NCBI GenBank assembly: GCA_024688685.1 | Contig: JAILDX010000038.1 | Location: forward strand, 62,001-126,000 | Length of the DNA: 64,000 nt | DNA from: Saccharofermentans sp. | GTDB taxonomy: Bacteria; Bacillota; Clostridia; Saccharofermentanales; Saccharofermentanaceae | Direction: 5' to 3' | In this document: positions 1 through 64,000 of the stretch, piece by piece | Position numbering within the stretch: position 1 is the first letter of the stretch | Layout of the letters: each line of letters begins with the position of its first letter | The notes under the pieces: generated by a model | Told to the model about the DNA's origin: nothing | The model's database searches: none | The model's input: only the letters and a program-made list of their open reading frames with translations | Made by a program: the position numbers and the translations under genes

Positions 1-31
1 TGAGAATTGCTGCAATAATCTTTGTTTTCAA
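1..31 (-). CDS. 5' fragment of a minus-strand gene leaving the window (MKTKIIAAIL..., possible signal peptide)
   Basis: Reverse complement reads GGAGGAG-N5-TTG AAA ACA AAG ATT ATT GCA GCA ATT CTC; strong RBS before a TTG start. Confidence 0.45.
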   Translation of the reverse strand, partial: MKTKIIAAIL

Positions 32-42
32 TTGTCTCCTCC

Positions 43-465
43 TTATTTCAAAAGCTTTTTGATGAACATACTCTCTTTAAGAGTGATCCTGTTGTCAGCA
101 GATACGATACAGAGCATAAAAGATACCATATCTGCCTTGATGCTGATATCAAGTCCGCCAAATACATCAACGATGATATCTGCAAGTTCTCTCAGTGCTT
201 TGGGATTTGTGTTCTTTACAAGATTCTCTGCATTCTCGTAGCCTATGTCCAGTCCTGTCGCAGAAGCAACGAGAGTGTACTCAGACCCCTGAAGTTCCCC
301 GTCTGCAGCGCAGGCAGCCCTGACGAGGATCTTAAATGCCTCAAGTCCGTTAGGGAGCAGCATGAGAGCAGGAACGATCCTCTGAGAAAGCTGCTCAAGC
401 TCATCTCTGCGCTGTTCATATGTGAGATCCTCATACTGATGACAAAGCTTTTCAAATTCGAACAT
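43..465 (-). CDS. TerB-like helical domain protein
   Basis: 140 aa; 'ILVRAACAADGELQGSEY...MLCIVSADNRITLKESMFIKKLL' resembles the duplicated TerB/DjlA-N acidic motif. Confidence 0.6.
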   Translation of the reverse strand: MFEFEKLCHQYEDLTYEQRRDELEQLSQRIVPALMLLPNGLEAFKILVRAACAADGELQGSEYTLVASATGLDIGYENAENLVKNTNPKALRELADIIVDVFGGLDISIKADMVSFMLCIVSADNRITLKESMFIKKLLK

Positions 466-469
466 GTTA

Positions 470-1297
470 TTAAACCTCCGTTAAGTTAAACTCTTCAGGT
501 GAAGCGATTCCCTTGTCGATAGCTTTCTGTCTCATGACAAGATAGAACTCACCGTATGTTGTCTGCGAATAAGGATTTACAAAATACATACCGATGCAGC
601 AGCAGAGCATACCGAGCAGATACCATCCGATGAATGAGAGCTGAAGAACGAAAAGATCCCATTTCTCGCCATCCATTGTCTTCATGCTGATCTCGAAAGC
701 TCTGTCCTTGCTGATATCAGGGTTGTCTGAAAGAATATAGGGAATAAGGAAATATGAATATGACTTGATAATTCCGGGAATAACAAAGAGTAAGCCCCAG
801 AGGAATTCATAGAGAGTCTTGAAAAACATTACCTTAACTCTCGCCATATACTTGCCGCCTGTGAAGCCGGAGAACAGGTGAGCAAAGTTGATGTCTCCGT
901 AATGCTGCCTGATAAAATATTTGTGGTAGCCTACGGTAAGCGGATTCGTAACGAATATATTGAACACAGTCTTGAAAAGGAAAATGACAAAGCTCAGAAC
1001 AGCACCTGCAATACCGACACCGATCGTCACAGGATTAAGGTAGGAGTCGATCAACTGCTGCAGTTCCTGTCTCTGAGCATTTGTAAGATCTTCTGAACCT
1101 TCGATATCGTCAATATCGATCATATGTGTCTGTGATACAGACGTATTATTGCGGGAAAGAGATGAAGTGTTTACACTCGAACCTCCGTTCCCGAATCCTG
1201 CAATAACTGCAAATACGAAACATACCAGAAATGCCCACCAGTAGGAACCCCTCAGGATGTCCTTGGCTCTTGTTTTAAGTTGTTCTCTTGTCCACAT
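470..1297 (-). CDS. DUF975 family integral membrane protein
   Basis: 275 aa; N-terminal 'LKTRAKDILRGSYWWAFLVCFV' and several TM segments typical of DUF975. Confidence 0.75.
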   Translation of the reverse strand: MWTREQLKTRAKDILRGSYWWAFLVCFVFAVIAGFGNGGSSVNTSSLSRNNTSVSQTHMIDIDDIEGSEDLTNAQRQELQQLIDSYLNPVTIGVGIAGAVLSFVIFLFKTVFNIFVTNPLTVGYHKYFIRQHYGDINFAHLFSGFTGGKYMARVKVMFFKTLYEFLWGLLFVIPGIIKSYSYFLIPYILSDNPDISKDRAFEISMKTMDGEKWDLFVLQLSFIGWYLLGMLCCCIGMYFVNPYSQTTYGEFYLVMRQKAIDKGIASPEEFNLTEV

Positions 1298-1416
1298 GGT
1301 AAAAACCCCCTTTTGAATATCTGAATAATTATATCAAAAAAAACAGTAAACTTATAATTTATAGTATAATTATCCCGTGGCAGATGAACACTGCCGGTGA
1401 AAGAGAGGTATTAATT

Positions 1417-1581
1417 ATGAGTAAGTATCAGTGTGCACCATGTGGTTATATCTATGATCCCGAGGTCGGTGATCCCGACAGTGGAATTGCGCCGGGAACG
1501 CCTTTCGAGGACCTTCCTGATGATTGGTGCTGCCCCATCTGCGGCGTAGACAAGAGTATGTTTGAGAAGATTGACGACTGA
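1417..1581 (+). CDS. Rubredoxin
   Basis: [50 protein letters not shown]: two CxxC knuckles; internal ATG of ORF 1384..1581 chosen. Confidence 0.95.
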
Positions 1582-1582
1582 T

Positions 1583-2998
1583 ATGAGAAAGACAAAGATT
1601 ATTTGTACGATCGGTCCTGCTTCTGAGAATGAGCAGACACTCTCGGAAATGTGCCGTGCAGGCATGAATGTTGCGAGGCTCAATTTCTCTCACGGCACAC
1701 ATGAGGAACATCAGAAGAAGATCGATCTCATCAAAGATGTGCGTGAGAAGCTTAATCATCCGCTTCCCATAATGCTTGATACAAAGGGCCCGGAATACAG
1801 GATCAAGACTTTTAAGGATAAGAAAGCTGTTCTTGAGGACGGTCAGGATTTTATCTTCACTGTTGCCGAGTGCGAAGGCGATAATACGAGAGTATCCGTA
1901 AGTTATAAGAATCTTGTCAATGAGCTTAATGTCGGTGACAGGATCCTTGTTAATAACGGACTCCTTGTTTTTGTCGTTAAGGAGCTTTCCGGTGATGATG
2001 TTGTATGCAAGGTTGTTGCAGGCGGTGAGATATCTGACCGCAAGAGCATGAACTTCCCGAATCATGTATTTAAAGGAGAGTATCTGAGCGAGCAGGATAA
2101 GGATGATCTGCTTTTCGGTATCAAGAACGATGTTGATTTTGTTGCGGCATCGTTTGTTTCGACAAAGCAGGATATGGTGGATCTCCGCAATTTCCTTGAC
2201 GCGAACGGCGGTCAGGAGATCGATATCATCGCAAAGATCGAGAACCGCGCAGGTGTAGATAATATCGAGGAGATCTGTGAGATCGCTGACGGCATCATGG
2301 TTGCCCGCGGAGATCTTGGAGTTGAGATCCCGTTTGTAGAGGTTCCTGCGATCCAGAAATATCTGATCAAGAAGTGCAGACTTCTTGGTAAGCGCGTTAT
2401 CACTGCAACTGAGATGCTCGAGTCTATGATCCATAATCCCAGGCCGACGAGAGCTGAGATCTCTGACGTTGCAAATGCCGTTTATGATGAATCATCAGCT
2501 GTAATGCTTTCCGGAGAATCTGCCGCAGGCAAGTATCCTGTCGATGCGGTCAGATATATGGCCGAGATCGCAGAGTACACGGAGAAGAATATCGATTATG
2601 TTAAGAGATTCCATTCCACGGACTATGTGATCAAGAGCAATATCGACGCTGTTTCTCACGCAACGTGTGATATGGCTATCGATACAAAGGCAAAGGGTAT
2701 CGTTATTAGCTCAATGTCGGGTATTACAGTCAGAATGGTAAGCCGTTTCCGTTGCCCTGTTGACATCATCGGTATGACTACTTCCGTTAAGGCTTGGCGC
2801 AAGCTCAATCTGAGCTGGGGTGTTACACCTGTTCTCAGTGAAGAGTTCAGTTCTGTAGATGTCATGTTCTACTATGCTGTCAGACATGCAAAGGATGTAT
2901 TTGGCCTTGAGAGCGGTGATAATGTCGTTCTTACGGGCGGACAGGCCGGCGGTGAATCAGGACATACAAATACCATCAGGCTTGAGACGGTTAAATGA
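1583..2998 (+). CDS. pyk: Pyruvate kinase
   Basis: MRKTKIICTIGPAS..., 'NFSHG', 'MVARGDLGVEIP', 'ATEMLESMIHNPRPTRAEISDVANAV'. Confidence 0.97.
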   Translation: MRKTKIICTIGPASENEQTLSEMCRAGMNVARLNFSHGTHEEHQKKIDLIKDVREKLNHPLPIMLDTKGPEYRIKTFKDKKAVLEDGQDFIFTVAECEGDNTRVSVSYKNLVNELNVGDRILVNNGLLVFVVKELSGDDVVCKVVAGGEISDRKSMNFPNHVFKGEYLSEQDKDDLLFGIKNDVDFVAASFVSTKQDMVDLRNFLDANGGQEIDIIAKIENRAGVDNIEEICEIADGIMVARGDLGVEIPFVEVPAIQKYLIKKCRLLGKRVITATEMLESMIHNPRPTRAEISDVANAVYDESSAVMLSGESAAGKYPVDAVRYMAEIAEYTEKNIDYVKRFHSTDYVIKSNIDAVSHATCDMAIDTKAKGIVISSMSGITVRMVSRFRCPVDIIGMTTSVKAWRKLNLSWGVTPVLSEEFSSVDVMFYYAVRHAKDVFGLESGDNVVLTGGQAGGESGHTNTIRLETVK

Positions 2999-3002
2999 TT
3001 TT

Positions 3003-3167
3003 TGGGGACGGTTCTGAAAATAGGGACAGTTCTCATTTGTAAATCTTATGATCTTAAATGTAAAAATGGACAGCTGATCGGCTGTCCATTTTTTTTTTGT
3101 GTTATAAAGCCTTTATTTACGGCATTTGTGATTTGAGATGTGTCCCCAAATTGAGAACCGTCCCTGT
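3003..3167. repeat. Inverted-repeat element (REP/MITE-like) related to the ends of the RAYT unit at 22800-23689
   Basis: Left arm GGGACGGTTCTGAAAATAGGGACA (from ~3005); right arm reverse complement GGGACGGTTCTCAATTTGGGGACACATC (~3137-3164); no transposase between. Confidence 0.65.
3062..3098 (+). terminator. Intrinsic terminator downstream of pyk
   Basis: ATGGACAGC-TGATCG-GCTGTCCAT followed by a long T run. Confidence 0.85.
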
Positions 3168-3168
3168 T

Positions 3169-4830
3169 TTATTCCGGTCTGTAGCTGTCTTTAAGGGACA
3201 CTGCTCTGTTGAAAACAAGATGACCGGGAACGGAATCCTTGTTATCTGCACAGAAATAGCCGACTCTAAGGAACTGGAATCTGTCAGCGGGCTGAGTATC
3301 AGCCAGGGAAGCCTCAACCTTTGCTCCTGTAATGATCTCAAGAGAATCAGGATTGATAAAATCCAGATAATTACAGTCAGCGAGATCAGGCTGCTCTGTG
3401 GTGAAGAGCTTGTCGTAAAGTCTGATCTCTGCGTCAATGCATGTTGCTGAATCAACCCAGTGGATTGTTGACTTGATCTTGCGGCCGTCAGCAGGGTTGC
3501 CGCCACGGCTTTCCTTATCGTATTCGCAGTGAACAGCAGTTACATTGCCTGCTTCATCCTTGTCGCAGCCGATGCACTTAATTATGTAAGCAGACTTTAG
3601 ACGTACCTCGTTGCCGGGGAAGAGGCGGAAATACTTCTTTGCGGGCTCTTCCATAAAATCTTCAGTTTCGATCCAGAGTTCTCTGGAGAACGAAACTGTT
3701 CTGACACCGTCATCGGGATTCTCCGGATTGTTCTCGACAGTGAACTCCTCTGTCATGCCCTCAGGATAGTTATCGATAATAAGCTTAACAGGATGGATAA
3801 CTGCCATTGCACGCTTTGCCGTCTTATTGAGATCTTCTCTGAGGCAGTATTCGAGGAATGCATAATCAACAAGGGAGTTAACCTTGGACACACCGTTGCG
3901 CTCGTGGAATGCACGGATAGCTGCGGGTGTATATCCGCGGCGGCGGAGACCGCATAGTGTAGGCATTCTGGGATCATCCCATCCGTCAACGTAACCGCTC
4001 TCGATAAGATTGCGGAGCTTACGCTTGCTGAGCACGGTGTTTGTAATGCCGAGACGTGCAAACTCAATCTGACGGGGTTTGCATTCGATCGAAATGTTCT
4101 CAACGACCCAGTTGTAAAGAGGTCTGTGAGCTTCGAACTCAAGTGAGCAGAGCGAATGTGTGATGCCTTCGATCGCATCCTCAATCGGATGAGCAAAGTC
4201 ATACATAGGATAGATGACCCACTTTGTACCCTGACGGTGGTGGGGAAGACGGTTGATCCTATAAATTACGGGATCTCTCATGTTGAAGTTGCCGGAAGCA
4301 AGATCGATCTTCGCACGGAGTGTCATCTTTCCGTCCTCGAATTCGCCTGCGCGCATTCTCTTGAACAGGTCGAGACTCTCTTCGACAGGTCTGTCTCTGT
4401 AAGGGCTCTGAGCGGGAGTCTGCGTATCACCGCGCATCTCTTTCATCTGCTCGGGCGTGAGTTCACAGACATAAGCGAGACCTTTCTCGATCAGCTCGAT
4501 GGCATATCCGTACATCTGCTCGAAATAATCAGAAGCATAGAAGAATCTGTCATCCCAGTCGTGACCGAGCCACTTGATATCTTCTTTGATCGCATCGACG
4601 AACTCTTCATCTTCCTTTGTAGGGTTGGTATCGTCCATACGGAGATTACAGAGACCACCGTAAAGTTCAGCTGTTCCGAAATCTATCTCTAGAGCTTTTG
4701 CGTGACCGATATGGAGATAGCCGTTAGGCTCGGGAGGGAATCTCGTATGAACCTTCTGTCCATAACATCTGCCGCCTTCCTTAAGTTCTTCATCGATTAT
4801 CTCGTGGATAAAATTCTTTCCGTCTGCCAT
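3169..4830 (-). CDS. glnS: Glutaminyl-tRNA synthetase
   Basis: 553 aa; 'RFPPEPNGYLHIGHAKA', 'NLRMDDTNP', 'VLSKRKLRNLI' class I GlnRS signatures. Confidence 0.96.
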   Translation of the reverse strand: MADGKNFIHEIIDEELKEGGRCYGQKVHTRFPPEPNGYLHIGHAKALEIDFGTAELYGGLCNLRMDDTNPTKEDEEFVDAIKEDIKWLGHDWDDRFFYASDYFEQMYGYAIELIEKGLAYVCELTPEQMKEMRGDTQTPAQSPYRDRPVEESLDLFKRMRAGEFEDGKMTLRAKIDLASGNFNMRDPVIYRINRLPHHRQGTKWVIYPMYDFAHPIEDAIEGITHSLCSLEFEAHRPLYNWVVENISIECKPRQIEFARLGITNTVLSKRKLRNLIESGYVDGWDDPRMPTLCGLRRRGYTPAAIRAFHERNGVSKVNSLVDYAFLEYCLREDLNKTAKRAMAVIHPVKLIIDNYPEGMTEEFTVENNPENPDDGVRTVSFSRELWIETEDFMEEPAKKYFRLFPGNEVRLKSAYIIKCIGCDKDEAGNVTAVHCEYDKESRGGNPADGRKIKSTIHWVDSATCIDAEIRLYDKLFTTEQPDLADCNYLDFINPDSLEIITGAKVEASLADTQPADRFQFLRVGYFCADNKDSVPGHLVFNRAVSLKDSYRPE

Positions 4831-4831
4831 A

Positions 4832-6298
4832 TTAAAGCTCCTTTATCTTATCTAGACCGATCCTGATCCTGCGAAGTGATTCTTCTTTTCCGAGAAGGAT
4901 AAGAACTTCCGCACAACCACCGGGTGTTACAGCTACTCCTGCAGCTGCGATCCTTACGGGCCACATTATAACAGAATTCTTGATCTCATGATCTTCCGCA
5001 TACTTCTTGAGAGCCTCGGTTATCGCTTCCCTTGTCCACTCTGTATTCTCCAGGAGGGGGATGGCGTCTGCAAGCATAGTCTTTGAACTCTCAATAGAAG
5101 ACTTGCTCTTCTTGTGCTCGAAAAGGGATACATCATAATCAGCCAGTTCTCCGAGGAATGAAAGTTTCTCCTCGAGTTGTGTGAATCTGGTGATCCTGGG
5201 CTTTAAGATCTCGTCTAACAGCTCAAACTTATCGGATGTTATGCCGAACTTCTCGTAATACCTGCCTGCGTGCATGGTAAACGTGTCGAGGTCCATTGCC
5301 TTGATGTGTTCTGCATTGACCCATTCAAGCTTGTCGTAATCAAATACTGAGGGGGACTTGGATATTCCGTGGATATCGAAAGCCTCTGTAAGCTCTTCAA
5401 GTGAGAAGATCTCGCGGTTGTCAGAAGGAGCCCATCCGAGAAGCGCAATATAGTTGATGATCGCTTCAGGGAGAAATCCGTCGTTGATCAGATCCATGAA
5501 ACCGGTTGAGCCGTGACGCTTTGAAAGCTTTGAAACAGTCTCCGTACCGTCTTCGTTTACTGTCTTGCCCATGATAAGGGGAAGATGAACATATGTGGGG
5601 ATATCCCAGCCGAAAGCACGGTAAAGCTCATTGTATTTGGGTGTGGAAGAAAGATACTCGGATCCTCTTACAACGTGTGTGATACCCATTGTATGATCAT
5701 CGATAACATTCGCGAAATTGTAAGTGGGGAAGCCGTCAGCCTTCAGAAGGACCTGGTCATCCAGATCTTCGTTGGGAACCGTGATATCACCGTAAACGAG
5801 GTCGTTATAAGTCGTCTCGCCCTCGAGAGGCATCTTCTGACGGATAACGTAAGGAATGCCTTTCGCGAGGTTATCTGATATCTCCTGCTCAGAAAGTGTT
5901 CTGCAGTGACGGTCGTAGCCCGTTGCACCGGATTCCTTAAGACTCTCAAGTCTCTCCTTTGTGCAGAAACAGTAGTAAGCATGACCTGTCTTAACAAGTT
6001 CTTCAGCATAGGGCTTATAAAGTGAGAGTCTCTCGCTCTGGACATAAGGTCCGAAATCACCGCCGATATCCGGACCTTCGTCATGCTTAAGTCCTGCTAT
6101 CTTTAAAGTGTCATAGATAACGTCAGTAGCACCTTCAACGTATCTTTCCTGATCGGTATCCTCGATCCTGAGTACAAAAGTGCCGTCCTCATGCTTTGCG
6201 ATAAGATATTCGTAAAGCGCTGTTCTCAAATTGCCGACATGCATAAATCCCGTAGGGCTCGGCGCAAATCTGGTTCTGATCTTCATACGAATCTCCAT
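4832..6298 (-). CDS. gltX: Glutamyl-tRNA synthetase
   Basis: 488 aa; 'RFAPSPTGFMHVGNLRTALYEYL', 'KLSKRHG'; stop lies 1 nt from the glnS start. Confidence 0.97.
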   Translation of the reverse strand: MEIRMKIRTRFAPSPTGFMHVGNLRTALYEYLIAKHEDGTFVLRIEDTDQERYVEGATDVIYDTLKIAGLKHDEGPDIGGDFGPYVQSERLSLYKPYAEELVKTGHAYYCFCTKERLESLKESGATGYDRHCRTLSEQEISDNLAKGIPYVIRQKMPLEGETTYNDLVYGDITVPNEDLDDQVLLKADGFPTYNFANVIDDHTMGITHVVRGSEYLSSTPKYNELYRAFGWDIPTYVHLPLIMGKTVNEDGTETVSKLSKRHGSTGFMDLINDGFLPEAIINYIALLGWAPSDNREIFSLEELTEAFDIHGISKSPSVFDYDKLEWVNAEHIKAMDLDTFTMHAGRYYEKFGITSDKFELLDEILKPRITRFTQLEEKLSFLGELADYDVSLFEHKKSKSSIESSKTMLADAIPLLENTEWTREAITEALKKYAEDHEIKNSVIMWPVRIAAAGVAVTPGGCAEVLILLGKEESLRRIRIGLDKIKEL

Positions 6299-6392
6299 TA
6301 TTTTTAATGTGCAGTCTGTATTATAACACTTATATAAAAATAAAAATTAGTGGTATTATACAAATAATTGTTTCGCGAGTGGAGGTTTTTGC

Positions 6393-7433
6393 TTGGATAA
6401 AATATCTGTAAATCGCCCTTATGACTGTTACTGCGGTCAGGATATCGCTTTCGAGTATGTCGGAACGTATATAAGGGAACATGAGAAAGACGGCGGAATG
6501 AAGGACAGAAAGATCCTTGTTGTCTCTGACCGTAATGTAGGCGGATACTTCTATTCTATATTTGAGGAACAGTTTCTTAAGGAAGAGATCAGGCCATATC
6601 TGGTAATAATCGACGCGACGGATATGTACAAGAATCTTTCTTCGGTAGCAGAAGTCGTGAAGTCTCTTGTCGATTTTTCTTTAAGTGACGGGGACTGGGT
6701 AATCGCGTTAGGCGGCGGAGGAGTCATTGATATTGCCTCTTTTGCATGCAGTGTCTATAATTCTGAACTTAAGCTGATACTTGTTCCCACAACGCTTAAT
6801 GCAATGGCTGAAGGTGCCATCTCTGAAAAAGCACTTCTCAATTCAGGAAGTCATAAGAGTGTCCTTTGCGCAAAGAGTAATGTTAAGGTAGTCTTTGCGG
6901 ATCCGTATTTTCTTAAATATGTTCCCGTTAAGGTTAAGACTAACGGATACGCTTCCGTTATCAGATATGCTGTACTGGCGGATCCGTCTTTGCTGAAGGA
7001 ACTGCTTAATGACAATGATCTGAGGCCTTTTCTTACAAGAGTCTATGAGACCAGGACAAAGATAGAGAAGAAGAATCCTCTCTTGCTGACAATGGGACAG
7101 GAGGTTGCAGGCGCAATAGAGAGTTATTTCAGGTTTATGAATTATTCTGAAGGAGAAACCCTTGCGCTTAGTATTTATGCGGCTGTTCCCGTATCTTACC
7201 GCGAAGCGATGAAAGTGCTGTATAATAAGTTAGGTCTGCCTTATGAGCTGAAGGGTGTGAGCAGCAGGATGATCCTTAAGAATCTTGAGGAACGTTTCCG
7301 CCTTCAGGGTGATGGCCGTTTCGAGATCGCTGATCTTGCCGAAGATGGAAAATCTTGGAAGATCAGAAGAGTCACAGCTGATGAGGCATATAAGATAATG
7401 GAGAAGAGAATTGGAGTAATATGCGCAGAATAA
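6393..7433 (+). CDS. 3-dehydroquinate synthase (AroB)-like protein, apparently degenerate
   Basis: 346 aa, TTG start; 'VIALGGGGVIDIASFACSVYNSELKLILVPTTLNAM' matches AroB 'IALGGGVVGDLAGFVAATYMRG..FIQIPTTLLA', but catalytic motifs differ (see findings). Confidence 0.65.
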   Translation: MDKISVNRPYDCYCGQDIAFEYVGTYIREHEKDGGMKDRKILVVSDRNVGGYFYSIFEEQFLKEEIRPYLVIIDATDMYKNLSSVAEVVKSLVDFSLSDGDWVIALGGGGVIDIASFACSVYNSELKLILVPTTLNAMAEGAISEKALLNSGSHKSVLCAKSNVKVVFADPYFLKYVPVKVKTNGYASVIRYAVLADPSLLKELLNDNDLRPFLTRVYETRTKIEKKNPLLLTMGQEVAGAIESYFRFMNYSEGETLALSIYAAVPVSYREAMKVLYNKLGLPYELKGVSSRMILKNLEERFRLQGDGRFEIADLAEDGKSWKIRRVTADEAYKIMEKRIGVICAE

Positions 7434-8617
7434 TTGCTGTTTTGCTGACGATAACTATCCTGTGTTCGTGTCTTACGGGATGCAAGGAAGAACAGGAGAA
7501 GAAGATGCCCGCTGATTTCGGGACATACGGTGCCGATTTCGCGAGGAATCTTGCATCCGAGTATCCCTTCCGCAAAGCGTACAGCATCCAGGAGACTCTT
7601 GCCGGAACGATGATAAAGACAGAGTTCGAGAACCTCGGATACGATGTCCAGACACAGCCTTTTACAGGAAGCACCGGCGAACAGTCCAACAATTACATAG
7701 CCATTTATAATGGTTCAGGTTTTTACAGCAAGAACGAAGATACCGGAGAGTATATCCCTACTGAACGATACATCGTTATCGGAGCGCATTATGACAGTGC
7801 ATTCCTCAGAGAAGAGAAGGATGCTTACAATGAAGAACACGGCACAACATACGGTTACGACGGCATAAGCGACAATGCGTCCGGCATAGGAGTCCTCATG
7901 ACATGTGCAAAAGAAATCAAGAGTTACACAGGATTAGGTTTTAACGTTATATTTGTTGCATTTGGAGCTTCAGGTGACGATCTTGCAGGATCGAAGGCGT
8001 TCTTCAATGCGCTTACTCCTGACGTAAGATCAAAACTCGAGGTCATGTTCTGTGTGGACAGCATATATGCGGGAGATAAGATCTATGCTTCAAGCGGTCT
8101 AAGCTCACTTATCAGCGGCCGCAAGTATGAGATGAGGCGTAAGCTTTATCAGTCATATGATGTTGCATTTGAGAACAATCTCTTCACAAATTACGGTTTT
8201 AATCTTCTTTATAATGAATCCAGGATAATGACTGATCTTGACGGAAACGGAACAGAAGAACTTTACAATGAAGTTTCGGTCAATAAATCAGACTATATCC
8301 CTTTTGACAATGCTTTGATCCCTGTCGTTTATTTTGACAGTTTTGACTATAACTTCAAAACTCTGGAAGAAATGCACGATACTAAAAATCTTGATCTTCA
8401 GGGATTTGGAGGCATGATAAGGAACACTCTTCTCGATGACAGCAAAGTGCTCGACGAGATCTATGTAACTGAGGAAGATGATCTTCTAAGGATGAGAATA
8501 AACTGTCTGGCGTTTATTATTCTCGGAGTCGGAATGAAGGGCTCGGATTCTGCACTCACATATACGCAGTATGTAAACGCTCTCGAATCTGAGCGGGCAG
8601 CGCAGGATGCTGCTTAA
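7421..8617 (+). CDS. M28-family peptidase-like lipoprotein
   Basis: Lipobox 'CSCLTGC'; 'IVIGAHYDSA', 'GISDNASGIGVLM', 'FVAFGASGDDLAGSKAF'. Confidence 0.75.
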   Translation: MRRIIAVLLTITILCSCLTGCKEEQEKKMPADFGTYGADFARNLASEYPFRKAYSIQETLAGTMIKTEFENLGYDVQTQPFTGSTGEQSNNYIAIYNGSGFYSKNEDTGEYIPTERYIVIGAHYDSAFLREEKDAYNEEHGTTYGYDGISDNASGIGVLMTCAKEIKSYTGLGFNVIFVAFGASGDDLAGSKAFFNALTPDVRSKLEVMFCVDSIYAGDKIYASSGLSSLISGRKYEMRRKLYQSYDVAFENNLFTNYGFNLLYNESRIMTDLDGNGTEELYNEVSVNKSDYIPFDNALIPVVYFDSFDYNFKTLEEMHDTKNLDLQGFGGMIRNTLLDDSKVLDEIYVTEEDDLLRMRINCLAFIILGVGMKGSDSALTYTQYVNALESERAAQDAA

Positions 8618-9743
8618 AGGGGCTCTGGTCTGGGACCCGGATGAAGGGTTTGCCGGAAGGGATCTTTCATTCTCTTCTTCCGGTCTTATAGGTCCGTCTG
8701 ATGATAATTGCATTTCTGATCTGAGCGGCCTTAAGATAATCCCGGGATTTGCTGATACTCACATTCATGGCTTTGGCGGAGCGGATACATCCGACGGAGA
8801 TATTGATGGTATCATACATATGTCAAGGGAGCTGGTTAAGAGAGGTATTACCGCTTTCTGTCCCACTACGATGACAATAAGTGAAGATAAGATCTTCCGG
8901 GTCTTTGATGCTGTATCAGCAGCGCGAAATATCCTCGAGGAAGAACATCTTCCGCACTCCAGGATACTTGGAATACATCTGGAAGGACCTTTTTTGTCGC
9001 CAGAAAGAACAGGTGTTCAGGGATCAGATCATCTGAGAGTTCCGGATATTGATCTTATAAACAGGCTGGAAAAGAACTATCCCGGACTTTTGAGAATAAT
9101 CGATATTGCTCCTGAGCTTGACGGGAGCAGCGAGTTTATAAATTGTCTCTCTTCAAGATACAGTATATCCATTGCTCATAGTAACGCCGATTATGATACG
9201 GCCTGCTATGCATTTGAAAACGGTGCAGATTCTGTCACCCATATCCTTAACGCTATGCCTCCAATTGACAAGAGAGCGCCGGGGATCGCATGTGCGGCTT
9301 TCGACAAGTCAGCTTATGTAGAATTGATATCAGACGGCATTCATGTTGAAGCACCTGTGATTAGAATGCTTTATAGGACAGTAAATGATGACAGGATCAT
9401 AACTGTTTCTGATTCCATGAGAGGTGCAGGCATGCCTGACGGAAAGTATCTGCTTGGTGATACAGAGGTTACATGCAGAAAGGGCAGGACTTTCTACGGC
9501 CCGGATGGTGGTCTTGCAGGTTCCGTCACGGATCTGATGAGTGAATACAGACTGCTGCGTTTATCCGGCTGTGACGAGAATAAGGTCATAAGATCGCTTA
9601 CCGTAAATCCTTATGAGAGGATCTTTATTGAAGGCGGCAGGCTTGATGAAGGATATCCTGCAGATTTCCTTGTTTTTGACGGTGAAGAACATATTGATAC
9701 ATATTCTTCGGGAATGAGTTGCCGGACTCATAATATGCTATAA
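8607..9743 (+). CDS. nagA: N-acetylglucosamine-6-phosphate deacetylase
   Basis: 'IIPGFADTHIHGFGGADTSD', 'HLEGPFLSPE..GVQ', 'VTHILNAMPPI', 'DSMRGAGMPDG'. Confidence 0.9.
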   Translation: MLLKGALVWDPDEGFAGRDLSFSSSGLIGPSDDNCISDLSGLKIIPGFADTHIHGFGGADTSDGDIDGIIHMSRELVKRGITAFCPTTMTISEDKIFRVFDAVSAARNILEEEHLPHSRILGIHLEGPFLSPERTGVQGSDHLRVPDIDLINRLEKNYPGLLRIIDIAPELDGSSEFINCLSSRYSISIAHSNADYDTACYAFENGADSVTHILNAMPPIDKRAPGIACAAFDKSAYVELISDGIHVEAPVIRMLYRTVNDDRIITVSDSMRGAGMPDGKYLLGDTEVTCRKGRTFYGPDGGLAGSVTDLMSEYRLLRLSGCDENKVIRSLTVNPYERIFIEGGRLDEGYPADFLVFDGEEHIDTYSSGMSCRTHNML

Positions 9744-9752
9744 TAAAATATT

Positions 9753-11285
9753 ATGAACGATGAATCGATATTGTCACAGATCATAGAGTTTTTCAGAGAG
9801 CTTATTGCCAGTCTTGGCGAAGGCTATCTTTTCTTTGGCAGCCCTTTTGATCTTGTAAGATATGTTTTTGATATTGCCATTGTAACTTTCCTGTTTTACT
9901 GGATAATCCTGTTTATCAGACAGACCAGGGCATGGCAGCTTATCAAGGGTATTATACTTATCCTGATCGCAGTCCTTGCATTCTCTTTGCTGGGTCTGCA
10001 GATGGTCAATTTCATCTTTAACAGACTGCTTTATGTGTTTGCTATTTTCTTTATCATACTTTTCCAGCCGGAGTTCAGACGTGTTCTTGAGACGGTAGGT
10101 CTTCGTTCTTCGGGTTCTATCAAAGCCTTTTTCGGAACCACGGAAAAAAATGATGACAAAGCTCTTTCATCTCTTATCCATGAGATAAGCTATGCATGCA
10201 AAGAGATGTGCAAGACATATACGGGTGCTCTGATACTTATAGAGCGCAATACAAGACTTGATGAACTCCTGACACAGGAGAATGTGGTCAAATTTGATTC
10301 TACCGTTACCAATTCAGTAATACAGTCCATCTTCTATAAAGGTTCTCCCATGCATGACGGAGGACTTCTTATCCGTAACGGAAAGATAATTGCGGCCAGA
10401 TGCCATGTTCCTCTTTCTGTTACGATGCATAATCTGGAAAGAAGCGGTACAAGACACAGGGCTGCTGTCGGTGCCAGTGAGATGGGTGATACAGTTGTTG
10501 TCGTCGTTTCTGAAGAGAGAGGCAGGACGTCGATAGCCGTTAACGGCATGCTGTTTGAGATGGCTGATGAGCATGAGCTCGAAGCAAATCTTTCTTATCT
10601 CCTCGGTGTCGGGGAATATGAACATGAGAAGAAGGGAATTGGCAAAGTCTTTTCCAAGTTCCGCAAGCATAAGACAGTAGAAGTCAGACAGGCTCCTTCA
10701 GCAGTTGATCTTACTCAGGACAGCACTGTTATCAGAGAGGTCGGTGCTCCGGAGATGACAGCTAACGAAGAGGTTTCCGTATCGGAATCGATCCTTGTAA
10801 AGAAGCCACAGACAGTTACGGAAGCATCAGGCATCAAGCCTTCAAAGATAGATCTCAAGACGAGAAGTGCAGAAGAGGTTCCTTATTCGCGCAAGATTGG
10901 ATTTGGTGAGAGAACCGCTTACTTTTTCATATCGCTGTTCCTTTCTGTCGGGCTCTGGATGTATATTCAGGTGAACAATAACCCTGTAGTTACTAAGACA
11001 ATTACAGTGCCGATCTCATATTCTTCCGCTGATACACCGGAGAATATCGAAGTATCTTATCCTATTGATACCGTTGAGCTTACTATCGTCGGACGAAGCA
11101 GTACCATAAGCAATCTGTCATCAGCTGATATTACTGTATCTATAGATTATTCATCCATTGATGAGGCAACTACGGGTGTTGTTGAATTACCGGTTATCGT
11201 TGAGCCTAAAGAGAGTCTGGTCTATTTCAGAGTTGAGCAGCAGCTGCCTGAGACTGTATCCGTCAATGTTTATTCTGTAAACTGA
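9753..11285 (+). CDS. Diadenylate cyclase (CdaA type) fused to a C-terminal TM + YbbR (CdaR-like) domain
   Basis: Three N-terminal TMs, DAC domain 'MHDGGLLIRNGKIIAARCHVPLS...GTRHRAAVGASE...VVVVSEERG', linker, then TM 'FFISLFLSVGLWMYIQVNNNP' and one YbbR repeat. Confidence 0.88.
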   Translation: MNDESILSQIIEFFRELIASLGEGYLFFGSPFDLVRYVFDIAIVTFLFYWIILFIRQTRAWQLIKGIILILIAVLAFSLLGLQMVNFIFNRLLYVFAIFFIILFQPEFRRVLETVGLRSSGSIKAFFGTTEKNDDKALSSLIHEISYACKEMCKTYTGALILIERNTRLDELLTQENVVKFDSTVTNSVIQSIFYKGSPMHDGGLLIRNGKIIAARCHVPLSVTMHNLERSGTRHRAAVGASEMGDTVVVVVSEERGRTSIAVNGMLFEMADEHELEANLSYLLGVGEYEHEKKGIGKVFSKFRKHKTVEVRQAPSAVDLTQDSTVIREVGAPEMTANEEVSVSESILVKKPQTVTEASGIKPSKIDLKTRSAEEVPYSRKIGFGERTAYFFISLFLSVGLWMYIQVNNNPVVTKTITVPISYSSADTPENIEVSYPIDTVELTIVGRSSTISNLSSADITVSIDYSSIDEATTGVVELPVIVEPKESLVYFRVEQQLPETVSVNVYSVN

Positions 11286-11310
11286 TAAGCTGTAATTTTG
11301 AGCAAATCAA

Positions 11311-11345
11311 AAGGGGTTATCTCAACTGAGATAACCCCTTGTTCA
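11311..11345 (-). terminator. Intrinsic hairpin between convergent genes
   Basis: AAGGGGTTATCTC-AACT-GAGATAACCCCTT perfect stem; T-rich stretch on the minus-strand side. Confidence 0.7.
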
Positions 11346-11358
11346 TTATAAGTAAAGG

Positions 11359-11700
11359 TTAGACAACACTTGTCTTAAGTCTGTCGAAAGCTGCTTTTGC
11401 AACATTCCTTACATTCGGATCCGAGTCGGCGAAAGCAAGCTTCTTAACATATTCTTCGCAGTGCTTTGCCTGAATATCAGCGGCTGAAGTTGCAGCTGCG
11501 GCTCTAACCATCGGTGAGGAATCTCTCAAAAGGGGGATCAAAGCCATGCCAGCTTCATAAGTTGAGATCATACCCATAGCAATAGCAGCCTCAGTTCTGA
11601 TCGCTTCATCTCCGTCACCGGAATACTTGATCAGAGCATCAAGCTTCTGCTTTCTGCCTAATTTCTGGATCTTCTCTCTTATCGCGTCTATTCTTGCCAT
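11359..11700 (-). CDS. HEAT-repeat protein
   Basis: 'DEAIRTEAAIAMGMISTYEAGMALIPLLRDSSPMVRAAAATSAADI' repeat pattern. Confidence 0.75.
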   Translation of the reverse strand: MARIDAIREKIQKLGRKQKLDALIKYSGDGDEAIRTEAAIAMGMISTYEAGMALIPLLRDSSPMVRAAAATSAADIQAKHCEEYVKKLAFADSDPNVRNVAKAAFDRLKTSVV

Positions 11701-11916
11701 CTTTATCTCCTAAATTAATAAAAAGATAATATTAATTACATTATAGATTCAATAAATAACTATTGTTTTAACAAAAAGTATACAAATTGTGAAGCCATTG
11801 TGGCAATCTTTGTTAATACTTTCAAAATTAAAAATAGTAATATTGAATTACTGTAACTTGTTTTATAATAACACTATGTGGGTGCAAAAGTAAAATAATT
11901 TGTGGAGACTATGTAA

Positions 11917-13110
11917 ATGTCAAACAGTTTTAGTATTCGTTTATTGTCAGTTTTAACAGTAATTGCTGTTTCTTCAGGTGTGCTGACATCATGTTCAGAG
12001 AAACTTGACAAGGAGACTTTGCCCGCACCGACAACTACAGCATCAGAGTCAAGTGAGAGTTCCGAGACAGAACCTTCCGAGACAGAACCTTCGCTTGGTC
12101 CCAACAGTACTGCAGTCGTTACAGATAGAATCGTGGATCTTCATGGTCAGCTTTCTGTTAACGGCACAGGTATCGTTGATGAACATGGCAATCCGGTCCA
12201 GCTTACAGGTATGAGTTCTTACGGACTTAATGCATGTGCCGGTTTCTTTAACCCCAATACAGTTAAGACTCTTGCTGAAGACTGGGGCTGCGATGTCTTA
12301 AGATTTGCTATGACTACAAGAGGCAACTCTGACGATTATACGAGAGATCCTGACAAGTATTTTACAGAGATGTGCAACTGCATCAATCTTTGTATTGATC
12401 AGGGTATTTATGTAATCGTAGACTGGCATATACTTTTTGATGGTGATCCCAACGAGTTTAAGGCAGAGTCGATAGATTTCTTTACCAGGATCTCTACAAT
12501 TTACGGAAACGAACCTAATGTCATCTATGAGATCTGTAACGAGCCCAACGGAATGCGTTTCGATGATGAGAGCCAGCCTGTTGACTGGGATAACTGCATC
12601 AGACCTTATGCAGTCGATGTTGTATCTGCGATCAGAGCACATGATCCGGATAATATCATCATTATCGGTACTCCTACATGGAGTCAGGACGTAGATATCG
12701 CTTCTGCAAATCCTGTTACAGGTGATAATCTCATGTACACAACACATTTCTATGCAGGTTCACATGGTCAGGAGCTCAGAGATAAGATTTCTACAGCCCT
12801 TTCAAACGGATGTGCAGTCTTTGTAACTGAATGGGGTACTACTGCGGATTCAGGTAAAGGTCAGATCTTTGATACAGAGGTATATGAGTGGATTGATTTT
12901 CTTAATGAGAACGGCATCAGCTGGTGTAACTGGTCAGTCGGCGGATCAAATTCCGAAGCGTCTAATGCACTTAAGTTTAAATCACCGATATTAACGATCG
13001 AAGAGAAATATGCAGGTCACTGGCCTGATGAATTCCTGTCGAACTCAGGTCTCCTTGTAAGATCGCTTATCCTTGAAAGGACGGAAGCGCAGACGCAGGA
13101 AGATGACTGA
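11917..13110 (+). CDS. Glycoside hydrolase family 5 (cellulase-like) lipoprotein
   Basis: Lipobox 'GVLTSC', Ser/Thr/Glu-rich linker, 'VIYEICNEPNG' acid/base and 'VFVTEWGTT' nucleophile motifs. Confidence 0.9.
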   Translation: MSNSFSIRLLSVLTVIAVSSGVLTSCSEKLDKETLPAPTTTASESSESSETEPSETEPSLGPNSTAVVTDRIVDLHGQLSVNGTGIVDEHGNPVQLTGMSSYGLNACAGFFNPNTVKTLAEDWGCDVLRFAMTTRGNSDDYTRDPDKYFTEMCNCINLCIDQGIYVIVDWHILFDGDPNEFKAESIDFFTRISTIYGNEPNVIYEICNEPNGMRFDDESQPVDWDNCIRPYAVDVVSAIRAHDPDNIIIIGTPTWSQDVDIASANPVTGDNLMYTTHFYAGSHGQELRDKISTALSNGCAVFVTEWGTTADSGKGQIFDTEVYEWIDFLNENGISWCNWSVGGSNSEASNALKFKSPILTIEEKYAGHWPDEFLSNSGLLVRSLILERTEAQTQEDD

Positions 13111-14230
13111 TATCAAGAGATTAAAGAAGATCACAGCATTATTTCTCCTTGGTTCCCTTATCGCAGGAACCGTAGGATGTTCTATATCCGCACCTGCAGC
13201 AACTGGTGTTTCGACTTCGGATACTACTGTAGATATCAATGAAGAACAGCTTATGTCAGCTGCAAGTGTTGAGACATCTGATATAACGGAAGAGCCGGAT
13301 GAGACGACTGGATCAACTGTTCCGGCTGAACCGGAAGAGATACTGATTTCCTTTATCGGAGATGTTACTCTGTGTTCAGACGCAAGAGGCGGACATTCCG
13401 CAAGGAGTTTTAATAATGTCGTCCGCGGGGATATGGATTATTGTTTCCAGAACTGCAGGGATGTTCTTTCTTCCGATGATCTTACCATTGCTAATCTTGA
13501 GGGAGCAGTCACCACAAGGACATCTCACAAATCCAAGCAGTTCGTATTCAAGATGGCGCCCGAGAATATGCAGATGCTCGTTAATGCGGGTATAGAGGCC
13601 GTTAATCTTGCAAATAATCATTCGATGGATTTCTTTGAGTCCGGGTATCAGGATACAAAGGATAATCTTGATCAGTACGGTATCGTCTGGAGCGATCAGC
13701 ATACATCAGCCACATATCAGATCGGTGATTACCTTATCGGTATGTTTGGCATCTGCGACTGGGATAACGCTAATCTGGCGTACAGCAGGATTGAAGAACT
13801 TAAGGGGAAGGGATGCAACATAATCATTGCAACCTGTCACTGGGGCACGGAAGCAACATATAAGGCTAATTCTAAGCAGATAACTCTTGCACATGCTCTT
13901 ATCGACAGAGGCGTTGATATCGTTATCGGCGGACATCCCCACAGACTCCAGCCTATCGAGAAGTACAACGGTAAGTGGATCGCATACAGTATCTCGAATT
14001 TCTGTTTCGGCGGCAATCTCGGATTGTCTGATCCGGACACCATAATATTACAATGTAAATTTGTTATGGACTCAGAGACGGGTAATTGTGTAGACTATAG
14101 ACTCAATGTTATACCGTACTCCCAGACGAGTTCAAGCGGAAACGATTTCTGTCCTGTGCCGTATGAATGGGGAAGCACAAGGTATTACAGGGTTTTATCG
14201 AGACTCGGCTGGTCTCAGGAAGACGAATAA
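13103..14230 (+). CDS. CapA family (poly-gamma-glutamate biosynthesis-like) lipoprotein
   Basis: 'SFIGDVTLCSDA', 'IANLEGAVT', 'VNLANNHSMDF', 'IGGHPHRLQPIEKYNGKWIAYSISNF'; ATG overlaps the GH5 stop. Confidence 0.88.
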   Translation: MTDIKRLKKITALFLLGSLIAGTVGCSISAPAATGVSTSDTTVDINEEQLMSAASVETSDITEEPDETTGSTVPAEPEEILISFIGDVTLCSDARGGHSARSFNNVVRGDMDYCFQNCRDVLSSDDLTIANLEGAVTTRTSHKSKQFVFKMAPENMQMLVNAGIEAVNLANNHSMDFFESGYQDTKDNLDQYGIVWSDQHTSATYQIGDYLIGMFGICDWDNANLAYSRIEELKGKGCNIIIATCHWGTEATYKANSKQITLAHALIDRGVDIVIGGHPHRLQPIEKYNGKWIAYSISNFCFGGNLGLSDPDTIILQCKFVMDSETGNCVDYRLNVIPYSQTSSSGNDFCPVPYEWGSTRYYRVLSRLGWSQEDE

Positions 14231-14253
14231 TTATTAAGATCGGAGATAATATC

Positions 14254-14754
14254 ATGAGTGGAAAAGTATTGATAGTAATGGGTTCAGATTCTGATTTCCC
14301 GGTAATGGAAGGATGTTTTAAGCTCCTGAAGAAGTTTAATGTAGAGTTTGAAGCTCGTGTTGCATCAGCTCACAGGACTCCGGAAGTTGCGACTGAACTT
14401 GCAAAAACAGCAAAGGACAACGGTTTCTCGGTTATTATTGCTGCTGCAGGACTTGCAGCTCATCTCGGCGGGGTTCTCGCTGCCAATACTATCCTTCCTG
14501 TCATTGGCGTTCCCTGTAAGGGAGGCGCTCTTAACGGTGTGGATGCGCTTTATGCAACGGTTCAGATGCCTACAGGAATTCCTGTTGCGACAGTTGCTAT
14601 AGAAGGAGGTTCCAATGCAGCGATCCTCGCATGCCAGATCCTGGCACTGGGCGATGAAGAATTATCCAAGAGTCTTGTTGAATATAAAGAATCACTGGCA
14701 GCTTCTGTTGTTGAAAGAGACAGCAGACTCCAGACAAAAATAGCAGAGATATAA
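14254..14754 (+). CDS. purE: N5-carboxyaminoimidazole ribonucleotide mutase
   Basis: 'VMGSDSDFPVMEGCFKLLKKF', 'VASAHRTPE', 'AAAGLAAHLGGVLAANT'. Confidence 0.96.
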   Translation: MSGKVLIVMGSDSDFPVMEGCFKLLKKFNVEFEARVASAHRTPEVATELAKTAKDNGFSVIIAAAGLAAHLGGVLAANTILPVIGVPCKGGALNGVDALYATVQMPTGIPVATVAIEGGSNAAILACQILALGDEELSKSLVEYKESLAASVVERDSRLQTKIAEI

Positions 14755-14763
14755 GGAGTTATT

Positions 14764-16143
14764 ATGAGCGGAGTTTTCGGGTGTTTTGACAGAACAGGTG
14801 CTAAGGACGTAGCAAAGGACCTCTATTACGGAGTTTTCTCTTTGCAGCACAGAGGACAGGAATCTGCAGGTATTGCAGTCAACAATGACGGCACATTTCT
14901 TCTTCACAAGCAGATGGGTATGGTTACTGATGTGTTTGATGAGATTACATTATCAGCACTTCCCGGATTTTGCGGTATAGGTCATGCAAGAGGCGGTTCT
15001 GACAAGGCAACGGGTTATGACGGTGTTCAGCCTGTACTTATCAAGTCCAGAGTCGGCAATATCGGTATTGCATGTGATTCCGTTATCCTTAACGGCGATG
15101 CGATCAGGGACGAACTCAAGAATCTCGGTGCTATTTTCCAGTCCGGTACTGATTCAGAGCTTATCCTGTCTCTCTTCTCTCGAAACAGGATCTCCACAGA
15201 TGATTGTGAACACGCCATCCTCAACATGATGAAGGAGATGAAGGGCGTATATTCAATGGTATTCATGACGGATAACAAGCTTATCGGTGTCAGGGATCCG
15301 TTTGGTCTGAGGCCTCTTGTTCTCGGAAAGATCGGTGAGAGGTACTTCCTTTCTTCAGAATCATGTGCGCTTGATGCGATCGATGCCGAGTTCGTAAGAG
15401 ATATCGAGCCGGGCGAGATCATCACTATCTCAAATGACGGCGTATCATCACTTTTCTATGATGATAAGAGCGACCGTGTTTCCGACGGCCACGTCTGTAT
15501 CTTTGAATATGTTTACGTAGCAAGACCTGACAGTGTTATTGACGGAACAGAGATATTTGAATCGCGTTATAACGCAGGAAGAGCTCTTGCAAAGGAACAG
15601 CCCTGTGACTGTGACCTCGTTATCGGTGCTCCTGACTCAGGCAATGCCGCTGCACTCGGTTATGCCGATTCTCTCGGTGTTCCTTACGGTATGGGTCTTC
15701 TCAAGAACAGATATGTAGGAAGAACATTTATCAAGAGTACACAGGGACAGAGAGAACTTGCTGTTAAGATGAAGTTCTCTGTCCTTAAGAGTGCTGTTAA
15801 GGGCAAGAGGATCTGCATCGTTGATGACTCTCTCGTAAGAGGTACAACAACAAAGCATATTATCCGCTTTATGCGTGAGAACGGTGCAAAGGAAGTCCAT
15901 CTCAGACTTGCTTCACCTCAGGTCAGATATGCATGCTGCTATGGAGTTAATGCCGATAAGATCCAGGATCTTCCCGCACATACAAAGACTGACAGTGAGA
16001 TCTGTGAGATGATCGGAGCTGATTCTCTCGGATATATAAGCCTTGATTCGCTCAGAGCTTCACTTAAGGGAATTCACTGCAAGACGTGTTCAGCTTGTTT
16101 CGATGGCAATTTCATCGCAGGTACGTCGGAGAAGAGTGAATGA
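14764..16143 (+). CDS. purF: Amidophosphoribosyltransferase
   Basis: 'GVFGCF', 'LQHRGQESAGIAV', 'DDSLVRGTTTKHIIRFMRENGAKEVH'. Confidence 0.97.
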   Translation: MSGVFGCFDRTGAKDVAKDLYYGVFSLQHRGQESAGIAVNNDGTFLLHKQMGMVTDVFDEITLSALPGFCGIGHARGGSDKATGYDGVQPVLIKSRVGNIGIACDSVILNGDAIRDELKNLGAIFQSGTDSELILSLFSRNRISTDDCEHAILNMMKEMKGVYSMVFMTDNKLIGVRDPFGLRPLVLGKIGERYFLSSESCALDAIDAEFVRDIEPGEIITISNDGVSSLFYDDKSDRVSDGHVCIFEYVYVARPDSVIDGTEIFESRYNAGRALAKEQPCDCDLVIGAPDSGNAAALGYADSLGVPYGMGLLKNRYVGRTFIKSTQGQRELAVKMKFSVLKSAVKGKRICIVDDSLVRGTTTKHIIRFMRENGAKEVHLRLASPQVRYACCYGVNADKIQDLPAHTKTDSEICEMIGADSLGYISLDSLRASLKGIHCKTCSACFDGNFIAGTSEKSE

Positions 16144-16145
16144 CC

Positions 16146-16769
16146 ATGAAGATCGCTGTATTTGTCTCGGGCGGAGGTACAAACCTTCAGGCAATAATCG
16201 ATAATATCAGGAACGGATACCTTAACGGCGTCAGTATTTCTCTTGTAGTCGCTTCAAACAGTGAGGCCTATGCTCTGACAAGAGCTGCTGAGAATAATAT
16301 CCCGTCAACTGTCCTAAGTGCCAAGTCATTCACTTCAAGAGAAGCATGGGATGATGCAGTTCTTAAAGCTGTTACTGACTCAGGGGCAGAGCTTATCGTT
16401 CTTGCAGGCTATCTGTCGCTTTTGGGGGAGAAGACCGTAAAGGCTTATTCCAACAGGATTATCAATATCCATCCCGCACTCATCCCTTCTTTCTGCGGTG
16501 CAGGCATGTACGGTATCAAGCCTCATAAAGCAGTCCTGGCAAGGGGTGTAAAAGTCTCCGGTGCGACTGTTCATTATGTGAACGAGAAATATGATGAAGG
16601 ACCTATAATCCTTCAGAAGGCTGTTGATGTGCTCCCGGATGACACACCTGAATCGCTTCAGAAGCGAATAATGAAAGAATGTGAGCAGGTAATACTTCCT
16701 AAAGCCATAAGGCTTATTGCTGATGGAAAAGTAACAATAGAAAACAATATTGCATATGTAAAGGAGTGA
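16146..16769 (+). CDS. purN: Phosphoribosylglycinamide formyltransferase
   Basis: 'IAVFVSGGGTNLQAIID', 'IINIHPALIPSFCGAGMYG', 'HYVNEKYDEGPIILQ'. Confidence 0.95.
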   Translation: MKIAVFVSGGGTNLQAIIDNIRNGYLNGVSISLVVASNSEAYALTRAAENNIPSTVLSAKSFTSREAWDDAVLKAVTDSGAELIVLAGYLSLLGEKTVKAYSNRIINIHPALIPSFCGAGMYGIKPHKAVLARGVKVSGATVHYVNEKYDEGPIILQKAVDVLPDDTPESLQKRIMKECEQVILPKAIRLIADGKVTIENNIAYVKE

Positions 16770-16775
16770 TCAGAA

Positions 16776-17498
16776 ATGGAAACTAGTAAACTGTCAGATC
16801 TCTTAAGCCGTATTTCCTACCCGGGACGCGGTATCGTTGTCGGAAAGTCACCTAACGGCAAATATGCTGTTGCGGCATACTTTATCATGGGAAGAAGTGT
16901 AAACTCCCGCAACCGCGTGTTTACTGCAACTGAAGATGGTATCAAGACTGAGGCTTTTGATCCTTCAAAGCTCTCCGATCCTCATCTCATCATCTACAAT
17001 GCAGTAAGGATGCTCGGAAATGATACGATCGTAACAAACGGTGACCAGACTGATACGGTCTATGATCTTATGAGTGAAGGTCAGACATTTGCTGATGCGC
17101 TTTGTACAAGGCTTTATGAGGATGATGCTCCTAATTATACTCCGAGGATCTCAGCTATCCTTCATGTTAACGGAAGTGATTTCAAGTATGAGATGAATAC
17201 GATGTATTATGACGGTGGTGAACCCAATTCACAGACGTCCTGTTTCCATATGAATTTTGGTTTTACAGAGCCTGAAAATGGTATCGGTCATTATATCCAC
17301 ACATATAAGGGTGACGGTAACCCGCTCCCCAGCTTTGACGGTAATCCCGAGAAGGTTGAGATCGAGGATGATATTTCTTCATTCACAGCAATGATCTGGG
17401 ATAACCTCAATGAGGATAACAAGGTATCACTTTTTGTTAAGTATATTGATCTTACAACAGGTGAGGCAGAGACAAGGATCGTTAATAAGAATAAATAA
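16776..17498 (+). CDS. PurO-like IMP cyclohydrolase
   Basis: 'YPGRGIVVGKSPNGKYAVAAYFIMGRSVNSRNRVF', position between purN and AICAR formyltransferase; resembles the PurO-type IMP cyclohydrolase family. Confidence 0.75.
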   Translation: METSKLSDLLSRISYPGRGIVVGKSPNGKYAVAAYFIMGRSVNSRNRVFTATEDGIKTEAFDPSKLSDPHLIIYNAVRMLGNDTIVTNGDQTDTVYDLMSEGQTFADALCTRLYEDDAPNYTPRISAILHVNGSDFKYEMNTMYYDGGEPNSQTSCFHMNFGFTEPENGIGHYIHTYKGDGNPLPSFDGNPEKVEIEDDISSFTAMIWDNLNEDNKVSLFVKYIDLTTGEAETRIVNKNK

Positions 17499-17512
17499 GG
17501 ATGGTGACAAAG

Positions 17513-18694
17513 ATGTCTAACGAAATGCAGCTTAAGTACGGATGTAACCCTAATCAGAAGCCTTCAAGGATATTCATGGAAAATGGTTCTGAGCTTCCCA
17601 TTACAGTTCTTAACGGAAAGCCCGGATATATCAATCTTCTTGATGCTTTTAACGGCTTCCAGCTTGTAAAGGAACTCAAGAAGGCTACAGGTATGCCTTC
17701 TGCTACTTCATTCAAGCATGTTTCGCCTGCAGGTGCTGCAGTCGGAAGACCTTTGTCAGAGACAGAGGCGAAGATCTACTTTGTTGACGACCTCGGTGAG
17801 CTTTCTCCCATCGCATGCGCTTATGCAAGAGCAAGAGGTGCAGACAGAATGTCTTCATACGGCGATTTCGTTGCTCTTTCTGATACTTGTGATGCTATTA
17901 CTGCCAGAATGCTCGCAAGAGAGGTTTCGGACGGTATCATCGCTCCTGATTATACGGAAGAAGCTCTTGAGATCCTGAGGACAAAGCGTAAGGGAACATA
18001 TAACGTAATAAAGATCGATCCTTCATATACACCTGATCCTATCGAGCGCAAGCAGGTTTACGGTGTTACATTTGAACAGGGAAGAAATGAGCTCGATATC
18101 AACACAGCTCTTCTTGATAATGTTGTTACAGACAACAAGGAGATTCCTGAAGACAAGAAGATCGACCTTATGATCTCACTTATCACACTTAAGTACACAC
18201 AGAGCAATTCCGTTTGCTACGTCAAGGACGGTCAGGCAATCGGTATCGGTGCAGGACAGCAGTCCAGGATCCACTGCACGAGACTGGCAGGAAACAAGGC
18301 TGATATCTGGTGGCTCCGTCAGCATCCCAAGGTCATGGGACTTCAGTTTGTTGATGACATCAGAAGACCTGACAGAGACAACACGATCGATGTGTATATC
18401 TCTGACGAGCATGATGATGTACTGGCTGACGGTGTATGGCAGAATCTCTTCAAAGTTAAGCCTGAGGTTCTCACTGATGCTGAGAAGAAGGAATGGCTTG
18501 CAAAGAATACTGACGTTTCTGTCGGATCGGATGCTTTCTTCCCGTTCGGCGACAATATCGAGAGAGCACATAAGAGCGGCGTTATGTACATTGCAGAACC
18601 CGGCGGATCTATCCGCGATGATCATGTAATCATGACTTGCAACAAGTACGGTATTGCAATGGCATTTACAGGAATCAGATTGTTCCATCATTAA
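17513..18694 (+). CDS. Standalone AICAR formyltransferase (PurH transformylase domain only)
   Basis: 'LKYGCNPNQKPSRIF', 'INLLDAFNGFQLVKELK', 'TSFKHVSPAGAAVG'; no MGS-type IMP cyclohydrolase N-terminal domain. Confidence 0.88.
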   Translation: MSNEMQLKYGCNPNQKPSRIFMENGSELPITVLNGKPGYINLLDAFNGFQLVKELKKATGMPSATSFKHVSPAGAAVGRPLSETEAKIYFVDDLGELSPIACAYARARGADRMSSYGDFVALSDTCDAITARMLAREVSDGIIAPDYTEEALEILRTKRKGTYNVIKIDPSYTPDPIERKQVYGVTFEQGRNELDINTALLDNVVTDNKEIPEDKKIDLMISLITLKYTQSNSVCYVKDGQAIGIGAGQQSRIHCTRLAGNKADIWWLRQHPKVMGLQFVDDIRRPDRDNTIDVYISDEHDDVLADGVWQNLFKVKPEVLTDAEKKEWLAKNTDVSVGSDAFFPFGDNIERAHKSGVMYIAEPGGSIRDDHVIMTCNKYGIAMAFTGIRLFHH

Positions 18695-18712
18695 TTCAAG
18701 GAGGATCCATCT

Positions 18713-19150
18713 ATGGCAAAGAAAAACTATGCGGAAATGAGTGACCATGATCTTTTGGTAGAGATGCTCAAAGCCCAGGAGAAGGATGCAAGAAGAGGCC
18801 TGCTGGCCGCTATCTCCGGATTTACCATTGCTGGTGTCTTTGCCGTAGCTTTAGCGATCATTATTCCTGTTGCATTGACTTCACTTCATAATATTAACAA
18901 TGCTGTTAAAGACTGTACGGTTATGGTCGAGAATGCGTCTGTCACTATCATGCAGGCGCAGACGACTCTTGAAGGCATTGACTCAATGACTGAGAGTGTC
19001 AACGGTGTTGTTACTGACAATACCGATGCTGTAACAGAAGCTCTTGAAGAGATCAATTCAATTGATATTGAGACACTGAATCAGGCGATCAGTGATCTTT
19101 CTTCCGTTGTAAGACCTCTTGCTAATTTCTTTGGCGGAAGAACAAATTAA
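18713..19150 (+). CDS. Small membrane/coiled-coil protein of unknown function
   Basis: One strong TM ('GFTIAGVFAVALAIIIPVAL') then a long helical region; RBS AGGAGG. Confidence 0.7.
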   Translation: MAKKNYAEMSDHDLLVEMLKAQEKDARRGLLAAISGFTIAGVFAVALAIIIPVALTSLHNINNAVKDCTVMVENASVTIMQAQTTLEGIDSMTESVNGVVTDNTDAVTEALEEINSIDIETLNQAISDLSSVVRPLANFFGGRTN

Positions 19151-19181
19151 TCTAAATCATTGCATTACGGAGGTCATTTCC

Positions 19182-20468
19182 ATGAAGGTATTAGTTGTCG
19201 GCGGCGGCGGAAGAGAACATGCCATTATCATGAAGCTGTCAGAGAGCCCTAAGGTGGATGAGATATACTGTGCTCCCGGTAACGGCGGTATATCTAAGTA
19301 TGCCAAGTGTTTCGATGTGAAGGCTACTGATATTGAAGGTATGGTCGCTCTTGCTGAGCAGCTTAAGCCTGATATGGTCGTTGTAGCTCCTGACGACCCG
19401 CTCGTTCTAGGAATGGTGGACAGCCTTAATTCCAAGGGTTTTAAGACCTTCGGCCCTAAGGCAAATGCAGCGATAATCGAAGGTTCCAAGGTTTTCTCCA
19501 AGGAACTTATGAAGAAGTATGATATCCCGACAGCCTTCTACGAAGTCTTTACGGACAGTGACAGCGCCATCGCATATCTTAAAGCGCAGAACTCATATCC
19601 GGCTGTAATTAAGGCTGACGGCCTTGCTCTCGGAAAGGGCGTTATCATTGCACAGAACGAGGAAGAGGCTGTTACTGCAGTTAAAGAGATGATCGATGAT
19701 CTGAAGTTCGGAAAGAGCAGCAGCCGTATCGTCATAGAAGAGTTCCTGACAGGACCTGAAGTATCCGTTCTTGCATTTACTGACGGTAAGACGATGGTTC
19801 CTATGATCTCATCTATGGACCACAAGCGTGCACTTGATGGTGATAAGGGTCTTAATACAGGCGGTATGGGAACTCTTTCCCCGAATCCCTGCTATACTCC
19901 TGAAGTTGCAAAAGAATGCATGGACAAGATCTTCATTCCTACAATGGAAGCAATGAACAAAGAGGGAAGGACATTTGAAGGATGTCTTTACTTCGGTCTG
20001 ATGATCACTCCCAAGGGCCCTAAGGTTATTGAATACAACTGCAGATTCGGTGATCCGGAGACACAGGTAGTTCTTCCTATGCTCGATGGTGATCTTTATG
20101 AGATATTTGATGCAATCTATGAGCACCGTCTTGCTGATGTTGATATCAAGTGGCACGATGGTTCATGTGCTTGTGTCATCATGGCATCAGGCGGATACCC
20201 CGAGAGTTATAAAAAGGGTATTCCGATGGAAGGCTTTGATAATAAGGGTCAGATCGACGGATGTTTTGTCTATCATGCAGGAACAAAGGTCGATGATAAT
20301 GGTGTTTTCCTTACAAACGGCGGACGCGTAATAGGTGTTACTTCGAAGGGAAAGGATCTTGAGACAGCTTTGGCTAATGCATATGAAGGCGTTTCTAAGA
20401 TCCGTTTTGACGGAATGCATTACAGAAAAGATATCGGTGCTCGTGCACTGGCCATATTAAAGGGTTAA
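19182..20468 (+). CDS. purD: Phosphoribosylamine-glycine ligase
   Basis: 'MKVLVVGGGGREHAI', 'CAPGNGGI', 'DHKRALDGDKGLNTGGMG', 'EYNCRFGDPETQ'. Confidence 0.97.
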   Translation: MKVLVVGGGGREHAIIMKLSESPKVDEIYCAPGNGGISKYAKCFDVKATDIEGMVALAEQLKPDMVVVAPDDPLVLGMVDSLNSKGFKTFGPKANAAIIEGSKVFSKELMKKYDIPTAFYEVFTDSDSAIAYLKAQNSYPAVIKADGLALGKGVIIAQNEEEAVTAVKEMIDDLKFGKSSSRIVIEEFLTGPEVSVLAFTDGKTMVPMISSMDHKRALDGDKGLNTGGMGTLSPNPCYTPEVAKECMDKIFIPTMEAMNKEGRTFEGCLYFGLMITPKGPKVIEYNCRFGDPETQVVLPMLDGDLYEIFDAIYEHRLADVDIKWHDGSCACVIMASGGYPESYKKGIPMEGFDNKGQIDGCFVYHAGTKVDDNGVFLTNGGRVIGVTSKGKDLETALANAYEGVSKIRFDGMHYRKDIGARALAILKG

Positions 20469-20473
20469 GCCTG

Positions 20474-21691
20474 ATGCGGATAGCGCTTTTCGGCGGTTCT
20501 TTTGATCCGATACATTACGGGCATATGGAGCTTATTAAAGGTGCGTTAAGCTCCGGAAGCGTTGATGTTGTCATAGTCATCCCGACTGTGGCCAACAGTT
20601 TTAAGCGCGGCAGAGCACTGATACCTGCTCCGTACCGTTATTATATGACTAAGGCGGTCATCGATTCGGAATTCGACCGCAATGTGTTTGTCAGTGATAT
20701 TGAGTTCTCATTTGAAGGTATTTCATATACGGTAAATACTCTTCGCGAGGTGACTAAAGACAGTTTTATCATTCCTTTCCTTTTGAGCAACGGCGTAAAA
20801 GGCGAAGATGCGCTCACGAGGCATCAGTTTTTCTGGCTTTGCGGATCGGATATCCTTCCGTCTTTTGATACATGGTATAAGCCTGCTGAGATATTGTCGT
20901 ATGCAGCACTTCTTTGTGCCAGACGCAAGGGTGATGATGCTGATGTTATTAGTGAGTGCGCAAAGCTTAAGAATCAGTTTGGGTGTGATATAGCCCTTTT
21001 CGAGATGAATGGTGTTGATCAGGCATCATCTGAGATTAGGAATCACAATTCGTTTGACTCGATCCCGAAAGCGGCAGCGGATTTTATTGCGGTTCACGAT
21101 GTTTATAATGCAGTAAAAGCATTTGATCTATGTTCTGACAGTGCGTGTGAGTTTTTCTATGATGCGGCAGTGAAGATGTTTCCGACATTATCGGGAAAGA
21201 GGCTTCTGCATACGCTTAATGTCGGACTGCTGTCTGCAAAGCTTGCAAATGATCACGGGGTCTCGTGTGATAAGGCGCTGATCGCTGGAGTGCTGCACGA
21301 CTGTGCCAAGGAGTATCCGATCGAGGAACAGCTTGAAATGGCAAGGAAAGTCTCGGGAGATACTTTCACGGATGAGAAGCTGCTCCATAGTCCTGCCGGG
21401 GCATACCTCGCAGCAGAGAAATTTGGTATTACTGATAAGGAAATTCTTGATGCGATAACATATCATACGACGGGCCGCGGAGGAATGACTGTTCTGGATA
21501 AGATCGTATATCTTGCGGATAAGATCGAACCGTCACGTACATATACTGACCTGTCTGAGATGAGACGTATTGCTCCGCTTGATCTTGACCGTGCAGCAAG
21601 GCTCTGTCTTGATTCGGTCATGGACAAGTTCAGGCGCAAGAACCGCCCGATCCATCCGCTGACAGACGCATGGAATAAAGAATTATTATGA
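20474..21691 (+). CDS. NadD-YqeK fusion: nicotinate-nucleotide adenylyltransferase plus HD-domain hydrolase
   Basis: N-term 'IALFGGSFDPIHYGHMELI' (NadD); C-term 'LLHTLNVGLLSAKLA...AGVLHDCAKEYP...AITYHTTGRGGMTVLDKIVYLADKIEPSR' (YqeK). Confidence 0.92.
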   Translation: MRIALFGGSFDPIHYGHMELIKGALSSGSVDVVIVIPTVANSFKRGRALIPAPYRYYMTKAVIDSEFDRNVFVSDIEFSFEGISYTVNTLREVTKDSFIIPFLLSNGVKGEDALTRHQFFWLCGSDILPSFDTWYKPAEILSYAALLCARRKGDDADVISECAKLKNQFGCDIALFEMNGVDQASSEIRNHNSFDSIPKAAADFIAVHDVYNAVKAFDLCSDSACEFFYDAAVKMFPTLSGKRLLHTLNVGLLSAKLANDHGVSCDKALIAGVLHDCAKEYPIEEQLEMARKVSGDTFTDEKLLHSPAGAYLAAEKFGITDKEILDAITYHTTGRGGMTVLDKIVYLADKIEPSRTYTDLSEMRRIAPLDLDRAARLCLDSVMDKFRRKNRPIHPLTDAWNKELL

Positions 21692-21724
21692 TATAATCAA
21701 AGTATCAAACAAAAGGAGAACGAT

Positions 21725-22063
21725 ATGGATTCAAAAGAACTGGCAACGAAGGTAACTGAGATACTCGATTCAAAGAAGGGTATCGATATTGAGATGATCG
21801 ATGTGTCTGAGAAGACAACACTTGCAGATTATTTTGTTATCGCAAGCGGCAACTCCACAACTCAGATCAAGGCGCTTACCGATGAAGTTGAATATGTTCT
21901 TAAGAATGAATGCGGTATCTATCCCGATCATATCGAGGGCAGGAGCGGCGACAGATGGATGCTCCTTGACTATAAGGATGTCGTTGTTCACATCTTCCAT
22001 CCTGAAGAAAGAGCCAATTATAATCTTGAGATGCTCTGGGCATCAAAAAAAGCACAGGAATAA
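21725..22063 (+). CDS. rsfS: Ribosomal silencing factor RsfS
   Basis: 'DVSEKTTLADYFVIASGNSTTQIKALTDEVEYVL...EGRSGDRWMLLDYKDVVVHIFHPEER'. Confidence 0.95.
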   Translation: MDSKELATKVTEILDSKKGIDIEMIDVSEKTTLADYFVIASGNSTTQIKALTDEVEYVLKNECGIYPDHIEGRSGDRWMLLDYKDVVVHIFHPEERANYNLEMLWASKKAQE

Positions 22064-22162
22064 TACAGATTATTACATTTTGCCTCAAAGGCAAAAGTTG
22101 GGAATTTTAAGAAAATCTGATTTGCTATCCTCTTCTTATCAAATGATAAGGAGAGCTTTTTT

Positions 22163-22804
22163 ATGTTGAAAGATAAGAGAAAACTGATTTATCCTGTTGC
22201 ATTTCTGCTACTCGTCGGTGCCGGCTTTGCGTATAAGATCATTGCCAGAAATATCTATTCAGGAATACCTGTGAGCGCACCTTCAGACACTGAAAGTGTT
22301 GAGTGCAGTGATTCACAGTCTGATGCGATATCTGAATATACTTCAGAGAAGATAAAAATCTATATTTGCGGGGAGATTATGAACCCCGGGGTTTATGAAG
22401 TCGATAAAGGCACCATTTTAAATGACGTAGCACTGCTTGCGGGCGGGTTTACCGAAATGGCTGCCACTGATTATCTCAATCTTGTATACAGCTTTGAGAA
22501 TAATATGTCTGTCTTTATCCCGAACAAAGATAATCTCGATGAAGGCGACAGGGTGATTATGAGGAAGTATAACGATCCTGTCGTTTATGACGGCAGCAGT
22601 TCAGGAAATACAGGTGCACTTGTAAATATCAATACCGCAACTCTCGAGGAACTGAAAACGTTGCCGGGGATTGGTGAGAGTACGGCGGGCGTGATCATGG
22701 CTTACCGTGAGGAACACCGTTTCGAGAGGATTGAGGACATAATGAACGTGTCGGGAATCGGGGAGGCAAAGTTCAGCAGGATTAGGCCGCTGATCACAGT
22801 TTAG
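22163..22804 (+). CDS. comEA: ComEA family helix-hairpin-helix DNA-binding protein
   Basis: N-terminal TM, SLBB-like 'ICGEIMNPGVYEV', HhH pair 'LVNINTATLEELKTLPGIGESTAGVIMAYREEH'. Confidence 0.9.
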   Translation: MLKDKRKLIYPVAFLLLVGAGFAYKIIARNIYSGIPVSAPSDTESVECSDSQSDAISEYTSEKIKIYICGEIMNPGVYEVDKGTILNDVALLAGGFTEMAATDYLNLVYSFENNMSVFIPNKDNLDEGDRVIMRKYNDPVVYDGSSSGNTGALVNINTATLEELKTLPGIGESTAGVIMAYREEHRFERIEDIMNVSGIGEAKFSRIRPLITV

Positions 22805-23689
22805 GGACGGTTCTGAAAACAGGGACACATATCAGACGTTAGAATAATAATTGTGGAAAGAAGGTAGTAATTATGCCAAGAACCAGAAGAATGAAGAGCA
22901 GAAGCGGAATCTATCATGTAATGGCAAGAGGGACAGATAAGCAGATAATATTTGAAGATACAAGAGATTATATATTCTTCAGAAAAATGCTTTTCAGATA
23001 TAGCAAAGAGCAGAATATATCGATAATTGCTTATTGTCTGATGAGTAATCACTTTCATTTGCTGATCAAGGATGAACAGGGAGAACTGTCCCTTTTTATG
23101 AAGAGACTGCAGCTTACATATGTTAAGTACTTTAACGACAAATATGAAAGATGCGGACATCTGTTCCAGGACAGATTTAAAAGTGAATGTGTTGAAGATG
23201 ACAGGTATTTGCTGACAGTATTTCGATATATCCTTAACAACCCCGTTAAGGCTGGGATCTGCAGAGTTGAAGATTACAGATGGAGCAGTTATTCTGACTA
23301 TTTCGATGAGGATTCGGAGACTGATCTTGAGATCATCAGGAATTATATCGATGATGACAGGAGGTATAAGGATTTCATCGACGCAGGTAATAAAGAAGCT
23401 AATGAATACGAGGATAATACTGAGTTTTTGCTGGGAATAATCAGAGATGATGAATGGGCGGCGCAAAAGGTAAAGGAACTCCTGGGAGTTAATAGTGTCA
23501 GAGATATCGGGAAATACTCTTCAAGAGAGAAAAACATGGATGTTGCGGTTCTTAGAAGCAATGGATTGACTCCGAAACAGATCCGCCGAATAACAGGGAT
23601 CAGAACCAGAAATCAGCCTTGTATGGATTTTGATTGATAAGTCAGAATGGCGGGGGAGAAGTGTCCCTGTTTTCAGAACCGTCCCTAAA
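22800..23689. mobile_element. RAYT (REP-associated tyrosine transposase) unit with 29-bp perfect terminal inverted repeats
   Basis: TTTAGGGACGGTTCTGAAAACAGGGACAC at 22800-22828 and its exact reverse complement at 23661-23689 flank a Y1-family transposase gene. Confidence 0.88.
22873..23637 (+). CDS. Transposase, IS200-like/Y1 (RAYT) family
   Basis: 'SGIYHVMARGTDKQIIFEDTRDY', HUH motif in 'YCLMSNHFHLLI', 'CGHLFQDRFKSE', 'YILNNPVKAGI..DYRWSSY'. Confidence 0.93.
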   Translation: MPRTRRMKSRSGIYHVMARGTDKQIIFEDTRDYIFFRKMLFRYSKEQNISIIAYCLMSNHFHLLIKDEQGELSLFMKRLQLTYVKYFNDKYERCGHLFQDRFKSECVEDDRYLLTVFRYILNNPVKAGICRVEDYRWSSYSDYFDEDSETDLEIIRNYIDDDRRYKDFIDAGNKEANEYEDNTEFLLGIIRDDEWAAQKVKELLGVNSVRDIGKYSSREKNMDVAVLRSNGLTPKQIRRITGIRTRNQPCMDFD

Positions 23690-24665
23690 ATCTGACACTG
23701 ACTTCGCCGCTCATGACATTTGAGGATGATCCGTCATCGAATTTTACGAACAGAGAGAAATCGTCGTTCAGGGCAATGGCTCTGCCTTGCTTTTTTTCTC
23801 CGGTCGCGTAGTTTGATACGGTGACGTCGCGGCCGAGTGAGATGCAGCAGGAACGGTAAGTCTCAAGATATGATGGCTTTCCGGAAGGCCAGTCTGATAC
23901 GAGCTTATCCATTTCGAGGATGATCTGTGCGGCTAATCTTGCGCGGTCCAGATGAGATCCGTCAGTTCCGGCGGAAAGGGAAGTTGCAATATCTGCGATC
24001 TCAGCAGGGAACTCATCTGCTTTCTGATTGACATTGATGCCGATGCCGACGATTACATTGCTGACGAGTCCGATCTCGCCCTCAACAGAGAGTTCGGTAA
24101 GGATTCCGCAGACTTTGCGTGATCCGATAAACAGATCGTTGACCCATTTGATGGATGTCTCTATGCCAAAAGCTGACAGGATCGCATTATGAACGGCTAC
24201 GGCTGTCCACGCTGTGATCTCGCTCATATCTGAAAGCTCGCCGGATGGACGGATCAGCATCGAAAGGTATATTCCGGAATCCGAAGGGGATTCAAAACGC
24301 CTTCCAAGCCTGCCGCGCCCTCCTGTCTGCTCGTTTGCAATGATGCAGGTGCCTGACTCCGGATTGTCTTTTAGCATCTCCTTAAGTCGGTTGCTTGTCG
24401 AATCAATTGTAGAGAGACAGATAACATTTTTGCGACGCTCCTGAGGAAGATAAGAGTAAACATCTCCGGGAAGGAGCTTATCTGGACATGATAAAAGCCT
24501 GTACCCCTTGTTTGTGACGGAATCAATGACGCATCCGTCGCCTTTGAGAGCTTTAACAGCACCGTTTACGGCAGCTCTGGTAACTCCGAGACTGACGCTT
24601 ATGGCTTCTCCGGACACATATGAATCATTTGATCTAAGGATTGATAGCACTTCATCTTTTGTCAT
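23685..24665 (-). CDS. birA: Biotin-[acetyl-CoA-carboxylase] ligase / biotin operon repressor
   Basis: N-terminal HTH; 'IANEQTGGRGRLGRRFESP', 'IKWVNDLFIGSRKVCGILTE', 'VIVGIGINVN'. Confidence 0.94.
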   Translation of the reverse strand: MTKDEVLSILRSNDSYVSGEAISVSLGVTRAAVNGAVKALKGDGCVIDSVTNKGYRLLSCPDKLLPGDVYSYLPQERRKNVICLSTIDSTSNRLKEMLKDNPESGTCIIANEQTGGRGRLGRRFESPSDSGIYLSMLIRPSGELSDMSEITAWTAVAVHNAILSAFGIETSIKWVNDLFIGSRKVCGILTELSVEGEIGLVSNVIVGIGINVNQKADEFPAEIADIATSLSAGTDGSHLDRARLAAQIILEMDKLVSDWPSGKPSYLETYRSCCISLGRDVTVSNYATGEKKQGRAIALNDDFSLFVKFDDGSSSNVMSGEVSVRF

Positions 24666-24742
24666 AAAATGATTTTACCAAATAAACAGTAATAATGATA
24701 AAATAAATGTGTATATCGAATGAAACATATGGGGAGTAGTTG

Positions 24743-26470
24743 ATGTTAGGATATGCCATTCTGGCAACAGGTGTGCTCAGTGCGATTTTTACTGTATATC
24801 TGATGTTCAATGCAGCCAAGGGCATTGATCCTCTGTATGTGCTGTCATCATTCGTTATTACTGTAAGTATCTTTGGTTATTTCCTTTATGTTTCGGCCGG
24901 CAATTTTGAGAGCCTGATGTTTGGCAATGCAGTTGCGTACATAGGCGGTATATTCCTTCCGATGATAATGGTGTTTATGCTGTCGGATTTCTCAGGGGCT
25001 AAACTCCCGATATGGTTCAAACTGTTTATTGTTGCTGCCAATCTTGCTCTGTTTATTATTGTTCTTTTGTCTTTTAGGTTCCATTTTTACTATTCAACAT
25101 CTATTTTCGAACCGTCAGGCAACGTTCATCTTGTCAATACTCCGGGTCCGGGTTATTTTTTCAGACTTGTTATACTCGCAGTTGAAGTAATCCTCTGCAT
25201 ATTCTTTACAGTTCTTACTTTTATTGGCCGTAAGACTGCTTCATGGAAAACAATGTGGATCTTCCTTTCGTTTATGATCATTACAATAGTTGCTTATGCT
25301 GCTACGAGTATTGCTCATATCAACCACGGTTATGTCGCATTTGCGTATCTGATCTGCCAGCTCTCGCTTCTTTATACGATCAATAAGTTCCAGCTGTATA
25401 ACATAACTTCAAGCACGCAGGGAAGAGCAATGATTACTTTTGACAGGAAACTGAGACTGACCGGTTTTAACAGTCAGGCTGTTGCGATCTTCCCTGATGT
25501 AGGCAAGACCAGGATCGATACAGAGATAATATCTGACAGCTATACTCTTAACGAAGTAATGAGATGGATAAGGAAAAACCTTCCGACAACAAAGATCGGT
25601 TCTGTTATAACAAAAGATTTCATAATCAATGAAAACAGTCTCACAGACAATATGCACATCAAGTGCCGTTTCTCACCGTTGTCATTTGGGTTTGCCAAGG
25701 TTATCGCAGGCTATATGGTCGAGATCATAGATGAGACAGAACAGGTCAATAAGATCAATGAACTCAACCTTACAGGTGTTAAGCTCAAACAGGAGGCAGA
25801 CCGCCAGACAAAGAGAGCAGAGAATATGCAGGGATCGGTAATCCTCGGAATGGCGTCTATGATCGAATCCCGTGATAACTCCACAGGCGGTCATATCAAC
25901 AGAACGAGTGCATGCGTTCAGCTTTTTGTTGAGGAGATCAAGAAGACGGGCAAATACACGATGAATGACAACTACTGGTCCAATGTCATTAATGCAGCGC
26001 CTCTTCACGATCTCGGTAAGATTGCAGTCGATGACCGCATTTTGCGTAAAAGGGACGGTCTTACACCTGATGAATATGCTGAGATGCAGAGACATGCTGC
26101 AGTCGGTGCAGAGATCGTGCGTCAGGTCCTCGCCGATGTAGATGATAAGGAATTCGTCAGGATCGCTTCAAATGTTGCTCATTATCATCATGAGAAGTAT
26201 AACGGAACAGGATATCCTGAAGGCCTTTCCGGCAGAATGATACCTTTCGAGGCAAGGATAATGGCTCTTGCCGATGTTTTCGATGCGCTTGTAAGCAAGA
26301 GATATTATAAGGAGACCATGAGCTATGATCAGGCTTTCGATATCATCAGGAGAGATCTTAATACACATTTCGATCCTGAGCTCGGAAAGATCTTCCTTAA
26401 AATGAAAGACAAGTTGATCGCACTGTATGATTCTTTCCATGGAGTTGACGATCCGAGCATGCTCAAATAG
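24743..26470 (+). CDS. Membrane-anchored HD-GYP domain protein (putative cyclic-di-GMP phosphodiesterase)
   Basis: Seven-TM-like N-terminus; HD-GYP motifs 'HDLGKIAVDDRIL', 'HHEKYNGTGYPEGLSG', 'IMALADVFDALVSKR'. Confidence 0.88.
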   Translation: MLGYAILATGVLSAIFTVYLMFNAAKGIDPLYVLSSFVITVSIFGYFLYVSAGNFESLMFGNAVAYIGGIFLPMIMVFMLSDFSGAKLPIWFKLFIVAANLALFIIVLLSFRFHFYYSTSIFEPSGNVHLVNTPGPGYFFRLVILAVEVILCIFFTVLTFIGRKTASWKTMWIFLSFMIITIVAYAATSIAHINHGYVAFAYLICQLSLLYTINKFQLYNITSSTQGRAMITFDRKLRLTGFNSQAVAIFPDVGKTRIDTEIISDSYTLNEVMRWIRKNLPTTKIGSVITKDFIINENSLTDNMHIKCRFSPLSFGFAKVIAGYMVEIIDETEQVNKINELNLTGVKLKQEADRQTKRAENMQGSVILGMASMIESRDNSTGGHINRTSACVQLFVEEIKKTGKYTMNDNYWSNVINAAPLHDLGKIAVDDRILRKRDGLTPDEYAEMQRHAAVGAEIVRQVLADVDDKEFVRIASNVAHYHHEKYNGTGYPEGLSGRMIPFEARIMALADVFDALVSKRYYKETMSYDQAFDIIRRDLNTHFDPELGKIFLKMKDKLIALYDSFHGVDDPSMLK

Positions 26471-26472
26471 GG

Positions 26473-26500
26473 TTGACTTAAGCATCTTTTGTAGTAAACT
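26473..26500 (+). promoter_or_regulatory. Candidate sigma-A promoter for the thrS T-box transcript
   Basis: TTGACT-N16-TAAACT just before the T-box leader. Confidence 0.5.
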
Positions 26501-26514
26501 AATTGCCATAAAAG

Positions 26515-26762
26515 CTTTGACCGGGACACGTATGATCGGCAAATGCATTCTCCAGAGAGTAAGGTGCCGCTGGCTGGAAGCCCTTAGAATGTATCGTTCA
26601 TATACAACCCGAACAGCTGCAGGGGTAAACTGCTTAACGCAACTGACCTGAGCCGGACGACACCGTTACTGTCTAATTGAGTGGCATGATACATTTATCG
26701 TGCAATTTGGGTGGAACCGTGCAGCCATGCATCCCAAAGTATTGGGACATGGTTTTTTTATT
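26515..26762 (+). promoter_or_regulatory. T-box leader upstream of thrS, ending in an intrinsic terminator
   Basis: Stem I-type AGAGAG, 'CCGTTACTGTCTAATTGAGTGGC', T-box core 'CAATTTGGGTGGAACCGTGCAGCC', then CCATGCATCCCAA-AGTA-TTGGGACATGG-TTTTTTT. Confidence 0.92.
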
Positions 26763-26788
26763 GCTCAAAAAAAGGAGGAAACAGCACA

Positions 26789-28579
26789 ATGTTTGATTTT
26801 GTAAACAATGAACAGGACAGAAAGAACTACAGACACACAACGTCTCACATCCTGGCACAGGCAGTTAAGAGGATCTGGCCCGAGACAAAGCTTGCCATAG
26901 GTCCTGCGATTGATGACGGCTTCTACTATGATTTCGATAAAGAGGGTGGATTCACCAATGACGATCTGAAGACTATCGAGGAAGAGATGAAGAAGATCGT
27001 TAAAGAGAATCTTCCTTTGGAGAGATTTGAGCTCCCGAGGGAAGAAGCTATAAAGTTTATGACAGACAGGAATGAGGATTACAAGGTGGAACTCATCAAT
27101 GATCTTCCTGAGGATGCTGTAATCTCTTTCTATAAGCAGGGCGATTTTACTGATCTCTGCGCCGGCCCTCACGTCGAGAGTACGGGTGTTATCAAGGCTT
27201 TCAAGCTCATTTCTGTAGCAGGCGCTTACTGGAGAGGTAATTCCAATAACAAGATGCTCACCAGGATCTATGGTACAAGCTATCCGGATAAGGGAATGCT
27301 CAAGGAATATCTGGACAGACTTGAAGAGGCTAAGAAGCGTGACCACAACAAGCTCGGCCGTGAACTCGAGTATTTCACAACAGTTGATTATATCGGCCAG
27401 GGTCTCCCGATCATTTGCCCAAAGGGTGCAAGAGTCATCCAGACACTGCAGAGATGGGTTGAGGACGTTGAGCAGGAGAGAGGATGCCAGCTCACGATGA
27501 CACCTTATTTCGCAAAGAGGGATCTCTATAAGATCTCAGGACACTGGGATCATTACCGTGACGGCATGTTCGTTATGGGCGACAAGGCAGATCAGGATGA
27601 TGAGACAAAGGAATGCTTTGCTTTAAGACCTATGACATGTCCTTTCCAGTATCAGGTATTCCTTAACAGACAGAGATCATACAGAGATCTTCCGATGAGA
27701 CTTACTGAGACATCGAAGCTTTTCCGTAATGAGGATTCGGGTGAGATGCACGGACTTATCAGAGTAAGACAGTTTACTATCTCCGAGGGTCACTACATCA
27801 TCAGACCTGACCAGCTTGAAGAAGAATTCAAGGAATGTCTCGATCTCGCGAAATACATGCTCGACACTGTAGGACTTCTCGATGACTGTACATTCAGGTT
27901 CTCACAGTGGGATCCTGCTAATCCGAAGAACAAGTATGAAGGTACAAAGGAACAGTGGGAGAAAGCACAGGATGCTATGGGCAAGATCCTCGATGATCTT
28001 GGTTTGACATATGATATCGGTATCGATGAGGCGGCTTTCTACGGACCTAAGCTCGATATCCAGTACAAGAATGTATTTGGTAAGGAAGATACTCTTGTTA
28101 CGATCCAGATCGATATGCTCCTCGCTGAGAAGTACGGCATGGAATATGTTGACAAGGACGGTTCAAGACAGATCCCTTATATCATCCACAGAACAAGTCT
28201 TGGATGCTATGAGAGAACACTTGCTTATCTTATTGAGAAGTACGCAGGCTGGCTGCCTCTCTGGATGGCTGATGAGCAGATCAGAGTACTTCCTATCTCT
28301 GATTCCCACTACGATTATGCTTTCGAAGTATGTGATGCTCTTAAGAAGAGAGGCATTAAGGCTACTGTCGATGACAGATCCGAGAAGCTCGGAAAGAAGA
28401 TCAGGGAAGCTGCCATCGATAAGGTTATCTATACAGCCGTTATCGGTGACCAGGAGGTTGCTGACAGGACTTGCGCTGTAAGTTCAAAGTTTGACGGCAA
28501 ACTTGGCTCGATGAGTATCGATCAGCTCGCTGACACAATGCTCAGGGAGATTAAGGATAAGGTAAGACACGAAGTATAA
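26789..28579 (+). CDS. thrS: Threonyl-tRNA synthetase
   Basis: 'TSHILAQAVKRIWPETKLAIGPAIDDGFYYDF', 'LRPMTCPFQYQVF', 'HRTSLGCYERTLAYLIEKYAGWLPLW'; RBS AAAGGAGG. Confidence 0.96.
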   Translation: MFDFVNNEQDRKNYRHTTSHILAQAVKRIWPETKLAIGPAIDDGFYYDFDKEGGFTNDDLKTIEEEMKKIVKENLPLERFELPREEAIKFMTDRNEDYKVELINDLPEDAVISFYKQGDFTDLCAGPHVESTGVIKAFKLISVAGAYWRGNSNNKMLTRIYGTSYPDKGMLKEYLDRLEEAKKRDHNKLGRELEYFTTVDYIGQGLPIICPKGARVIQTLQRWVEDVEQERGCQLTMTPYFAKRDLYKISGHWDHYRDGMFVMGDKADQDDETKECFALRPMTCPFQYQVFLNRQRSYRDLPMRLTETSKLFRNEDSGEMHGLIRVRQFTISEGHYIIRPDQLEEEFKECLDLAKYMLDTVGLLDDCTFRFSQWDPANPKNKYEGTKEQWEKAQDAMGKILDDLGLTYDIGIDEAAFYGPKLDIQYKNVFGKEDTLVTIQIDMLLAEKYGMEYVDKDGSRQIPYIIHRTSLGCYERTLAYLIEKYAGWLPLWMADEQIRVLPISDSHYDYAFEVCDALKKRGIKATVDDRSEKLGKKIREAAIDKVIYTAVIGDQEVADRTCAVSSKFDGKLGSMSIDQLADTMLREIKDKVRHEV

Positions 28580-28606
28580 CCCTTATCGTTTCAACTGAAT
28601 TACGGC

Positions 28607-28649
28607 AATAAGACAAACAGGTTACAAATGCCTGTTTGTCTTATTTTTG
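28607..28649 (+). terminator. Intrinsic terminator after thrS
   Basis: AATAAGACAAACAGG-loop-CCTGTTTGTCTTATT-TTT. Confidence 0.85.
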
Positions 28650-28722
28650 CCCAAATTTGCTATTTATAAACTGTATAATGTAATCAACAAATTATGTGTT
28701 TAAGCAGAAAGGGGTGATAAAC

Positions 28723-29931
28723 ATGCAATACGATAACATGATCTCCAAGAACGTTGCTATGCGTATAGTCTCGTTTGTCACCGGGTGTGCCGTTACCGTT
28801 GCAGGATTTTCAGTGTCTCATCTTGGTGCTGCCGAGCAGATATCATTGCAGGTTCCTGTAGATCCGACGGTGATCAGTAATGAAAGATCGGTAATCGAAG
28901 ATGCTTCTCTTTGTCTGAACAGAGCTGTTCCTGAGCCTGAAGCCGACAGTCTTGATGACTACACGCTTTATCTTACAGGTGAACCGGAGAGTGAGTTCGA
29001 ATTTGATGGTACATACTATTATGTTAACGGAACTGATGTTCATCTCAGGAGTATTCCGAGCGCTAACAGTGAAGTCGTTGCCAATCTTGTTAATGAAGAG
29101 AAGGTTGTCCGCGTTTCTTATTATGGCAACTGGTCTTATGTAAGATCTTCGAGCGGAGCTGAAGGATATTGTTTCACATCGTTGCTTATTGATGAGGCAT
29201 CGGCTACTCCTACGCCGACACCTTCACCGACACCAACGCCTTCGCCAACGCCGACGCCTACAAGAGCGCCTGCAACACCAACTCCGGTACCGTCGACCAC
29301 ATCTTCTGTATCTGAATCTTCGTATTCTGCTATGCTCTATACGACGACAACGATCAACGCAAGATCAGGTCCGGGAACTAATTACAGGTCTATAACGAAG
29401 CTGCCCGGTGGTACGGCTGTCAATGTTGTAGCGCAGACATCAAATGGCTGGTATAAGCTTGATAGTGGCTATTATATCTCTGCATCTTATACAACATCTT
29501 CAGCGCCTTCTTCATCGTCATCTTCGTCATCATCAGGTTCTTCCGGCGGAAGCGCTACGCATGATACGAACGCGGCGTTTGCAGATTACGTAAAGTCGTT
29601 CCTCGGAATCCCTTACAGGTATGCAGCAAGTTCAGCAACTGCTTGCGATTGCTCAGGTCTTGTCAAGTATGTTTACGCGAATTACTACGGCATCAATCTG
29701 CCTCACGGCGCTAATTCGATGCTTAAGTATGGTACATCGATCGATCCTTCATCTGTACAGTGCGGAGATCTCGTGTTCTTCGACTACGACAGAGACGGCA
29801 GGGTAGACCACGTAGGTATCTACATCGGTTCGAATACTGTTATCCATGCATCCGAGTCCCGCGGCAAGGTTGTATCTACCGCATACTCGTCAATGACATA
29901 TGCAGTAGCTTGTGCAAGAAGAGTCCTGTAA
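28723..29931 (+). CDS. Secreted NlpC/P60 endopeptidase with two SH3b-like domains
   Basis: Two SH3b-like 'VHLRSIPSANSEVV' / 'INARSGPGTNYRSITKLPGGTAVNVV', NlpC core 'YAASSATACDCSGLVKYVY...LPHGANSM...VDHVGIYIGSNTVIHA'. Confidence 0.92.
   Translation: MQYDNMISKNVAMRIVSFVTGCAVTVAGFSVSHLGAAEQISLQVPVDPTVISNERSVIEDASLCLNRAVPEPEADSLDDYTLYLTGEPESEFEFDGTYYYVNGTDVHLRSIPSANSEVVANLVNEEKVVRVSYYGNWSYVRSSSGAEGYCFTSLLIDEASATPTPTPSPTPTPSPTPTPTRAPATPTPVPSTTSSVSESSYSAMLYTTTTINARSGPGTNYRSITKLPGGTAVNVVAQTSNGWYKLDSGYYISASYTTSSAPSSSSSSSSSGSSGGSATHDTNAAFADYVKSFLGIPYRYAASSATACDCSGLVKYVYANYYGINLPHGANSMLKYGTSIDPSSVQCGDLVFFDYDRDGRVDHVGIYIGSNTVIHASESRGKVVSTAYSSMTYAVACARRVL
29205..29295 (+). repeat. Low-complexity Pro/Thr/Ser linker repeat in the NlpC/P60 gene
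   Basis: Codes for SATPTPTPSPTPTPSPTPTPTRAPATPTP; CCGACACCTTCACCGACACC-like tandem units. Confidence 0.85.
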
Positions 29932-29946
29932 ATTAAGACTGCTGAT

Positions 29947-31272
29947 TCAGAGTGCTGACAGAGCAACGATCGCTTCTGTCAGCACTTTTTTATTTGCCTC
30001 AAAATCATTTACGGTCATATGCTCATCAGCTCTGTGACACTGATCTTCCTGCCAGGGACACATAATGCCGAAAGCAATGGTGTTGGGCATGTGTCTTGCA
30101 TATGTTCCGCCGCCTGTAGCAATAGGCGAGATAAATTCTGTTCTATATGATTCTTGGAATCCGTCAAATCTGTCAATGTTATTCTTCCATACTTCCGTTA
30201 AGGCTTTGATCTCAGGTGTATCCTTTTTCTTGTAAAGAGGCCCCATGTGATTACGTACATCTACTGTAAGACCGTAAGGGGAGATAGCGTTCCTGAAATA
30301 CGCAATAATGTCGTCCATCTTAGCCGTAACGGGATATCTGATATCGATCACAAGTTCTTCGCCATTCTCATCTATCCTTAGTATAGCGGGATTTGCTGTA
30401 ACAAAACCGGAATCATCTTCTATTACACATCCTGTATAATCTGCATACTTTTTGCCAAAGATATGCTCACTGATATATCTGAGAAGTGGAGAGACTTCTA
30501 TAACAGAAGGATCCAGCTTCCCCATAAGATCCATGATCGCATTTATGCCGCCCTCGGGAACTGCCGCATGAGAAATCTTTCCCACGCCTTTATAAGCCTG
30601 TCCGTTAAATGATAGTGAAGCGTCATTGGGGACCATATTAGCCGCATTACCGGCATTAGCTGTAATGCCGGTATTTACACTGTCTGATATCTTTATCTGA
30701 AGGATTCCTTTCTCCGCATATATAACGGGATACTGGGAATCAGGAGTTATTGCCGTATCTGGCAGTTCTCCCTTTGCAGCGTATGTCTCGACACAATCGC
30801 AGGTCCTTTCCTCATCACTTCCGAGTATGAGCCTTATCCTGCACTGCGGTTCAAATCCGTTGTTCTTGAGATCTCTCATCGCGAAAAAGGATGCACACGC
30901 CGGACCTTTGTCATCTACAATACCGCGTCCGTATATGACGTCGTCTTTCACAGTCATTGCAAAAGGCTCGAAGGTCCATCCTTTGCCTGAAGGAACTACA
31001 TCAAGATGGCAGACGATACCTATCATCTTTGAACCGCTGCCGAACTCGACATAACCGACCTTATCATCGATGATACCTGTACTGAAACCCTCTTTTTGTG
31101 CTTCATCCAGAAAGAACTGCAGTGCCTTGCGCGGCATCCTGCCATAAGGAGCACCTTCTTCAGGGACACCTCCTACTGACGGTATAGATAAAAGGTTTGA
31201 AATAAATTCATTCTCATAAGCAGTCAGTGACATATATTTATACCTCATTTCTTGTGTTTGGCTTGAATACAA
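29947..31272 (-). CDS. M20 family dipeptidase (PepV-like)
   Basis: 'IGIVCHLDVVPSGKGWTFEPF', 'GRGIVDDKGPACASFFAM', 'LGSDEERTCDC', 'ATGGGTYARHMPNTIAFG'; true start probably the internal ATG at MSLTAYENEF. Confidence 0.9.
   Translation of the reverse strand: MYSSQTQEMRYKYMSLTAYENEFISNLLSIPSVGGVPEEGAPYGRMPRKALQFFLDEAQKEGFSTGIIDDKVGYVEFGSGSKMIGIVCHLDVVPSGKGWTFEPFAMTVKDDVIYGRGIVDDKGPACASFFAMRDLKNNGFEPQCRIRLILGSDEERTCDCVETYAAKGELPDTAITPDSQYPVIYAEKGILQIKISDSVNTGITANAGNAANMVPNDASLSFNGQAYKGVGKISHAAVPEGGINAIMDLMGKLDPSVIEVSPLLRYISEHIFGKKYADYTGCVIEDDSGFVTANPAILRIDENGEELVIDIRYPVTAKMDDIIAYFRNAISPYGLTVDVRNHMGPLYKKKDTPEIKALTEVWKNNIDRFDGFQESYRTEFISPIATGGGTYARHMPNTIAFGIMCPWQEDQCHRADEHMTVNDFEANKKVLTEAIVALSAL
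29951..29992 (+). terminator. Intrinsic terminator for the NlpC/P60 gene, overlapping the 3' coding end of the M20 peptidase
   Basis: AGTGCTGACAGA (29951-29962) / TCTGTCAGCACT (29975-29986) then TTTTTATTT. Confidence 0.85.
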
Positions 31273-31336
31273 TAATTATATATTTTGCACCTGAATAATG
31301 TATAATTGTTTTTAGCTATTTATTGGAGGAACGGTA

Positions 31337-32488
31337 ATGGAATTAAAGGGGTTATATTGTCCGTCATGTGCTTATCAGATATCTCAGGCAGATATCCAGT
31401 ATGGTAACTGTCCTTGTTGCGGTGTTGATATTACGGCTCTTGGAGCAGAGAATCTCAGGACTGAACGTAATGCTGACGGTACTGTTGATATAAAGGAAGA
31501 ATCCGGAAAGGTAATAGGTTCAGCTATACTTCCCAGAGGCGCTACATCGGTTGTTTCATACAAGTTCGACAGTCAGGATAAAGTCACTCCCAAGAAGCTT
31601 CGTATAGATCTTGCATGCCCCGGCGGCAGATCTATGTTCTATGAGAGCGGAACTGTTTACTGCCAGATGAAATCGGGCATATTTAATGATGCAAAAGGAG
31701 CCTTGGCGACTCAGCTCAAGGCTAAGAGAAGGAACTTCCTCAGTTCATCACAGTTCCTTGACAAGATGGCTGACCAGATTACAGGTGCTGCAGGAAGGAT
31801 CAGTGTAGAGAGGACGTCTGATTTTCCTTTCGAGGACGCAGGTTCAGTCCGCAATGTTTTCCTCAATGCGTCAGTGCTCGGTCTTAATAAGGCGATGAAC
31901 GAGAATCACGGAACAATCTTTACGCTTGATGATTTCTTCTTCGACGGTCTTGTTAAGATCTATACATACAGCGTAGGCAACTCATATAAGTATCTTACGC
32001 TCGGGACTATCATTACAGGTGATGAGATCTCCATGTCTTTGTCAACTGCTGCAAGTGTGGCTGATGCGCTTGAGACAACAAGAGATGTGACCGGAAAGAT
32101 CACACAGATAACAAATGCGTCACAGGGCTTTGTCGGCAATGTTGCAAGGACCGGGGCAAGAATGCTGGGTTTAGGTGCTATTTGCGCGATCCCGGGAGCC
32201 ATAAGCGGAGTTAACAGATTTATCAATAACAGCGGTATAATCGGTTTGCTGAATGAAGTCAAAGAGAAAGAACAGACTGATGATGACAGGAATGTTCTTA
32301 CTGCGGACGCGGCAGACGGCAGCAACGAGGGGTTTGGCGAACACAGAAAGAATTCCAAGATATCATATATCTCATGGGGATATGAACTCCTGGTCGGAAT
32401 GATCACTGACAGCCGTCCTGACGCAAGAGATATGGATGAATTCGAGACATTCGTAAAAACCCTTAAGTGCAATGAGAGTCTGAGCTGA
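31337..32488 (+). CDS. Hypothetical protein with N-terminal zinc ribbon
   Basis: 'YCPSCAYQISQADIQYGNCPCCGVDI' four-Cys ribbon; remainder not recognised. Confidence 0.7.
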   Translation: MELKGLYCPSCAYQISQADIQYGNCPCCGVDITALGAENLRTERNADGTVDIKEESGKVIGSAILPRGATSVVSYKFDSQDKVTPKKLRIDLACPGGRSMFYESGTVYCQMKSGIFNDAKGALATQLKAKRRNFLSSSQFLDKMADQITGAAGRISVERTSDFPFEDAGSVRNVFLNASVLGLNKAMNENHGTIFTLDDFFFDGLVKIYTYSVGNSYKYLTLGTIITGDEISMSLSTAASVADALETTRDVTGKITQITNASQGFVGNVARTGARMLGLGAICAIPGAISGVNRFINNSGIIGLLNEVKEKEQTDDDRNVLTADAADGSNEGFGEHRKNSKISYISWGYELLVGMITDSRPDARDMDEFETFVKTLKCNESLS

Positions 32489-32489
32489 T

Positions 32490-33284
32490 ATGAACGAGGT
32501 TATCAGAAGTTCTGATAATAGTATTGTAAAGAAGATCCGCAAAGTCCACAGCCGTAAAAAGGGCGATGAACTCGTCTATATTGAAGGTGTGCGGATCGTC
32601 GAGGACTGCCTTTTATCGGGCGGCGTCTGCGACAGGCTCATATGTTCAGAGAAGAAGTATGATGTGGCTTCTGAACTTGCTGATAAGTACGGGATATCTT
32701 CACTGGACATCTCTGTTCTTGATGATGGCCTGTTTGACAGGATCTCTTCAACTGTTAATTCCCAGGGTGTTGCAATGCTCGTTAATGTGCCTAAGTACAG
32801 TAATTCGATCATAGAGAATAAAGATAATGCGGTTTACTGCATCCTTGACTGTGTACAGGATCCCGGAAATGTCGGTACTATAATAAGGCTGGCTGATGCA
32901 TTTGATTTTGATGCTGTCATTATCACAGGGGGAACGGCTGATCCTTTTGGTGAGAAAGCTCTTCGTGCGTCGATGGGATCATCATGGCATATCCCGGTAG
33001 TAACATTTAACGATGATGTCAGTCTCGTAAAGGAGCTTAACAGCAGGAATATCACGACATTAGGCATGCATCTCAGAGGCGACAACCTTGATACAGCTGA
33101 ACTCAGGCTCCCCTGTGCGTTTATTATTGGCAACGAAGGGAAGGGAATGAGCGATGATGTTTCTTCATTGTGCACCAGTCTTGTAAAGATCCCGATGCCC
33201 GGCAGGGCCGAGTCATTAAATGCCGCTTCGGCCGCATCTGTCATAGGAAATGAGCTCCGTAAAGCACGAGATTTAACTCTCTGA
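32490..33284 (+). CDS. TrmH/SpoU family RNA 2'-O-methyltransferase
   Basis: 'LDCVQDPGNVGTIIRLADAFDFDAVII', 'ALRASMGSSWHIPV', 'FIIGNEGKGMSDDV', 'KIPMPGRAESLNAASAASVI'. Confidence 0.93.
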   Translation: MNEVIRSSDNSIVKKIRKVHSRKKGDELVYIEGVRIVEDCLLSGGVCDRLICSEKKYDVASELADKYGISSLDISVLDDGLFDRISSTVNSQGVAMLVNVPKYSNSIIENKDNAVYCILDCVQDPGNVGTIIRLADAFDFDAVIITGGTADPFGEKALRASMGSSWHIPVVTFNDDVSLVKELNSRNITTLGMHLRGDNLDTAELRLPCAFIIGNEGKGMSDDVSSLCTSLVKIPMPGRAESLNAASAASVIGNELRKARDLTL

Positions 33285-33356
33285 TTGCACTTTTTCTTAT
33301 TTTCTTATAATATATATATTCTGAAAAACCGATATTTATATTCCGGGAGGATAATC

Positions 33357-35645
33357 ATGATAAAATTACTTGATTCAGGTGCTTATCTTATCAGAGGCAC
33401 AGAGATTATTCCTGACAGCCACGATGCAGCAGCTGCCATCGCCGCAAAGACAGGAAAGACAGTTACAAAGGAAGAGGCGAAGAAGGAGACTATCGCTTAC
33501 GGAATCCTAAAGGATCACAATACTTCAGGGAATATGGATAAGCTTAAGATCAAGTTCGATAAGCTCACATCCCATGATATTACTTTTGTAGGCATCATCC
33601 AGACTGCAAGAGCTTCCGGTCTCACAAAGTTCCCGGTTCCCTATGTTCTTACTAACTGCCACAACTCGCTTTGTGCTGTTGGCGGTACGATAAACGAGGA
33701 TGACCACATGTTTGGCCTTACCTGTGCCAAGAAGTACGGCGGTGTATATGTTCCGCCTCATCAGGCAGTAATCCACCAGTTCGCCCGCGAAATGCTTGCC
33801 GGAGGCGGCAAGATGATACTCGGTTCCGATTCACACACACGTTATGGTGCTCTCGGAACAATGGCAATGGGCGAAGGCGGACCTGAGCTTGTTAAGCAGC
33901 TTCTTAATCAGACATACGATATCAATATGCCGGGTGTTGTTGCAATCTACCTCACAGGGGCTCCCGTAAAGGGCGTTGGTCCTCAGGACGTTGCGCTTGC
34001 TATCATCGGAGCGGTATTTGCCAACGGTTATGTTAAGAATAAGGTAATGGAGTTTGTCGGTCCCGGTGTTAAGAACCTCAGCACTGATTTCAGGATCGGC
34101 GTTGATGTAATGACAACTGAGACAACATGTCTTTCTTCTATATGGCAGACAGACGATGAGGTTAAGAGCTTCTATGATATTCACGGCAGAAGTGAGGATT
34201 ACAAGGAGCTCAATCCCGGTGAAGTTGCTTATTACGACGGACTTATCGAGATTGATCTTTCAACTGTCAGGCCTATGATCGCTATGCCTTTCCATCCTTC
34301 GAACACATATACGATCGAAGAACTCAAGGCCAATCTCGGTGATATCCTTAATGATGTTGAGAAGCGTGCTGCTGTTTCGCTCGGCGGAGCAGTTGAGTAC
34401 TCTCTTAAGAGCAAGGTAAGGAACGGCAAGTTCATGGTGGATCAGGGAATAATCGCAGGCTGTGCAGGCGGAGGATTTGAGAATATCTGCGCTGCAGCTG
34501 ATATCCTCAAGGGCAAGTACATTGGAAACAATGAGTTTACTCTCAGCGTTTATCCCGCATCAATGCCTGTTTATATGGAACTTGTACGTAACGGCTGTGC
34601 AGCTGCGATCATGGAGACAGGTGCGATCATCAAGACTGCATTCTGCGGACCTTGTTTCGGTGCAGGTGATACGCCTGCAAACAATGCGTTCAGCATCCGT
34701 CATTCAACAAGAAACTTCCCTAACCGTGAAGGATCCAAACTCCAGAACGGACAGATCTCATCAGTTGCTCTTATGGATGCAAGATCCATTGCAGCAACCG
34801 CAGCAAACAAGGGTGAGCTTACGGCTGCTACCGAGTTTGACGGTGAGATCGGAAAGTATACATATTTCTTCGATTCAAAGATCTATGCAAACCGTGTCTT
34901 TGATTCCCATGGTGTTGCAGATCCGGATCAGGAGATCCATTTCGGTCCCAATATCAAGGACTGGCCTGCTATGGTCGCACTTACTGATAATCTTGTTCTC
35001 CGCTGCGTATCAGAGATTCATGATCCTGTAACAACAACGGATGAGCTGATCCCTTCAGGTGAGACGTCATCATACCGTTCAAATCCTCTCGGACTTGCTG
35101 AGTTCACATTAAGCCGTAAGGATCCTGAATATGTCGGTTATGCAAAGGATATCCAGAAGGTAGAGAAGGCCCGTGAGGACGGACAGAAGCTCTGCGATCT
35201 TTTCCCTGAGATCCATAAGGTAATGCAGACTATCAAGAAGGATTTCCCTGATGTATGCCGCGATAATGTCGGTTTCGGTTCTACGATCTTTGCTGTTAAG
35301 CCCGGCGACGGTTCTGCACGTGAGCAGGCTGCTTCATGTCAGAAGGTATTAGGCGGATGGGCTAACATCGCAAATGAGTATGCAACAAAGCGTTACAGAA
35401 GTAATCTCATCAACTGGGGTATGCTTCCTTTCCTGATCGATGAAGGTGAACTGCCGTTTAAGAAGCTCGATTATATCTTCATCCCGGGAATCCGTGCCGC
35501 TGTTGAGAATAAGACAGAGATCATCAAGGCATATACAGTTTCTTCAGAAGGTCTTACGTCATTTGACCTTCGCCTTGGCGACCTTACTGACGAAGAACGT
35601 CAGATTATACTGAAGGGTTGTCTGATCAACTACAACCGTGTTTGA
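33357..35645 (+). CDS. Aconitase-family hydratase (YbhJ-like)
   Basis: '[21 protein letters not shown]', '[10 protein letters not shown]', '[16 protein letters not shown]', '[11 protein letters not shown]'. Confidence 0.88.
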
Positions 35646-35661
35646 GAGGTGACAAGATCTT

Positions 35662-37032
35662 ATGAGTGATCTGAAAGACAATTTGATATCAAAGCTTACC
35701 GAGAATGCTGCGGTCAAGAGCCATATCAATCCTGAACTCTATACGAAGTACAATGTTAAGCGCGGACTTCGTAATAACGACGGAACAGGTGTTCTTGTAG
35801 GCCTTACCGAAGTCGGCGAGGTAATGAGTTATATCGTTGATGATGCTGACAGGATCCCGATAGAGGGCAAGCTTTTCTATCAGGGGTATGAAGTATCCGA
35901 TATCGTTGATAATGCGTGGAAGAACGGCCGTTACGGATTTGAAGAAGTTGCTTTCCTTCTTATGACTGGAGAACTTCCTACAGAATCAGAACTGAATGAT
36001 TTCAAGAAGCTCCTTGCTGAATCAAGACCTCTGCCTGCAGGTTTTACGGAAGACATGATCCTCAAGGCCCCCAGCCCTGATGTAATGAACAAGCTTGCAA
36101 GAAGTGTTCTTGCACTCTATTCATACGATGATAATCCGGATTCGATCAAGCTTGATAATGTTGTCAGACAGTGTGTTGAGCTTATCGCAAGATTCCCGGT
36201 ACTCATCGCTTACGGATATATGGCAAGACGCCACTATGTTGAGCATCAGAGTCTTTTCCTTCATGACCCTATCCCTGAGTACAATACCGCTCAGAATATC
36301 CTTCATCTTATAAGACCTGACGGAAAGTTTACTGAAGCTGAAGCAAGGGTTCTTGACCTTATGCTCTGCATACATGCTGAGCACGGCGGAGGTAATAACT
36401 CTTCGTTTGTTACACACTGTGTTGCTTCTTCCGGTTCTGATACATATTCTGTAATCGCAGCAGCAGTCGGATCACTCAAAGGCCCCAAGCACGGAGGTGC
36501 AAGCAACAGTGCTTATGCGATGATGGCTGATATGATGGAGAACATCACTGATTTCAATGATGATGCACAGATCGAGGATTATCTGACAAAGATCCTTAAA
36601 AAGGAAGCATTTGACAGATCAGGACTTATCTATGGAATCGGTCACGCCGTTTATACTCTCTCTGATCCGAGAACAAGGCTCCTTAAGAAATATGCAAGAG
36701 ACCTTGCGATAGAGAAGGGAATGGTGGAGAAGTTTGATCTCTACGATAAGGTTGAAAAGCTCGCTCCCGATGTATTCCACAGAGTAAAGGAAAACGATAA
36801 GATCATGTGTGCGAATGTTGATTTCTACGCAGGATTCTGTTATTCAATGCTCGATATCCCTCCGGTACTCTTTACTCCGCTCTTTGCATGCGCAAGGATC
36901 GCCGGATGGAGTGCGCACAGGATCGAGGAGCTAGTTTCCGGCGGCAGGATAATGAGACCTGCATTCAAGTGCGTTAACAAGAGAAGACAGTATATCGATA
37001 TAGAGAACAGGCAGTCTCATATCGAAGGATGA
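35662..37032 (+). CDS. Citrate (or 2-methylcitrate) synthase
   Basis: 'EGKLFYQGYEVSDIV', 'HAEHGGGNNSSFVTHCVASSGSD', 'GPKHGGAS', 'GIGHAVYTLSDPR'. Confidence 0.94.
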   Translation: MSDLKDNLISKLTENAAVKSHINPELYTKYNVKRGLRNNDGTGVLVGLTEVGEVMSYIVDDADRIPIEGKLFYQGYEVSDIVDNAWKNGRYGFEEVAFLLMTGELPTESELNDFKKLLAESRPLPAGFTEDMILKAPSPDVMNKLARSVLALYSYDDNPDSIKLDNVVRQCVELIARFPVLIAYGYMARRHYVEHQSLFLHDPIPEYNTAQNILHLIRPDGKFTEAEARVLDLMLCIHAEHGGGNNSSFVTHCVASSGSDTYSVIAAAVGSLKGPKHGGASNSAYAMMADMMENITDFNDDAQIEDYLTKILKKEAFDRSGLIYGIGHAVYTLSDPRTRLLKKYARDLAIEKGMVEKFDLYDKVEKLAPDVFHRVKENDKIMCANVDFYAGFCYSMLDIPPVLFTPLFACARIAGWSAHRIEELVSGGRIMRPAFKCVNKRRQYIDIENRQSHIEG

Positions 37033-37095
37033 ATTAAGAGATAAACTACTTGCCATAGCAGATTACTTATGATAATATACTACGGCAAGTTGATT

Positions 37096-37170
37096 GGCCC
37101 CATGGTCAAGCGGTTAAGACGGCGCCCTCTCACGGCGCAATCAGGGGTTCGAGTCCCCTTGGGGTCACCA
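37096..37170 (+). tRNA. tRNA-Glu (anticodon CTC)
   Basis: GGCCCCATGGTCAAGCGGTTAAGACGGCGCCCTCTCACGGCGCAATCAGGGGTTCGAGTCCCCTTGGGGTCACCA folds as a cloverleaf; loop CT-CTC-AC; encoded CCA. Confidence 0.95.
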
Positions 37171-37174
37171 CAGT

Positions 37175-37209
37175 AAAGATCTCCTGCCTGTTTGGCAGGA
37201 GATCTTTTG
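37175..37209 (+). terminator. Intrinsic terminator after tRNA-Glu
   Basis: AAAGATCTCCTGCC-TGTTT-GGCAGGAGATCTTTT. Confidence 0.85.
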
Positions 37210-37223
37210 TTTACTTAGGATAT

Positions 37224-40202
37224 ATGGAAGATAACAGATACATAAAAATAAGAGGTGCAAGAGAGCACAACCTTAAGAATATCGATATTGATATTCCTCG
37301 CAACAAGCTTGTCGTAATGACAGGCCTGTCCGGTTCCGGTAAGTCTTCTCTTGCGTTTGATACTATATATGCCGAGGGACAGAGACGTTATGTCGAGTCC
37401 CTGTCTTCATATGCAAGGATGTTCCTCGGACAGCTCGAGAAGCCTGATATTGACAGCATTGAAGGTCTGTCTCCCGCTATTTCGATAGATCAGAAATCAA
37501 CGGTAGCCAATCCGAGATCAACAGTAGGTACGGTAACAGAGATATATGATTATTTCAGGCTTCTTTATGCAAGAGTCGGAAAGCAGTACTGCTGTGACTG
37601 CGGCTGTGAGATCGCTCCTCAGAGTATCGACCAGATAATCAACTCAATTACTTCTTATCCAGAAGGCACCAGGATTATTATTTCCGCACCTGCAGTAAGA
37701 GGCAAGAAGGGTGAGTTTGCCAAACTGCTCGATGAATGGAGAAGGAAAGGTTTCGCGAGGGTAAAGATCGATAATGAGACCTACGGTCTTGATGAAGATA
37801 TCAAGCTGGATAAGAACAAGAAGCATGAGATCGATGTCGTTATCGACAGACTCGTTATAAGGCCTTCAAATCTTACGAGACTTTATGATTCCTGTGAGAC
37901 TGCGCTTGCAGTCGGAGACGGCCTTTTGAATATTGAGTTCCAGATCAGTACTGAAGGCGAAGAAAAGGAGACCGTTAATAAACTATATTCCCAGAAGACA
38001 ACATGTCCGCAGTGCGGAAGGTCTTTCCATGAGATCAATACAAGAAGTTTCTCTTTCAATAATGCTTACGGTGCATGTGAGAGGTGTTCCGGTCTTGGTA
38101 CTCTGATAAATGTTGATCCTGAACTCTGTGTCCAGGAACCGACTAAGTCTATCAATGAGGGCGCGATCAGAACGTCGGGATGGAACTTTGACGATCCTAA
38201 GAGCTGGGGAAGGAGCTTTATTGTAGCTTTGTCCGAGAGATACGGATTCTCGCTTGATACACCATATAATGAACTGTCCAAGGAAGCACAGGACATTATC
38301 ATGTATGGCAATAACGGCGAGATGCTCAAGATAGATACGACAAACAGTATTTATCCCAGAGACAAGGATTACTACAATTCATGGGAGGGAGTTGTCCCGA
38401 GTGTCATGAGAAGATACAGGGAATCCTCGAGTGATGAGATGAGGGCAAGCTATGAACGTTATATGAGCATAGATATCTGCCCTGACTGCGGAGGCGCCAG
38501 ACTTAACAGGGAAAGCCTCTCTGTCAAGGTCGGCGGTATCAATATCAGTCAGCTCTCGGACATGTCTGTAGAGAAGATGATAGGATTTTTTAGGGATCTT
38601 AAACTCGACACAAGATCTGAAGAGATATCAGCTCCCATCCTTACAGAGATAAGAGCCAGACTGGGATTCCTTTATAATGTCGGATTGGAGTATATGACGC
38701 TTTCAAGAGCCGCTTCAACTCTGTCAGGTGGTGAAGCCCAGAGAATAAGACTTGCGACGCAGATAGGATCAGGACTTCAGGGTGTCCTATATATACTCGA
38801 TGAGCCTTCCATCGGTCTCCATCAGCGCGATAACGAGAAGCTTATCAATACTTTGACGATGCTCAGGGATATGGGCAATTCCGTTATCGTCGTGGAACAC
38901 GATGAAGACACGATGAGAGCTGCCGATCATATTGTTGATATCGGACCGCTGGCGGGTCGTGACGGCGGGCAGATCGTGGCTCAGGGTACTGTGGATGATA
39001 TCGAATCCTGTGAGATATCCGTTACCGGCCAGTATCTTTCAGGAAAGAAGTTTATTCCTGTCCCGATGAACAGAAGAAAGCCGGACGGAAGGAATATCAG
39101 TATAAAGGGCGCTTGTATCAATAACCTTAAGGGTATCGATGTTGATATACCTGTAGGTCTTTTTACATGCATAACAGGCGTATCAGGTTCTGGTAAATCA
39201 TCGCTCATTAATTCAACGCTTGTTCCGTATCTGTCATATAAGCTGAACGGTGCAAGGAAACAGAGGGTAAAGTGTGATTCGATAACCGGGTTCTCGGCAC
39301 TTGATAAGATAATCATCATTGACCAGCAGCCTATCGGACGCACACCGAGGAGTAATCCTGCTACATATATCGGAGTATTTGATCTTATAAGAAAGCTCTA
39401 TGCCGCAACACCCGATGCGAAGATGAGGGGTTATCAGGTCGGCAGATTCTCCTTTAATGTCAAGGGAGGCCGCTGCGAAGCCTGCCAGGGCGACGGTGTA
39501 AATAAGATCGAGATGCATTTCCTGCCTGATATCTACGTTAAATGTGATGTATGTAAGGGAAAGAGATATAACAGAGAGACGCTTTCCGTAACATACGACG
39601 GGAAGAATATTGCTGACGTTCTCGAAATGACGGTTGACGAAGCCTGTGAGTTCTTTAAGAACCTTCCGAATATTTACAAAAAGGTCAGGACTCTTCAGGA
39701 TGTCGGCCTCGGTTATATTAAACTTGGACAGCCTTCAACGACTCTTTCAGGCGGTGAAGCCCAGAGGATAAAACTTGCCGCAGAATTGTCGAGAAGATCA
39801 ACCGGAAAAACATTATATGTATTAGATGAACCGACTACAGGACTCCACATTGCTGACGTCCATAAGCTGGTTGACATTTTGGAGAGGCTAACAGAAAATA
39901 AAAATACCGTAGTAGTTATCGAGCATAATCTCGATGTAATAAAGGTTGCGGATCATATTATCGATCTGGGACCCGAAAGCGGGGATCTCGGCGGAGAGAT
40001 AGTTGCCAGCGGAACTCCGGAAGAGATAAGCAAATGCAGGAACTCTTATACAGGACAATTCCTTAAGCCTGTTCTTAGCAAAGCAAAGAAAAACGGTCAG
40101 TACGTTGATATTTCTGACTTCTTCGACATATCAAGGCTCGAAGAAGAAGCAATGGAGATAATGACCGGACCTAAAGTAAGAAGAAAGATTAAAGAGGGAT
40201 AG
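37224..40202 (+). CDS. uvrA: Excinuclease ABC subunit A
   Basis: 992 aa; two Walker A '[13 protein letters not shown]' / '[12 protein letters not shown]', '[13 protein letters not shown]' twice, zinc-finger Cys pairs. Confidence 0.98.
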
Positions 40203-40206
40203 ATAT

Positions 40207-42660
40207 ATGGCATTATGCAGTATGTGTAAGCAAAGACATGCGATCGTCTTTACTACCAGATATGAGAACGGTCAGAGGATCGACGAGGGATTCTGTGTCA
40301 AATGTGCTTATAAAGCGCGCATCAGCGGCATTTCAGAGATGTTCAAGGATGCAGGCATAGATGAGAATAACATTGACGAATTATCAGACAGGATTGAAGA
40401 GACAATGGGTTCTGCTGATTTCTCAGATCCGGGAACACTTCTTTCAGGACTTCTTAACAACAATTCTCTTGATGCGCCTTATGATTTCGATGAAGACAGC
40501 ACCAATGTCGGTGTTGCGGACGAACAGGTTGACGGACCTCAGGACGGCGGAGAGATGAGCAATCCCATCGGGGATCTCTTCAGCAAGATGTTCGGTGTCG
40601 GCGGCAATAAGAACGACAAGGCTGACGAGAATGAGAAGGGCAATGCAAGAAAGGATAAGAAGCGCAACAGCTCCAGGATGAAGTACCTCAATGAGTTCGG
40701 TACAAATCTTACTGAGCGTGCAGCTCAGGGTAAGATCGACAGGATAATCGGAAGAGATGTCGAGATAGACAGATGTATCCAAATACTTAATAGAAGGACT
40801 AAGAATAATCCTGTCCTTATCGGTGCTCCCGGTGTCGGTAAGACTGCAGTTGCACAAGGACTTGCAAATAAGATAGTTGAGGGATCCGTACCCGAGAAGC
40901 TCCTGAATATGCAGGTATGGCAGCTTGATCTTCCGGCCATGGTTGCAGGAACTCAGTTCAGAGGTCAGTTTGAGGCTCGTATCAAGGGAGTTATCAATGA
41001 GGCTATAAAGGCTGAGAATATCATTCTTGTTATCGATGAACTCCATACGATAGTCGGTGCAGGCGATGCAGAAGGTTCAACTAATGCAGGTAATATCCTT
41101 AAGCCCGCACTCGCAAGGGGAGAACTTCGTATCCTCGGTTCGACAACAACAGGTGAATACAAAAAGATTGAGAAAGATTCGGCTCTTGAGAGACGTTTCC
41201 AGAAGGTCATGCTTGATGAACCGTCGCCGGAAGAGGCTTTCGAGATTCTTAAGGGTATTAAGGATTACTATGAGAAGCATCATAATGTCACATATTCTGA
41301 TGAGGTTCTCAGATTTGCGGTTACTGCATCCAAGCGTTATATAACTGACAGATTCCTTCCTGACAAGGCTATTGACCTTATCGATGAAGCAGGTTCACGC
41401 GCCAATCTTAACAACGTCAAGCTCGTAAAGCTCGCAAATACGAAAACAGCGCTTGATGAAGCCCTCGCAAATTATTCCGAGTCTGTTGAGAAGGTCAACG
41501 ATGTAAATGACAGCGAGCGTGATGCTCTTTATGAGAAGATCGCTGAACAGAAGGCTTCTGTTGACAAGCTCCAGAAGGAATACGACGCACTTAATAATGA
41601 GATCGCGCCTGATCCAATACAGATCGAAGACATCGCAAGAGTAGTAGAGATGTGGACAGGTATTCCTGTTAAGTCCATTTCTGAGAGCGAGAGTGAGAAG
41701 CTCCTGCATCTGGAAGAACGTCTGCATGAGCGCGTGATCGGACAGGAGAAAGCTGTTTCGGCTGTCGCAAAGGCTGTAAGAAGAACAAGATCCGGATTTA
41801 CCAAGAAGCATAAGCCTTCATCGTTTATCTTTGTAGGACCTACAGGTGTAGGTAAGACAGAACTTGTTAAGGCTCTTGCTGAGGTCCTCTTTGATACTGA
41901 GGATGCACTTATCAGGATCGATATGTCCGAGTATATGGAACCGCACAGTGTAAGTAAGCTTATCGGTTCTCCTCCGGGATATGTCGGACACGAGGATTCC
42001 GGCCAGCTTACAGAGCAGGTCAGAAGGAAGCCTTACTGTGTAATCCTTTTTGATGAGATAGAGAAGGCACATCATGATGTATTCAATATACTGCTGCAGC
42101 TCCTTGATGAAGGAAGACTTACTGACAGTCATGGAATACATGTTAACTTTGAGAATACGATCATTGTTATGACATCAAATGCAGGCAGCTCATCAAAGGC
42201 TCCAACCATAGGATTTACGTCAGGTTCTCAGGAGGCTCTTGAAGCTCATGTCGATACTGCTCTTAAGGAGACATTCAGACCTGAGTTCCTCAACAGAGTT
42301 GACGATACGATCATCTTCACGGAGCTCTCTACCGCTGAGATTAGAAAGATCGCCGATATCATGATGAAGGAAGTCTATGCATCTCTGAGGGAGAAGGGCA
42401 TTGAAGCATCCATGACCGAGGCATGCGGTGACAGACTGGCTGAGATAGGGTATGATAAGAAATATGGTGCAAGGCCTCTAAGAAGGGCTATCAGAACGAA
42501 TATTGAAGATAAGCTTTCTGACATGTACCTTGACGGAAGTCTTGATAAGGTTTCAAAGATCAGTATCGATTACCGTGACGGGGAATTTGTTTTTGATATC
42601 ATCCGCAATGATGTGTCGATCGTTCCGCCGGTTGTTAAGGAGCGTAAACGTAAACAGTAA
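40207..42660 (+). CDS. ATP-dependent Clp protease ATP-binding subunit, ClpE-like (N-terminal zinc finger)
   Basis: 'CSMCKQRHAIVFT...EGFCVKCAYKA', two AAA+ modules 'GAPGVGKTAVAQGLA' and 'GPTGVGKTELVKALAE'. Confidence 0.93.
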   Translation: MALCSMCKQRHAIVFTTRYENGQRIDEGFCVKCAYKARISGISEMFKDAGIDENNIDELSDRIEETMGSADFSDPGTLLSGLLNNNSLDAPYDFDEDSTNVGVADEQVDGPQDGGEMSNPIGDLFSKMFGVGGNKNDKADENEKGNARKDKKRNSSRMKYLNEFGTNLTERAAQGKIDRIIGRDVEIDRCIQILNRRTKNNPVLIGAPGVGKTAVAQGLANKIVEGSVPEKLLNMQVWQLDLPAMVAGTQFRGQFEARIKGVINEAIKAENIILVIDELHTIVGAGDAEGSTNAGNILKPALARGELRILGSTTTGEYKKIEKDSALERRFQKVMLDEPSPEEAFEILKGIKDYYEKHHNVTYSDEVLRFAVTASKRYITDRFLPDKAIDLIDEAGSRANLNNVKLVKLANTKTALDEALANYSESVEKVNDVNDSERDALYEKIAEQKASVDKLQKEYDALNNEIAPDPIQIEDIARVVEMWTGIPVKSISESESEKLLHLEERLHERVIGQEKAVSAVAKAVRRTRSGFTKKHKPSSFIFVGPTGVGKTELVKALAEVLFDTEDALIRIDMSEYMEPHSVSKLIGSPPGYVGHEDSGQLTEQVRRKPYCVILFDEIEKAHHDVFNILLQLLDEGRLTDSHGIHVNFENTIIVMTSNAGSSSKAPTIGFTSGSQEALEAHVDTALKETFRPEFLNRVDDTIIFTELSTAEIRKIADIMMKEVYASLREKGIEASMTEACGDRLAEIGYDKKYGARPLRRAIRTNIEDKLSDMYLDGSLDKVSKISIDYRDGEFVFDIIRNDVSIVPPVVKERKRKQ

Positions 42661-42669
42661 GGAGGTCTC

Positions 42670-43530
42670 ATGAAGATACTTGTTATAGGTGGTACCAGGT
42701 TTTTTGGCAAACCTATGGTCAGGGAACTTCTGTATGCGGGACACGACGTTACTGTTGCCACAAGAGGCCTCAGGACTGTTCCATATAATGGAAAACTTGA
42801 TTCTGTCATAATAGATAAGACAGATCCTTTGTCGGTATCATCTGCTTTTGCCGGCAAGTATTACGATGTCATCATCGACAAGGTTGCATATTCATCTAAT
42901 GATGTAAAGTCTCTTGTTGAGAATGCAGCGTTTGGCAGATATATCCAGATGTCTTCATGCTCTGTATATCAGACTGTTCATGCAGCTATTAAGGAAGAAG
43001 AGTTTGATGCATCCGGCTATGAACTTAAGTGGATCGACAGACCTGAGGATTATTCAGAAGGAAAGAGACAGGCTGAATGTGCAGCATTAAAACTGTTAGG
43101 CCCTGAACGGTGCCTGTTTGTCAGATATCCTGTTGTCGTCGGTGAGAATGATTATACAGGCAGACTTCAGTTTTATGTTGATCATATCATTAATGATCAG
43201 CCTATGAATGTTGATAATATCGATGCGCAGATCCCTTTCATACATGAACGTGAAGCCGGACTGTTTATAGCACATCTGGCAAGCAGCAATTATTCCGGTG
43301 CTGTCAATGGCTCAAGCCATGGAACGATTTCCCCGAGAGAACTGATCGATCATATTGAGAATACGACTCATCACAAGGCAATAATCGATGCCGGAGGAGA
43401 TCCTGCCCCGTATAACGGTATCTATGGCGTACAGTCATTCTGTACCGAGAAAGCCGGAAAGACAGGTTTTGTTTTCTCAAATGTTTATGAATGGATATAT
43501 AACCTTCTTGATTTCTACTGCTATAGCTGA
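42670..43530 (+). CDS. NAD-dependent epimerase/dehydratase-like protein (SDR fold)
   Basis: 'ILVIGGTRFFGKPMVRELL', 'GRYIQMSSCSVY', 'EGKRQAECAAL'. Confidence 0.82.
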   Translation: MKILVIGGTRFFGKPMVRELLYAGHDVTVATRGLRTVPYNGKLDSVIIDKTDPLSVSSAFAGKYYDVIIDKVAYSSNDVKSLVENAAFGRYIQMSSCSVYQTVHAAIKEEEFDASGYELKWIDRPEDYSEGKRQAECAALKLLGPERCLFVRYPVVVGENDYTGRLQFYVDHIINDQPMNVDNIDAQIPFIHEREAGLFIAHLASSNYSGAVNGSSHGTISPRELIDHIENTTHHKAIIDAGGDPAPYNGIYGVQSFCTEKAGKTGFVFSNVYEWIYNLLDFYCYS

Positions 43531-43544
43531 GAAAGGATGCCGAT

Positions 43545-44519
43545 ATGAAGAATCTTTCCTGTAAAAACTGTGGAGCCCCGATGGCTCTTGATGCTTCTGC
43601 TATGACGGCTCATTGCCGTTTCTGCGGAACACAGTATGTTCTTGATCACAAGGATACTGATTACTTTCTTGATTTCTACCGTCAGGTCAATGATCTCATC
43701 TCAGCAGAAGATGATACAAAGCGTAAAGACCTTGCTGACAGACTGTGGGATACAGCAGATGAGAAGGTGTTTACGACATCTGACGGAAGAATTGTTACAG
43801 TCTATTATCTGTATTCTTTTTCTGAACCTGAATGTGATGTTTATGTTGCCAGAAGGAATATCATCTTCCATTTCAAAAAGAACGGAGCACTGTTATCAGA
43901 CAGGTTCAGGATAAACTCTTCAATGCTTGATTATCCGTCTGCAGACACAAAGAATCTTTCAGATTTCTTCCCGAAAGTCACGGCAGGGTTTAATCTTGAT
44001 GACGGTACCGACATACTGGTCGTCGCCAAGGATGAAGACGAGTATCCTTTAAGACTGTTTGGTAAGCTTCATGGAAGACATGTTGCATGGATCATCAGCA
44101 GGATCGAGAATCTCTGCTGCGTACTTGAATATAACGGCATAGTTCATCCGCAGATCGATCCTGATACAGTGTTTATCAATCCTTATATTCATCAGGCATC
44201 CCTTTACGGAAACTGGTGGAACGTCACGAAGAACAATACTCTGTCGTCTGACAGAACGCATGTTAACACAACTGCAATGAATCTTTACGGATTACGTAAT
44301 ACCGCAGCATTCTCGCTCGGCTTTAATGATGTATCAGAGGTGACTGTAAGGGAAGACATTCCCGCACCTTTTGCCGATTTTTTGAAGAGTGCCCCTGAAG
44401 TAAACGCATACAGTGATTTCGAGAAGTGGGATAAGACGCTGATCAAGTCATTTGGCGAGAGACGTTTCTACAAATTTACGGGCGGCGAAGACGATATCTA
44501 TAAGAAAGGACAGGAGTAA
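43545..44519 (+). CDS. Zinc-ribbon protein with degenerate protein-kinase-like region
   Basis: 'CKNCGAPMALDASAMTAHCRFCG' ribbon; 'LEYNGIVHPQIDPDTVFINPYIHQASLYGN' resembles a degraded kinase catalytic loop. Confidence 0.55.
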   Translation: MKNLSCKNCGAPMALDASAMTAHCRFCGTQYVLDHKDTDYFLDFYRQVNDLISAEDDTKRKDLADRLWDTADEKVFTTSDGRIVTVYYLYSFSEPECDVYVARRNIIFHFKKNGALLSDRFRINSSMLDYPSADTKNLSDFFPKVTAGFNLDDGTDILVVAKDEDEYPLRLFGKLHGRHVAWIISRIENLCCVLEYNGIVHPQIDPDTVFINPYIHQASLYGNWWNVTKNNTLSSDRTHVNTTAMNLYGLRNTAAFSLGFNDVSEVTVREDIPAPFADFLKSAPEVNAYSDFEKWDKTLIKSFGERRFYKFTGGEDDIYKKGQE

Positions 44520-45433
44520 TGGGAAGAGGTTCTTATACCGCAGGTGACTGGGCCAGTCTAAGAAGCAGCCGTAAGCTGAATGCTGTAAGCACTGTAGAAT
44601 CCATATTCACTAACAACTGCGCAGTTTCTGCTTATGACAGCAGAAATGTTGTAATCCGTGAATCGAGAGACAGTGAAGAGCATAATTCTTCTACCCCTGT
44701 CATTATCGGATTTGATGTTACTGCTTCAATGGGTTATCTTGCGAAGACACTTGCAACTGAGACGATCAATTATTCGGTCAATCAGATAATCCACAGTTCT
44801 CTTTCCAATCCGCAGTTTCTGATCGCAGCGATCGGCGATGTAAAATGCGATAATACACCTCTTCAGGTTACACAGTTTGAATCGGATATCAGGATCAACA
44901 CGCAGCTTATGGAGCTCCACCTTGAAGGCGGAGGCGGCGGTAACGGAGGAGAATCATATAATCTCCTGTGGTGGTTTGCCGCCAAGCATACTTCGACTGA
45001 TGCATTCGAGAAGCGTGGTAAAAAGGGATTTCTGTTTACGATCGGTGATGATAACTGCCATGAAGGATTAAGTGTTGTTGAGATTGGAAAAGCTTTCCGT
45101 GATACTGTCCCGTATTCGGTGTCCAATCAGGAGCTGATCGCAATGGCAGAAGAGAAGTATCATGTCATTCACATACATATCAATAACGGAACACCTGAGA
45201 GCAGAAAGATCTTCAGGAATCTGCGGGATATTCTTCCCGGAAAAGCAACGGAGATCAACATCAATGATCTTGACTGTCTCTCATATCTGATTTCATCAAT
45301 AGTTAAGATACGTCTTGGAGCTTCTGCAGGTGACGTTATGTCAGAAATTCCGCAGGAAGCAGCCGTAAAGCTGGCAAGATCGATATCATTTGCCTTCAAC
45401 GACAACAGGTCAGGTGGCTCGTTGTTCTTTTAA
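44519..45433 (+). CDS. von Willebrand factor A-like (MIDAS) protein, paralogue 1
   Basis: 'VIIGFDVTASMGYLAKTLATETI' MIDAS-like DxTxS, 'FLFTIGDDNCHEG'; start overlaps the upstream stop (TAATG). Confidence 0.68.
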   Translation: MGRGSYTAGDWASLRSSRKLNAVSTVESIFTNNCAVSAYDSRNVVIRESRDSEEHNSSTPVIIGFDVTASMGYLAKTLATETINYSVNQIIHSSLSNPQFLIAAIGDVKCDNTPLQVTQFESDIRINTQLMELHLEGGGGGNGGESYNLLWWFAAKHTSTDAFEKRGKKGFLFTIGDDNCHEGLSVVEIGKAFRDTVPYSVSNQELIAMAEEKYHVIHIHINNGTPESRKIFRNLRDILPGKATEININDLDCLSYLISSIVKIRLGASAGDVMSEIPQEAAVKLARSISFAFNDNRSGGSLFF

Positions 45434-45486
45434 ATCATTAGTAGTATTATTTAATTGCTTGGAATCTATACTATCTGAGGTGCTCT

Positions 45487-46425
45487 ATGGGATACGGAAG
45501 TTATAAGGCATCTGACTGGGAAAGACTTAAGAACAGCAGAGGCATCAATAATTCATCAAGTGCAGCTACATTGTTTAACGGAAATGATTTCAAGGATATC
45601 TATAATCCTTTGTATATCAATTTCCGTGAATCCAGAGACAGCGAAGATTCTCCCAATTCGACACCGATTATTTTCGGGTTCGATGTAACAGGTTCAATGG
45701 ATTATCTTGCTGTTGAGATAGCTAAGAATTCTCTTAACAAGACCATTACCGAACTCTACGACAAGAAGCCCGTTACTGATCCTCACGTAATGTGTGCTGC
45801 GTTTACTGCACCGCGTTATAACGGAGATGTTATTCTGGCGGGCGCGCTTCAGGTCACTCAGTTTGAAGCCGATATCAGAGTCATTGAACAGCTTCTTGAC
45901 CTTAATGTCAAGTTTGGCGGAAACAGATACAGTTATGATGATCTTGTCTGGTATTTCGCTGCAAACCACACAGATATTGACTGCTACAATAAGAGAAAGA
46001 AAAAGGGTTACATAATCTGTATCGGTGACGAGATATGCGGTGCTGATGACGGTTCATTCCTGCGTGAGAATGATCTCCTGAAGATCTTTGGTGATAATAA
46101 GATGACAGGGCATCTCAGCAACAGGCAGATCTATGATATGGCTGCAAAGAAATACGAGATATTCCATATCGTTACTCTGATGGGATGGAGAGAGGGAAGA
46201 GCGTTTAATACCTGGAATCACTTTATGCCCGGACGGGTTGCAACGATCGGTCAGAGAGATATATCACTTCTGTCTGAGGTCATCACATCGATTATACAGC
46301 TTTCACAGGGTGCTGACAGGGAAGATGTTATAGGCCAGTGGCCGGAAGAGATCCGTTCCAAGATCAGGAAATCGGTAGAACCGATATTCCCGGATAAGCC
46401 TGTTCCTGACTGGGAAGAACCGTGA
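45487..46425 (+). CDS. von Willebrand factor A-like (MIDAS) protein, paralogue 2
   Basis: 'IIFGFDVTGSMDYLAVEIAKNSL', 'YIICIGDEICG'; colinear with paralogue 1. Confidence 0.68.
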   Translation: MGYGSYKASDWERLKNSRGINNSSSAATLFNGNDFKDIYNPLYINFRESRDSEDSPNSTPIIFGFDVTGSMDYLAVEIAKNSLNKTITELYDKKPVTDPHVMCAAFTAPRYNGDVILAGALQVTQFEADIRVIEQLLDLNVKFGGNRYSYDDLVWYFAANHTDIDCYNKRKKKGYIICIGDEICGADDGSFLRENDLLKIFGDNKMTGHLSNRQIYDMAAKKYEIFHIVTLMGWREGRAFNTWNHFMPGRVATIGQRDISLLSEVITSIIQLSQGADREDVIGQWPEEIRSKIRKSVEPIFPDKPVPDWEEP

Positions 46426-47567
46426 GTATTAAGATTGTTATCGGGAAAAACTTCGGCGACGAGGGGAAAGGCCTCGCCGTCGATTATTTTTCCGCTGTTT
46501 CAGAAAAAGCCGGCAGGACATGCCTTGTAATAAGGCATAATGGTGGTGCACAGGCAGGCCATACGGTAGATCTTAAGGATAAAAGATTTGTATTCAGCCA
46601 GTTATCTTCCGGATCATTCCGCCATGCGGACACGTATCTTGCTGATTCATTCCTTTTTGATCCGTATGCATTAAAGACAGAGACGAACGGATTTGCGTGC
46701 ATAAACAGATCATTTCCGAAGATGACTGCAAGTGGAAATATCAGGTGTGTTACAGTTCTTGATGTCCTGCTGAATCAGGCGCTTGAGGATCTTCGCGGCA
46801 CTGAACGTCACGGGTCGTGCGGTATGGGGATAGATGAGACTGTTCGCCGTTCTGCCACTACGTTCAGACTTCCGCTTAATAAGGTTAAATACGGCACTGC
46901 GGAAGAGATCTTTGATTTCCTTAAAGGTATAAGGGCAGAGTATCTTCCTTCAAGACTTGAAGAGCTTAACCTGTCTATCCACGACCTTGGCAAATACAGG
47001 GACCTGATAAATAACGACATCATACTCCGCAACTGGGCTGAAGCAGCCGTTGATCAGTGCTGGATGGTTGAACTTGTGGATCCGTATTATATTACGCGAT
47101 ATGACGACATCATATTTGAAGGTGCACAGGGTCTTCTGCTTGATAATGAGAATAAAGAATATGCTCCTCATCTGACGACTTCAAGAACAGGTCTTACAAA
47201 TCCCGTCAGGATAATAAGAGATGTAATGACTGCGAAAGAGACTGAAGCTGAAGCAGTCTATGTCACAAGATCATATGTAACTCGTCACGGCAACGGTCCG
47301 CTTCCTAACGAGGCTTCTTTTACATTTCCCGATGAGACAAATGTCCCGAATGAATGGCAGGGAAGTCTGAGATTTGCTCATCATGGAAGCATGGATGAGT
47401 TTCTGATGCCTGTTCAGAGGGATATTGATACTGTATACTTTAAAGGATCACACTCATTCTTTATTACCCATCTCAACGAAATGGATCTGCCGTTCAAAGA
47501 GGAATTGAAGACTCCGCTTTATCTGTCCTGTGATAAGTATTCAGATAATATCAGATACCAAAAGTAA
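46422..47567 (+). CDS. Divergent adenylosuccinate synthetase (PurA)-family protein
   Basis: 381 aa, GTG start; 'VIGKNFGDEGKGLAVDYFS', 'HNGGAQAGHTV', 'DIIFEGAQGLLLDNENKEYAPHLTTSRTG'. Confidence 0.85.
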   Translation: MSIKIVIGKNFGDEGKGLAVDYFSAVSEKAGRTCLVIRHNGGAQAGHTVDLKDKRFVFSQLSSGSFRHADTYLADSFLFDPYALKTETNGFACINRSFPKMTASGNIRCVTVLDVLLNQALEDLRGTERHGSCGMGIDETVRRSATTFRLPLNKVKYGTAEEIFDFLKGIRAEYLPSRLEELNLSIHDLGKYRDLINNDIILRNWAEAAVDQCWMVELVDPYYITRYDDIIFEGAQGLLLDNENKEYAPHLTTSRTGLTNPVRIIRDVMTAKETEAEAVYVTRSYVTRHGNGPLPNEASFTFPDETNVPNEWQGSLRFAHHGSMDEFLMPVQRDIDTVYFKGSHSFFITHLNEMDLPFKEELKTPLYLSCDKYSDNIRYQK

Positions 47568-48372
47568 CCGGCTGCCTTTTCTCAAAATAACAGAGCTCTG
47601 TTACACCGATAGCCCTGAGATATTCATACATATCATCGAAATATATCCCGAGTGTATCAGGGGTGTGTGAATCAGATCCCAGAGAAATGAGTTCTCCGCC
47701 CATAGCCAGGTATCTCTCGATTATCTTTCTGTCAGGCATGATTATTGAAGACCCTTTCATGTATGCCTTATAAACCGATCTGGTATTGATCTCGAGACAC
47801 TTGTTTTTGGATATCAGGGCTTCAAAGAAACGGTCAAATGCTTTTGGACAGTCATCATAAAGAAGATATTCTTCTTTATCAGTGTTGTATCTGTTTATGT
47901 AATCAAAATGAGCGGCAACATCATATCCTGAACATTTCTCACACATCTCCGCCATTACATTGATGTATTCATTATGGCGTTCGATCTTGGAAGTGTCTTT
48001 ATAATGATCACCGAGAAAATACACATCTCTGCCCCGGAAAAGATGATTGCTTAAAATAACGATGTCAAAGTCATTGCTCTTTGCGATCCTGTCGATCACA
48101 GGAACTATATGTGACTGATATCCGAACTCTATGCCCTTGAGCAGCTTAAGCGGGGGAGGACATGATCTTTTCCATTCTTCGAATCTGAGGTTATATTCAT
48201 CGATATCAAATGTCTGAACAGTATCCTCAGGATCGGGATTGTCATACTCGTAATGTTCAGTTATGCCTGCAACATCTATACCGTTTGCTATAGCGGCATT
48301 AATGAGCTCATCCGGTGTCATTTTTGCATCAGGAGAGAAGTGACATGTATGATTGTGAATATCCGCTCTCAT
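47551..48372 (-). CDS. PHP-domain phosphoesterase (histidinol-phosphatase-like)
   Basis: 'MRADIHNHTCHFSPDAKMTPDELINAAIANGIDVAGITEH', 'LISLGSDSHTPDTLG'. Confidence 0.85.
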   Translation of the reverse strand: MRADIHNHTCHFSPDAKMTPDELINAAIANGIDVAGITEHYEYDNPDPEDTVQTFDIDEYNLRFEEWKRSCPPPLKLLKGIEFGYQSHIVPVIDRIAKSNDFDIVILSNHLFRGRDVYFLGDHYKDTSKIERHNEYINVMAEMCEKCSGYDVAAHFDYINRYNTDKEEYLLYDDCPKAFDRFFEALISKNKCLEINTRSVYKAYMKGSSIIMPDRKIIERYLAMGGELISLGSDSHTPDTLGIYFDDMYEYLRAIGVTELCYFEKRQPVTFGI

Positions 48373-48374
48373 GA

Positions 48375-49355
48375 TCAGCCTTTATTTACCAGAAATGCTA
48401 TCAGAATGAATACGATATCGAGCACGAGGCCAAAGAAGAATATCGTGAGCATAGTCTTTGGTACGGAAAAGCCTTTATTCTTCTTAAGATGATCATGCAC
48501 AGGTGTTGTGAGCCACTTCATAATGATGATCTTTCTCCTGGTAAGCCTTCCGATGGTGATCTTCAGGATGGACAAACCTCCGTCGATGATGAAGGGGAGA
48601 CCAAAGACAAGATAAACAAACGGCATCTTTACATACATGGCATAAAGTGCGATCAGCAATCCTAAAGCTCTTGATCCGGCATCTCCCATGAGCATCTTGC
48701 TCGGATAATGATTGAAGATGAGATATGCGAACAAAGCGCCGATAACAGCTTCACATATAATAAAGCTTTGTGTTGTTATTGTTCCGCGCATAATTGAAAG
48801 CGCATGGAATGCCAGTATTGTGATTACCGTAAGGCTTCCGGAAAGACCGTCAACTCCGTCAGTTGCGTTTGTTGAGTTAATTGATACACCGATCAGGATT
48901 ACTGCAAGGATAAAGTAAACTGCTTTGGGAATCGTTACTGCAGTTCCTGTAACACCGATGATAACTTCGCCGGACATCATAAATGTGGCTATATAAGCGC
49001 CTGCAAGAGCAACAAGGAAATCAAGTCCGCCTTTGACATATTCGTTCCACGGTGTTTTTGCCCTGTCATCGAGGAACCCTGTGATCATGGCGATGAGGAC
49101 TAGTGCCATGGAACTGACGATGGCTATGTCGTTATAGCAGAAACCGATTACTACACCTGCAAAAACGATCACGAAATAGAAACCGACACCTGTGGGCTTT
49201 CCTACGTTGACTTCGCTTCCGACTGCAAACTTACGACCTCTGTCAGCTCCGAGGAGCGCCTTGCCGAATGGGAGAAACATCAATAATATAAAGGTCGCTG
49301 CAAATGCTATCAGACATGGAGAAATATTGATCAATAATGTCAAAAATCCGTTCAT
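48375..49355 (-). CDS. mraY: Phospho-N-acetylmuramoyl-pentapeptide-transferase family protein
   Basis: Multi-TM; 'NSTNATDGVDGLSGSL', 'LMGDAGSRALG', 'TPVHDHLKKNKG'. Confidence 0.85.
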   Translation of the reverse strand: MNGFLTLLINISPCLIAFAATFILLMFLPFGKALLGADRGRKFAVGSEVNVGKPTGVGFYFVIVFAGVVIGFCYNDIAIVSSMALVLIAMITGFLDDRAKTPWNEYVKGGLDFLVALAGAYIATFMMSGEVIIGVTGTAVTIPKAVYFILAVILIGVSINSTNATDGVDGLSGSLTVITILAFHALSIMRGTITTQSFIICEAVIGALFAYLIFNHYPSKMLMGDAGSRALGLLIALYAMYVKMPFVYLVFGLPFIIDGGLSILKITIGRLTRRKIIIMKWLTTPVHDHLKKNKGFSVPKTMLTIFFFGLVLDIVFILIAFLVNKG

Positions 49356-49391
49356 AATTCACCTCACAACGTTAGTAGTATATCATTCTTG

Positions 49392-49400
49392 TGCTATAAT
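49392..49400 (+). promoter_or_regulatory. Candidate extended -10 promoter for argS
   Basis: TGCTATAAT about 50 bp upstream of the argS start; no clear -35. Confidence 0.45.
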
Positions 49401-49451
49401 AATGCGCGAAAATATATATTTAGGCATATTGCTCACAATTGGAGGTCATTT

Positions 49452-51173
49452 ATGGAATATAAACAACAGATTGCAGAATTACTCTCTGCAAAATGCGGAC
49501 TCGATGCAGAAAAGATACAGAGCCTTATCGAGATACCGCCTCAACTCGAGATGGGTGATTTTGCTTTCCCTTGTTTTGTTCTCGCCAAGACAATGCATAA
49601 GGCTCCTCAGGCGATTTCAGAGGAGATCGCAACAGGTCTTGATCTTTCCGGAACTGATCTTGCGGCAAAGAACGTTGGACCTTATGTAAATTTCTTTATC
49701 GACAGAAGTGCACTTTCCGAGAATGTTATCGGTGAGATCCTTAAGGAAGGTCTTTCTTATGGTTCTTCTGATCTCGGCAGCGGTAAGAATGTCATTGTTG
49801 AGTATTCATCTCCGAATATCGCCAAACCTTTCCATGTAGGACATGCGTTTACGACGATCCTCGGCAATTCTCTTGCAAGGATCTATAACAAGCTCGGCTA
49901 TAACGTTATCCGCATGAATCATCTTGGTGATTACGGAACACAGTTTGGCAAGCTCATTACAGCATACAGACTCTGGGGTGATGAAGAGGCACTTAATGAA
50001 GATCCAATCAAGGAACTCCTCAGGATATATGTAAAGTTCCATAAGGAAGAGAAGGAAGATCCGTCTCTTACAACATCTGCAAGAGAAAACTTCCGCAAGC
50101 TTGAGGAAGGCTCGGCAGAAGAGGTTGAGCTCTGGCAGAAGTTCAGGGATATGTCTCTGGTCGTATTTAAGAAGCTCTATAACAGGATCGGGGTTGAGTT
50201 TGATAACTACAACGGCGAATCTTTCTACAGTGATAAGATCCCTGAGATCGTAGATATTCTTAATTCCAAGGGCCTTCTTGTAGAGAGCGAAGGCGCAAAG
50301 GTTGTCATGCTTGAGGATGAAGGGCTTCCGCCGTGTATCATCCTTAAGAGCGATAACACTACGATTTATGCTTCCCGTGATCTTGCTTCAGCACTTTACC
50401 GCTACAGAACTTATAATTTCGACAAGAATATCTATGTTGTAGGCAATACGCAGGCTCTTCATTTCAGACAGGTGTTTGCAGTTCTCAAGAAGGCTGGTTT
50501 TGATTTTGCAGATAACTGCGAACATGTTGCTTTTGGCCTTGTTAAGTTCAAGGATATGGTCTTCTCGACGAGAGAGGGCAACATCGTTCTTCTTGAGGAA
50601 CTCCTTGATCAGTCCGTAAGCAAGACGAGAGAGATAATCGCAGAGAATGCGAAGACCAGAGGACAGGATATGTCTGAGGAAGAGATCGATGACATCGCCG
50701 AGAAGCTTGGTGTAGGTGCTGTTATCTATACATTTGTTAAATCAGGAAGAGAGAGGGATATCATATTCTCATGGAAGGAGATGCTCGATTTCGAAGGCGA
50801 TACTGCTCCTTATCTCATTTATACATATGCAAGAACAAGGTCCATCCTGAGAAAGGGCGCCGAGAAGGGTGTTAATCCTGATTCCGGCAATCTCTCTCTT
50901 CTTACCGGTGATGAAGAATACGCTGTTATCAGGGCACTTTCCGATCTTAAGGAATCGATCGTTAAGGCTGCATCAAGCAATGAGCCGTTTATGATCGCAA
51001 GACAAGTCGCAGCTATCGCAAGAGCTCATAACAGATTCTATAACAACACGAGCATTCTTAATTGTGATGATGAGAAGCTCATTGCTGCAAGACTTGCACT
51101 CTGTGAAGCAGTATGCACGGCAATAAAGGACGGTCTTGACCTCCTTGGCATCGGAACTGTTGAGAGGATGTGA
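49452..51173 (+). CDS. argS: Arginyl-tRNA synthetase
   Basis: 'EYSSPNIAKPFHVGHAFTTILGNSLARI', 'VAFGLVKFKDMVFSTREGNIVLLEELLD'; RBS GGAGG. Confidence 0.96.
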   Translation: MEYKQQIAELLSAKCGLDAEKIQSLIEIPPQLEMGDFAFPCFVLAKTMHKAPQAISEEIATGLDLSGTDLAAKNVGPYVNFFIDRSALSENVIGEILKEGLSYGSSDLGSGKNVIVEYSSPNIAKPFHVGHAFTTILGNSLARIYNKLGYNVIRMNHLGDYGTQFGKLITAYRLWGDEEALNEDPIKELLRIYVKFHKEEKEDPSLTTSARENFRKLEEGSAEEVELWQKFRDMSLVVFKKLYNRIGVEFDNYNGESFYSDKIPEIVDILNSKGLLVESEGAKVVMLEDEGLPPCIILKSDNTTIYASRDLASALYRYRTYNFDKNIYVVGNTQALHFRQVFAVLKKAGFDFADNCEHVAFGLVKFKDMVFSTREGNIVLLEELLDQSVSKTREIIAENAKTRGQDMSEEEIDDIAEKLGVGAVIYTFVKSGRERDIIFSWKEMLDFEGDTAPYLIYTYARTRSILRKGAEKGVNPDSGNLSLLTGDEEYAVIRALSDLKESIVKAASSNEPFMIARQVAAIARAHNRFYNNTSILNCDDEKLIAARLALCEAVCTAIKDGLDLLGIGTVERM

Positions 51174-51180
51174 CACTTAA

Positions 51181-52863
51181 GTGATCAATTTCAGTGACAT
51201 AAAGTATGAGAGGCCTTCTGTTGACGAGTTTAAGGAGCGTGTACAGAATATCAGGTTCAAGCTCATGACTTCGCAGGACCTGGAGAATGCTGAGACTGCG
51301 ATATTTGAGTATGAGAAGTATATTTCCAGATTCAATACGGCATATTCGCTCTGCAATATCCTTCATGATCTTGATACATCGAATGATTTTTATGTTGAAG
51401 AGCTTGAATTCTTTGATGAGGCAATTCCTACAATAAGTGAACTGTCGTCTGCCGTATTGTCAGTTATGCTTAACTGTCCCTGTGCAGAGCAGCTTAAGAA
51501 GAAATACGGCAAGATGATATTTCTTAAGGCACAGAACCAGAAGGAGATCATTTCCAAGGACGTCATTGAAGACCTTGCGAGGGAATCTGCGTTAGAGAAC
51601 GAATATGCTCAGCTTCAGTCGGAAGCAGAGATCATATTCGCAGGTAAAGAGCATAATCTCAGTATGCTTTCTGCACATATGGAATCTACTGACAGAGTTG
51701 AAAGAAGAGCGTGTGCGAAGGCGATCGATGATTATTATTCAATGAGACGTCCCCAATATGACCAGATCTATGATGATATGGTCAAGATCAGGACTGCTGC
51801 TGCTCAGAAACTTGGCTTCACTAACTTTACAGAGCTTGGCTATAAGCGTATGGAACGCTTTGATTACGGCAGGGAAGAAGTTGCTGCTTTCAGGGATGCA
51901 ATACACAAATATATCGTTCCCATAACAGTTAAGATCAGGGAGATCCAGAAAGAGAGACTCGGTGTAGATGAACTGATGTTCTATGATCTTCCGTGTCTTT
52001 TCAAGAACGGCAACCCCGTACCTACAGTTGAACTGAAGGATTATGAGAAAGTAACCGGTCAGTTCTTCAGAAAGATATTTGACAGTACTCCCAGTTTCTT
52101 TGATGTTCTTTCAGAGAACGGCTTTACAGATCTTATCTCACGTAAGAATAAATCTACAGGCGGATACTGCATGTATCTTGATGATTATTCCATTCCTTTT
52201 ATCTTTATGAACGGTAACGGAACTGCTGATGATGTAGCAACAGTCGTTCATGAGGGCGGCCACGCATATGCCGCTATCAAGAGTGCGGAGTGTTCACCTT
52301 TTGTTGAATGCCTTTCGCCTACGATGGAGACATGTGAGATCCATTCTACGGCAATGGAATACTTGTCATATCCGTTCATGAGACTATTCTACGGAAGCGG
52401 TGCTGAGAATTACTGTCTTCACCATATGACTGAAGGAATCCTGTTCCTTCCTTATGGCTGTATGGTTGATGAGTTCCAGCACATCATTTACGATAATTAC
52501 GATATGACTCCCGATGACAGGCATAAGGTCTGGAAGTCGCTCGAAGAGAAATATCAGCCTTTCATCAAATACGATGATCAGCCCTTCCACAAGATGGGCG
52601 GTGCATGGATGAAAAAGGATCACATCTTTACCACGCCTTTCTACTACATTGATTACTGTCTCTCCCAGATCTGTGCCCTTCAGCTCTGGAATGAGTCAAG
52701 AGAGGATATGAAATCAGCTCTTATCAAGTACAACAGGCTTTGTGAGCTTGGCGGCAACGATACATTCCTTCATCTGATAAAGAAAGCAGGTCTCAAGTCT
52801 CCGTTTGATGTTGATGTGATCAAGACAATAGCATATTCCTGCTGTGATTTCCTTGATCTATGA
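51181..52863 (+). CDS. M3 family oligoendopeptidase
   Basis: GTG start; 'VATVVHEGGHAYAAIKSAE' HEXXH; 560 aa PepF-like. Confidence 0.92.
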   Translation: MINFSDIKYERPSVDEFKERVQNIRFKLMTSQDLENAETAIFEYEKYISRFNTAYSLCNILHDLDTSNDFYVEELEFFDEAIPTISELSSAVLSVMLNCPCAEQLKKKYGKMIFLKAQNQKEIISKDVIEDLARESALENEYAQLQSEAEIIFAGKEHNLSMLSAHMESTDRVERRACAKAIDDYYSMRRPQYDQIYDDMVKIRTAAAQKLGFTNFTELGYKRMERFDYGREEVAAFRDAIHKYIVPITVKIREIQKERLGVDELMFYDLPCLFKNGNPVPTVELKDYEKVTGQFFRKIFDSTPSFFDVLSENGFTDLISRKNKSTGGYCMYLDDYSIPFIFMNGNGTADDVATVVHEGGHAYAAIKSAECSPFVECLSPTMETCEIHSTAMEYLSYPFMRLFYGSGAENYCLHHMTEGILFLPYGCMVDEFQHIIYDNYDMTPDDRHKVWKSLEEKYQPFIKYDDQPFHKMGGAWMKKDHIFTTPFYYIDYCLSQICALQLWNESREDMKSALIKYNRLCELGGNDTFLHLIKKAGLKSPFDVDVIKTIAYSCCDFLDL

Positions 52864-54278
52864 GACTGCCGGAATCATTTAAGGAGAGAATGAAGAACGT
52901 CCTTGGGGACGAATACAACGCGTTTATCGCAAGTTTTGATGAACCTTCTCTTAAGGGAGTCAGAATGTCTACCGCGAAATTGTCTCCCGAAGACTATGAG
53001 AATACTGCAAGAATACTTGATCCTGAAGCAGCAAGAGTTCCGTGGACATCATGCGGTTTCTACATAACTAATGATACTTCGGGAAAGGATCCTTATTATC
53101 ATGCAGGTGTCTATTATCCTCAGGAACCTTCTGCAATGCTTCCCGCAGAGGTAATTTGCGCAAGACCGGGGGAGGTCATACTTGATCTTTGCGCGGCTCC
53201 CGGAGGAAAAGCCTGCAGGATCGGTGACGATCTTAAAGGAGAAGGCCTTCTTGTAGCAAATGAGATAAATTCCGAGCGTTCCAAAGCACTGAACCGTAAT
53301 ATTGAACGTACCGGTATAACTAACTGCATAATCCTCAATGAGGATCCTGACAGCATAGCTGCAAAACTTCCGGGTTTCTTTGACAAGATACTTATCGATG
53401 CTCCTTGTTCAGGCGAAGGAATGTTCAGGAGAGATCCGAGAGCGGTTAAGAGCTGGGAGGATTACGGACCTGAACAGATAAGCAGGATACAGAATGATAT
53501 CCTTAATGTCGCAGCAAAATTGCTTAAAAAGGGTGGAGAGATAGTATATTCCACATGTACTTTTGCAGAGATCGAAGATGAACTGATGATAGACAGATTT
53601 ATAGATTCACATCCTGATTTCGCGATAGTGCCTCATCCCGAGATCGAGGGGATCACTCATAATCCTGACGGTTCCATGCGTATCTGGCCGCATAAAGCAG
53701 AAGGTGACGGTCATTTCTGTGTCCATCTTAAAGATGTTTCCGTTCAGTCTGATGACGTTGTAAAGACTTCTGAAGCAGGCTTTGCCAGATACAGTTCGAC
53801 AGTAAAGAAGTCTTATGACGCAATGATCGCCTGTTACGAAGAGATATTAACGGGAGATGCGATCGGCGAATTTAAAAAATCGTGCGAACAGAGACTAGTC
53901 ATGCGCGGTGAAGGCATGTATCTCATGCCGTGTGATCCAAGGCTGCTTAACGGACTTAAAGTAGTTAAATCAGGATTATTCCTCGGCGAGATCAAGATGA
54001 CTAAATACAAGAGGATATTTGATCCATCAAACAGCTTTCCTCTGTGCCTGAACAGATCACAGATAAGGGAGGATTCATTTATCTCATACAGCAGTGATGA
54101 TGAAGGGCTTATCCGTTATCTTAAGGGAGAGACGATCGCTGTTCCTGAAGAGCTTTCAGGAAAGATCAAAGACAAAGGTCTTGTAGTTATCGCAGTTGAC
54201 GGTTTCGTTCTCGGGCTGGGAAAGATCCAGGGAACGCTGATAAAAAATATGTATCCAAAAGCGTGGAGGCTGTTATGA
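52860..54278 (+). CDS. rRNA cytosine-C5 methyltransferase (RsmB/RsmF-type)
   Basis: 'GEVILDLCAAPGGKACRIGDDLKGEG', 'ILIDAPCSGEGMFRRDP', 'GGEIVYSTCTFAEIEDE'. Confidence 0.93.
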   Translation: MRLPESFKERMKNVLGDEYNAFIASFDEPSLKGVRMSTAKLSPEDYENTARILDPEAARVPWTSCGFYITNDTSGKDPYYHAGVYYPQEPSAMLPAEVICARPGEVILDLCAAPGGKACRIGDDLKGEGLLVANEINSERSKALNRNIERTGITNCIILNEDPDSIAAKLPGFFDKILIDAPCSGEGMFRRDPRAVKSWEDYGPEQISRIQNDILNVAAKLLKKGGEIVYSTCTFAEIEDELMIDRFIDSHPDFAIVPHPEIEGITHNPDGSMRIWPHKAEGDGHFCVHLKDVSVQSDDVVKTSEAGFARYSSTVKKSYDAMIACYEEILTGDAIGEFKKSCEQRLVMRGEGMYLMPCDPRLLNGLKVVKSGLFLGEIKMTKYKRIFDPSNSFPLCLNRSQIREDSFISYSSDDEGLIRYLKGETIAVPEELSGKIKDKGLVVIAVDGFVLGLGKIQGTLIKNMYPKAWRLL

Positions 54279-54856
54279 AGATAATTATTGCTACAGGTAA
54301 CAAAGATAAGGTCAGGGAGATAAATGAGGTCCTGGCAGGAACAGAATTTGAGGCTGTTTCGATGAAGTCTGAAGGTATAGATCCTGAGATAATCGAGGAT
54401 GCTGATACATTTGAAGGCAATGCACTGATCAAAGCAAGAACAGTTCATCAGTATACAGACTGTTATGTTATGGCTGATGACTCCGGTCTGTGTATCGATG
54501 CGCTTGACGGAGCGCCAGGCGTTTATTCGGCAAGGTTTGCAGGGGAAGACTCAACTTATGAAGAGAAGTTTGCAAAGATATATGATCTTCTCGGTGATAC
54601 GCCTAAAGATAAATGGACAGCCAGATTCGTGTGCGCTATTGCTGTTGTAAGACCTGACGGGTCTGAGTTTACAGTGAGGGGAGAATGTGAAGGCGTGCTC
54701 CTCGATCACCCTCAGGGAGAGAACGGTTTCGGCTACGATCCTATATTCTATGTTCCGTCTTTTGGCATGACTACAGCACAAATGGACCCCGAAGTGAAAA
54801 ACAGCATCAGTCATCGCGGAAAAGCCCTAAATGCTATGGTTGAAAGGTTATTGTAA
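54275..54856 (+). CDS. rdgB: XTP/dITP diphosphatase (RdgB/HAM1)
   Basis: 'IIIATGNKDKVREINEVL', 'VMADDSGLCIDALDGAPGVYSARFAG', 'GFGYDPIFYVP', 'SISHRGKAL'. Confidence 0.95.
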   Translation: MKIIIATGNKDKVREINEVLAGTEFEAVSMKSEGIDPEIIEDADTFEGNALIKARTVHQYTDCYVMADDSGLCIDALDGAPGVYSARFAGEDSTYEEKFAKIYDLLGDTPKDKWTARFVCAIAVVRPDGSEFTVRGECEGVLLDHPQGENGFGYDPIFYVPSFGMTTAQMDPEVKNSISHRGKALNAMVERLL

Positions 54857-54938
54857 TTGTGATATTATTGCTTAGCGCATACAGTTGTACGCCACACAAA
54901 TACAACTAATCACAGTTATAAAGGATATCGGAAATAAG

Positions 54939-55382
54939 ATGAGCGATGGCAGCGGAGAGTATTATTTAGTAGAGAAAAGTGTGCTTCCTGAGGTCTTTCT
55001 TAAGGTAATGGAAGTAAAGAGAAGGCTTAATACCGGAGAATCACCTTCTATTAATAATGCATGTAAGGAGTTAGAGCTCTCAAGATCTGCATATTATAAG
55101 TATAAGGATACGGTCCTTCCTTTTTATGCTGATCACGGCAGGAAGGTAACTATCCTGTTCAGCGTTGAGAACTTCCCTGGAATACTTTCACAGATAATCA
55201 ATATTATTTCCGGATATCGCGCAAATATCCTTACTATCAATCAGAATATTCCTATCAACGGACTTGCTGATATTTCAATATCATTTGATACCGGTTCGAT
55301 ACTGGGATCTGTTGAGGATATTATTTCCGACATTGGCAAGATAACCGGTGTAAGGAACTGCAGTATACTCAGCAGAGAATAA
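54939..55382 (+). CDS. ACT-domain regulatory protein (PheB/UPF0735-like)
   Basis: 'LSRSAYYKYKDTVLPFYADHGRKVTILFSVENFPGILSQIINIISGYRANILTINQNIPINGLADI', upstream of hom. Confidence 0.82.
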   Translation: MSDGSGEYYLVEKSVLPEVFLKVMEVKRRLNTGESPSINNACKELELSRSAYYKYKDTVLPFYADHGRKVTILFSVENFPGILSQIINIISGYRANILTINQNIPINGLADISISFDTGSILGSVEDIISDIGKITGVRNCSILSRE

Positions 55383-55402
55383 TCGCTTTTGGAGGTTTTG
55401 GA

Positions 55403-56581
55403 ATGTTTAATATAGCAATACTCGGATTTGGTGTTGTTGGATGCGGAACGGCTGAAGTTCTTGAGTCCAACAAACAGAGCATAAAGAACAAGATCGGCAA
55501 TGAGATCAATTTAAAGTACATACTTGATATCAGAGATTTTCCTGACAGCCCTTTTGCTGACAAGGTTATTCATGATGCAGATGTTATCTTTAATGATCCT
55601 GAGATCGACTGCTGCGTAGAGACTATCGGCGGCGCGAGGATCGCTTATGAGTTTACAAAGCGTGCTCTTTCATGCGGTAAGTCTGTTGTTACGAGCAATA
55701 AAGAGCTTGTAAGCACCAAAGGACCTGAACTGCTGAAGATCGCTGCCGAGAACAACTGCTCTTATCTCTTTGAAGCTGCTGTAGGCGGCGGTATTCCGAT
55801 AATCAGACCTCTCTACAGATGTCTTGCTGCAAATAAGATCCTAAAGATTAACGGCATCGTTAACGGTACGACAAATTATGTTCTTTCTTCAATGAAGAAC
55901 AAGGGTATCTCTTATGATGAAGCACTTGCTCAGGCACAGGCAAACGGCTATGCAGAAGCTGATCCTACTGCAGACGTTGAAGGTATTGATGCGCAGAGAA
56001 AGCTATCCATCCTGTCGACGATCGCAATGGAAGGCAGGTATATTGCCCCTGAGAAGATCACGACAAAGGGAATCTCTTCAGTTACCCTTGATGATATCAA
56101 ATTTGCAGAGAGTATCGGATGTCAGATCAAACTCATTGCTTTCTTTAAGAGGGAGGGGGAGAAGTGCCAGGTTTATGTAATGCCTCATTTCGTCTCCAGA
56201 AAAAAGCTCATCGGTAATGTTGATGATGTTTTCAACGCTGTTGTCGTTGAAGGCGATTTTGTAGGTGAGACGTTATTCTACGGTAAGGGCGCAGGAAGTC
56301 TGCCTACTGCTTCTGCGGTTTGCGGAGATGTTATAGAACTTGCCGTAAACAACAAGAGTGAGTTTGTTAAGCCGTGGAATGATGACGGCTCTGATATCGT
56401 TATCCCTTATGACGATGTTAAGACATCATTCATATTCTGGAATATCAGTGATCTCTTCGCATTTTGTGCAGAGAGCAGCAGTTCAGATAACGGTTTGATC
56501 ATCCTTGAAGGAATAACGATCAAGGATGCTGAAGATCTTGCATCAAGATCCCGCTGCTCCTTTATGCATTATCTTGCCTGA
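55403..56581 (+). CDS. hom: Homoserine dehydrogenase
   Basis: 'IAILGFGVVGCGTAEVL', 'VVTSNKELVSTKGPELL', 'FEAAVGGGIPIIRPL', 'GIVNGTTNYVLSSM'. Confidence 0.95.
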   Translation: MFNIAILGFGVVGCGTAEVLESNKQSIKNKIGNEINLKYILDIRDFPDSPFADKVIHDADVIFNDPEIDCCVETIGGARIAYEFTKRALSCGKSVVTSNKELVSTKGPELLKIAAENNCSYLFEAAVGGGIPIIRPLYRCLAANKILKINGIVNGTTNYVLSSMKNKGISYDEALAQAQANGYAEADPTADVEGIDAQRKLSILSTIAMEGRYIAPEKITTKGISSVTLDDIKFAESIGCQIKLIAFFKREGEKCQVYVMPHFVSRKKLIGNVDDVFNAVVVEGDFVGETLFYGKGAGSLPTASAVCGDVIELAVNNKSEFVKPWNDDGSDIVIPYDDVKTSFIFWNISDLFAFCAESSSSDNGLIILEGITIKDAEDLASRSRCSFMHYLA

Positions 56582-56587
56582 TGTATT

Positions 56588-56821
56588 ATGGATAATATCG
56601 GTGCTCTTATCTTCTGGGCTATAGTAATCGTCCTGGCCGCTTTTATTATCTTTTCTGTTATCATGTTTATCAGAGACGGTAAACTCGCAAAGAAAGAGGG
56701 AAGAAAGCGCAAGATTGTTTTTATTGTCCTGTTTATCATTTCTGTTATAATCGCGTTAATAGCAGTTGCATTAGGTATTCTATTGTGTTTGCTCGCCATG
56801 GCGGTCATGCACGGAATGTAA
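56588..56821 (+). CDS. Small two-TM membrane protein
   Basis: 77 aa, two hydrophobic segments separated by a basic loop; fits the operon. Confidence 0.6.
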   Translation: MDNIGALIFWAIVIVLAAFIIFSVIMFIRDGKLAKKEGRKRKIVFIVLFIISVIIALIAVALGILLCLLAMAVMHGM

Positions 56822-56822
56822 T

Positions 56823-56966
56823 ATGAGTGATAATCGCTTTCTGAAGCTGTTTACCTTAATCTCTGTAACCGGACTTGTTATTACTCTTGTTCATCTGGCT
56901 TATATTTACTATGCCTATGAGAACTCTTCGATCATTTATTTCATTTCGCAGGAGATCTGGCCGTGA
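56823..56966 (+). CDS. Small single-TM protein, 47 aa (not in supplied ORF track)
   Basis: ATG at 56823 gives MSDNRFLKLFTLISVTGLVITLVHLAYIYYAYENSSIIYFISQEIWP*; stop overlaps the next GTG start (GTGA). Confidence 0.55.
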   Translation: MSDNRFLKLFTLISVTGLVITLVHLAYIYYAYENSSIIYFISQEIWP

Positions 56967-57961
56967 AAAGAGTTCTTGTTCTGATATTAACTGCAGTATT
57001 CTTCATCACAGTTAACTGTGGTCTTTATTTCCTTATAACCCGCAGACTGAAGAATAATTTCAGTGGTGCAGGGCAGCTTAAGATGATAGATGTCGGATCA
57101 TTTCTGCCTTTTGAACCCGGATCGGATCTTGCAAGAACAGATTCTACACTTCATTTCACATCTGAAGATGATCTTCCTGTTCTGGACGGAGCGGCGGCAC
57201 TGGTGCCTGTTTATGCTTCCGTTATTGACAGCTGCTATCCCGAAGGGTGTGTTACATATGAAGGCGGTTCATTTGACGATAACAATTATTACGGGGAGAA
57301 CTTCGCGGAAGACAGTGTAATGAAGTATCAGAACACGATACGCGGGTTTAATGCCGTTGTTGACAGATCTGTTGATATGTTCTTTACTGCGCATCCTTCT
57401 GATGATCAGCTTGCTTATGCACAGGAGCATGGAGCTGAGCTCGAGATCATACCTATAGGACTTGAATCATTTGTTTTTTTCGTTAACAGGAATAATCCCG
57501 TTAACGGATTAACTGTCGATCAGATAAGGGCAATATACCGTAACGAGATAACTGACTGGAGCGAGGTCGGCGGTCCTGACAGGATGATCAATCCCGTTAC
57601 CCGCATTCAGGGATCAGGAAGTCAGACTATGATGGAAAAGTTCATGAAGGGAGATATGATCTCATCACGGAATCCTTTATCGATCTTCGGCGGCTCGATC
57701 GGTTATTCATTCAGGTTCTATCTTTCCGGGCTAGTAAAGAATGATAATGTTAAGATGCTTGCCGTAAACGGAGTGTATCCTGATGCTGAGAATATCCGCA
57801 ACGGTTCTTATCCGATCACCGCTGATTTCTATGTTGTATACAGAAAAGACAATCCTAATCCGAATGTCACCATATTAAAAGACTGGCTCTTATCTGATGA
57901 GGGCCAGTCTTTAATAGAAGCTTGCGGTTATGTCGGTCTGCCGGATGACGGTCAGATCTGA
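56963..57961 (+). CDS. Periplasmic phosphate-type substrate-binding protein (PstS-like)
   Basis: 'LESFVFFVNRNNPVNGLTVDQIRAIYRNEITDWSEVGG', 'RIQGSGSQTMMEKFM', 'LKDWLLSDEGQSLIEACGYVGL'. Confidence 0.85.
   Translation: MKRVLVLILTAVFFITVNCGLYFLITRRLKNNFSGAGQLKMIDVGSFLPFEPGSDLARTDSTLHFTSEDDLPVLDGAAALVPVYASVIDSCYPEGCVTYEGGSFDDNNYYGENFAEDSVMKYQNTIRGFNAVVDRSVDMFFTAHPSDDQLAYAQEHGAELEIIPIGLESFVFFVNRNNPVNGLTVDQIRAIYRNEITDWSEVGGPDRMINPVTRIQGSGSQTMMEKFMKGDMISSRNPLSIFGGSIGYSFRFYLSGLVKNDNVKMLAVNGVYPDAENIRNGSYPITADFYVVYRKDNPNPNVTILKDWLLSDEGQSLIEACGYVGLPDDGQI
57872..57912 (-). terminator. Intrinsic terminator for the glutamine-synthetase gene, embedded in the PstS-like coding sequence
   Basis: AAAGACTGGC (57878-57887) / GCCAGTCTTT (57903-57912); minus-strand reading ends GCCAGTCTTTTAATATG. 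Confidence 0.7.
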
Positions 57962-59862
57962 TTATTACAGTATTCCTTATATCTGTCGCGGAGCTCTGTC
58001 ATCTTCTGATTCATCTCGATCTGAAGTACAGATACCTCTTTAAGATCTTTCTCATCTATTGCTTTCTTTATCCTGTCAAACAGGCTGTCGCTCTCTGATG
58101 ATGTCTTGGCGATATAATTCTTCAGTCTTACTATCTCATTCCAGAGAAGCTCATCGTATGAAGAATCATCTGAATGCCTCTTAACGATGCTCCTGATGGA
58201 AGCACGGTTCTCGGGAATGATCCTTTCCTTAAGTTCCATCTCCCATCTCTCAAGCATTGCTCTTGCGTATGAATCAAGGATGATCCTGTCGAATACATCG
58301 CCTGCACAAAGGATACTCGTAACATTCTTGTGTTCTGAAAGAACAAGCATTGAATCATAAACGGTAGCTGCAGGCTTGCCAAACAGTCTGTCTCTTTCTT
58401 CTCCTGTCATGCTCTCGAAAATATCCTCTTCGCATCTGTAGAGACGGTCCTTATCAAGGTATTCTCCATCAGCGCCATAGGGCTTAACGAACTCTGTCTC
58501 CAGCATCTTTGTTGAATGACCGGAGCGTACAGCAAACTCAATACCGTCGATCATGCACTGATAGATTGCAGCGAGACACAGATATGTATTTGTATGAGGA
58601 TTGGGTGACCTCAGCTCAAATCTTGTAACTGCCTTCTTGTCCTCTGATCTGACAACACCGAGAAGAACAGAACGGTTACGGGAAGGAATATTAACGTCCG
58701 TACCGATTGAAGCAACACAGTGAGTAGGCGCCTCGAAACCCGGCTGCAGACGGTTGAAAGCATCGGTCGATGACGAAACAAAAGGATTAATGAGGTCATA
58801 ATGCTTCATGATGCCAAAGAGCGAACCCCATCCGATCCGGCTGAGATAGTCCGCCTTCATATCCATAGGTGCAAACAGGTTGATCTTCTTGCCATTCTTG
58901 AGGAAAGCAACGGCATTAACATGAGTATGCTCACCGGAACCTGCAACACCGGGAAGGGGCTTCGCATTAAAGCTGACATCAAGACCGTGCAGTCTGAATA
59001 TCTCTTTGATGAATACACGGGCGCACAGCTCGTAATCAGCGCCCTGAAGCGCGTCAGAGTACTTCCAGTCAACTTCAAGCTGCTCCATGATGAAGTGGAA
59101 ATCTCCTGAGGAAGAAATGGCAGCCTTGACACCTCCGACTTCCTTATGACCCATCTCGGGATTGAAACCGTATCTGTCGAGCATAAGTATAACCTGTTCC
59201 AAAGCAGTTCTTACAACACCCTTCGTTCTCTTCCAGTACTGCTCCTGAAGTTCCTGGGAGATAGTAAGCTGTTCTGTAGCGATCTTCTCATCAGGTGAAT
59301 TGACCCAGAACTCGAGCTCTGTTGCCATGATGAGATTGATCCTGTCAAGGTCTTCGAAACTGAAACCGAACTCGCTGCAGAGTTCAGGCTGGTTCTTTAA
59401 GATATCTGTTATCTTCTGTTCAAAGAATTCAGCACTCTTCTTAAGTACCGATCTTGAGCAGACGGGTTTGCCGTTATGCTTAAGGAAGGAAGGGATACGC
59501 AGTGTTCCTACAGGAAGACCAGTCTTGGGATCGATATGCGAATAGTTGTAGTCTATATACCAGACAACATCGGGATCGGGTATAAGATCGACCTTACCGT
59601 CGTTAAGAGTTGCAATACCGGGAAGGACAACCGATGAACCGTCTGTCTGTACCGCTTCGCCATTAAGATAATTGTCAAGATTGTCATGAAAATCAGCGAT
59701 CGGGATCTTCTCATCTGTATCGTTGCCTGCAAGGTCGACAGCAACGAGAGATACAAACTTGATCTCAGGGTGCTTATCGAGTATGCCTGTGATGTCCTTA
59801 ACGCTGTGGAGTTCAGGCCTGATCACGCAAAGAAGATCAGGATTAACCGTAAAACCGCTCAT
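57952..59862 (-). CDS. Large glutamine synthetase family protein
   Basis: 636 aa; 'MATELEFWV', 'GHKEVGG', 'FNAKPLPGVAGSGEHTHVN', 'TRFELRSPNPHTNTYLCLAAIYQCMIDGIEF'. Confidence 0.85.
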   Translation of the reverse strand: MSGFTVNPDLLCVIRPELHSVKDITGILDKHPEIKFVSLVAVDLAGNDTDEKIPIADFHDNLDNYLNGEAVQTDGSSVVLPGIATLNDGKVDLIPDPDVVWYIDYNYSHIDPKTGLPVGTLRIPSFLKHNGKPVCSRSVLKKSAEFFEQKITDILKNQPELCSEFGFSFEDLDRINLIMATELEFWVNSPDEKIATEQLTISQELQEQYWKRTKGVVRTALEQVILMLDRYGFNPEMGHKEVGGVKAAISSSGDFHFIMEQLEVDWKYSDALQGADYELCARVFIKEIFRLHGLDVSFNAKPLPGVAGSGEHTHVNAVAFLKNGKKINLFAPMDMKADYLSRIGWGSLFGIMKHYDLINPFVSSSTDAFNRLQPGFEAPTHCVASIGTDVNIPSRNRSVLLGVVRSEDKKAVTRFELRSPNPHTNTYLCLAAIYQCMIDGIEFAVRSGHSTKMLETEFVKPYGADGEYLDKDRLYRCEEDIFESMTGEERDRLFGKPAATVYDSMLVLSEHKNVTSILCAGDVFDRIILDSYARAMLERWEMELKERIIPENRASIRSIVKRHSDDSSYDELLWNEIVRLKNYIAKTSSESDSLFDRIKKAIDEKDLKEVSVLQIEMNQKMTELRDRYKEYCNNQI

Positions 59863-60002
59863 ATGAATACCTTTCTGTTTTTGGATTCTTGATGAAATAA
59901 TAATATCATACTATTATTTATCTCTATTTTGTGATTATTCTTGATTTTTACAGGTTTTATATGCAAAATTTAGAAAATATATTAGTGGAGAGTGTTTGAT
60001 CC

Positions 60003-60770
60003 TTGTTTTTTTCAAATCTCAAATTCTGGGCAAAGTATTATTTCAATATAGACGATCTGGGTAAAGGTATCGTTTCCAAGCTTATCTTCATACTTTTGCT
60101 TGCGTCAAAAGTATCGATAAGGTTTCTGCCCGCCAAATACACAGATTTTTCTGAACTTACCGCATGGTTCAACACAGTGCTCAAAGCAGATGAGGTCACC
60201 GAAGAGATGATGATGATCCCTTTGACAAGGGAGAATATGATATATCTCGCTCTTTCAGTCTTTGTATTATTCTTCTGCATCTCTGTATCTATATTCTATT
60301 CAGGCCTTGTCATCAGACACAGCAGAAGACTTGTCTCAGGTGTAAAGATAATATCGGCAGGGGAGTACTGGCTTAGATTTATACTGGTGGAGATCGCTTT
60401 CGCGTTCCTGTATGTTCCTTTTATCTTTGCCGCTGTCTATCTTCTTCTCCTGTTCCTGCTTGCGATTCCGTTCATATGCAACGCTGTTGCCAGTTATTTA
60501 TCAGGGGACAGAGGCCTTTGGGATTCAATCGCGGGCTGTTCGAAGCAGCTTAGAGGAAAATATCTGTTGTTTCTGAGAGACTTGTGCGGTGTATACCTTG
60601 TTTATCTTGTAATCGGTTTTGTCATATCTCTGTTGTCATATGTGTCATCGACAGTGTACTTCATCATGGATGCAGCGCTTGACTGCTGGTTCTATCTGGC
60701 TTTTGCAAGAGTCTGTGCGATCCAGTACACAATTGGCGAGAGATTCACATCCGGACGCATGGTTTACTGA
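60003..60770 (+). CDS. Multi-TM membrane protein of unknown function
   Basis: 255 aa, TTG start, about five hydrophobic segments; no recognised family. Confidence 0.6.
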   Translation: MFFSNLKFWAKYYFNIDDLGKGIVSKLIFILLLASKVSIRFLPAKYTDFSELTAWFNTVLKADEVTEEMMMIPLTRENMIYLALSVFVLFFCISVSIFYSGLVIRHSRRLVSGVKIISAGEYWLRFILVEIAFAFLYVPFIFAAVYLLLLFLLAIPFICNAVASYLSGDRGLWDSIAGCSKQLRGKYLLFLRDLCGVYLVYLVIGFVISLLSYVSSTVYFIMDAALDCWFYLAFARVCAIQYTIGERFTSGRMVY

Positions 60771-60856
60771 TTATTTTTGTGCTATTTAATATTGGCATTT
60801 TCTAAAAGAAAAATATAAAATAGTAGGGCATTAGTAGAACACGGAGGATTTTTAAT

Positions 60857-62035
60857 ATGTCTAACGAATCAATTGCCATTCAAAAGCATGCTGAATGGAA
60901 GGGTAAGATCGAAGTTATCGCAACTGCTCCCGTAGGAACAAAGGAAGAGCTTTCAATAGCTTATACTCCCGGAGTTGCTGCGCCTTGTCTGGAGATCCAG
61001 AAGGATGTCGATCTTTCATATAAGTACACAAGACGTCACAATCTTGTAGCTGTTGTTACAGATGGTACAGCAGTTCTTGGTCTTGGCGATATCGGACCTG
61101 AGGCAGGTATGCCTGTTATGGAAGGTAAGTGCGCACTCTTCAAGGCTTTTGCTGATGTTGATGCTTTCCCGCTCTGCATCAGATCGAAAGATGTCGATAC
61201 GATCGTTGAGACTGTTGCGCTTCTCGCAGGTTCTTTCGGCGGCGTAAATCTTGAGGATATCTCGGCTCCCAGATGTTTCGAGATCGAGAGAAAGCTCAAG
61301 GAGAGACCTGACGTTGATATCCCGATCTTCCACGATGACCAGCACGGTACAGCAGTTATTACTCTTGCAGGTCTTACAAATGCTCTTAAGATCGTCGGCA
61401 AGAAGATGGAAGATATCCACGTTGTAGTTAACGGTGCAGGTGCCGCTGCTACAGCTATCACAAAGCTCCTTATCTCCAGAGGACTGAAGAATGTTATCCT
61501 CTGCGACCGTAAGGGTGCTATCTATGATGGAAGAGACGGACTTAATCCTGCAAAAGAAGAGATGGCAAAGATCACCAATCCCGATAAGAAGGCAGGAAGC
61601 CTTAAGGATGTTATAGTTGGTGCTGATGTATTCATCGGAGTTTCTGCTCCCGGTGTTCTCACAGCTGATATGGTCGCTACAATGGCTAAGGATCCTATCG
61701 TATTTGCATGTGCTAACCCTACACCTGAGATCCTTCCTGATGAGGCTAAGAAGGCTGGCGTTGCAGTTATGGCTACAGGAAGATCAGACTTCCCGAACCA
61801 GGTTAACAACGTTCTTGCATTCCCCGGTATCTTCAGAGGCGCTCTCGATGTAAGAGCTTCCGATATCAATGATGAGATGAAGATCGCTGCCGCTAACGCT
61901 ATTGCAGGTATTGTTTCCGATGAGGAACTCAATCCTGAATACATCCTTCCCGATGCTTTCGACCCTAGAGTCGGCAAGGCTGTTGCTGCTGCTGTTGCAC
62001 AGGCTGCAAGAGATTCCGGCGTAGCCCGCATCTGA
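60857..62035 (+). CDS. NAD(P)-dependent malic enzyme
   Basis: 'LSIAYTPGVAAPCLEI', 'TDGTAVLGLGDIGPEAGMPVMEGK', 'FHDDQHGTAVITLAGL', 'VVNGAGAAATAI'. Confidence 0.96.
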   Translation: MSNESIAIQKHAEWKGKIEVIATAPVGTKEELSIAYTPGVAAPCLEIQKDVDLSYKYTRRHNLVAVVTDGTAVLGLGDIGPEAGMPVMEGKCALFKAFADVDAFPLCIRSKDVDTIVETVALLAGSFGGVNLEDISAPRCFEIERKLKERPDVDIPIFHDDQHGTAVITLAGLTNALKIVGKKMEDIHVVVNGAGAAATAITKLLISRGLKNVILCDRKGAIYDGRDGLNPAKEEMAKITNPDKKAGSLKDVIVGADVFIGVSAPGVLTADMVATMAKDPIVFACANPTPEILPDEAKKAGVAVMATGRSDFPNQVNNVLAFPGIFRGALDVRASDINDEMKIAAANAIAGIVSDEELNPEYILPDAFDPRVGKAVAAAVAQAARDSGVARI

Positions 62036-62046
62036 CAAACTTACTG

Positions 62047-62092
62047 CTCACCTGCATTACAGGCTTGTCTTGTATGCAGGTGAGTATTTTAT
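62047..62092 (+). terminator. Probable intrinsic terminator/attenuator after the malic enzyme gene
   Basis: CTCACCTGCAT (62047-62057) / ATGCAGGTGAG (62074-62084) followed by TATTTTATATT. Confidence 0.6.
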
Positions 62093-62111
62093 ATTGAAGT
62101 GGAGGCAGAAT

Positions 62112-62600
62112 ATGATAGATCACATTGAATTGTTGAGACTTATTGAGAATGATGCAAAGCTTTCCTTAGAGGATATTGCGGTAAGGCTCGGCGCTTCTGA
62201 AGAAGAGGTCAGCAAAGAGATCAAGTATCTTGAAGATGAGAAGATAATCCTCGGTTATACGACAAACATCAACTGGGAGAAGCAGCTTCCCGAGCACTGC
62301 ATCGGCATGATCGAAGTCAGGATCACGCCTATCAAGGGCAAGGGATACGATCAGGTTGCAAATATCATCAGCCAGTATGATAAGGTTTCCGCATGCTACC
62401 TTATGTCCGGCGGTTTTGACCTTATGGTCATTTATGAGGACATGAGTCTCAGGGATATTGCTAATTTTGTTAACCAGAAGATAGCTACTCAGGAAGGTGT
62501 ACTGTCTACTACGACCCACTTCATCCTCAAGAAGTACAAGGCTAACGGAATAATGTTTGACGCAGCAGACAAAGACGACAGGCAGGCAATAATATTATGA
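62112..62600 (+). CDS. Lrp/AsnC family transcriptional regulator
   Basis: 'HIELLRLIENDAKLSLEDIAVRLGASEEEVSKEIKYLEDEKIILGYTTNINWE' wHTH plus RAM domain. Confidence 0.93.
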   Translation: MIDHIELLRLIENDAKLSLEDIAVRLGASEEEVSKEIKYLEDEKIILGYTTNINWEKQLPEHCIGMIEVRITPIKGKGYDQVANIISQYDKVSACYLMSGGFDLMVIYEDMSLRDIANFVNQKIATQEGVLSTTTHFILKKYKANGIMFDAADKDDRQAIIL

Positions 62601-63781
62601 CGGACGGGACAAGTAAACTATCTGAAGTCGTAAATAAAGTACCGCCTTCAGCTATCAGGAGATTTTTTGATCTTGCAAATGAGATGAAAGGTCATGTTAT
62701 CTCACTTTCGATAGGTGAGCCAGACTTTGTTACTCCGTGGTCTATCAGAGAAGCAGGCATTAACTCTTTACGCGAAGGATATACCCATTATTCCCCAAAT
62801 TCAGGGTATATGGAAGCCAGGGAGGCAATCTGTTCTTACATACAGAGAAGATATGGGGTTTCATATTCATCCAAGGAAGAATGCCTTATTACCGTAGGAG
62901 GAAGTGAAGGTCTCGATCTTGTTGCAAGGGCTCTTATCAATCCCGGCGATGAAGTCGTTATCGTTGAACCCTGCTTTGTCGCATATAAGGCTACTGTAAT
63001 GTTTGCTCACGGTGTTCCTGTAGTTATCTCCACAAAGGAGGAGAATGACTACAAGCTTATGCCTGAGGAACTTGAGGCTGCGATTACAGATAAGACAAAG
63101 TATATCATCCTCGGGTATCCGAGCAATCCGACCGGAGCTGTAATGACATATGATGATCTTAAGAAGATAAAGGACGTTCTTGTTAAGTATCCTGATATCA
63201 CGATCATCTCAGATGAGCTTTACTGTGAACTCAATTACCTTGACAGCAAACCGTCTTCGCTGATCCAGTTCCCTGAGCTAAGAGACAGAACTGTTATGAT
63301 CAACGGTTTCTCAAAGTCTTATGCAATGACAGGTTTCAGGATCGGTTACAGTGTCGGACCGAAGAGTATAATTGCCGCCATGACCAAGATACATCAGTAC
63401 TGCATCATGAGTGCGCCTTCAACCGCGCAGTTTGCAGTTATAGAAGCTGCTTCCAACGGTGATTCATGCATTGAAGAGATGCGCAATGAGTATAACCACA
63501 GAAGAAGAGTCCTCCTTAAGGGCTTATCCGATGCAGGACTTAAGTGTTTTACTCCGTATGGCGCTTTTTATGCATTCCCTTCCATTGAGGGTCTCGGCAT
63601 CCAGTCAGATGAATTCTGCGAGAGGTTCCTTCTCGAGAAGAAAGTAGCCATAGTCCCCGGCAAAGCTTTTGGAGAATGTGGTGAAGGTCATGTAAGGATA
63701 AGCTATGCAGCTTCAATAGATGATATAAAAGATGCAGTAGTAAGATTAAAGGAATTTGTAGAGGAACTTAAAAATGCTTGA
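62597..63781 (+). CDS. Class I/II pyridoxal-phosphate aminotransferase
   Basis: 'HVISLSIGEPDFVTP', 'YTHYSPNSGYMEAREAI', 'GYPSNPTGAV', 'INGFSKSYAMTGFRIGY'. Confidence 0.95.
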   Translation: MTDGTSKLSEVVNKVPPSAIRRFFDLANEMKGHVISLSIGEPDFVTPWSIREAGINSLREGYTHYSPNSGYMEAREAICSYIQRRYGVSYSSKEECLITVGGSEGLDLVARALINPGDEVVIVEPCFVAYKATVMFAHGVPVVISTKEENDYKLMPEELEAAITDKTKYIILGYPSNPTGAVMTYDDLKKIKDVLVKYPDITIISDELYCELNYLDSKPSSLIQFPELRDRTVMINGFSKSYAMTGFRIGYSVGPKSIIAAMTKIHQYCIMSAPSTAQFAVIEAASNGDSCIEEMRNEYNHRRRVLLKGLSDAGLKCFTPYGAFYAFPSIEGLGIQSDEFCERFLLEKKVAIVPGKAFGECGEGHVRISYAASIDDIKDAVVRLKEFVEELKNA

Positions 63782-64000
63782 ATTCGATAACATCAGACTT
63801 GAGCTGGAGGCTCTTGAGGAACCTATCCTTTCACTCAAGGAATCACTTCATATCGATCATGTAAAGACACAGATAAGCGAGCTTGAAGCAAGAACACAGG
63901 AACCCGGATTCTGGGATGATGTTGATAAGGCACAGTCTCTTCAGACAAACCTTGCAAGACTCCAGAAGAAAGTGGACGGTTTCAATTCTTTGTTTAACAC
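63774..64000 (+). CDS. prfB: Peptide chain release factor 2, N-terminal part (runs off window)
   Basis: MLEFDNIRLELEALEEPILSLKESLHIDHVKTQISELEARTQEPGFWDDVDKAQSLQ...; RF2 'EPGFWDD' motif. Confidence 0.88.
   Translation, partial: MLEFDNIRLELEALEEPILSLKESLHIDHVKTQISELEARTQEPGFWDDVDKAQSLQTNLARLQKKVDGFNSLFN

Follow-up and report, generated by a model that had tools for sequence, protein, structure and literature searches.

We analysed a 64,000-nucleotide stretch of a Saccharofermentans sp. contig (the window), in which four plus-strand ORFs, encoding Z, V1, V2 and P in that order, occupy positions 43545-47567. Their features are as follows.

43545..44519, plus strand: Z, zinc-ribbon pseudokinase, 324 aa (54-homologue alignment, AlphaFold pLDDT 91, Foldseek protein-kinase fold, motif tally)
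43560..43625, plus strand: zinc ribbon of Z, CxxC...CxxC (Cys6, 9, 24, 27; invariant Cys columns; J-domain instead in phage/plasmid homologues)
44519..45433, plus strand: V1, vWA protein by predicted structure, 304 aa, phrog_2971-like (phrog_2971 2.8e-36; model pLDDT 91; Foldseek vWA/integrin I-like)
44714..44728, plus strand: MIDAS motif of V1, D66-V-T68-A-S70 (homologue column counts)
45487..46425, plus strand: V2, second vWA protein, V1 paralogue, 312 aa (37% identity to V1)
45682..45696, plus strand: MIDAS motif of V2, D66-V-T68-G-S70 (homologue column counts)
46422..47567, plus strand: P, divergent PurA-family enzyme, 381 aa, GTG start (PF00709 2e-31; phrog_1211 7e-47; own clade)
46455..46472, plus strand: P-loop of P, GDEGKG, with catalytic Asp13 and Lys16 (D13 158/158, K16 159/159)

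All four ORFs are present where the original prediction had placed them, and both of its coupled junctions were found, as a TAATG overlap at 44519 and a GTGA overlap at 46422; its two spacings needed correction, since the vWA genes lie 53 bp apart (54 predicted) and the cassette starts 14 bp (15 predicted) after an SDR gene. This SDR gene was rejected as a cassette member because its homologues in relatives sit elsewhere. Among relatives, only two near ones (L036, L037) had flanking genes sized like ClpC-SDR and PHP-MraY. The GC content of the cassette (0.43-0.445) is close to that of its flanks, and composition gives no sign of recent transfer.

The predicted co-occurrence of four genes held for a core of Z, V and P in single copy, and failed for the second vWA gene, an extra copy in part of the Clostridial loci, across which both V-V and single-V arrangements were seen; vWA duplication is also known in CoCoNuT-linked loci (PMC11090510). 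Among the best 80 of 353 bacterial loci, a sample that makes the phyletic range a lower bound, Z-V-P was complete in 72 and the other eight were truncated by contig ends, which bears out the claim of a conserved cassette. The three families were contiguous in all 72 of these best-80 loci that were free of contig-end interference, so the arrangement is not due to chance. Searches of viral contigs seeded by V, P or Z each retrieved the partner genes: V and P shared one strand in 77/77 V-centred loci holding both, V was present in 74/79 P-centred loci, and, of 17 Z-centred loci, all contained V and 16 contained P, the single exception being truncated. V and P occur together in more than 200 annotated phage records. 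In about 40% of V-centred viral loci we detected neither Z nor protein M, its upstream alternative, and Z is thus not always required. Co-inheritance of the components was significant (Mantel r 0.66-0.83, p 0.001), no fusions among Z, V and P were found, and presence within the genus is patchy (18 of 50 genomes). A solo vWA gene (locus L028 of genome G031), whose MIDAS is degenerate and whose neighbours are choline-binding and HTH genes, was treated as a remnant. Consistently with the original remark that the arrangement was not a recognised one, the cassette matches no catalogued family set: none of the four proteins matched a PADLOC-DB 2.0.0 family at E values up to 1, and no description of it turned up in our literature search, which covered few subscription papers. 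Z-V-P is apparently an undescribed gene set common to large phages, megaplasmids and gut bacteria.

The vWA assignment stood on predicted structure. A Pfam search detected no vWA domain in V1 or V2, but the AlphaFold model of V1 (pLDDT 91) matched the vWA domains of integrin beta-I, TFIIH p34 and Ku80 in Foldseek. MIDAS columns were nearly invariant among homologues (D66 in 217/217, T68 and S70 each in 216/217), and modelling thus confirmed V as a vWA fold with a predicted intact DxTxS MIDAS.

For Z, described beforehand as a kinase-like protein with a zinc ribbon, the ribbon was confirmed by Cys6, 9, 24 and 27, invariant among 11 homologues, and the fold by an AlphaFold model (pLDDT 91) which Foldseek matched to protein kinases and pseudokinases, with probability 1.00 to many kinases and a best E value of 2e-7. 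The HRD Asp is kept in 16/82 bacterial and 8/36 viral-type proteins, and the DFG-position Asp in at most 5/82 and 1/36, respectively. Z is a kinase fold whose catalytic residues are mostly lost, and a pseudokinase in nearly all members. While 74 bacterial Z proteins have the CxxC..CxxC ribbon, a J-domain takes its place in phage and plasmid Z, with the HPD motif in 31/36 viral-type proteins. This exchange had escaped the original prediction, as had the probable phage origin and the link to an NrtR-like regulator described below.

P is a divergent PurA homologue distinct from the housekeeping enzyme, as proposed, and was rejected as the sole purA: a separate full-length purA lies on another contig of the same genome, encoding a protein of about 429 aa. 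The scores of P against the purA equivalogs, 93.2 of 402 bits for NF002223 and 69.8 of 395.55 bits for TIGR00184, are both below the curated cut-off. Canonical PurA and P share the fold (by homology), the P-loop GDEGKG and the equivalents of His41 and Gln224, the last two being invariant among P homologues. The enzymes appear to differ in the aspartate loop, where GATTGRxRR of PurA aligns to N.fQG..R in P; HMMER aligned YGATTGRSRRTGWLD to nefQgslRfapld, with only the R305-like Arg of R303/R305 kept in an alignment that is uncertain here. The C-terminal region is also replaced. The proposed GTP/IMP/Asp-type ligase is thus retained in its purine-activating half and apparently not in its aspartate-binding loop, a pattern that, read from sequence, suggests an altered amine site.

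In a tree rooted on an outgroup of two PurA rows, the P family formed a clade of its own apart from this outgroup, and the Clostridial enzymes formed a single clade (32 rows, support 100) nested inside viral rows. This nesting indicates that the cassette probably derives from phages and was taken up by Clostridia.

Of ten loci lying outside the main Clostridial clade, eight have a gene for an NrtR-like (ADP-ribose-type) regulator next to the cassette and two lack it; the detecting profile was built from four of those eight. Matches to the NCBIfam ADPR-responsive repressor NF050029, at 1e-39 and 5e-49, score below its curated cut-off. No NrtR-like gene was found beside the Clostridial loci examined, so the link to NAD rests on the other lineages. 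Of 80 V-centred viral loci, 10 had NadV and 9 had NadM in a range of about 6 kb, an excess that is only suggestive because both are common in large phages. ARG-centred ADP-ribose conflict systems (PMC9503650, section 3.8) pair vWA chaperones with regulators of the Nudix-HTH type, and plasmid cassettes resemble them in holding a Nudix-HTH (NrtR-like) regulator and a vWA protein in a single locus. The cassette differs in having a PurA-like enzyme and a J-domain pseudokinase, with no phosphatase or ARPP seen and no ADP-ribosylglycohydrolase (ARG) gene among the annotated neighbours of plasmid cassettes, and in lacking the regulator at the Clostridial copies examined. A defence island was rejected as an explanation for the Clostridial loci, since 101 flanking proteins scanned against PADLOC and Pfam included no recurrent or enriched defence or mobile family.

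The reading we favour, tentatively and with somewhat less than even confidence, is a scaffolded purine-nucleotide ligase of probable phage origin acting in NAD/purine disturbance, probably during phage-host conflict. For chemistry, complex formation and physiological role we infer the following: P would use GTP to phosphorylate the 6-oxo group of IMP or a related inosine-type nucleotide and then couple the activated purine to an amine, perhaps other than L-aspartate. The scaffold that positions or gates P or its target would be formed by V, acting via its metal-dependent MIDAS, and by Z, whose catalytically dead kinase fold bears an Hsp70-recruiting J-domain in phages and plasmids and a zinc ribbon in Clostridia. 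The module might repair or divert purine/NAD-derived nucleotides while NAD+ is consumed, i.e. in phage-host conflict, and one cassette lineage would have been taken over by Clostridia. A bolder version, which we consider doubtful, is an undescribed phage-derived conflict system in which the vWA-pseudokinase scaffold would direct the ligase to a new amine or macromolecular substrate (e.g. inosine-type or NAD/ADP-ribose-derived nucleotides), induced when ADP-ribose is sensed and domesticated in gut Clostridia, where a zinc ribbon would have replaced the J-domain.

Large phages often carry nucleotide-supply genes, and P might be an ordinary extra PurA making adenylosuccinate for AMP/dAMP supply in infection, with V and Z only stabilising or regulating it. 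No residue of the IMP-phosphorylating half varies and the best PDB and NCBIfam matches of P are canonical PurA; we nevertheless judge this rather unlikely, as P of the window scores far under the purA equivalog cut-off, its C-terminal region and, by alignment, its aspartate loop are replaced, the host already has its own purA, and dedicated vWA/pseudokinase partners are left unexplained. It is unlikely that P is a nucleotide sensor that, on binding GTP or a purine nucleotide, would switch a signalling or chaperone complex of V and Z: P is linked to two partners of a binding type and the unit contains no further enzyme, which fits, but the strictly conserved Asp13 and His41 equivalents would be superfluous for a pure sensor. 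Quite improbable, too, is a chaperone or virion-assembly module, modelled on MoxR-vWA phage assembly pairs, in which J-domain Z would recruit Hsp70, V bind client peptides and P be regulatory. The frequent HPD motif and the vWA co-chaperones described in phages (PMC7824862) speak for it; against it, Clostridial and plasmid copies are not embedded in phage structural genes, Clostridial Z is devoid of a J-domain, and P is more constant than Z.

The likeness to TerY-P modules drawn in the original prediction did not survive. The TerY-P triad consists of the vWA protein TerY, a PP2C and an active Ser/Thr kinase fused to a C-terminal zinc ribbon, and the cassette likewise encodes a vWA protein together with a kinase fold and a zinc ribbon; a metal-sensing phosphorylation switch of this type is nonetheless highly improbable. 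Membership was rejected because two defining features are missing: PP2C is absent from the cassette and its recurrent neighbours, and Z is a pseudokinase. The ribbon of Z is N-terminal and exchanged for a J-domain in phages and plasmids, V has the predicted vWA fold while V1 and V2 give no TerY or VWA Pfam match, and the constant partner is a PurA-family enzyme. Scarcely credible, and rejected, is a PurZ-like enzyme for diaminopurine (Z) DNA: PurZ/PurZ0 are, like P, PurA-family enzymes on phages, the P family is lumped under a PurZ-type name in PHROG 1211 and in automatic phage annotation ('2-aminooxy adenylosuccinate synthetase'), and P has a weak PurZ match (8e-8), but PurZ/PurZ0 are defined by Ser (or Gly) replacing Asp13, with Ser in 100% of phage PurZ sequences (PMC12884076), whereas P keeps Asp13 throughout, which argues against PurZ, is closer to canonical PurA, with far stronger matches to it, and is linked to vWA/pseudokinase genes instead of datZ/mazZ/dutZ.

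If the linkage has a functional basis, the module represents the recruitment of a central purine enzyme family alongside two protein-binding folds, and it occurs in rumen bacteria and on megaplasmids of soil bacteria as well as in large phages, the Bxz1-group mycobacteriophages among them. Proteins now annotated in their hundreds as 'hypothetical protein' or, doubtfully, as '2-aminooxy adenylosuccinate synthetase' would thereby become a single testable system, for which Bxz1-group phages on M. smegmatis are tractable material. The cassette may help cells or viruses to withstand attacks on their nucleotide and NAD supply. Should the NrtR-like link prove true, the module would point to a new branch of NAD/ADP-ribose conflict biology.

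All four open reading frames of the cassette (43545-47567, plus strand), a zinc-ribbon pseudokinase (Z), two vWA proteins (V1 and V2, family V) and a divergent PurA-family enzyme (P), and their junctions were present as in the original prediction, whose gene layout was correct while its distances were off by one base. Because this genome also has a full-length purA, located on a different contig (PF00709 1.3e-160 vs 2e-31 for P), the concern that P might be the sole housekeeping purA was set aside. A vWA-profile scan of GTDB genomes returned 353 relatives. Of these, the best 80 loci came almost wholly from Clostridia, many of them sampled from the ruminant gut. With one profile per family, Z, V and P were detected together in 72 of the 80, in that order and with one, two or three copies of V, and in the other eight a contig end falls at the missing gene. 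Neighbours varied among most of these 80 loci, and the flanking genes of bacterial loci held no fifth recurrent gene beside Z-V-P.

The window's flanks (40207-43530 and 47551-49355) resemble those of two near relatives, L036 and L037, with ClpC-sized and SDR genes upstream and, on the downstream side, genes of PHP and MraY type; the flanks of other loci were dissimilar. Downstream of clpC in genome G031 (96% identical to the window's clpC), a V homologue without Z or P and with a ruined MIDAS metal site (DVTGGN; L028:4246-5160) is probably what is left of a cassette at the corresponding position in the chromosome. V was found in 18 of 50 genomes of the window's genus (window genome counted), strongly in seven of a class-wide sample of 293, and in the window genome only in a phylum-wide sample of 399; strong Z occurred in the same seven class-wide genomes and in G311. 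The latter has a lone chromosomal J-domain pseudokinase, a Z relative without V or P (L196:6067-7104), flanked by RNase J and glycogen-debranching genes. Genome G107 has a second, weak Z-like zinc-ribbon protein (L201:9093-10244, E 1e-4) upstream of its cassette, adjoining a P-type ATPase gene.

Z, V and P form a co-inherited three-gene unit, with strongly correlated pairwise distances (Mantel r 0.66-0.83, p 0.001). V and P are adjacent in annotated phages, with 207 records matching V and 226 matching P (Mycobacterium phages, 188 and 189; Rhizobium phages, 10 and 10; Vibrio phages, 6 and 6), part of the surplus for P being bacterial purA, as in the one Acinetobacter record opened. In phage Pleione (Bxz1 group), gp265 (kinase) is followed by gp266 (V), a small gene and gp268 (P), and gp265 is related to Z (profile comparison, 1.5e-6). 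In IMG/VR, V and P were on the same strand in 77/77 loci holding both (V-centred search; median gap 4 bp), V was present in 74/79 P-centred loci, and of 17 Z-centred loci all had V and 16 had P, the remaining locus being cut. Many phages carry directly upstream of V a Met/Gly-rich family, M:

L022:6222-6935, M protein
L023:5738-6529, M protein
L130:5252-5983, M protein
12 further viral loci, M proteins

Because Z and M never co-occur in these viral sets, though each is common, the data suggest that M replaces Z in phages.

The kinase-like fold of Z is supported by the predicted model and by Foldseek, whose matches include the pseudokinases ROP2, ROP5 and STK40. Z proteins lacking the DFG Asp number at least 77 of 82 in bacteria and 35 of 36 in the viral-type set, and in both sets most lack the HRD Asp. 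The N-terminal domain is exchanged, being a zinc ribbon in 74 bacterial proteins and a J-domain with the HPD motif in 31 viral-type ones (Pfam DnaJ in 20/54 members). Predicted structure comparison gave V a vWA fold, with a MIDAS essentially invariant among homologues; none of the Pfam VWA models recognises V1.

P has a PurA fold with intact purine-activating residues, Asp13, Lys16 and the equivalents of H41 and Q224 being invariant. HMMER placed N.nefQGsl.Rfapld of P opposite the PurA segment N.YGATTGRSRRTGWLD, an alignment that is uncertain in this region; in it the aspartate-loop threonines and Arg303 are lost and Asn307, Gln313 and Arg317 are new near-invariants, which suggests a possibly altered amine site. 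Identity with phage PurZ, which has Ser at position 13 (PMC12884076), is argued against by Asp13 in 158/158 P sequences and by far weaker matches to PurZ than to PurA models. Public phage records (e.g. NC_023737.1, OR413349.1, NC_070967.1) call P "2-aminooxy adenylosuccinate synthetase", a label apparently stemming from PHROG 1211.

When the P tree was rooted with a pair of PurA sequences, 32 Clostridial enzymes formed one clade (support 100) within viral diversity, and the Desulfosporosinus locus clustered with viruses. Transfer from phage to Clostridia is likely, though short of proof because the tree is of a quick type with long branches and Clostridial sampling from the best 80 loci; composition in the window genome bore no mark of recent arrival. 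Plasmid-borne copies of V, P and a Z with J-domain occur in Allorhizobium/Agrobacterium, Acetobacter, Rhizobium leguminosarum, Rhodococcus and Tsukamurella; Variovorax has V and P with a weakly matching Z, Rhodovulum has Z and V, and Methylorubrum has V and P.

An NrtR-type Nudix regulator adjoins the cassette in several lineages, on megaplasmids and in Desulfosporosinus (8/10 loci outside the main Clostridial clade: L307-L312, L315 and Desulfosporosinus L114; the search profile was built from four of these and detected the other four), divergently in Alphaproteobacteria and in the same direction in Actinobacteria and Desulfosporosinus; none was found in Clostridial clade loci. Two of these proteins match the NCBIfam ADPR-responsive repressor under the equivalog cut-off (1e-39 and 5e-49) and two more match it weakly; NrtR proteins sense ADP-ribose, according to work cited in PMC9503650. 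NadV was a neighbour of V, about 6 kb away at most, in 10/80 viral loci, where position alone would predict about 2/80 (a rough estimate, uncorrected for relatedness, from the 22-33% of medium and jumbo phages that have NadV; PMC9503650); NadM lay as close in 9/80.

With ARG-centred systems the cassette has a Nudix regulator and vWA in common, but its core is missing from them. TerY-P, defined with PP2C and kinase activity (PMC11090510), does not fit, as the cassette fails on both. PADLOC families gave no match to the cassette proteins, and full-text searches of a library of open-licence papers turned up no published description. P may phosphorylate a 6-oxopurine nucleotide and then join it to an amine, with V and Z acting as a scaffold for P or its target, assisted in phages by Hsp70; the cassette would work at times of disturbed NAD+ or purine pools during conflict between phage and host. 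The system is genuine and widely conserved, apparently has no earlier description, and lends itself to direct tests of its function.
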